Source of the DNA: a virus
Virus record (IMG/VR): IMGVR_UViG_3300030061_001164
Location: 1-27,640 of that record
Length of the DNA stretch: 27,640 nt
Direction: 5' to 3' (one strand)
The translations under genes and the position numbers were made by a program. The notes under the pieces are model-generated. The model did no database searches. It had not been told where the DNA came from and was given only the letters and a program-made list of their open reading frames with translations. Below are positions 1 through 27,640 of this stretch, in pieces (the stretch's first letter is position 1; the number at the start of each line of letters is the position of its first letter).

Positions 1-183
1 TGTTTCCCCGTCAATGTCGTGAGGGTGACTTCCTTCACAATCAAAAAAGAGTTCACCATACAACTCAGCTTTTTCAATATCTTTATAAACTGGCGTCCCA
101 TCAAGTGTTTTGTCTGGTCTCAATTCCGCTTCCATTAATACGTTTTTTATTTCTTCTAAAACCTCTTTTTGTTCGCACTCAAT
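1..183. repeat. Left copy of terminal near-repeat (pairs with 27458-27640)
   Basis: Aligns without gaps to the last 183 bases of the window with 13 mismatches (about 93% identity). Both copies encode the same stretch of the prohead protease gene, and 12 of the 13 differences are synonymous; the exception is Lys versus Arg. The simplest reading is that the window is a little more than one unit of a circular or concatemeric genome and that its two ends come from slightly different strains. Confidence 0.9.
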
Positions 184-750
184 ACATTCTTCGGCTAAGT
201 CTAAAATGTCTTCTTTCTGCATTTGAATAACCTTGTCAACGAAGAACCCTTCAATACTGAAACCCCTCAATTTTCCCGACTTCACTTGTTGCCACACTTC
301 TTCATTATAAACTTTCATTTTCACAAACCAAGAACCAATTGGCACGTCATTGAATCCGTATAAATTTGACTTGTCGTTTGTGTCTTCTTTTATCCAAGTT
401 TCTATAACAGAAACACCGTCAACATCTCTTTGGTGTTCAACAGTTGCTTTGTTGTTTTTAAGACCATTCATAAAAAGCTCTTGTGCTTTTTCAATAGTTT
501 CTTTTGAAAAGAAAACAAGATACTCTCCTTCTTCTTCACAATAGCGTGGTATCTCTTTTTCTGGTATTAGTGCAACACCGACAAGCGTCTTTTTTTCTTC
601 GTCTATTTTAGCCATTGAAATAAAACCGTCTTTGTTTAGTGCCACCCACCCACGTTCTATTGCTGGATTGTGAACAAGACTGATTGCTTGTATCCCGTAG
701 ATTTCTTCGGTTTCGTCAATGATTAATTCTACAATTTTTGGTTTTTTCAT
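1..750 (-). CDS. XkdF-like prohead serine protease, N-terminal 250 codons
   Basis: Capsid maturation protease that would cleave scaffold and head proteins during prohead assembly. The visible part starts at ATG 750 (MKKPKIVELI) and is open to base 1. Conserved XkdF-type blocks are visible: a TVEHQ segment carrying the likely catalytic histidine, a GVSVIETWI strand, and LRGFSIEGFF, which carries the likely catalytic serine. The gene is cut by the window edge. Its missing C-terminus is present at 27640-27251, and joining the two through the 183-base overlap gives a protein of about 318 aa. It is followed in transcription order by scaffold and capsid genes, the usual place for this protease. A copy of the phage promoter motif lies just upstream at 759-791, 8 bases from the ATG. 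Confidence 0.85.
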   Translation of the reverse strand, partial: MKKPKIVELIIDETEEIYGIQAISLVHNPAIERGWVALNKDGFISMAKIDEEKKTLVGVALIPEKEIPRYCEEEGEYLVFFSKETIEKAQELFMNGLKNNKATVEHQRDVDGVSVIETWIKEDTNDKSNLYGFNDVPIGSWFVKMKVYNEEVWQQVKSGKLRGFSIEGFFVDKVIQMQKEDILDLAEECIECEQKEVLEEIKNVLMEAELRPDKTLDGTPVYKDIEKAELYGELFFDCEGSHPHDIDGET

Positions 751-758
751 TTGATTGA

Positions 759-793
759 TTTTTTATAAATATAAATATCTTTATTTTGTTTAC
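759..793 (-). promoter_or_regulatory. Putative phage-type promoter, site 1 (protease)
   Basis: On the minus strand this reads GTAAACAAAA, ten bases, then TATATTTATAAAAAA, then eight bases to the protease ATG. The same arrangement with the same 10-base gap occurs at 9378-9412 and 24787-24821, and with small changes at 27201-27233. TATATTTA resembles the Bacteroidota -7 box (TAnnTTTG) without its last G. The upstream half overlaps the stop codon of the tape measure gene. Confidence 0.65.
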
Positions 794-2307
794 TACAATG
801 TTGATTGAATTTCAAGTTCTTCTTGCAATGCTTGTGAGTTAGATATATCATTTTCAACAACATACGCTTGGACTGGTTGCATACTGTTTGGATTTTGTGT
901 GACCGACAAAAGTTGATTAGGTGTTAATGAAAAACTTTGTGACGGCTGATCTCTTGTGGTTGATGGAACTGAACCACCGCCACCACTTGAACCACCCCCC
1001 GCAGTTCTTTCCACACTTGTTGATTTTATTTTAGCAACATTTCTCAAACCACTTGCAATGATAGCACCCGCAGAAATAGCACCAAAGATCCCCCCTTGTC
1101 CAAGTGCTTTATTCGCCCCAAGATAGGTGTCTATTAATGCTTGACCAATTGCCATTGCTTTTCCAGCTTTGCTTTCTTCACCAAGTATTTTCCCCAAGTC
1201 ACCCATTGCCCCACCTATCAAAGCAACTTTTTGATTCGCTTCTAATTCTGACCAAGACAATCTTTGTTTAGTGTTTGATTCTGTTTTTTCTGTCAACTCT
1301 TTTTCAAGGTCTGTTTGTTCTTTTAGAAGTGAATTTATATTGGTCATTTGTTCAGACTTTTGACCTGTGATTCTTTCTTCTAAGTCTGTTAATTCTGTTT
1401 TAGCATTTATAAGAGCAACTTGCAAATCTACATTGTCTTTATTTTGGTCGGCTTCCATTTGTGCAAGTTCTATTTTTTTCAATGCTAAACTTCTTTCTTC
1501 TTCAAATTGTTCATCAAGAATCCTTCCAAGTTCTTCGTTTGCTTTTATTCTTTCTTCTATTGTTTTACTAACGTCATCACGAATTTGTCTTTGAACCTCT
1601 GCTTCTTTTTGGTATTGCAACTGTAACCCCCTTTGTGTGGCTTCTGCAAGTTTCACTTCTTTTCTTAATTCTGTTATTCTTTTGCCATACTCTTTTGCTT
1701 CTTTGCTTGTGTTTTTTAATTCTTTGGCGGTGTTTTTAAATGTTTCTGCAATCTTGCTTTGCTGAACTTCGTCAAGCCCCGTGTGTAATTGAATAAATGC
1801 CGTTCCCGCTTCGGACGCACCCTCTTTTATTAAGTCTAAATCTCTTTTAAAAACGCCTTTTATAACTTTACCCAACGCCCCAAAAGTGTCAATCAAACCT
1901 TCTATTCTATTGACAATGTTTTCTTTCAATGCTTTCCATAACGACTTGATTGCTTCTTGCGGACTGTCAAAAGCACTTGTCATTTTTTGACCAAATTCAA
2001 CGACATTGTTTATTACACTTGTAAAAATAAAACTAAGACTTTCAGTCGCAACAGACACTCTATCCATAATGACTTGATTTTGTCCAAGCATATCTTTTAA
2101 TTTGACAAATGCCGAAACAACTAAACCAATGCCCATAGCTTTGAAAGCTAAGCCAACGGCATTAACACCACCACTCAAGCTTTTAAACCCGCCTTCTGAT
2201 TCTTTTACGCTTTCCCCTAAGCCTTTGACATCATCTTCTAATTTTTTAATGTCTCCCGTTGCTTTTTGTGTTTTAAAATTTACGTTTACGTTTACGTCTT
2301 GAGCCAT
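793..2307 (-). CDS. Tail tape measure protein (short)
   Basis: The 504-aa protein sets tail length and is threaded through the tail tube. An N-terminal start MAQDVNVNVNFKTQKATGDIKKLEDD leads into a hydrophobic stretch (about residues 50-70). A long charged coiled coil follows (about 185-345), then a small-residue hydrophobic segment (IGQALIDTYLGANKALG, about 385-430), and a Gly/Ser-rich linker before the C-terminus. This layout is typical of tape measure proteins from Bacteroidota siphoviruses. At roughly 1.5 angstrom per residue it predicts a tail of about 75 nm. The ATG at 2307 overlaps the end of the 60-aa gene. The position is unusual: it is last in the tail block, after the baseplate genes, and directly before the prohead protease. 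Confidence 0.8.
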   Translation of the reverse strand: MAQDVNVNVNFKTQKATGDIKKLEDDVKGLGESVKESEGGFKSLSGGVNAVGLAFKAMGIGLVVSAFVKLKDMLGQNQVIMDRVSVATESLSFIFTSVINNVVEFGQKMTSAFDSPQEAIKSLWKALKENIVNRIEGLIDTFGALGKVIKGVFKRDLDLIKEGASEAGTAFIQLHTGLDEVQQSKIAETFKNTAKELKNTSKEAKEYGKRITELRKEVKLAEATQRGLQLQYQKEAEVQRQIRDDVSKTIEERIKANEELGRILDEQFEEERSLALKKIELAQMEADQNKDNVDLQVALINAKTELTDLEERITGQKSEQMTNINSLLKEQTDLEKELTEKTESNTKQRLSWSELEANQKVALIGGAMGDLGKILGEESKAGKAMAIGQALIDTYLGANKALGQGGIFGAISAGAIIASGLRNVAKIKSTSVERTAGGGSSGGGGSVPSTTRDQPSQSFSLTPNQLLSVTQNPNSMQPVQAYVVENDISNSQALQEELEIQSTL

Positions 2308-2474
2308 AGTATTCTTTTTATTTCTTTAAACATTCGCTTGAAATTTGTGTGTTTTTCATTCATTCCATATAAAAAATGATAGTCCTTGTCTCCATAAACT
2401 TCAATTGTATTTATGATTTTTAATTGGTTCAACATTAGTGTTGACGATAATTGAATATGTTCTTTTAATTCCAT
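2292..2474 (-). CDS. Small protein between tail hub and tape measure
   Basis: 60 aa, starting MELKEHIQLSSTLMLNQL. It overlaps the hub gene by 10 bases and the tape measure start by 16 bases, so translation is probably coupled. I see no signal peptide or membrane segment, and I do not recognise the family. Its location between two tail genes suggests a small tail component or assembly factor, which is inference only. Confidence 0.65.
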   Translation of the reverse strand: MELKEHIQLSSTLMLNQLKIINTIEVYGDKDYHFLYGMNEKHTNFKRMFKEIKRILWLKT

Positions 2475-5400
2475 AATAAATTTTGATAATTCATTAATGT
2501 TATGTCTGTTGTGTTTTGATATAGGGCAACGACATCTCCTTTTGGTTGTTGCAAATAACTAAGATTTTGAACGGTGATTTGAACATCTAAAGTCCATATT
2601 TTCTCCGTGTCTGCTTGGCTATCTTGCAATCCAAACTTAACTTCTCCGTCACTACCGACTTCAATATTAAGAGTTGAAGCCCTACCCGTTTGAACTATAA
2701 AATAAACAGACGTTCCACCAGCGTCACCAATTTGTGTGGTTGTTCCGCCTTTGTTTACAAACGCAGTAGAATAACCAAAAGATTCGGTGTTCCCTACTAA
2801 ATATGTAGAACTTGTCCCGCCAATTACCGTAGAAATCCCGTTTACTTGAATCATGGTTGTTGAGTCTTGCGGTATAAGTATTCTGCGCATTGATGAATCA
2901 TTTTGTGCATACGCATAACCTTTTGTCGTTCCTTCTGTATTACCTATTAAAATAATCTTATGAGATTCCCCCTCAACTAATGCTGGTGAAGTGACATTTG
3001 TTTTGTATTTAATAGCAATATCGTCACCGTAAAATGGCAACATATTTTGACTATATTTGCCCGTATCTACACCCCTCATCAATGGTTGTTGTCGTCCCCC
3101 GAATTTACCTTCTAAGATCGTTTTCACATCACCTTTGCCAAACATACTAAACGGCATTGTGTCAGTCTTTAAAAAAGGCGGTAAACTATTAGCGTCGGGG
3201 AAACAAGGGTAAAGACCTTGACTTGAAAACGCAGTTCCGCCCCAATCTACTTGTCCGCCTATTGCTTCGCAACAAGCTGGTTCAACATAAAATCCCGAAT
3301 AAGAAGACGTGGTGTCTGGTGTGCAACTTGGGTTTGTGTCTGGACACCAAGTTAAATAGTTTCCGCTTTGACCAACCGCAGTATAAGAACACCCCTCAAC
3401 ATTAAAAGCACTGTCTAAAACCTTAATCAATAAAACCTTTGTTGATGTCTTTGCACCTACTTGATAGTTGTTTATTTCTAAGATTCGCCAATATGTGTCT
3501 TTGATAAACACTTGGTCGTTAAATTTAAAGTCATTAATATCAACCTCATTTAAGTTTAAATAACATTCCATAATTCTTGCGTCAGAACTATATATATCAG
3601 ACAAATAGTCTTGCCAATACAAAAAGAACAATGAGTTTTTTTCCCAACCCGCATTGAAAAATTGATAATTAAAAACGTCTATTTCTGGAACTTGTGGCAT
3701 TGCAAAATTCCAATACAATGATTTATTGGAAGCCGTTAATGTATAAGTCCCCGTTGACGAAATGTCTGGAATGTCGTAAGGTGTGCAAACTGGATAAGTT
3801 GTGAATTGGTGTTTATAAACTATTCCGTTTGAAAAATCGCTTTGATGTAAATTTATAGCGGTTTCCGAACCTTCTATTTCTATCGGTGTTGGAACACCAC
3901 AATAATAAAACAACTTAGGTTTAGTCGCTTGAAGAACTTGTTCAATTGTTCCATCTGAATTTTGTTTGTAGCTAATTTCATATTGAACAACTAAATTTGT
4001 GAGTTGTGTTTCTGTTGTTGATGAACCATTTCTTAGCACTTTTCCGTTTATATATGGCGCAAATATACTTGTGTTTTTAAGCTCTCCTTTTGCAAAATCG
4101 TTGTTTGTTTTATCGTTGTAATACTTTCCATATACATTAGACGAGGGCGTTTCTTCTTTTATAGCTTTGTTCATTAAGTCAACGTCTTCCAAATCGGTAA
4201 AATTTAGAACTCTTTTTTGCAATGAAGTGGTGTCTTTTACAACTCTTTCTTTTGAGATGTCTAACTTGTCTGTCCAATCTTTTGTTGTTCCGCTTGATAT
4301 ATAGTCGTTAAACGGCTCTATAATTAAGTTAGACGGGTCGTTTGGGTCTGTTAGGATAACAAGGTTGAATCGTTCAATTATGTCTTTTAAAAACGCTTTT
4401 TGTGTTATATTGTCATCCATACAAGCTGGAACGTCTATTTCTTGATTGTATTGAGTCAAATTGTAAGCCACCCAATTGGCACTTATTAACGAAGTGAATG
4501 ACTGGTCAAGTGTAGAACTTGGCAAATAGTTTGCGCCAAATATCTGCAAATAGCCATCAGGGTCACCGCCCGTTGTGTCTATTCTTCTGCATGATTCTGG
4601 TTGAAGTTTTATTCTGTATGAGTTTCCGTCGCCGAGACCATTAATGTCAATGACTGGTGAAAAGCTTTGCGAAGCGTAATCACTTGCGTTTGAAAAACTG
4701 GTGAAAGTGACATATCCTCTTGGTATGTAGTTTCCTATTTCTTCATAAGTTGTTGGGTCTACTTGTATAAGATATATATAAATTTTAATAGGTTCGGTTT
4801 GATAGTTGTTGTCTGTCCAACAATTTGTGATGTTTCTTCTTCTTGAACGGAAAAAGATTTGAACAGAATCCATTGTTGAAGACACTTTTGTAAAATAATT
4901 ATAAATAGGTCGCCAAGCACTTTGAGGGTCTGACAATTCTTGAGGTGCTAAAAAAGTTACTTTTCCAAAAGATTTACAAGAACCCCCCTCTCCTGAAGGT
5001 ATTACACAAGTCCCGTAAGTTGCCGTAGCAATTGCCTGAATGTTACCCGCTGGAATAGAAACACCCGTATTTGATGACGGAAGTTCTGGTGCGCCAAGTG
5101 AGTTTGCCGTTGTCATAAATAGCTTAGAAAAGTATTTTTCAGAAGCATAATCACCAGTCCCGTCAATAAAGCTTGAAGTGTAAGAAAACCCAGCTTTTGC
5201 AATCAATCTTTTTAATAAGTATTTAATTTGAATTGCTGGTCGTAGTTGTTCTATTGGAACTTTCTTTTCCCAAGCATTAGTTCCCGTAGTGTTATTCATA
5301 GCAAGGTATTCATTTGATCCACTATTAAAATAGAAGTTTGGAACAGACACTTGCAAAGGATACATTAACTGTTGAACGTTTGCGTCTGTGTCTCTTAATG

Positions 5401-5923
5401 AAACGCCTGACACATTTTGAAAACTACTACTTGAACCGTCCCAAGAGTCTTTGATATTGTCAGAAGTAAAAGTGTGATTAAGGTCACGACTGTAACTACC
5501 GTCAGTTTCTAAGAACACATCTTGAAGCTTTTGTTCTCCTATAACACCAAACAACGTTGCAGTGTTAGACATCAAAACAACTTCGTAAACTTCGGCTTTT
5601 TTATATATAGATTTAAGCTGAATATACCCTTCAAATTGTGGCACTGAACCAACCATAAGTGTTGCGTCAAACTTTTTACTTGCACTAAAGACAAGAGTTT
5701 CCAAATTTACATCAAACCAATTTTCAAAGAACTCATTGTTTTTAGTTGTGAATGGAAGCTTGAATGTTTGAGAGTAACTCGCTTTCCTTGTTTCTGGATT
5801 CTTAATATCTGAAAACCTAAAGTTCAACGGAACATTAGGATTGCTCATCAATTCCAGTTCGTAGGTAGATTCAACCGTTGAAGAAGTTGTTGCTTTTCTA
5901 TATGCTATAAGTCTAATTTTCAT
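2465..5923 (-). CDS. Large tail hub / baseplate protein
   Basis: At 1152 aa this is the largest protein in the window. The N-terminus (MKIRLIAYRK) leads into a segment with NPETRKASYSQTFKLP, ENWFDVNLETL and EGYIQLKSIY. This combination recurs in the large tail proteins of Bacteroidota phages, usually taken as the hub or tail-associated protein at the tail tip. A Cys-rich patch near residues 840-930 (GCSYTAV, WCPDTNPSC, EPACCEAIGG, LYPCFPD) probably forms a disulfide- or metal-stabilised module. The C-terminal 200 residues are rich in Gly/Ser/Thr beta-strand sequence, as in receptor-binding or spike domains. It begins one base from the end of the upstream tail gene. A role in host contact is inferred from size and position. 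Confidence 0.7.
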   Translation of the reverse strand: MKIRLIAYRKATTSSTVESTYELELMSNPNVPLNFRFSDIKNPETRKASYSQTFKLPFTTKNNEFFENWFDVNLETLVFSASKKFDATLMVGSVPQFEGYIQLKSIYKKAEVYEVVLMSNTATLFGVIGEQKLQDVFLETDGSYSRDLNHTFTSDNIKDSWDGSSSSFQNVSGVSLRDTDANVQQLMYPLQVSVPNFYFNSGSNEYLAMNNTTGTNAWEKKVPIEQLRPAIQIKYLLKRLIAKAGFSYTSSFIDGTGDYASEKYFSKLFMTTANSLGAPELPSSNTGVSIPAGNIQAIATATYGTCVIPSGEGGSCKSFGKVTFLAPQELSDPQSAWRPIYNYFTKVSSTMDSVQIFFRSRRRNITNCWTDNNYQTEPIKIYIYLIQVDPTTYEEIGNYIPRGYVTFTSFSNASDYASQSFSPVIDINGLGDGNSYRIKLQPESCRRIDTTGGDPDGYLQIFGANYLPSSTLDQSFTSLISANWVAYNLTQYNQEIDVPACMDDNITQKAFLKDIIERFNLVILTDPNDPSNLIIEPFNDYISSGTTKDWTDKLDISKERVVKDTTSLQKRVLNFTDLEDVDLMNKAIKEETPSSNVYGKYYNDKTNNDFAKGELKNTSIFAPYINGKVLRNGSSTTETQLTNLVVQYEISYKQNSDGTIEQVLQATKPKLFYYCGVPTPIEIEGSETAINLHQSDFSNGIVYKHQFTTYPVCTPYDIPDISSTGTYTLTASNKSLYWNFAMPQVPEIDVFNYQFFNAGWEKNSLFFLYWQDYLSDIYSSDARIMECYLNLNEVDINDFKFNDQVFIKDTYWRILEINNYQVGAKTSTKVLLIKVLDSAFNVEGCSYTAVGQSGNYLTWCPDTNPSCTPDTTSSYSGFYVEPACCEAIGGQVDWGGTAFSSQGLYPCFPDANSLPPFLKTDTMPFSMFGKGDVKTILEGKFGGRQQPLMRGVDTGKYSQNMLPFYGDDIAIKYKTNVTSPALVEGESHKIILIGNTEGTTKGYAYAQNDSSMRRILIPQDSTTMIQVNGISTVIGGTSSTYLVGNTESFGYSTAFVNKGGTTTQIGDAGGTSVYFIVQTGRASTLNIEVGSDGEVKFGLQDSQADTEKIWTLDVQITVQNLSYLQQPKGDVVALYQNTTDITLMNYQNLLWN

Positions 5924-7497
5924 TAGTCATTTGTATTAAGTGGATTTGCATATTCTATATTTACAGTATATTGAATCAATTTATCATTAGCATGAGTCTT
6001 TCTTATGAAGCTTGTGTCTGTAATAACAACGGGCTGAGTATACTCATTGTCATCACTTTCAACGACATCAACACGAATTGAAGTGAATAAGCTTTCAAGA
6101 AGTTGTGCTTCTTCTTCTTTTATAAAATCCGTTTCCAAAGTTTCTCTTAATATCGCACCCGTTCTTCTTGTTGTTTTCCCTCGTCCCGTGTTATTATAAG
6201 AATAGTAATCTTGATTAAAAGTTCCCAACATTGATTCATAATTGTCACGGGTTATGTCAATCGTTTGTGTTGATTTCATTGTGAATGAGAAATAATCATA
6301 TCCGCCTTTTGAATTGAACCAAGCTAATCTTCTGTATTTAAATCCTTTACACTTTTGCCCAAACCATTTTGAGACTTTTGCAAAATAATATGGAACAGTT
6401 TCATAGTCGTCATAATCTAATGCACCGCCTTTGACATTTGAATTTGTTGAACAACCTCGTATTGTGTAAAACTTCCAATTGCTGAAATTGGTTGGTTTCG
6501 CTTGACCAGAAGCCGTTGTTCCATCTTCTTGTATGGCGCTAACATTGGAAGTGGTTAAGTTTTTAGGACCACAACCAAAGTATAACAATGACGTGTGTTT
6601 ATTAGGTCCGCCCGTTGGGGGGTCTCCGCCATTAGTTGAAGAATTTTCAATATATTGTTTACTTCCAATTAACGAAGCGTCTGAGTCGTAATATGCAACC
6701 TCTATCCATTTAATGTTGGAATAAAAGCCCGTGTTGTAATTTAAGAAAGCTAATGTGTGATAGTCATTAGCTTCTACAAAATTAACGTATATGTCCGCCG
6801 TTGTTCCAAAATTTATTTTGTGATAGTAATTAGCTGACATGGGTTTGACATCACTTAAAAACAAATTTGTGGCATAAGAACCACGATAAAGACTAAATGA
6901 TTCGGCTGGTTGAATGTATTCTAAACCACCGCCAGTCATTACGGCTCTTGGCGTTGTTAATGGAACAGAAGCTTTTAGCCACCACATTTGATGGTTGACA
7001 GCGTCTCCCGTTACATCTACGGGTGTGGCACTTGCCGAAGTGGAATAGTTCTCATAAGCTTTTATGTATATTAAAATCATTTGTCCTTTTCCCGCAATCT
7101 TGTCTCCGCTTTCACTTAATATCGTTGAAGCTTTATTGACACCCACTTTGTGAATGGTTCTGAATGGTGCTGATGTGTCGTTTTGGTCAAAGACCGTTGG
7201 AACAAGTTGAGAGTTTACAATTTCGTTTAAATCAAAAAATGCTCTTGCGTAATTGTTTGTAACATCTGTCGCATAGCCATTTCGTCTTTGTTTGATCTTA
7301 GCGAGTAAAGTTCCCGTTGAACTATCCTCTCTGACTTCCATTACTAACTTGTAATAAAAATATGCAGAGATGTCATCACTTCTGTATATCATATATCCAC
7401 AAGAGGGTGTGTAATTAGTTAGAACGGGGATTCTGTCCGTTCCTACGGCGGGTGTTGAGTTCCCTTCGTTTGGTTGTTGTATTATTGCAAATGCCAT
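5923..7497 (-). CDS. Baseplate / distal tail-type structural protein
   Basis: 524 aa, MAFAIIQQPNEGNSTPAVGT at the start. The C-terminal third has a run of motifs that I associate with a conserved Bacteroidota phage tail family: TRDNYESMLG, EEAQLLESLFTSIRV, PVVITDTSFIRK and KLIQYTVNIEYAN. The middle is beta-rich with many aromatic residues, as expected for a virion protein. It lies directly upstream of the hub gene, and the two share bases at the junction. The likely role is the ring joining tube and hub, by analogy with distal tail proteins; the exact role is not shown by sequence alone. Confidence 0.65.
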   Translation of the reverse strand: MAFAIIQQPNEGNSTPAVGTDRIPVLTNYTPSCGYMIYRSDDISAYFYYKLVMEVREDSSTGTLLAKIKQRRNGYATDVTNNYARAFFDLNEIVNSQLVPTVFDQNDTSAPFRTIHKVGVNKASTILSESGDKIAGKGQMILIYIKAYENYSTSASATPVDVTGDAVNHQMWWLKASVPLTTPRAVMTGGGLEYIQPAESFSLYRGSYATNLFLSDVKPMSANYYHKINFGTTADIYVNFVEANDYHTLAFLNYNTGFYSNIKWIEVAYYDSDASLIGSKQYIENSSTNGGDPPTGGPNKHTSLLYFGCGPKNLTTSNVSAIQEDGTTASGQAKPTNFSNWKFYTIRGCSTNSNVKGGALDYDDYETVPYYFAKVSKWFGQKCKGFKYRRLAWFNSKGGYDYFSFTMKSTQTIDITRDNYESMLGTFNQDYYSYNNTGRGKTTRRTGAILRETLETDFIKEEEAQLLESLFTSIRVDVVESDDNEYTQPVVITDTSFIRKTHANDKLIQYTVNIEYANPLNTND

Positions 7498-7510
7498 ATT
7501 TTATCTTTTT

Positions 7511-8107
7511 TTATACAAAGTATTCGTCAAATTTAAGTAAGTTTTCTAAGTCTTTTGCAAGTGCTTTTTCCACTTCGTCTGTCATGTCAATTATATTTAA
7601 CAATAATGGCTTAGAAAAGAATCCCGTCCCCTTTAAGCCTTCTTTATATATTGACGTTGCAATTGCTATCTTCATAGCACTTCGTGTTATAAAACGCCCC
7701 TTTGCGTCTCTTGTTCCGTCAAGACCTTTTTTAATAACCCACTTGTCAAGTGCTTTGGTGTTTATCATTTTAAACTTTCCACTAAATTTTGGTAATTGAT
7801 TGAATCCAAAAATAGTGTTCGCCCATTGTCCGTCTTGTCCCTTTAATGTTTTTTTACTTCTTAAAGGTCTTTTGTTTTTAAACCTTTTTCCAGTCCCTTT
7901 TACGCCACTATCTACAAAAGAACCGTAATCGTCCATTTTAAATAGAACACTTGGTCTTGCGGTGAAGTTTCCTTGCACTTCGTATCTAACTGAATTATAC
8001 AAAGAGCCATCTCCCTTCTTGTTTCTTTTTAATCTTCTTTTAGCGTCTTTGACTTGTTTCTTTCCAAATGACGCAAGAGCTAAACGAAAGTTTGTATAAT
8101 CAGCCAT
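7511..8107 (-). CDS. Neck / head-completion protein (HK97 gp10-like by context)
   Basis: 198 aa, very basic, with KKQVKDAKRRLKRNKK near the N-terminus and a FVDSGVKGTGKRFK segment. The 'YG.FVDSGVKGTG' type of motif followed by many lysines is typical of HK97 gp10-like neck or tail-completion proteins in Bacteroidota phages. Its ATG overlaps the stop of the preceding neck gene (TAATG). The two neighbours are another connector-type protein and a baseplate protein, which fits a role at the head-tail interface. Family assignment is from recollection of motifs. Confidence 0.55.
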   Translation of the reverse strand: MADYTNFRLALASFGKKQVKDAKRRLKRNKKGDGSLYNSVRYEVQGNFTARPSVLFKMDDYGSFVDSGVKGTGKRFKNKRPLRSKKTLKGQDGQWANTIFGFNQLPKFSGKFKMINTKALDKWVIKKGLDGTRDAKGRFITRSAMKIAIATSIYKEGLKGTGFFSKPLLLNIIDMTDEVEKALAKDLENLLKFDEYFV

Positions 8108-8604
8108 TATGTGTTGTTAGTTTGTGGAACATTACAAAGGTTATTTTGATTCTGGCAAACGATATTAAAAGTCCCAGCCCAACCCGTAAGCATATTAGAA
8201 AAACGGCTTGTAAATGGCGATAATTGAATCGGCATTTCAAGGTCTGTGCGTTGGTCAGCCCAAGAGCTTGTTTGTGTTGCTTGGACAAAATTAGCAATTA
8301 CGTCTTTAAGAATTAATAACGTTTCAGAATAAGCGTCATTTAGTCCAGTCATATCCTCTTGAATTTGGTCGGCTATTATTACAGTAAATGAATAAGTCAA
8401 CGTTTGTGCGTCCACACTGACTGGTTCTGGCTCTACATACATCAACGGGAATTTAGATAAATCATATTTTTCCAAATCAACATCATTCAAACTACCAGAA
8501 TTGAACGAGTGTATTTCGTGATGGTTTGTCGCAATATCTTCAAACGTGTTTATCATTTGACGATATGTAATATTCATGTATGTGTTGTTATTATCTTGTG
8601 CCAT
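8107..8604 (-). CDS. Probable tail terminator / neck protein
   Basis: 165 aa. It shows the pattern of a common Bacteroidota phage family: an early ITYRQMINTFEDIATNH helix, a FPLMYVEPEP strand, a TYSFTVIIADQI strand, then LNDAYSETLLILKDVIANF. It ends with LSPFTSRFSNMLTGWAGTFNI and a short Cys-containing tail. This alpha/beta layout resembles tail terminator (gpU-like) proteins. The ATG lies inside the last codons of the tail chaperone frame (14-base overlap). Its function is inferred from fold impression and position. Confidence 0.6.
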   Translation of the reverse strand: MAQDNNNTYMNITYRQMINTFEDIATNHHEIHSFNSGSLNDVDLEKYDLSKFPLMYVEPEPVSVDAQTLTYSFTVIIADQIQEDMTGLNDAYSETLLILKDVIANFVQATQTSSWADQRTDLEMPIQLSPFTSRFSNMLTGWAGTFNIVCQNQNNLCNVPQTNNT

Positions 8605-8866
8605 TACTTTGCTCTTTTTCTAAAATAAATTTGTCTTGTTTATACGCCAAGAACGTTAACGCTTTATATATTTTTATTTTTGTCACTTCTTCAAACTTCA
8701 ACAAATCTCCATTTGCTATTTCATAAATAATGGGATACCAGCCCCATTTCTCTTTGTATCTTATGTCCGTTGTCACTCTCCTTTCTGTCTCTTTGCCTTC
8801 GTCTTGCTTTATGTCTGTGGATTCAAAGAGTTGCTTAAATCTTCCAAAAGTATCTCGCCTAAAGAA
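8591..8866 (-). CDS. Tail assembly chaperone T-like domain, made by -1 frameshift
   Basis: This frame is open from the T10 run at 8874-8865 down to 8591. In the same frame a stop (TAA) sits immediately before the T run. The frame is therefore entered naturally by a -1 slip out of the upstream G-like gene, giving a fusion of about 262 aa. A start at GTG 8776 would give only a 61-aa protein (MTTDIRYKEKWGW). The 30 residues upstream of that GTG also read as ordinary protein (RRDTFGRFKQLFESTDIKQ). The domain is helical with WGWYPIIYEIANGD. The layout copies lambda gpG/gpGT, which chaperone the tape measure protein during tail assembly. Confidence 0.75.
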   Translation of the reverse strand, partial: FFRRDTFGRFKQLFESTDIKQDEGKETERRVTTDIRYKEKWGWYPIIYEIANGDLLKFEEVTKIKIYKALTFLAYKQDKFILEKEQSNGTR

Positions 8867-9378
8867 AAAAAAAAGTTAAGAACCCCCAAAGCATAATTCA
8901 TTGGCAAGTCTTTCATTGCTTCTTTCTTTTCTTCACTTGGGTCGTAGCTTTCAACCTCATATCGTCCAAACATATTGACATCACCAATTTGTTTTCTATA
9001 TAGTATTGACATAATCTTGTGCAAATTCTTTGTTGAATCTTCGCAATATGTTTCTAAATCAATAAACTCTCCCGTTGTCATTTCTGACATATTGGGAATG
9101 ATAGCAAACTTTTCGTCTTTAAACTTAATATGTTTTACTATCTTTATTTCGCTTGGGTCTTCTTTGGTCATTTGAATTAATATGTTTGAGACCTTTTGTA
9201 AATCACCAAACGACATATTTTTCAAGACCTTCTTATCTACATTACAAAACAAAGAAACCATTTCAAGCGTCTTTGTCTTTTCTCTTTTTTTGCTTTCCAT
9301 TATGTCCATAAACTGTTGATATTGCTTTATTGTTATATCACCCCAGTTGTCTGGAACTCTTAATTTTATTTGTTTCAT
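8809..9378 (-). CDS. Tail assembly chaperone, G-like
   Basis: 189 aa (MKQIKLRVPDNWGDITIKQYQQFMDI). It is mostly helical, with a conserved NYALGVLNFFFSLGEILLEDL end that overlaps the slippery T run. Tail chaperones of this kind coat the tape measure protein while the tube polymerises and are made both alone and as a longer frameshifted product. It is the first gene of the tail block after the large terminase. The ATG is contiguous with a promoter-like motif (site 2), so its mRNA may be leaderless or nearly so. In most siphoviruses this gene is beside the tape measure gene; here they are about 6.5 kb apart. Confidence 0.7.
   Translation of the reverse strand: MKQIKLRVPDNWGDITIKQYQQFMDIMESKKREKTKTLEMVSLFCNVDKKVLKNMSFGDLQKVSNILIQMTKEDPSEIKIVKHIKFKDEKFAIIPNMSEMTTGEFIDLETYCEDSTKNLHKIMSILYRKQIGDVNMFGRYEVESYDPSEEKKEAMKDLPMNYALGVLNFFFSLGEILLEDLSNSLNPQT
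8863..8877 (-). other. Slippery site for -1 ribosomal frameshift
   Basis: On the minus strand the reading is AAC TTT TTT TTT TCT, containing a run of ten T (8874-8865) with a perfect U_UUU_UUU heptamer at 8872-8866. A TAA in the -1 frame ends just before the run. The -1 frame after it stays open for 91 codons, whereas the zero frame stops after about 20 codons, at 8809. I did not find a convincing downstream stem. Confidence 0.7.
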
Positions 9379-9412
9379 TTTTTATAAATATATTTTTTCC
9401 TTTTTTGTTTCA
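9378..9412 (-). promoter_or_regulatory. Putative phage-type promoter, site 2 (tail module)
   Basis: Minus strand TTGAAACAAAA, ten bases, then TATATTTATAAAAAA, whose last A is also the A of the chaperone ATG. The 15-mer is identical to those at 759-773 and 24787-24801, and the distance to AAACAAAA is identical. The upstream half overlaps the terminase stop codon. The zero-length leader is the odd feature here. Confidence 0.6.
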
Positions 9413-10582
9413 ACTAATGTAATACTTTCCGCTAAATGATACCATTAATTTGTTTAATGCAACGTATCTCACTGCGTCAATACTGTGATTAAATGCGTCA
9501 ATTGGCTTGTTTGTAATGTCACCATTCTTGTCTTTTATCCATTTATAGTTTCTAAATTCTTTGATTGTGTTGACACTTCTTTTTGTGATATTGAGCTTAT
9601 GTCGTTTCATAACATCAATTCCAATACGAATAGAGTCCGCACCCTTTTTTGCCCCCTTTATGTTGATACCAGTTTGAAGGCGAAAGAGTTCTTCAATTGA
9701 TTTTGGCTCACTGGAATCGGCAAAACATTCCGCCCCTCGTTCAAGCCCCATTGCTTTGATCCGTTCTCCAATGTCTTGATTTGTAAGTCCTCGTTCATAT
9801 AATAGCTCATCAATATACAAGTCCAAGTCGTGCTTATATACGCCCACAATTGTTGTTGGGTCTGCTGAGAATCCGAAATCTAATCCATAAGAAACAAGCT
9901 TTGCATTGTCTGGAACATTGTCTATGGTGTTGAAGTTGGGAAAGACCGTTTCAGTTGACACACCTCTTTGACCTTCTCCAAATACATTCCAAAGATTTTC
10001 GTCCACTTCTTTCAAGCGTTCTATTTCTTTGATTGTGGCTTCTTGCAAAAAGGGGTTGTCTTTATATGTTGAAATGTGAAAGTCAACGTCGTCTCTGTCT
10101 GCGTCTATTATTTGAGAATAAAGCCAATGGAACTCGTCACTTGGATTGAAGTCTATTATGATTTTATAAGTAGTTCTTAGTGATAAAGCAATGAAGGTTT
10201 CGTGACTAAACTCATTACACTCATTCATAAACAGAACGGCTCTTTGGCGACCTCTAATTTTGATTTCAGAATCGCAACTTATAAATTCAAAATAGTTGCC
10301 AAATAATGAATATAAGTGATTTGATTTATTGTGGTTTCTTTCATTATACAAGTTCTCTTTTTTAAGAATGTCAAAGAAATCACGCATAGAGCTTGAACGT
10401 AATGATGGAAACGTTTGTCTTGCAATCGTTATATAAAGCCCTTTTCCAACGTTCTTATAAGCAAACTCAATTAATGCAAGTAGAATTGAATAAGTCTTTC
10501 CGCTTCTTGTCCCGCCTTGTAGAACGCAAATTCTTTTAGTTGAGTTCTTAACATCATAATACGGTTTAGCTTGTTTCTTCAT
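9410..10582 (-). CDS. terL: Terminase large subunit
   Basis: 390 aa from ATG 10582 (MKKQAKPYYDVKN); an ATG at 10600 and a GTG at 10612 are in-frame alternatives. It is the DNA-packaging motor with an N-terminal ATPase and a C-terminal RNase H-like nuclease. Walker A is GGTRSGKT (residues 23-30); Walker B is in AVLFMNECNEF. Nuclease acidic residues are in YGLDFGFSADPTT, ECFADSSEPKS and DAFNHSIDAVRY. The layout resembles the PBSX/phage terminases of Bacteroidota phages. The start overlaps the small terminase gene by 17 bases, which suggests coupled translation. The length is in the normal range. Confidence 0.93.
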   Translation of the reverse strand: MKKQAKPYYDVKNSTKRICVLQGGTRSGKTYSILLALIEFAYKNVGKGLYITIARQTFPSLRSSSMRDFFDILKKENLYNERNHNKSNHLYSLFGNYFEFISCDSEIKIRGRQRAVLFMNECNEFSHETFIALSLRTTYKIIIDFNPSDEFHWLYSQIIDADRDDVDFHISTYKDNPFLQEATIKEIERLKEVDENLWNVFGEGQRGVSTETVFPNFNTIDNVPDNAKLVSYGLDFGFSADPTTIVGVYKHDLDLYIDELLYERGLTNQDIGERIKAMGLERGAECFADSSEPKSIEELFRLQTGINIKGAKKGADSIRIGIDVMKRHKLNITKRSVNTIKEFRNYKWIKDKNGDITNKPIDAFNHSIDAVRYVALNKLMVSFSGKYYIS

Positions 10583-10931
10583 CTTCGTCAATATCGTCAT
10601 AAACCTCACCACTCAAAACGTCATCATCATTAATCCACGAAGGTTTTGCACTGACTGTCACATTTTGTTCTGGCATGCCTTCAATTCTGTCAAGTATTTC
10701 TTTAATGGCTTTTAGTTTCTCGTTGTTGTTTGAGTCTTTATGGAACGCAATTTGAATGAGCATTTTAGCAATAGGGCTTCCAAAGTCACCCACACCACCC
10801 ATATTTGCGTCCTGTGTTGCAAGTAATTCTTTTAATACTGTTGCCACATTCCTTCGTCCTTTTGGTCGTCCTCGCTTTTCTGGTTGATTGTCTTTGCTGA
10901 ATTGCGTTGCTTTGTTTGGAAATTTATTCAT
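10566..10931 (-). CDS. terS: Terminase small subunit (probable)
   Basis: 121 aa. A basic, AT-hook-like segment KRGRPKGRRN lies at about residues 19-28, followed by helices (NVATVLKELLATQ and KLKAIKEILDRIEG) and an acidic C-terminal tail (DDIDEDEETS). The GRPKGxxN start followed by a helical region is common in small terminases and DUF5681-like proteins of Bacteroidota phages, which recognise packaging DNA. It sits directly before the large subunit, overlapping it, and directly after the ParB-like gene. Confidence 0.7.
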   Translation of the reverse strand: MNKFPNKATQFSKDNQPEKRGRPKGRRNVATVLKELLATQDANMGGVGDFGSPIAKMLIQIAFHKDSNNNEKLKAIKEILDRIEGMPEQNVTVSAKPSWINDDDVLSGEVYDDIDEDEETS

Positions 10932-10941
10932 AGTTCCGTTT

Positions 10942-11457
10942 TTATACCGATTTTTTCAATGTTGCGTTATATCCTTGCTCTATCAATTCTAAGTGTATTT
11001 TCTCAGCTTCTAAGACATCTTCTGTCTTTATTGACACCAACCACTTGTCTGGCTTTTCTTCTTCTATTTTGTCAATGTTTAAGCCAAGTTCTATTTCTTT
11101 AAAACCCCAGTCTTTCAATTCTGGAATATCAAAGTCGCTTAACATATCAAAATCCCACTCTCCGCCATTCTTATTTAATCTAATGTTTAGTTCTCTTTCG
11201 TCTTCTTTTGTTAAGTCTAATATGACGCAAGGGATTTTTGGGGGGTATTCCCAGTCCACTTTTTTAGTCGCTTCTTTTAATATGGCAAATCTTTGATGTC
11301 CACCGATAATTGTGTAATCGGAATTAATAATTAACGGGTCAACAATTCCAAATTTTTCCATTGACTTTTTTAAGTCTTTTACTTGTTTTATTGTAATCTG
11401 TCTTGGATTGTATTCGGCGGGTTTTAGCTTTGATAATTCAATGTGGTCTATTTTCAT
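10942..11457 (-). CDS. ParB/Srx-like nuclease-domain protein
   Basis: 171 aa. The N-terminal 115 residues are a ParB N-terminal-like domain: IELSKLKPAEYNPRQ, then IVDPLIINSDYTIIGGHQRF with the GGHQR nucleotide-binding motif at 52-56. The C-terminal part (WDFDMLSDFDIPELKDWGF) is also usual in phage ParB-like proteins. Phage members usually sit beside terminases or methylases; their function is uncertain, with nuclease, NTPase or packaging-regulator roles proposed. It starts with a TAATG overlap with a 40-aa membrane peptide gene. No partner methylase is present in this window. Confidence 0.8.
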   Translation of the reverse strand: MKIDHIELSKLKPAEYNPRQITIKQVKDLKKSMEKFGIVDPLIINSDYTIIGGHQRFAILKEATKKVDWEYPPKIPCVILDLTKEDERELNIRLNKNGGEWDFDMLSDFDIPELKDWGFKEIELGLNIDKIEEEKPDKWLVSIKTEDVLEAEKIHLELIEQGYNATLKKSV

Positions 11458-11579
11458 TATTTAAAGAGTTGGTTTATATAGTGGGTAAAATATATTGCAA
11501 TAGGTGTGCTAATTATTAATGTTATAATGTTCAAATGAGGTTCGCCACAAAATCCAAATATGTGTTTTATTAATTCCAT
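11457..11579 (-). CDS. Small membrane peptide
   Basis: 40 aa, starting MELIKHIFGFCGEPHLNI, with one hydrophobic span (IITLIISTPIAIYF, about residues 18-31). The ATG lies inside the last codons of the HNH gene and the stop shares a base with the ParB-like ATG, so it fills exactly the gap between two well-supported genes. I do not recognise it. The perfect tiling argues for a real gene; its short length keeps confidence moderate. Confidence 0.6.
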   Translation of the reverse strand: MELIKHIFGFCGEPHLNIITLIISTPIAIYFTHYINQLFK

Positions 11580-11878
11580 TTCTTTTTTTTAAAGCGTTTT
11601 TCGTATTCTATTAGTCCATATATTTGATGACAAGTGTTTTCTAAATGCTCTATTCTTGCAAACATATTAAACATATTATCGTTTTCACATTTATTGTGAC
11701 AATCTCTACACAAAGCTATTAAGTTTTCAATATAATCTTTCTCTTTCTTTGAACCAAATTTTGATTGCTTAGTTAAGTGATGAATATCAACCGCCCTATC
11801 TTGACACATTTCACAAGGAACAAAACAAGTTTCTGAATAACCAAAAAAATCCATATAAACCTTAGTGTGATTCTGCAT
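11570..11878 (-). CDS. HNH endonuclease
   Basis: 102 aa. Visible motifs are Cys22-x2-Cys25, DIHHL with His33/His34, ENLIALCRDCHNK with Asn52, and Cys57/Cys60/His61. This is a complete zinc-stabilised HNH beta-beta-alpha metal finger. HNH proteins encoded near terminases support DNA packaging in many siphoviruses; the nearby ParB-like and terminase genes fit that role. It overlaps a zinc-ribbon ORF at its start and a membrane peptide ORF at its end. Confidence 0.85.
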   Translation of the reverse strand: MQNHTKVYMDFFGYSETCFVPCEMCQDRAVDIHHLTKQSKFGSKKEKDYIENLIALCRDCHNKCENDNMFNMFARIEHLENTCHQIYGLIEYEKRFKKKKWN

Positions 11879-12017
11879 ATCTTTTTCGTGGCATTATTTT
11901 TAAATCGTCCGTTGAAGCCGTTAAGATAAATTTACTATTACAAAAGTAACAACAATCGTCTTTTATTAGTGTTTCTCTTGCACAACTAAGGCAAAATCTG
12001 AACATTTGATTAGACAT
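11862..12017 (-). CDS. Small zinc-ribbon protein
   Basis: 51 aa, from ATG 12017 to TAA 11864-11862. It has Cys9-x2-Cys12 and Cys22/23-x2-Cys26 pairs (FCLSC and CCYFC), a minimal four-cysteine zinc ribbon, followed by a basic tail (PRKRYAESH). The ATG overlaps the stop of the upstream gene by 8 bases and the stop overlaps the HNH start, so it tiles a gap of about 130 bases exactly. It could bind nucleic acid or a polymerase subunit; that is inference. Confidence 0.65.
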   Translation of the reverse strand: MSNQMFRFCLSCARETLIKDDCCYFCNSKFILTASTDDLKIMPRKRYAESH

Positions 12018-12375
12018 CACAACTTTTTTCATATATCTTTTTTAAGTTTTCTAATGTTTTTTTGTTACACGAACCGCAACTTGACCACTTTGCTGGTGTT
12101 TCAAATACGGCTTTATACAATACGCCAAGAGCAATTTTCTCGTCTGATGTTATTCTTGAAGTTTGTTGTATTCTTGGAATGACTTTTTCATAAACTTTTT
12201 TCTCATCTGGCGTGAAAGCTCTTATGTTCTTAAAATTTGGGAACATGGCGTTCAATTTAGACTGACGTTCAGAACACCCACACGAATCGCCAAATATAGT
12301 TTTAACCGCTTTAGATATTCCCAGCTTGTCAGTTATTTTTTTGATGTCATCACCAAGACCCTTTGATTTTACCAT
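12010..12375 (-). CDS. Conserved phage protein with two Cys pairs
   Basis: 121 aa, starting MVKSKGLGDDIKKITDKLGISKAVK. Residues near 31-35 read SCGCSERQ and a second patch near the C-terminus reads SSCGSCNKK, a possible metal-binding site split across the chain. The GLGD-I-K-IT-GI-K-V-IFG...CGC...K-N-MFP pattern recurs in Bacteroidota phages, usually near terminase genes. I know no assigned function. It lies between a 30-aa membrane peptide gene and the zinc-ribbon gene, overlapping both. Confidence 0.7.
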   Translation of the reverse strand: MVKSKGLGDDIKKITDKLGISKAVKTIFGDSCGCSERQSKLNAMFPNFKNIRAFTPDEKKVYEKVIPRIQQTSRITSDEKIALGVLYKAVFETPAKWSSCGSCNKKTLENLKKIYEKSCDV

Positions 12376-12461
12376 AGTGCAATGATTAATAAAATTAGTA
12401 TAATAAATCCGACTATTGTCATGAATGTTTTTGCAATATATTCTTCTTCGTCACTTAACAT
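12369..12461 (-). CDS. 30-aa single-span membrane peptide
   Basis: Starts MLSDEEEYIAKTF, followed by a strongly hydrophobic helix (residues 14-29). The ATG overlaps the sigma-factor stop as ATGTTAA and the stop overlaps the next ATG as ATGGTAA. The reading frame fills the 80-base gap exactly. Acidic N-terminus plus one helix suggests insertion in the inner membrane. The family is not recognised. Confidence 0.6.
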   Translation of the reverse strand: MLSDEEEYIAKTFMTIVGFIILILLIIALW

Positions 12462-13021
12462 TTTAAAATCTTTTTAACTTTTTTAATTGATTTGTATAGT
12501 GTGCTTTTGCTAATTCCAGTTTCTTTTTCCATACTATTCAATGAAAATTGTTTTCCATTTACTTCACCCAAATAATAAATTCTAAAAACCTCGCTATCAA
12601 ACCAATGAATTTTTTTAAGTTTTTTGTCTATTTCTTCAAGCCCTTTTTCAATTTGTTTCTTTGCTTCTATTCCATCTTCTTGAATTATTCTGTGCAATCT
12701 TGAAGGCGTGTTGTTTATGTATTGGTCTTGCCAACAACCCAAAACAAATTTTTCATTTATTTTTTTATAATACTTTCTATATTTATACCAATAAGGACTT
12801 GTCTTTGAGTGATATTGATTGACCATTATTCTCGCAATCCAAAACAATAGCTTTCTATTTTCTATCAAATCGTCTATCTTTTTTTTATCACTACTATATA
12901 AAGAAACAATCGTTTCGTGCAACAAGTCGTCTTTATCTGGTGACTTTTCACTCGTTATTTTATACGCAATCTCTTTTAATCTTTCGTAATTTTCTTCCAG
13001 ATATTTGCTCAGTTTTGACAC
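12455..13021 (-). CDS. Sigma-70-like transcription factor (phage type)
   Basis: 188 aa. The N-terminus has a region-2-like segment (YLEENYERLKEIAYKI, then DKDDLLHETIVSLY and an IARIMVNQYHS helix). The C-terminus has a region-4-like helix-turn-helix (FRIYYLGEVNGKQFS, MEKETGISKSTLYKSIKKVKKIL). Small sigma-like proteins of this form are frequent in Bacteroidota phages. It is the best candidate in the window to read the repeated promoter motif at 759, 9378, 24787 and 27201, though that link is inference. The start overlaps the upstream gene by 62 bases, but the conserved region begins soon after it, so I kept it. Confidence 0.75.
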   Translation of the reverse strand: MSKLSKYLEENYERLKEIAYKITSEKSPDKDDLLHETIVSLYSSDKKKIDDLIENRKLLFWIARIMVNQYHSKTSPYWYKYRKYYKKINEKFVLGCWQDQYINNTPSRLHRIIQEDGIEAKKQIEKGLEEIDKKLKKIHWFDSEVFRIYYLGEVNGKQFSLNSMEKETGISKSTLYKSIKKVKKILKC

Positions 13022-13301
13022 AATTTACAATGCTTGGTGTTTCTAAATTTTTTAAAAGGTTATATTCTAAAAAAGAAAGTTTGCTTGTGTCTATTTCTAT
13101 TATGTTAAATTTCTTCTTTAGTTTTTTATAAATATGTTTTACTATACTATCGTTTTTTTTTAAGTCCCTCAATATAAAGTTTTTTTCTTTGAATTTTTCT
13201 TTTTCAAAATACATTATTGTAAACAACCAGTTGTTAGTATCTTCGTAGTCCCAGAACAAACGTTCGTTTCTGCTATTAAAAAAAGTTCTTTTTATTTTCA
13301 T
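12960..13301 (-). CDS. Unknown early protein
   Basis: 113 aa, MKIKRTFFNSRNERLFWDYEDTNNW at the start, rich in Lys, Phe and Asn and ending KLRKIKRDCV. No signal peptide or membrane segment. It overlaps VRR-NUC by 4 bases upstream and runs 62 bases into the sigma-factor gene, the longest overlap in the window. I do not recognise it. The position suggests an early DNA-metabolism or regulatory role, which is a guess. Confidence 0.6.
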   Translation of the reverse strand: MKIKRTFFNSRNERLFWDYEDTNNWLFTIMYFEKEKFKEKNFILRDLKKNDSIVKHIYKKLKKKFNIIEIDTSKLSFLEYNLLKNLETPSIVNCVKTEQISGRKLRKIKRDCV

Positions 13302-13645
13302 TTTATTTGATTGTTTAAGTATTTGTCTAAAATTATTTTTGCTTGGTCAAATCCATATACGATTTCGGAGAGAAAACCTCTTTTATTCAATTGATCTCGC
13401 CACCACAATTGTTCTTTTGTTGGTCGTCCTTTTAATGTTTTAACTTCTAAAAACAAAGAATGGAACTTTCCTCTTATTTCATAAACCGCAATGTCTGGTG
13501 TTCCCCGCAAGTAGCCACAAGCTTTCATCATTCTTGCTTGTTTGATTGATGTCCTTAAACCACCAGCACTTGCACAATACAAAACGTTGGGATATTGTAA
13601 TTTGATATAATTAATTATAGCGGTTTGAATTTGACTTTCTTTCAT
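13298..13645 (-). CDS. VRR-NUC domain nuclease
   Basis: 115 aa, a single-domain VRR-NUC protein of the PD-(D/E)XK superfamily. Key residues are Glu3 in MKESQIQ, the GTPD motif with Asp51, and the LFLEVKTLKGRPTKEQ motif with Glu67 and Lys69. Phage versions act on branched or flapped DNA during replication or recombination and resemble Holliday junction resolvases. It follows the replication gene after a 70-base gap filled by a strong stem structure, and overlaps the next gene by 4 bases. Confidence 0.88.
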   Translation of the reverse strand: MKESQIQTAIINYIKLQYPNVLYCASAGGLRTSIKQARMMKACGYLRGTPDIAVYEIRGKFHSLFLEVKTLKGRPTKEQLWWRDQLNKRGFLSEIVYGFDQAKIILDKYLNNQIK

Positions 13646-13668
13646 AATAGTTCCATATTAGTCAAAGA

Positions 13669-13728
13669 GGGGGTGTCAGAACTCACAAGGTTGGGTGACG
13701 ACCAAATCTTAACAACCTTCACACCCCC
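13669..13728 (-). other. Strong nested stem structure between replication and VRR-NUC genes
   Basis: Outer perfect 8-bp stem GGGGGTGT (13728-13721, minus) with ACACCCCC (13676-13669). Inner perfect 7-bp stem AAGGTTG (13719-13713) with CAACCTT (13693-13687). The apical loop is 19 bases and there is a 10-base bulge on one side. It contains the stop of the replication gene. On the plus strand the outer stem is followed by GC and seven T, like an intrinsic terminator for antisense transcripts. On the minus strand the tail is only TCTTTG, so a leader or mRNA-processing element is as likely. Confidence 0.55.
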
Positions 13729-14480
13729 GCTTTTTTTATCCACTTGCCACCCGAATTTGGATTGTAAGAATAAGAAAACCCGTTTTGTTTTAGCTTTTTT
13801 TCGTATTCCTTTTTTGAACCCATATCCATTTTCTTATATAAGACCTCATCAAAATAGTCTGGCATTTTGTTTTTGTCTTTATTAAATCCATTATTTACCC
13901 AACGTTTAAGCCTTAAATTTAAAGACCATGTTCTCTCAAGTTCAAATCTCATTTTCGGATTGTGTGGCGATTTATTTAACTCTGACCAGTATAAGAAAAA
14001 ATTGTCTAAATCTTCTTTGTCAAAATCATTGTGGGAAAATACTGACTTTTTAAAGTCACGTATTCTTTCTTCTATTTTATTTACTTTACTTTTCTTTACT
14101 TTACTTTCATTTACTTTACTAGCAATGCGGTCGCTTTGCGGTTGCATAGACCATCTCTTTTTTGCGTTCTCCGAAGCTTTTAAGCTCTTTTGACATATAT
14201 CATCTAATGTTTTAGACAGTCGCTTAGAATAAAAGAAATCACCCTCTAATTCAAATAAATCAAAGTTTTCAATAATATCTTTCAAAATTGCTGAATCACA
14301 TTGCAAACCAAACGCAAGTGTCTCAAAATCGTCAATTCTTAATTTATTATTTTCAGAAAAGAGCAATTCTAATAATGCAAAATATATGCCAAACCCTTGC
14401 CAAGAATACTTGGCTCTCACTTTTATAAGCTTGTAGTCATTCCGTGCGTTGGAATCGTGTGGAAAATATGTTTTTTTCAT
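13719..14480 (-). CDS. DUF4373 / Lin1244-type replication initiation protein
   Basis: 253 aa. The N-terminal 110 residues match the Lin1244/Lin1753-like (DUF4373) domain: YFPHDSNARNDYKLIKVRAKY, GFGIYFALLELLF, then FYSKRLSKTLDDI and ENAKKRW. The C-terminal half is charged and less conserved. These proteins resemble primosome or replisome-organiser proteins and are the usual replication genes of small Bacteroidota phages that lack a polymerase. It follows the OB-fold gene. Its start codon is preceded by AAAATAGAGA, which can pair with an upstream segment, so translation may be controlled by a pseudoknot. Confidence 0.75.
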   Translation of the reverse strand: MKKTYFPHDSNARNDYKLIKVRAKYSWQGFGIYFALLELLFSENNKLRIDDFETLAFGLQCDSAILKDIIENFDLFELEGDFFYSKRLSKTLDDICQKSLKASENAKKRWSMQPQSDRIASKVNESKVKKSKVNKIEERIRDFKKSVFSHNDFDKEDLDNFFLYWSELNKSPHNPKMRFELERTWSLNLRLKRWVNNGFNKDKNKMPDYFDEVLYKKMDMGSKKEYEKKLKQNGFSYSYNPNSGGKWIKKAGV

Positions 14481-14481
14481 G

Positions 14482-14551
14482 TCTCTATTTTATAAAACAA
14501 CCCCCCGTCTCCATAGAAAATAGAGAAAAATAACAGAAAAGGAAACGAGGG
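14482..14551 (-). promoter_or_regulatory. Potential H-type pseudoknot over the start region of the replication gene
   Basis: In RNA order on the minus strand: A = CCCTCGTTTCC (14551-14541), B = TCTCTATTTT (14526-14517), A' = GGAGACGGGGG (14512-14502), B' = AAAATAGAGA (14491-14482), then C and the ATG at 14480. A pairs with A' over 11 positions (including G-U pairs). B pairs with B' over 10 perfect positions. The interleaved order A-B-A'-B' is that of an H-type pseudoknot, with connecting stretches of 14, 4 and 10 bases. B' is the ribosome-binding region, so the fold would block initiation. Confidence 0.5.
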
Positions 14552-14567
14552 ATTGCAGAAATTGTTT

Positions 14568-14885
14568 TTAAAATGGTGCTTGATCTGTTTGTTCAACAAA
14601 GGAATCCTCTATTCTTAATTCCTTTACTTTTAAAGTTGTGTAGAACTTGCCTTTAAATTCATTGCTTCTTATATAAAAGTCAATGTTAACAATCTGTCCT
14701 TCTTGAAGCTTTTGTGAACTCTCAATTACTGCGATATTTTCTTCGCCAAATACTTCAAACTGGCTAACATCTTTAAATTCTGAACCAACTTTTTCAATTG
14801 TAATTAGCATTTTTACAAAATCACCCTTTGGTGAATTGATATTTATTTTTTCTAATCGTATTATTTTACCTCTAATTTGATACAT
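14568..14885 (-). CDS. DUF3127 OB-fold, SSB-like protein
   Basis: 105 aa. The chain follows the DUF3127 pattern: MYQIRGKIIRLEKI, DFVKMLITIEK, FEVFGEENIAVIES, GQIVNIDFYIRS and GKFYTTLKVKEL. This is a five-strand OB-fold typical of Bacteroidota and their phages, thought to bind single-stranded DNA. The short C-terminal tail (SFVEQTDQAPF) ends in Pro-Phe, as bacterial SSB tails do. It lies between the annealing-type gene and the replication gene, with 12- and 87-base gaps; the latter carries the pseudoknot. Confidence 0.75.
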   Translation of the reverse strand: MYQIRGKIIRLEKININSPKGDFVKMLITIEKVGSEFKDVSQFEVFGEENIAVIESSQKLQEGQIVNIDFYIRSNEFKGKFYTTLKVKELRIEDSFVEQTDQAPF

Positions 14886-14896
14886 ATTTAATTTAT

Positions 14897-15304
14897 TTAT
14901 TGATTATTACTTCTTTTGAATTGTTCGGATTCGTCTTCACTAAAACACCCGAATTGATAGAACCCAGCTAATTTTAAAACGGCTCTGCTCATTGCCCTCT
15001 TTTCAGCCATTTCCATTACATACCAACTATTAGTGTTGCCATCAGTATAGCTTTTGCCTTTTAAAGCTGAACCAAATGTTTGAATAAATTTCTCGTCTAT
15101 TATTTCTCCTTTTGCTTTAACAACTGCAAAATTTGGTTCACATTTTATCACCTCATATTCAATATAAATGTTCATATTAGCTTGAATCTTTTCTATTCCA
15201 TTGCGAGTGATTATTGTATAATGTTGATGTTTAAAAACGTCTTCTTCTGTTAAATTATTTTCTACAAATAATCTGTTTAAAATATCTTTTTTTGTTTCTT
15301 TCAT
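14897..15304 (-). CDS. Putative single-strand annealing protein (Erf/DdrA-like)
   Basis: 135 aa. The core INIYIEYEVIKCEPN-type strands, an AVVKAKGEI strand and the helix MEMAEKRAMSRAVLKLAGF fit the Rad52-like annealing proteins of phages, whose signature is a helix of the type 'AETRAIGRAL'. Its place next to a DUF3127 gene and upstream of a replication protein and a VRR-NUC supports a recombination role. The start ATG is preceded by AAAATAGAA, a short form of the early-gene leader motif. Confidence is limited because the family is divergent. Confidence 0.55.
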   Translation of the reverse strand: MKETKKDILNRLFVENNLTEEDVFKHQHYTIITRNGIEKIQANMNIYIEYEVIKCEPNFAVVKAKGEIIDEKFIQTFGSALKGKSYTDGNTNSWYVMEMAEKRAMSRAVLKLAGFYQFGCFSEDESEQFKRSNNQ

Positions 15305-15320
15305 TTCTATTTTCTTTAAA

Positions 15321-15647
15321 TTAATAATTATTAATGTCGTAAAAGTCTTCTAATATAGTATTATTTATTTCATTAATTTCGTCTATCGTGAAAAGCTTTG
15401 GAATACTATCGGCGTCAACAATCTCTTTTCCTTTGTATAGTTTCATTCTAAGATTGTCAATGACATCACCTCTTTCGGCTTTGTCAACAATCTCTTTCCA
15501 ATTTTTAAAGTTTCTCATATTTTTATATAATGCAGTGCGATAGCTTTTGCCCGTTTTTAAACACTTAAAATAAATATGAAACCAATTGCCACCATGTGCG
15601 GACTGATACTCTTTTCCAAGCTTAATAAATTCTAATGTTTTATTCAT
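15321..15647 (-). CDS. Unknown early protein
   Basis: 108 aa from ATG 15647 (MNKTLEFIKLGKEYQSAHGG). I prefer this ATG to a TTG at 15662 because it overlaps the previous stop as GATGAATAA, like other junctions in this block. The protein is alpha/beta, with WFHIYFKCLKTGKSYRTALYKN and a GDVIDNLRMK strand. This could be an OB- or SH3-like nucleic-acid binding fold, but I do not recognise it. The next gene is the annealing-type protein. Confidence 0.65.
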   Translation of the reverse strand: MNKTLEFIKLGKEYQSAHGGNWFHIYFKCLKTGKSYRTALYKNMRNFKNWKEIVDKAERGDVIDNLRMKLYKGKEIVDADSIPKLFTIDEINEINNTILEDFYDINNY

Positions 15648-15855
15648 CTTCGTTTTCGTCAAATATACCTATAACTTTAAATGTTGCTTCGTCTTCGTAT
15701 AGGTGTTCCAAAAACGAGCTTAATTGTTTGTCAGTGCCTTTGAATTTTATATATCCATAACCACTTGAAATGTCTGACGTTTCAACGCCAGTGAGAAAAG
15801 GGTCATTGTCTAATGTGTTGAAATAGCCCTTTCCTTGAATTATATAACTATTCAT
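15640..15855 (-). CDS. Unknown small acidic early protein
   Basis: 71 aa, MNSYIIQGKGYFNTLDNDP at the start and FDENEDE at the end. The ATG overlaps the previous stop (ATGA) and the stop overlaps the next ATG, so it belongs to a translationally coupled early operon. The YIIQGKGYF and GYIKFKGTDKQL strands suggest a small beta-sheet domain. The family is not recognised. Confidence 0.65.
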   Translation of the reverse strand: MNSYIIQGKGYFNTLDNDPFLTGVETSDISSGYGYIKFKGTDKQLSSFLEHLYEDEATFKVIGIFDENEDE

Positions 15856-16085
15856 AATAAATTGTCTTTAAAAGTTTGAATTAATTTTTCTGTTTTTTGA
15901 ATGCCCTCTCTTGTCTTCTTAACTTGTTTTTGATAATAGGGAACGTCTTTGTGACTATCCGAACCATTCAATCTTGTTAAGTGATAGTTGAGCAATTCTT
16001 TCTCACTTTTTATGTGAGTTTTTAAAGAATGAATTATGATAATTAAATCGTCGTCATCTAAATTTAAATTGATTTTGTTTTCCAT
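15852..16085 (-). CDS. Unknown small coiled-coil early protein
   Basis: 77 aa, MENKINLNLDDDDLIIIIHSLKTHIK. After an acidic start it is almost entirely helical and charged, with heptad-like spacing from residue 20 to 75. AAAATAGAGA precedes the ATG by a few bases, a leader motif shared with the genes at 16189 and 14480. The family is not recognised; it is probably one of the first proteins made. Confidence 0.65.
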   Translation of the reverse strand: MENKINLNLDDDDLIIIIHSLKTHIKSEKELLNYHLTRLNGSDSHKDVPYYQKQVKKTREGIQKTEKLIQTFKDNLL

Positions 16086-16111
16086 TTTTCTCTATTTTTT
16101 AAGGTTAATAA

Positions 16112-16189
16112 TTAAATTCCAAAAAGTATTGTTATAAATACTCTTATGGTAAAATAAGAAGCTATAAGCTTTATAATTAGTAAATTCAT
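16112..16189 (-). CDS. 25-aa membrane peptide, first ORF after the early promoter
   Basis: Starts MNLLIIKLIASYFTIRVF and is nearly all hydrophobic. I place the start at ATG 16189 because AAAATAGAGA precedes it by one base and a promoter-like element lies 30-60 bases upstream; an upstream start at 16297 would run through that promoter. It could be a real small membrane protein or merely a leader peptide. Confidence 0.45.
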   Translation of the reverse strand: MNLLIIKLIASYFTIRVFITILFGI

Positions 16190-16218
16190 TTCTCTATTTT
16201 TATTGTTATTTTCTCCAA

Positions 16219-16248
16219 CAAATATAATTAAATTTTTGAATATCAAAA
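16219..16248 (-). promoter_or_regulatory. Early promoter of the host (Bacteroidota sigma-A) type
   Basis: Minus strand TTTTG (16248-16244), 17-base spacer, TATATTTG (16226-16219). This is an exact match to the Bacteroidota housekeeping consensus TTG-N17-23-TAnnTTTG. It sits upstream of the first early ORFs and differs from the four phage-type promoters, which lack the final G. A host-read promoter would be expected for genes expressed straight after infection. Confidence 0.6.
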
Positions 16249-16311
16249 TGAAAAGAATTGAAATTGATATCAACAACTTTATTAACAAAAAAGACAAAGG
16301 AAAGGTGTCTG

Positions 16312-16328
16312 TATCTGTGACACAGATA
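16312..16328. promoter_or_regulatory. 17-bp perfect palindrome, possible operator
   Basis: TATCTGTG-A-CACAGATA, two perfect 8-base arms around one base. The one-base centre is too tight for an RNA hairpin loop but ideal for a dimeric DNA-binding protein. It lies about 65 bases upstream of the early promoter -33 element, between the late and early blocks. Confidence 0.5.
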
Positions 16329-16332
16329 AAAC

Positions 16333-16357
16333 AATAAACGTTTTTAGATTGTTTATT
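16333..16357 (-). terminator. Weak terminator-like hairpin at end of late unit
   Basis: Minus strand AATAAAC (16357-16351), an 11-base loop, GTTTATT (16339-16333), then GTTTTATC. It starts inside the stop codon of the last gene of the unit. The stem is A/T-rich and the T tract short, so it would at best be a weak terminator. Confidence 0.3.
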
Positions 16358-16490
16358 TAAGGCGTTTTATCAACTCTTTAAAATCTTGACGCATAGTTTT
16401 TATGTCATAAACTTTATTATTGTTTTTGTCATAACTATAATATGCACCAAGCTTGAGTTGTTCGCTATATATGTGTTTATTATCACTCAT
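16353..16490 (-). CDS. Unknown 45-aa protein
   Basis: Starts at ATG 16490 (MSDNKHIYSEQLKLGAYYS), 17 bases after the phosphoesterase stop. I prefer this start because the longer reading from 16592 would lie inside the phosphoesterase gene. It is hydrophilic and ends with a basic helix (TMRQDFKELIKRLK). The family is not recognised. It is the last gene of the unit before the control region. Confidence 0.5.
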   Translation of the reverse strand: MSDNKHIYSEQLKLGAYYSYDKNNNKVYDIKTMRQDFKELIKRLK

Positions 16491-16507
16491 AATTATTGTA
16501 AAGATAA

Positions 16508-17212
16508 TTAATTTATTCGTCCATTCCAACGCCCACCCCTTTCCAAAACCATTGGGATAAGCTTTGGTTGTCCGTTTATTATTATACCACACCCCAAAAT
16601 AACTCTCGCACTGTTTACTTTATTATAGGCGTAAGCCCTTGAATTGTCATCAATAAGACAACCGCACATCATTGACCAGTTCAAAGCCATTGGGTTTGAA
16701 GTGTAACCGATATTAAATTCCGTGTGATAGTGACCTTGAATAACACACATTCCCATTTCTTTCGCTAAAGCCAAGCCGTTCTTTTTCATTCCGTGTGTCA
16801 TAAATACTGTTTGACCATTGTTCATTTTGTGCTTATAATCGGCATACCATTTCCAACCCTTTCCAACACCAATGACTTCATTGTAATCTCTCAACATATA
16901 ATTGGGAATACCAGAGGTTTTTCCTCGTCTATAAAGCATTGATCCGTGATTGGAATGAACGAGTGTCATTTCTGGAAATAGTTCTTCAAGCTCTTTGAAA
17001 ACCTCACGAGCTTTCAAAGTTTCATTGTGTTGTGTGTCAAGAGATTGTTCCTTCTCGTGATATGAGATTCCGTGAAAGTCGGCTTCGTCTCCAGAATTGA
17101 AAATATGGTGATTAGGATTGTTGTCATCAATGTTATAAGCTTTTTTTATGGCTTTTAAAAACCGAATAGCGTCGGGGTGATGATAGGGAATGTGAAGGTC
17201 TGAAATAACCAA
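16508..17212 (-). CDS. Calcineurin-like metallophosphoesterase
   Basis: 234 aa from a TTG at 17212. All motifs of the metallophosphatase fold are present: SDLHIP (Asp5, His7), SGDEADFHG (Asp42), HSNHGSM, MTHGMKKNG and GHYHTE. It probably hydrolyses phosphodiesters or phosphomonoesters with two metal ions; the substrate is unknown. Protein-like sequence continues 30 codons upstream (RTYRLRLTKSEHDYVKN), but the only candidate start there is an ATA at 17302, overlapping the holin stop as ATAA. The true protein may be about 264 aa with a non-standard start. It is in the lysis block, between the holin and a short unknown gene. Confidence 0.85.
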   Translation of the reverse strand: MVISDLHIPYHHPDAIRFLKAIKKAYNIDDNNPNHHIFNSGDEADFHGISYHEKEQSLDTQHNETLKAREVFKELEELFPEMTLVHSNHGSMLYRRGKTSGIPNYMLRDYNEVIGVGKGWKWYADYKHKMNNGQTVFMTHGMKKNGLALAKEMGMCVIQGHYHTEFNIGYTSNPMALNWSMMCGCLIDDNSRAYAYNKVNSARVILGCGIIINGQPKLIPMVLERGGRWNGRIN

Positions 17213-17298
17213 GATTATCTCGTCATTGTTTTGTCTTGTGTTTTTAACGTAGTCGTGTTCTGACTTTGTTAACCTTAAACGATATGTTCTTTTTTCTT

Positions 17299-17682
17299 TT
17301 ATATTTTTTTAATTTTTTCAAGCCCACGACTTCCGAAATAAGCCCCAATACAAGTAATGTTGCAAATTTCAATAAGACTAATCCACCGTTCTTCTACGTT
17401 AAAATTAATCGTTCCACTGTCAATGAAGACAAGCAAAACGGTTGCTATTATTAAAAAAGCAAGTGTCAATGGACGAATGTTTGCTGGAAGCCACCCAGCT
17501 TTTGCGTCAGCTTCCCACCTTCTTGTGACTTGCTCTTGTGCTTTGGCTTCTGCGTCCATTATTGCTTTCTTTAAAGATAAAGACAATTCAAGCTTTTCTT
17601 CCTTCGTGGTCGTTAAGTTATCAACCAAGTTGTCAACATTTTTAATCAAATCACCAGTTAAAATCTTTTTTATAAAGTTCAT
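17299..17682 (-). CDS. Holin, 3TM-holin-like family
   Basis: 127 aa. An N-terminal helix (LIKNVDNLVDNLTTTKEEK) with a basic, amphipathic middle precedes the segment WLPANIRPLTLAFLIIATVLLVF. A second membrane span (LIEICNITCIGAYFG) follows, ending in RGLEKIKKI. The 'WLPANIRPLTL' junction is typical of phage holins of the 3TM family (PF11351-like). It would permeabilise the inner membrane to release the endolysin, whose gene overlaps it by 4 bases (ATGA). Confidence 0.82.
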   Translation of the reverse strand: MNFIKKILTGDLIKNVDNLVDNLTTTKEEKLELSLSLKKAIMDAEAKAQEQVTRRWEADAKAGWLPANIRPLTLAFLIIATVLLVFIDSGTINFNVEERWISLIEICNITCIGAYFGSRGLEKIKKI

Positions 17683-18209
17683 GCGGAATAATAATTTGTT
17701 GGCGGTCTGTATTTTGTTTTATTGTTTTCGTCTTTATAAGCCACAAGAATTTGTCTTCTGTTTCCTTCTACTTTCCAACTTATATGAATCCACGCTGGAT
17801 TGTCACTGTCTTTTTCACGAGTTGCACCCTCTCCAAATTCAAGAATCATTTGGTCAAATTCCAAAGACCCTTCAATCACGGCTTTAAATATCTTGTAATT
17901 ATCCATTTTTCCACGCTTAACATATTGAAGGTCAACGGCTTCACATTTGCAATGTTGTGAAGTTGCTACATATTTACCATCTATAATTTTATATGCTCCC
18001 CCAATTGCTTTGTTTAGTTCTGGAGAACGATAACCACTCGTCACTCGTATAGAGCCAGAAAGTCGGTCACGAATTGGCTGGAGCAATTGAGTGGTCATCA
18101 ATCTATATTTTAAAATACCTTCTTTTGGAATCTTGTTTGAAATACCCAAACGCAAACTTGTGTTTGATTTTTCAAATTCATAAAGACTAAAGTTTTTTGA
18201 TAATTTCAT
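17679..18209 (-). CDS. Endolysin, M15 zinc peptidase
   Basis: 176 aa, Peptidase_M15_3-like D,D-carboxypeptidase / L-alanyl-D-glutamate peptidase type. It starts MKLSKNFSLYEFEKS and has VTSGYRSPELNKAIGG. The zinc site is His86 and Asp93 (SQHCKCEAVDL) with His142 (WIHIS). The usual glycine of the SxHxxGxAxD motif is Cys89 here. No signal peptide, so export depends on a holin. It overlaps the thioredoxin-like gene upstream and the holin gene downstream by 4 bases each. It cleaves peptidoglycan peptides at lysis. Confidence 0.88.
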   Translation of the reverse strand: MKLSKNFSLYEFEKSNTSLRLGISNKIPKEGILKYRLMTTQLLQPIRDRLSGSIRVTSGYRSPELNKAIGGAYKIIDGKYVATSQHCKCEAVDLQYVKRGKMDNYKIFKAVIEGSLEFDQMILEFGEGATREKDSDNPAWIHISWKVEGNRRQILVAYKDENNKTKYRPPTNYYSA

Positions 18210-18532
18210 TCAAATTTGGCTAAGTGAATTTTTTGGATTTCTTCTTGGATTTCTTTTTTAGTGGTTTCAAGTTTCATCATGATGTTAGCTTCAAACCTTT
18301 TGACTTCAACGTTGTTGTCAAAAATTATAATGGTTGGCACTGAAAGAATGTCGTGTTTTTCTTGCAAGTCTGGATTGTGACAAATAACAACATTGGAAGT
18401 TTCGCAGTCTTTTAAAGCTGAAATATCAAAATTATTTTTCTCATTCCATTCACTATTGAAATGGATTGTTGATACTTGCGAATAGCTTATAAAAAATAAA
18501 CTACTTATTATTAATGTTATATAACCTTTCAT
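18206..18532 (-). CDS. Exported thioredoxin-fold protein without active-site cysteines
   Basis: 108 aa with a signal peptide (MKGYITLIISSLFFISYSQ, cleavage likely before Gln19). The rest follows a thioredoxin fold: strand VSTIHFNSEW, a helix, strand SNVVICHNP, then ILSVPTIIIFDN with the cis-proline at 66 and VEVKRFEAN. The redox motif WCxxC is replaced by W29-N30-E31-K32-N33, so both cysteines are asparagine. I recall similar signal-peptide proteins in lysis regions of other Bacteroidota phages. It is probably a periplasmic binding or scaffold protein; its function is unknown. The start overlaps the spanin-like gene. Confidence 0.7.
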   Translation of the reverse strand: MKGYITLIISSLFFISYSQVSTIHFNSEWNEKNNFDISALKDCETSNVVICHNPDLQEKHDILSVPTIIIFDNNVEVKRFEANIMMKLETTKKEIQEEIQKIHLAKFE

Positions 18533-18800
18533 CTATTATGTCAATTTTAGATTCTATCTTGTCAAGTTGCTCTTTCTGAGTCTCTTGTTGTTTCTCTAAA
18601 TTCATTATAGTTTTTCTAATCAATTCGTCTTTTAGTGTTATTTCTTGCGGTGACATTGGCAAAGCTGGAAGCTCTTTGGCTTCTGAGATTGACGCTTGAA
18701 GCGAAAACCACATTCCAACAAACGCAAAGATCAACATTGCTATTCCGCCCAGTGTCTTAATACTGACTTGAAGTTTAGAGTCTTCTGAAAGTTCTTTCAT
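18501..18800 (-). CDS. Membrane-anchored coiled-coil protein (lysis accessory, spanin-like)
   Basis: 99 aa. A short N-terminal part, one transmembrane helix (LGGIAMLIFAFVGMWFSL, about 18-35), a Pro-containing linker (ELPALPMSPQ) and a long charged coiled coil (DELIRKTIMNLEKQQETQ onward). A single anchor plus periplasmic coiled coil is the form of an inner-membrane spanin or holin accessory. No lipoprotein partner is evident. It begins with a one-base overlap after the 77-aa membrane protein. Confidence 0.6.
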   Translation of the reverse strand: MKELSEDSKLQVSIKTLGGIAMLIFAFVGMWFSLQASISEAKELPALPMSPQEITLKDELIRKTIMNLEKQQETQKEQLDKIESKIDIIDERLYNINNK

Positions 18801-19033
18801 TATTTACAAGATTTGTCGCATTTTTTACCACTGAATTTTTCAACACCACTAATTCCAAAACAACCAAGCACCACCCAAACAAAAGAATCGTAAACAAATT
18901 CGTTTATTACTAAGTCTTGACCAAAGTAACCAGTGACCAAGTCTGCTGTCATTATAAAACACATTATTGTAAAAGCAACAAAACCAATGATTGCTTTTTC
19001 GTTCCAATTATTATTGTCTTTGAATATATCCAT
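18800..19033 (-). CDS. Small two-span membrane protein, holin-like
   Basis: 77 aa with two hydrophobic stretches (AIIGFVAFTIMCFIMTADLV at about 14-33, and FVWVVLGCFGISGV at about 51-64) and a Cys/Lys-rich tail (FSGKKCDKSCK). Size and layout fit a holin or antiholin. The classic holin lies three genes later, so this may be its regulator. It abuts the exported LDLa-like gene upstream. Confidence 0.55.
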   Translation of the reverse strand: MDIFKDNNNWNEKAIIGFVAFTIMCFIMTADLVTGYFGQDLVINEFVYDSFVWVVLGCFGISGVEKFSGKKCDKSCK

Positions 19034-19590
19034 TATAATTTAAATTTAATTAGTCCATTTTGTATGTAAACACCTTCGGGCTTGTTCACCACCTTGCCAC
19101 TTAAATTATACATTAAACCCGTGTTTTTTGATTCATTCACAAATTCTTGCAGTCGTATTCCACAAGGTAAACCAGTGTCACAGTCTATAAATTCGGGAAT
19201 GATAATGTCTTGAAACTCAATAATCGTGTCAAATATATATTCGGTTTCAATTATAGTTTGATATTCTATTTCAACAATTGTGTCGTAAATCCATTCTATA
19301 AATGGTATTTCAATGAATACAGTGTCGCACTGTTCACCATATTGACCGCAATCCGCTAATGTTGTTGGCTCTGCGTCTTGCTCGTCGCTTCCGTCTCCGC
19401 AATCGTCCCAACCGTCATTAAGATAATACAAGCCCCCAGCACCATTAGGAACGCAACCAAGAGGACTATACTGAGTCCAATTGCTTTCGTCGTCTCCACA
19501 ATAGAAACCATTTTGCTGAACACATAATTCACAATTTGTTTGACTAAAGCCATAACCGAAAATTAAAAATAAAAAGATTAGTTTTTTCAT
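19033..19590 (-). CDS. Exported LDL-receptor-A-like protein with T9SS-like C-terminus
   Basis: 185 aa. Residues 1-16 form a signal peptide (MKKLIFLFLIFGYGFS). Residues 20-81 hold six cysteines (20, 23, 31, 46, 64, 81) and the segment DGWDDCGDGSDE at 59-70, which matches the calcium-binding end of an LDL-receptor class A module; the cysteine that normally precedes DG is Asn58. Residues 88-135 are a repetitive Ile/Glu/Asp-Thr linker (IYDTIVEIEY, YIFDTIIEFQ). The last 28 residues (MYNLSGKVVNKPEGVY at 160-175, then IQNG and KFKL) resemble a flavobacterial type IX secretion C-terminal sorting signal. This would predict export to the outer face of the host. It is followed by membrane and lysis genes and preceded, two bases away, by a beta-barrel-like protein gene. 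Confidence 0.6.
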   Translation of the reverse strand: MKKLIFLFLIFGYGFSQTNCELCVQQNGFYCGDDESNWTQYSPLGCVPNGAGGLYYLNDGWDDCGDGSDEQDAEPTTLADCGQYGEQCDTVFIEIPFIEWIYDTIVEIEYQTIIETEYIFDTIIEFQDIIIPEFIDCDTGLPCGIRLQEFVNESKNTGLMYNLSGKVVNKPEGVYIQNGLIKFKL

Positions 19591-19591
19591 A

Positions 19592-20608
19592 TTAGTATAT
19601 TAAATAATTGAACCCAAATTTAATGTCAAAGACTTCTTTTCCCCAAACCTTTTGATGAACACCCTCAACGAACAAACCTAAATGCTTGTTGACCCTAAGC
19701 CCTAAAACACCACCAGCGTCCCATTCTAAGCGATTTAAGAGACTTTCTCCATACTCGTAAGAGTATTCGTCCAAACCATAGTGAAAAGGCATAAGACTTG
19801 CCCAAATGTGAACCCAGTATTTTGAAGTATATTTGTAGTATGTAGAGCCAAGAACAAAGCTCACTTCTTTTTGCATACCTAATTTGTCAAGTTCTTGTGT
19901 GTTAAAGTCTGCAATTGCTTGTCCGAAATAGTGTTTGTAGAACTCGTCATTTGATGTTGCAAGAAGCTCGTCACCTTTGAACCAGTGCCAAGAGCCATTG
20001 ACAAACTCGTTTGAATAGCCAAAGTCTTGTGCTAATTGTCTGAATGATTGTTCTCCTTGAATCCAGAAATCACGAATAGGAACGAAGCCATAAGGGTCGT
20101 GAATACGAAAGACACCGCCAAAAGTGAAGTCAAAGTTGCCTTTAGATATTCGGTATCTCGTATCAAAAGAAATGTATCTTAAATCAACTCTTTGGTTGTC
20201 TCTATACTCTAAACGTGTGACACAACTCTTTCCCAAGTATCGCAACCAGAAGTTTTGTTCTGTGTATTTGTCACCTCTATTTCTTATGAAAGAATAGTTT
20301 AAAAGATATTCCCAACCAATTGCGTTTCCGATTGTTGCTTGATCTGTGTAGTTTGATTCGTCTCCATAATACCAAGTCCGAATTTTTTGTTCGTGTTGGA
20401 ATCTTGCCTTTTTTCTCAATCCGATTGTGAGATTATAGTCAAACGGATTTACTTGTGTAACGTCTTCGTAACCTTTAGCAATAGAAATATAGTCTTCATT
20501 TTCGGTCATGCTTGTTCCGATATTCATTGAAGTATATATTGTAGAATACTTGAAGAAGTCTATTTGACTAAATGATAAAAAAGGAATTAATAAAAATAGA
20601 TATTTCAT
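19592..20608 (-). CDS. Exported outer-membrane beta-barrel-like protein
   Basis: 338 aa. Signal peptide MKYLFLLIPFLSFS, cleavage before Gln15. The rest is a series of alternating polar/aromatic strands (RFQHEQKIRTWYY, WEYLLNYSFIRN, QNFWLRYLG, TRLEYRDNQRVDLRYISF, VLGLRVNKHLGLFVEGVH) and ends with FDIKFGFNYLIY. The terminal aromatic residue and final strand fit a BAM beta-signal. It has few cysteines. This looks like a host-type outer membrane protein carried by a phage; it could change receptor exposure, block other phages or aid lysis, or it could be a virion protein. The start overlaps the fibre-like gene by one base. Confidence 0.55.
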   Translation of the reverse strand: MKYLFLLIPFLSFSQIDFFKYSTIYTSMNIGTSMTENEDYISIAKGYEDVTQVNPFDYNLTIGLRKKARFQHEQKIRTWYYGDESNYTDQATIGNAIGWEYLLNYSFIRNRGDKYTEQNFWLRYLGKSCVTRLEYRDNQRVDLRYISFDTRYRISKGNFDFTFGGVFRIHDPYGFVPIRDFWIQGEQSFRQLAQDFGYSNEFVNGSWHWFKGDELLATSNDEFYKHYFGQAIADFNTQELDKLGMQKEVSFVLGSTYYKYTSKYWVHIWASLMPFHYGLDEYSYEYGESLLNRLEWDAGGVLGLRVNKHLGLFVEGVHQKVWGKEVFDIKFGFNYLIY

Positions 20609-21138
20609 TATAAAACTTTTACGTAGTTATAAGTTACATAAACATCTGCCGTCCACCCACCATTAAAGGCACCACTTGCAGACATCATAAAAGGTTTGTT
20701 TAAAATACTGGTCGCACAAGCACCTGCGCTACTTCCAGATGAATTAGTTATAAAAGTAATGTCAGTAGTTTTACTATTCATGCAATCTCTTATAATAGTC
20801 CAATTTGTGGAAGAGTCTGAAGTGTCATAAGTTAAAAGTAAATCTTTACTTGATGATTCTGTAGACGAAGCGTATGTAACAAACATAGTGAAACTAAACA
20901 CATTAATATAATACCCACTTAAAGCACCGACTAATGTTTTTGGTGTTGAGTTCAAAGCTTTTATCTCCGCATTAGTAAGGGAGAACTTGTCCGTTTGCAT
21001 TAAAAATTTTGCGTCATATTTCTTGCTCGTCCCTTCTGCGCTTCCAGTTGTGTCGTTTACATCTACGACCATTAATAAATCGCCACTAGAAAATTGTTCC
21101 TCAAGTGCCGTTTTATCCGTTAACCTTTGTCCCGCCAT
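20608..21138 (-). CDS. Fibre-like virion protein
   Basis: 176 aa. The N-terminus (MAGQRLTDKTALEEQFSSGDLLMVVDVND, then KKYDAKFLMQ) is a pattern shared by head or tail fibre N-termini in Bacteroidota phages. The rest is Ser/Thr-rich beta sequence. No signal peptide. It follows the head-tail adaptor and a 37-aa basic ORF and precedes the exported cassette. A trimeric fibre or decoration role is inferred. Confidence 0.5.
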   Translation of the reverse strand: MAGQRLTDKTALEEQFSSGDLLMVVDVNDTTGSAEGTSKKYDAKFLMQTDKFSLTNAEIKALNSTPKTLVGALSGYYINVFSFTMFVTYASSTESSSKDLLLTYDTSDSSTNWTIIRDCMNSKTTDITFITNSSGSSAGACATSILNKPFMMSASGAFNGGWTADVYVTYNYVKVL

Positions 21139-21226
21139 TTTTATTCTTTTTTAATTTGTTAATATATTTCTTTAGCTTTTTGAAGTTCTTTTCTGAAAAC
21201 TTCGTTTTATATTTACCTCTTAACAT
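21113..21226 (-). CDS. 37-aa very basic peptide
   Basis: Starts MLRGKYKTKFSEKNFKKLKK; about a third of its residues are Lys. The ATG overlaps the adaptor gene stop as ATGTTAA, and it reads 26 bases into the fibre gene. It fills the 80-base gap exactly. Its composition suggests nucleic-acid binding, but very Lys-rich reading frames are also expected by chance in A-rich DNA. Confidence 0.45.
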   Translation of the reverse strand: MLRGKYKTKFSEKNFKKLKKYINKLKKNKNGGTKVNG

Positions 21227-21798
21227 AAGCCCTTCACCCCGATTGCTGACAAGATACTTTTTATCTTCATATTGTCTCCGATATTTCTATCCATATTTAT
21301 GCCACTATAATAGTTGCGTGTTGTTCTGTCCATCTCACCAGCCCCTGTGTTGTCGTCCATTTCTGGGAATACGGAAGCCCCTTTGTCTGTAATATAATCA
21401 ATCATTCTTTCACGATAGAACATTCCATTTTCAAGAGCTTCGTTCACAAGCGGTTCAATAGAATCAAAATCAACCGAAGCCCCTTGCTCGTTATCCATTT
21501 GAACTACTGAATGATTGACCACTCGCAAACGAACTTGATTGTATAACATAGACAAAGTAAATTGACACAATGCTTTTGACACATAGTCTCTTAATAAAAC
21601 AAGGTATTCGCCAGACGGTGTTCCTTCAACTTCTGTCTTTAATTTTTCAAAGAGATCAGTTCCAAGCACGGGTTGAATAAACCTATCTTGAGCAACCATA
21701 ATAATTGGGTGAATCAAGTCGTCTGAAACGCTTTGAGAAATCGTTGTCGTTTGTTTTAGCGTTTCGGCTGAAATTAAGAGTGTGTGTGTTGTTGCCAT
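21220..21798 (-). CDS. Head-tail adaptor / connector protein
   Basis: 192 aa, helical: MATTHTLLISAETLKQTTTIS, DDLIHPIIMVAQDRFIQPVLG, then YVSKALCQFTLSMLYNQVRL. The early '...I.P.I..AQ...I.P.LG..L...L' pattern is a hallmark of the adaptor (DUF6712-like) proteins of Bacteroidota phages, which dock under the portal. It starts 3 bases after the portal gene, consistent with that role. Confidence 0.7.
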   Translation of the reverse strand: MATTHTLLISAETLKQTTTISQSVSDDLIHPIIMVAQDRFIQPVLGTDLFEKLKTEVEGTPSGEYLVLLRDYVSKALCQFTLSMLYNQVRLRVVNHSVVQMDNEQGASVDFDSIEPLVNEALENGMFYRERMIDYITDKGASVFPEMDDNTGAGEMDRTTRNYYSGINMDRNIGDNMKIKSILSAIGVKGLC

Positions 21799-21800
21799 AT

Positions 21801-24047
21801 TTAATTTGCTTTAGTTGAATAGCTTCGTTCTTTTTCTTTTCTTGGTTTTAAGAATCCGTGATTCTTCATTTTCCACGTTGTCTTTCTCATTTCTGCGTCA
21901 TCTGGCATTGGCATTTTGCCGTTTGCAAATTGTTGAGAAACAAGTCTAAAATTATTTAGTGTTCCGTTTGGTAAGTATTCCCCGCCTTGATACTCTTTGC
22001 CATCAGTATCAACAAATGTCATTCCTTGTGGCACTATCCTTCTGAAATAGAATACTCGTTCCCATTTGTGTTTGCAGTTCGCCCCGCCTTTGTATAAAGC
22101 GATATTATAAGTATTAGAACCACCAGCCCCAAAACCCTTGTTTACGGCTCTCTTAGAAGCTTTCTCCAAGTCTTCTATTCTGTATAATGTTCCAGCCACA
22201 GACTTCGCCACCATCTTTTGACAGAACTCACGGCTTGATATTTGTCCAGTCTTTTTGTTTATTGACAAGCTTTGAGAGTATCTGTATAAAACTCTAAACA
22301 TTCCAATATCACTGGAACTGTCTGCAACGTTAGGCGTTCCCGCTGGTGCATAAGCGAACTCGTGATATCTCTTGTCAACCTTATGGTCGTCAACACCTTC
22401 AACATAAGCTTCAAACCATTCGTTGTTGTCAAGCGTTATTCCTATATCGTCAAAATAGTCAAGACAAACTTTGTCGTCTTCAACGTCTATCCCTTTAAAA
22501 TTACTTTTAAATTCTGAAACACTACTACTTATCTTTTTTTTTTTAAGATTTTTCAATATGTTTTTTAAGTTCTCAACCATTGGTTTTGGTTGTTCTTCAC
22601 CTTCAAAGAATCTTTGTGCAACCTCTGGCGGTAATTGTAGGAATTGAATCAAGAACACAATCGCTTGGTCTTTGTTTAAAATTCCTTCTTGAACTTTTGC
22701 GACAATATCAATGGCACTACTAATTTGCGCACCATTGTAAGACGCTTCAACATCTTGAACAACCTCAATTTCTTCTGTATCTTCTGGCATTGGTTCTGGT
22801 GTTTCGCCAACTGGTGCAACCACTGTTTCTTGTGTCACATCTTCTTCAATGTCAATTCCTTCTGTTTGTTCGTCTATTGCGTCAACGTGGTCAAGGTCTA
22901 AGAAGTCGGCTGGTTTAAGTGTTTTAAAATATATGTCTAAACTATTAATCCCGTTAATTCTAAATATCTCGTCAAGACCTTGCAAGATACTGGATTGAAA
23001 TACCTTTATCACGGAACTATTGAACAAACTATACGAGTCCCTCAATTCGTCAGCATTGTTCCCAAATCCAGAGCCATCACCTTTCACCCCAAACAATAAA
23101 GGACTTGTGACACGGTGTGCTGTTAGAATCTTTCTGCTGACTTCTGTGGATAGGAATTGATATTTGTCGTCATTGTCTCCCGTGTTTAATGGAATGATTT
23201 CTGGTGCGGTTTCTTTACCTTCATTAAATGTAATGATTAGTTTGCCACTATTTCCAGAACCAGAAAACTTTTCATTTAGCTTCCGTTCCACTTCCATTCT
23301 TTGCTCGTCCGAAGGTATTCCATTGTTCATTGAAACCATACAACTCGGCATGAAATTATTCTCTATATTAGCGAGATGTAGTTCAGAAATTGACATATCT
23401 AAATTTATATAGTCAGTCCCGCCAATGTAATCTGGTATGCCATAATAAAACGATTGAGGGTTGTATTCTTTTATTTGTAGTAATTGGCTTGTTGCCGTTC
23501 TGTCTTCTGGGTTAAAAGCTTTGATGATTGAGGGCTTGTATTTTCTTTGATTAGACCAGTCATAACAATAATAGTATTCATTAACCTTTCCAAAACTGTC
23601 CGCCTTTCCACTTCGCACATATTGAGCTGGAATGTGTTTTAACTCAACGATAGCCGTTTTTGTCTTGTTCCATATAGTGTTGACGTAACACGTTCCAAAT
23701 AGCTTCAAATCAAACGCCAAGTTTTTTATTGTGTTTCTACTTCCTTTTTTTAATAGTTTAGAGAATAACAAGTATTGTTCTTTTTGTTCTCCTTCCAAAA
23801 TGTCTTTGTCAACTACGTCAAGCCCTTGACACGTTCCCTGTTGGTCTCCAGCAATCATTGATGAAACACCTTTAATGATAGCACTATTGATCCCAGAACC
23901 CGTGAAAAGCTCAATCAAGTATTGTGGATAAAGATTGTCAACACCAAAAGAAACCCAGTCTTTGTTGTCGTTTTCAATTATGTGAGGGATATTGTAATGT
24001 GACAAGTCCACAACACTCATGTTGTAATTATTTTTTTTCTTAGCCAT
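21801..24047 (-). CDS. Portal protein with extra C-terminal domain
   Basis: 748 aa, longer than a typical portal (400-520 aa). Residues 1 to about 395 are portal-like: FGVDNLYPQYLIEL, SAIIKGVSSMIAGD, AFDLKLFGTCYV, LKHIPAQYVRSG, YGIPDYIGG, TSPLLFGVKGDGSGFGNNADELRDSY. An acidic linker (EEIEVVQDVEAS) follows. A further domain at about 600-740 has FCQKMVAKSV, ALYKGGANCKHKW and NHGFLKPRK. I have seen that domain attached to portal or protease proteins of other Bacteroidota phages; its role is unknown. It starts with a TAATG overlap after the 148-aa gene. The portal comes after capsid and tube genes rather than next to the terminase. Confidence 0.85.
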   Translation of the reverse strand: MAKKKNNYNMSVVDLSHYNIPHIIENDNKDWVSFGVDNLYPQYLIELFTGSGINSAIIKGVSSMIAGDQQGTCQGLDVVDKDILEGEQKEQYLLFSKLLKKGSRNTIKNLAFDLKLFGTCYVNTIWNKTKTAIVELKHIPAQYVRSGKADSFGKVNEYYYCYDWSNQRKYKPSIIKAFNPEDRTATSQLLQIKEYNPQSFYYGIPDYIGGTDYINLDMSISELHLANIENNFMPSCMVSMNNGIPSDEQRMEVERKLNEKFSGSGNSGKLIITFNEGKETAPEIIPLNTGDNDDKYQFLSTEVSRKILTAHRVTSPLLFGVKGDGSGFGNNADELRDSYSLFNSSVIKVFQSSILQGLDEIFRINGINSLDIYFKTLKPADFLDLDHVDAIDEQTEGIDIEEDVTQETVVAPVGETPEPMPEDTEEIEVVQDVEASYNGAQISSAIDIVAKVQEGILNKDQAIVFLIQFLQLPPEVAQRFFEGEEQPKPMVENLKNILKNLKKKKISSSVSEFKSNFKGIDVEDDKVCLDYFDDIGITLDNNEWFEAYVEGVDDHKVDKRYHEFAYAPAGTPNVADSSSDIGMFRVLYRYSQSLSINKKTGQISSREFCQKMVAKSVAGTLYRIEDLEKASKRAVNKGFGAGGSNTYNIALYKGGANCKHKWERVFYFRRIVPQGMTFVDTDGKEYQGGEYLPNGTLNNFRLVSQQFANGKMPMPDDAEMRKTTWKMKNHGFLKPRKEKERSYSTKAN

Positions 24048-24493
24048 TATATGTGCGTATTTGTTATATAAACATTTTGTTGTTGTGTGCTTTCATATTT
24101 GTTGTATGTGACAGATGGGTTGCCACTTTCACTTAAATTCATTAAACCTTTGTAAATGACCTTTATTGCTTGTGCTGGGTCAAGGTTTGAAGTGTCTTTG
24201 TTTTGATAAAGAGTAACATCATAAAGACCATACGGAAACTCTTTTGTTCCTAAATACACAAACCCCAATGAAGGAATTTCGCTATCAGTATTCATTGAAA
24301 TAAAATACATTAGCATGTATCTTTCTTTGTTGACCGCATTAAGATTACTAACAAGAAAAGTTTTCGTTCTATTTGTTTGTTGACTTGTTAGAGTCATTAA
24401 AGGTCTGTAAGCTATTGAAGTCATTACGTCCCACAAATCTAAACGAAAATACACATTATATGTTGTTCCAGAAAGTTTGTATGCTTGTATCAT
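24047..24493 (-). CDS. Conserved beta-rich virion-type protein
   Basis: 148 aa: MIQAYKLSGTTYNVYFRLD at the start, a membrane-free beta-rich body, and FPYGLYDVTLYQNKDTSNLDP with IKVIYKGLMNLSES near the end. The 'P.G.Y.VT.YQN..STNLDP' pattern recurs in small proteins near capsid and portal genes of Bacteroidota phages. The function is unknown; head decoration or assembly is plausible. ATG overlaps the previous stop (ATGA). Confidence 0.6.
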   Translation of the reverse strand: MIQAYKLSGTTYNVYFRLDLWDVMTSIAYRPLMTLTSQQTNRTKTFLVSNLNAVNKERYMLMYFISMNTDSEIPSLGFVYLGTKEFPYGLYDVTLYQNKDTSNLDPAQAIKVIYKGLMNLSESGNPSVTYNKYESTQQQNVYITNTHI

Positions 24494-24627
24494 GTTTTTA
24501 CAAAGTATTTTTCAATATATTCTGGTGCAACTTTTTTCGCCTTTTCTACATCTTTTGAAGATAGCTCATTTAAATTTGGCAACACCCAGTCTTTGTTGTC
24601 GTATTCATCTTTAATCTTCCACGTCAT
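24490..24627 (-). CDS. 45-aa protein near the portal
   Basis: From ATG 24627 (MTWKIKDEYDNKDWVLPNLNE). A TTG at 24699 would give 69 aa, but it lies wholly within the upstream 55-aa ORF. The end is a basic helix (KKVAPEYIEKYFVKT). It overlaps the upstream ORF by 17 bases. Small proteins with WKIK...LNELS.K.. order are common at this place in related phages. Confidence 0.6.
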   Translation of the reverse strand: MTWKIKDEYDNKDWVLPNLNELSSKDVEKAKKVAPEYIEKYFVKT

Positions 24628-24778
24628 CTTTTTTGTTTTTTGAACTTGAAGTTTCAAACCATTTGTCGCCACATTGTTCTTTAATTTCTTGCAAAGCAAC
24701 TTGGTTCATTTCTCCCAAAAGAACTTTTGAATATGGTCTTGGTTGAATTAGTAAGTATTCTTTTTTTACGATTATCAT
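24611..24778 (-). CDS. 55-aa protein, first gene of the portal unit
   Basis: From ATG 24778 (MIIVKKEYLLIQPRPYSKVL) to TAA 24613-24611. It lies 8 bases downstream of promoter site 3 and overlaps the next gene, so it is well placed as the first gene of the unit. The body LGEMNQVALQEIKEQCGDKW is helical and the tail is charged. The family is not recognised. Confidence 0.65.
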   Translation of the reverse strand: MIIVKKEYLLIQPRPYSKVLLGEMNQVALQEIKEQCGDKWFETSSSKNKKDDVED

Positions 24779-24786
24779 AGTATTGT

Positions 24787-24821
24787 TTTTTTATAAATAT
24801 AAAAATTAGCTTTTTGTTTAC
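24787..24821 (-). promoter_or_regulatory. Putative phage-type promoter, site 3 (portal-lysis unit)
   Basis: Minus strand GTAAACAAAA, ten bases, TATATTTATAAAAAA, eight bases, ATG. The GTAAACAAAA begins right after the T tract of the upstream terminator, so terminator and promoter are packed back to back with no free bases. Confidence 0.7.
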
Positions 24822-24855
24822 AAAAAAAAAGGCAACCAATAAAGTCGCCCTTTTT
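24822..24855 (-). terminator. Intrinsic terminator after the tail tube gene
   Basis: Minus strand AAAAAG, stem GGCGAC (24849-24844), loop TTTATTG, stem GTTGCC (24836-24831), then nine T (24830-24822). The stem uses one G-U pair that would be an A-C mismatch on the plus strand, so it is oriented for minus-strand transcripts. Confidence 0.85.
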
Positions 24856-24881
24856 CAAAACAGAAATAGAAAACAATTTTT

Positions 24882-25496
24882 TTATGCTGTCGGATAGTCA
24901 CCCGCATTAATTGTAAACGCACCACCGCCCGTTTCCGTAACTGCGTCAAATGGATATTTAGCTGTTCCAACACCCGCAGTTGGTTTGCACATATAATTGA
25001 TTTGTTCTTGTGCTGTAAATGTTAATGTCCAGCCAGAACGGTCGGCTTTAGCTTGTCCCGTTGACATAGCACCACCCGTCACAGTGCAACCAAATCTTGC
25101 ACCCATTAAAAAGACGTCGTCGTTTGCGTCTAATACAAACGCTTGGCAACGACCTTGTGCAAGGTTATTAATGTAGCTCAAATCTTTGTTGTTAATTTGT
25201 GCCAAAGCAACTTCCAAAACTTGCTCGTAAAACATAGTTCCATTCTCATCACTTGTTGTTATAGTCGCATTGTAGGAAGCCGTGTTTGGTCTTAAATCAA
25301 ATTGTTTGACTGTTACCGCACCTTTAATTTCATCTAATTGGTAAAGTGAAGCACCAGAACCGAAATTGAATTTGTTTAGGATTTCAGCGTCATAAGATGA
25401 AAGATATATTTTTTGTATTCCTCCTATCGCCGATTGACAGCCGACGAGACGTCCCGCACTAACATCACACGAAAAATTATATAATTTATTAGCCAT
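24882..25496 (-). CDS. Putative major tail tube protein
   Basis: 204 aa (MANKLYNFSCDVSAGRLVG). A 'C....GGI.KIYLSSYDAE' start, then DLRPNTASYNATITTSDENGTMFYEQVLEVAL and FLMGARFGCTVTGGAMSTG, agree with a tube-protein family of Bacteroidota siphoviruses. It is its own transcription segment, with a terminator on each side. It follows the capsid gene, so two high-copy structural proteins are adjacent. I cannot exclude a head decoration role. Confidence 0.65.
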   Translation of the reverse strand: MANKLYNFSCDVSAGRLVGCQSAIGGIQKIYLSSYDAEILNKFNFGSGASLYQLDEIKGAVTVKQFDLRPNTASYNATITTSDENGTMFYEQVLEVALAQINNKDLSYINNLAQGRCQAFVLDANDDVFLMGARFGCTVTGGAMSTGQAKADRSGWTLTFTAQEQINYMCKPTAGVGTAKYPFDAVTETGGGAFTINAGDYPTA

Positions 25497-25517
25497 ATTT
25501 TAATGGTATTAAAAGTT

Positions 25518-25544
25518 AAAAAAAGGGGGTGTGTTTCAACCCCC
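25518..25544 (-). terminator. Intrinsic terminator after the major capsid gene
   Basis: Minus strand GGGGGT (25544-25539), an 8-base loop, ACCCCC (25530-25525), then seven T (25524-25518). It lies 12 bases past the capsid stop. No clear promoter is visible between it and the tube gene ATG at 25496, so the tube gene is probably expressed by read-through. Confidence 0.9.
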
Positions 25545-25556
25545 ATTTAAAAAGTC

Positions 25557-26519
25557 TTATGCGAAGTTATATCCGATTACCCCGTCTGCTGGAACTGAAC
25601 AACCAACACCCGCAGAAAATCTCATTGCAACTTTAATGTTGTCACTTCCGTCATATTCGTAAGCTGGAATAACTCTTAATTCAGTCATATCAGAAAGTGC
25701 GTTAGAAGCAAGAACCAAGTTCTCTGGATATGTCGCAACAATTACGTCGTTAAACATTCCGTTGCAAACATAGATTGGAAAACCCATATATGTAAGACCA
25801 GTAAATGCACCCGCAGAACCTAATTGCTGGAATGTAGTTGTAGATCCTAATTTCATTGCATAGTAAGAATACATTTGTTGTGACATATAAAATCCAAATC
25901 CCTCTTTAGATAAAAGAGCTGATTTTGACGCAACAACTTTTGCGTAAACCTCATTCAAGTTTTTAAGAATGTTGTCTGTGCTTGGGTTGTCTGTTAACTC
26001 TTGAGTTGTGAAATCTTTCATTGCAGAGTTTCCAAAAGTAACCGAACCCCACGAACCGTCATTTGATAAGAAACCAGTTCCCCAGTTTCCACCACCTTGC
26101 CACATTTCATCTTCAATTGCTTGTCCTACATTAGCAACAACAGTTTCTAACATAAACGCTTCAAATGATTGTGGTAAGTTTCCGTTTCTATCCATTCCTT
26201 GACCAATCCAAGTTGGGTAAATTGTTTTACGGCAGTATTGTAGATTAACGTTGAACTCAGTCAGAGTAATAACGCTTTCTCCAATTGTAGAATCTGTCGG
26301 ATTAAAGTCACAATTTCCAGCCCCTAATGGGTCGGCAACTGTTAAACTTGTTATTACCGCTTTACTATTGAAGCCGTCTATTGTTCTAATCCCACCATTC
26401 AAAACGGTAGAATTTGCCTTAACAGCCGAAGAAACGTATGGCAAAGCCAATTGTCCCGCATAAGTGTTTGCACCGATTGTCGGGTTTGCAAACTCGTATT
26501 TTTTGTTAGTGTTTTTCAT
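25557..26519 (-). CDS. Major capsid protein
   Basis: 320 aa. The N-terminus (MKNTNKKYEFANPTIGANTY) is followed by strands and helices of an HK97-type fold as known from Bacteroidota phages: LTEFNVNLQYCRKTIYPTW, SFEAFMLETVVANVGQAIEDEMWQGG, FYMSQQMYSYYAMKLG, GFPIYVCNGMFNDVIVATYPENLVLA. Directly after the scaffold and directly before a strong terminator, as expected for the most abundant virion protein. Its N-terminus lacks a long scaffold-like delta domain, consistent with a separate scaffold. Confidence 0.88.
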   Translation of the reverse strand: MKNTNKKYEFANPTIGANTYAGQLALPYVSSAVKANSTVLNGGIRTIDGFNSKAVITSLTVADPLGAGNCDFNPTDSTIGESVITLTEFNVNLQYCRKTIYPTWIGQGMDRNGNLPQSFEAFMLETVVANVGQAIEDEMWQGGGNWGTGFLSNDGSWGSVTFGNSAMKDFTTQELTDNPSTDNILKNLNEVYAKVVASKSALLSKEGFGFYMSQQMYSYYAMKLGSTTTFQQLGSAGAFTGLTYMGFPIYVCNGMFNDVIVATYPENLVLASNALSDMTELRVIPAYEYDGSDNIKVAMRFSAGVGCSVPADGVIGYNFA

Positions 26520-26547
26520 TTTGATTAGATATTTTAAAATTTATTTT

Positions 26548-27192
26548 TTAGTTGAATTTATTGATTAGCTCTCGCACTCTCGCTTGTGCTGACAGTCTGA
26601 CTCTTGGTTGTAGTTCAATTTTTTCTTCATTTGAACTTGCTGGTGTAATGTTAACACCTTCGCTTGAAGACGTATCCTCTAAGCCACCGAATTTTTCTTC
26701 TATTGAATTTAGACGTGTGATTACTTCGCCCATCACGTCAGCCGAAAGCTCTGTTTTTTCTTCTGACATTTCAACGTCATCACCTTCACCAATTCTTTTT
26801 TTGATGTCTGCAATTGCGTCTTCTAAATTTTGAATCCTTTTTTCCATTCCAGCCCAGTCGTCAACGTCCGCTTCTTTGCCGTCATCAACCGCAAGTTCTT
26901 CTTCAACAACAACTTCTTCTTCAACAACTTCTTCTTCACCAAATCCAGCCACTTTGCTTTCAGCGTCTATTCTTATTTTTGTTCCGTCTTCAAGTGTGTA
27001 GATTCCTTCTGCAATACTTTCAACCTCGCCAGAATCGTTTATCACATAAACTTCTGAACCTATGTCAAAACTTTCTGAATCTGTTGCAATAACTCTTGCG
27101 TCATCTAAAATTGCTTCGGCATACATATTGATTTTGTATGTCTTTTTCTTTGTGAGCTTGAGTAGCTCTTTGATTTTTTTAATAGAACCCAT
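26548..27192 (-). CDS. Scaffold protein
   Basis: 214 aa. The first 75 residues hold beta repeats (ATDSESFDIGSEVYVINDSG, IYTLEDGTKIRIDAESK). A strongly acidic stretch (EEEVVEEEVVVEEE) and a coiled coil (KRIQNLEDAIADIKKRIGEG and TRLNSIEEKFGG) follow, with a basic C-terminus (RVRLSAQARVRELINKFN). Acidic, coiled-coil, with a basic C-terminal helix that binds capsid subunits: this is how phage scaffolds look. It is between protease and capsid genes and downstream of promoter site 4. Confidence 0.78.
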   Translation of the reverse strand: MGSIKKIKELLKLTKKKTYKINMYAEAILDDARVIATDSESFDIGSEVYVINDSGEVESIAEGIYTLEDGTKIRIDAESKVAGFGEEEVVEEEVVVEEELAVDDGKEADVDDWAGMEKRIQNLEDAIADIKKRIGEGDDVEMSEEKTELSADVMGEVITRLNSIEEKFGGLEDTSSSEGVNITPASSNEEKIELQPRVRLSAQARVRELINKFN

Positions 27193-27200
27193 AGTTGTTT

Positions 27201-27233
27201 TTTTTTATATATATTAATTAATGATTTTTGTTC
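27201..27233 (-). promoter_or_regulatory. Putative phage-type promoter, site 4 (scaffold-capsid)
   Basis: Minus strand GAACAAAA, ten bases, AATATATATAAAAAA (13 of 15 identical to the other three), then eight bases to the scaffold ATG. The gap and the distance to the ATG match sites 1 and 3. It is the most degenerate of the four. Confidence 0.5.
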
Positions 27234-27250
27234 CCTTTCAAATTGATAAT

Positions 27251-27640
27251 TTATCGTTTTACTGTTTTATTTTTTATTGACGCACACACTTTTTCAGCCG
27301 TTTCCTTGTTGCCATATTGCTTCATTTGGTCACGAATACATTGATCCCAGTCGTAAGAAGCTAACTCGTTAGAGCTTGTGTATTTAGCTTTTTTAGATTT
27401 TATCTTTCTTTTTCTTTTCTTCATTAGTTCTTGATGTGATTTACAACTCATAAAGAATGTTTCACCGTCAATGTCGTGTGGGTGACTACCTTCACAATCA
27501 AAGAAAAGTTCGCCATATAACTCAGCTTTTTCAATATCTCTATATACTGGCGTTCCATCAAGTGTTTTATCTGGTCTTAATTCCGCTTCCATTAATACGT
27601 TTTTTATTTCTTCTAAGACCTCTTTTTGTTCGCACTCAAT
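27251..27640 (-). CDS. XkdF-like prohead protease, C-terminal part
   Basis: Open in frame from the window edge (IECEQKEVLEEIKNVL) to a stop at 27251, 129 aa. The first 61 codons duplicate those at 183-1. The unique end is a Lys-rich linker (KKRKRKIKSKKAKY) followed by YDWDQCIRDQMKQYGN and AEKVCASIKN, a C-terminal motif of this protease family. An ATG at 27592 is internal and not the true start. Its N-terminal 250 codons are at 750-1. Confidence 0.85.
   Translation of the reverse strand: MECEQKEVLEEIKNVLMEAELRPDKTLDGTPVYRDIEKAELYGELFFDCEGSHPHDIDGETFFMSCKSHQELMKKRKRKIKSKKAKYTSSNELASYDWDQCIRDQMKQYGNKETAEKVCASIKNKTVKR
27458..27640. repeat. Right copy of terminal near-repeat (pairs with 1-183)
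   Basis: Same segment as 1-183 with 13 substitutions and no gap; only one changes the protein (Arg here, Lys at left). Joining the copies yields one continuous protease gene and a circular map of 27,457 bp. Confidence 0.9.

Follow-up and report, generated by a model that had tools for sequence, protein, structure and literature searches.

A conserved phage protein with an LDLa-like module and a short T9SS-type tail, encoded beside a predicted outer-membrane barrel

What would a phage do with a protein that begins with a signal peptide, continues in a segment resembling LDL-receptor class A (LDLa) domains and ends like a cargo of the type IX secretion system (T9SS)? The question is raised by an ORF of a virus contig from IMG/VR, 27,640 bases long and analysed here over its whole length (the window). 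The preliminary description of this ORF listed a signal peptide, DGWDDCGDGSDE, a D-T-I/V-E linker and a C-terminal tail, and the ORF and all of these parts are present as first described. Its "six-cysteine segment" needs amending: residues 17-90 hold seven cysteines (20, 23, 31, 46, 64, 81 and 88), and two further cysteines (137 and 143) stand directly before the tail. The protein and its parts lie in the window as follows.

19033..19590, minus strand: LDLa-like/short-CTD phage protein, 185 aa, ATG start
19543..19590, minus strand: signal peptide, residues 1-16, predicted cleavage before Q17
19321..19542, minus strand: LDLa-like cysteine-rich module, residues 17-90
19381..19425, minus strand: putative calcium box, residues 56-70, with aromatic Y56 and invariant D59, D63, C64, D69 and E70
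19183..19326, minus strand: D-T-I/V-E linker, residues 89-136, of highly variable length in the family
19036..19161, minus strand: putative short T9SS-type C-terminal sorting signal, residues 144-185, 42 aa after P-C
19093..19110, minus strand: motif B, YNLSGK, residues 161-166
19063..19074, minus strand: motif D, GVYI, residues 173-176 (GxYI)

The phage origin first assigned to the ORF is supported. Of viral relatives, 83 were found by single-sequence search, 126 with a tail profile and 211 with a profile of the N-terminal module, the family extending over more than 200 marine viral contigs and up to 211 confirmed viral stretches. Among the INPHARED phage records, no relative of this ORF, of the barrel gene beside it or of the coiled-coil gene downstream was found. 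Across 42 diverged family members, 35 alignment columns are invariant. Comparison of the window protein with that of L002 gave pS 0.157, pN 0.011 and dN/dS of about 0.06, and the median dN/dS over 199 pairs was 0.25; judged by these ratios, the family is under purifying selection. The window also encodes a homologue (33%) of the portal protein of Nonlabens phage P12024S, and its gene order matches that phage too, which points to phages whose presumed hosts are marine Flavobacteriaceae. A separate ORF at 12455-13021 is placed like the P12024S gene annotated as sigma-70 region 2 and possibly encodes a phage sigma factor.

Judged by sequence pattern, the signal peptide would be cleaved between MKKLIFLFLIFGYGFS and Q17, a residue invariant in the 42 members of the family alignment and in keeping with the Q-rule for signal peptide cleavage in Bacteroidetes (PMC5837995). 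The signal is one for signal peptidase I, followed by Q; the lipobox cysteine is absent, and the protein does not carry the outer-membrane lipoprotein signal that marks an o-spanin. The same combination of signal peptide and Q begins the barrel protein and a thioredoxin-like protein of the locus. Sec export, as proposed in the preliminary description, is upheld by the signal peptide pattern together with invariant Q17, and the exported state of the LDLa protein is strongly supported at this level of evidence.

Motifs and profile matches show the N-terminal module to be related, though divergently, to LDL-receptor class A domains. It shares with LDLa (PF00057) the calcium-box acids with exactly the LDLa spacing (D-x3-D-C-x4-D-E), the cysteines C1, C2, C3 and C5, an aromatic residue (W or Y) at the -3 position and profile similarity; D59, D63, C64, D69 and E70 are invariant in 42 viral and two cellular rows of the alignment. 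When the module profile was run against all PDB sequences, the 39 matches at E<5 (best 9e-5) were all LDLa carriers, the 39 matched names being ones that we take to denote LDLa-bearing proteins. PF00057 matched 29 of the 42 members at E<=1 (best 7e-4), with the window protein at 13.1 bits, below the gathering cut-off of 24.1 bits. In LDLa domains the fourth and sixth cysteines form one disulfide pair. The phage module is unlike them in that C4 is replaced by N or A (in the compact members shown), C6 is moved (the next cysteine lies 8-11 residues past the E, against 1-5), the loop is longer, and Cys20 and Cys81 are added and invariant, and we infer that C20-C81 may be a replacement disulfide. 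The calcium module of the preliminary description therefore keeps its acids, their spacing and its homology by profile, and loses the status of a canonical LDLa domain, with one disulfide pair replaced and the Pfam score below cut-off. The six-cysteine LDLa signature (1-3, 2-5, 4-6; PROSITE-type) is matched only by L085, a Neomarinimicrobiota protein whose matched stretch is 52% identical to the window protein, and in which the full signature is followed by tandem Pfam-recognised LDLa repeats (2.9e-14). Nothing in the scanned genomes scored above the Pfam cut-off for canonical LDLa. The altered design is common to the cellular Flavobacteriales proteins L083 and L228, which suggests that the phages probably took the module from hosts of this type. 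AF2 gave the module a pLDDT of about 40-50 within a poor whole-protein model, and the fold search was uninformative and returned no fold match.

At the other end of the protein, P-C stands 42-45 aa from the C-terminus in all 45 tails, which also all carry motif B (Y-x3-G), motif E and a relaxed motif D, the strict form GxYI being kept in 38 and its Gly missing in seven. A tail pattern matched 80 of 80 family C-termini and 1 of 4167 other ORF C-termini from the same loci, a contrast that measures specificity only, as the pattern had been designed on the family itself. AF2 modelled the tail as a helix and three strands (160-162, 173-177 and 180-184) at pLDDT 72-84, the remaining model being poor. 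These features resemble the short T9SS CTDs of Prevotella intermedia, which span 40-51 aa at the very C-terminus, carry motif B (Tyr and an invariant Gly), motif D (GxY-I) and a basic motif E, are predicted to form a three-stranded sheet and have had their cleavage shown by experiment at five (PMC11969387). The likeness extends to length, to motifs B, D and E and to the extreme C-terminal position, but the phage tails have P-C-(N/G)...I in place of PT/GI where cleavage is presumed and do not always keep the motif D Gly. The Pfam and NCBIfam T9SS models (PF18962/TIGR04183, built on long CTDs) matched none of the 42 members, a silence that the preliminary description had itself named as one half of what would speak against type IX export. 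In hhalign comparisons, the match of the tail to host long CTDs was weak (probability 21, with 0 of 400 shuffles as good) and that to the CTDs of larger phages was not above shuffles. Since the similarity to long CTDs is weak, the T9SS reading is based on the motifs and length of the tail, on the gene slot and on cellular carriers.

Such carriers exist among marine Flavobacteriales, where the same tail ends unrelated secreted proteins (L082, L084, L086 and L138), including an LRR protein encoded among housekeeping genes (L084) and two cysteine-repeat proteins (L082 and L086). Eight weaker matches were found in 296 genomes at E values of 2e-4 to 7e-4 per genome, with about 0.2 expected, and the seven that were checked are C-termini of exported-looking proteins. 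The tail also weakly matches the C-termini of two PDB proteins; HSH49, considered as a PDB match, was rejected as chance. Each of four genomes in which the tail or the module occurs has 25-40 Por_Secre_tail domains, and PorV was found in these and in related genomes, above cut-off in 13 of 15.

The gene slot was examined through the neighbours of the ORF, which are arranged in the window as follows.

19592..20608, minus strand: predicted outer-membrane beta-barrel partner, 338 aa, signal peptide + Q, aromatic C-terminus
18800..19033, minus strand: small membrane protein with two hydrophobic stretches, overlapping the stop of the LDLa ORF (TAATG)
18501..18800, minus strand: protein of 99 aa with an N-terminal TM segment and a coiled coil, in 75 of 80 loci
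18206..18532, minus strand: exported thioredoxin-like protein, signal peptide + Q, in 72 of 80 loci
17679..18209, minus strand: M15 peptidase endolysin of the same operon (PF08291 4.4e-12, PHROG endolysin 4.6e-28)
17299..17682, minus strand: holin of the same operon (PHROG holin 3.8e-20)

The barrel gene, a conserved partner that the preliminary description does not mention, adjoins the LDLa ORF upstream in 79 of 80 loci, even where the portal and connector genes differ; these locus counts refer to the best 80 loci per scan, picked by similarity and not at random. AF2 modelled the upstream gene product as a barrel (pLDDT 76), two scans placed relatives of it in 589 and 543 confirmed viral stretches (two sets that may overlap), and a search of 296 genomes of the order Flavobacteriales gave a single match, on a phage contig; the barrel is predicted to be a phage-specific outer-membrane protein. 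What stands next to it varies. Its neighbour is an LDLa/short-tail protein in 75 of 77 sampled loci; in larger phages, 71 of 80 loci have there instead a protein of roughly 800-1,400 aa with a T9SS CTD at its end, many of the loci outside these counts being cut by contig ends. All 51 full-length large cargo proteins begin with a signal peptide and Q, and the large cargo of L313 has a CTD above the Pfam cut-off (50 bits against 27, E 3e-13). A third type of cargo, found at six loci beside the large-phage barrel, consists of the linker and the same short tail without LDLa. The tail-profile scan revealed no viral protein with the tail on any other N-terminal domain.

L313 (G122:C32, identical to IMGVR_UViG_2778261060_000022), a phage contig of 43 kb, lies within the assembly of a Flavobacteriales genome; on it, a cysteine-repeat protein of 996 aa that has a canonical T9SS domain adjoins the same barrel family and other genes resemble those of queuosine biosynthesis and ribonucleotide reductase. 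A single 245 kb viral contig has two barrel copies (L468 and L469) separated by about 119 kb, and each of them adjoins a different large T9SS cargo gene. In one short-tail cargo without LDLa (L439:8817-9437) the signal is lipoprotein-type (LLLAGC) and not one for signal peptidase I. The large cargo has a cysteine repeat (CTDPxxFNYDPxANxDDGSC) that is also present in Synechococcus phage S-CAM3 (KU686198.1, 36830-36985), in a protein that the annotation of the RefSeq copy calls virion structural.

A barrel gene beside a T9SS cargo gene recalls the setting of PorV and PorP-SprF, but past the signal peptide the phage barrel has no profile similarity to these proteins. An SprF-type partner was rejected, the probability of 77 reflecting only a signal-peptide alignment of 27 columns; PorV and OMP_b-brl_2 were negative (PorV 6.9% over 20 columns); and the fold search for a specific relative returned only generic porin-like barrels (OmpG, CymA, TamA and FapF). 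The best evidence for type IX export is the gene pairing, in which one barrel family is accompanied by several unrelated cargo proteins that all appear to end in T9SS-type tails. Of the type IX export first suggested, the fit of the tail to the short class and the slot shared with canonical cargo hold, and recognition by the standard profiles does not. Taken on these grounds, T9SS delivery of the LDLa protein is well supported; its arrival at the cell surface is likewise well supported, though short of proof.

Homologies, motifs, gene pairing and operon layout can be read directly from the DNA, and from them we propose, as a reasonably probable account of the whole, that the LDLa protein is a host-derived chimera sent to the surface of the infected cell late in infection, where it would change adsorption. 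It would be exported by Sec and cleaved by signal peptidase I before Q17; the short T9SS signal (residues 144-185) would then pass it to the host PorV/SprA machinery, and, once cut near P142-C143, the protein would either stay on display or be released. What is displayed would be an LDLa-like binding module, loaded with calcium and carried by an extended D-T-I/V stalk. Its production would fall in one packed operon with the barrel, the inner-membrane coiled coil, the exported thioredoxin-like protein, endolysin and holin, and this shared operon suggests that the protein acts late, within a set of proteins that remodel the envelope. Its purpose would most likely be an altered surface that keeps other phages, or the phage's own progeny, off the dying cell and its debris, which fits with a surface module that is host-like, an operon that is late and a protein in which no enzymatic domain is recognised. 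The preliminary description had named receptor masking, a block to superinfection or altered aggregation as possible effects. The sequence itself does not favour a block to adsorption over other roles at the surface; like T9SS transport, calcium binding and partnership with the barrel, the purpose is our interpretation.

The main rival, which we regard as unlikely, is that the operon is an envelope-rupture module in which the coiled coil, the thioredoxin-like protein, the barrel and the surface protein replace spanins and break or fuse the outer membrane as the final lysis step. From barrel to endolysin and holin, the genes of the window overlap or almost touch, so that the LDLa and barrel genes share an overlapping operon with the lysis genes. 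The barrel, coiled-coil and thioredoxin-like genes also stay together across unrelated phages: the coiled-coil gene accompanies the barrel in 44 of 48 and 53 of 67 barrel loci (two sets) and the thioredoxin-like gene in 44 of 48 and 54 of 67, the L313 homologue of the latter matching PF00085 at 6e-6. The coiled-coil protein is laid out like an i-spanin, and for Croceibacter, a marine flavobacterium, two phages are listed as lacking spanins (PMC6139136). Like Rz/Rz1, the set combines an inner-membrane coiled coil with an outer-membrane component in a lysis operon, a likeness of layout, but the phage set has a barrel instead of a lipoprotein, plus an extra surface cargo. The LDLa protein is itself no lipoprotein and has no TM anchor. 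In large phages, moreover, its place is taken by a repeat protein of 800-1,400 aa, and we know of no lysis protein resembling such cargo. The syntenic Nonlabens phage P12024S has endolysin and holin without the barrel, the LDLa protein or the tail, and a recent survey gives Bacteroidetes phages unimolecular spanins (PMC12596118).

Display could also serve attachment, the LDLa protein being an adhesin for neighbouring cells, particles or the virion that aggregates infected cells or tethers progeny. LDLa modules use calcium and an aromatic pocket to bind their ligands, and W or Y at -3 is kept in the phage module; the cysteine repeats of the large partner recur in cyanophage S-CAM3 virion proteins. 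A single module would nevertheless give low avidity, the linker varies greatly in length and no ligand is known, and we consider this role rather improbable. Equally doubtful is the reading in which the tail is not a T9SS signal and forms a conserved structural hairpin, the protein staying periplasmic or bound inside the barrel. The failure of standard T9SS models to find the tail, the strict motif D Gly absent in 7 of 45 tails and the restriction of the tail, among viruses, to the barrel/LDLa operon agree with it; against it, unrelated cellular secreted proteins carry the same tail in the absence of the phage barrel, canonical T9SS cargo holds the same slot, and tail length and motifs match those of short CTDs. 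That the LDLa protein is a virion protein is very improbable: its gene lies downstream of the connector and a probable virion gene and occupies the place of the P12024S tail-fibre gene, but the signal peptide with Q17 is invariant, no member has been seen without a signal peptide, and the modules are those of host secreted proteins. The upstream gene in question (20608-21138, MAGQRLTDKTALEEQ...VVDVNDTTGSAEGTSKK) is virion- or neck-like and overlaps the start of the barrel gene (TAATG).

Returning to surface display, the receptor-like module, the type IX tail and the barrel neighbour together suggest that the infected cell very probably displays a phage protein shortly before bursting. More tentatively, the inner-membrane coiled coil, the periplasmic thioredoxin-like protein, the barrel and the interchangeable T9SS cargo may form a conserved trans-envelope module through which marine Flavobacteriales phages borrow the host T9SS for a dedicated infection step, candidates being outer-membrane rupture without classical spanins or a general block to adsorption.

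Phage-encoded T9SS cargo has one published precedent, Cryophage, a Bacteroidetes phage encoding proteins with T9SS sorting domains that are presumed to use the host system, and for which superinfection exclusion was already proposed (PMC7468147). The LDLa family is likewise T9SS-type cargo of Bacteroidetes phages. Whereas the Cryophage cargo, encoded in variable islands, consists of enzymes and PA14 proteins that carry standard type A domains, the LDLa protein is conserved, has no recognised enzyme domain, combines a short CTD with the LDLa-like module and is accompanied by a near-constant barrel neighbour over hundreds of contigs. Phage use of the type IX system would thus move from one reported case to a widespread feature of marine Bacteroidota phages, with a new pairing of one phage barrel family and interchangeable kinds of T9SS cargo. 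An LDLa-like calcium module appears to move between bacterial secreted proteins and phages, and there are now concrete genes through which to ask how flavobacterial phages treat the outer membrane and surface of their host before lysis.
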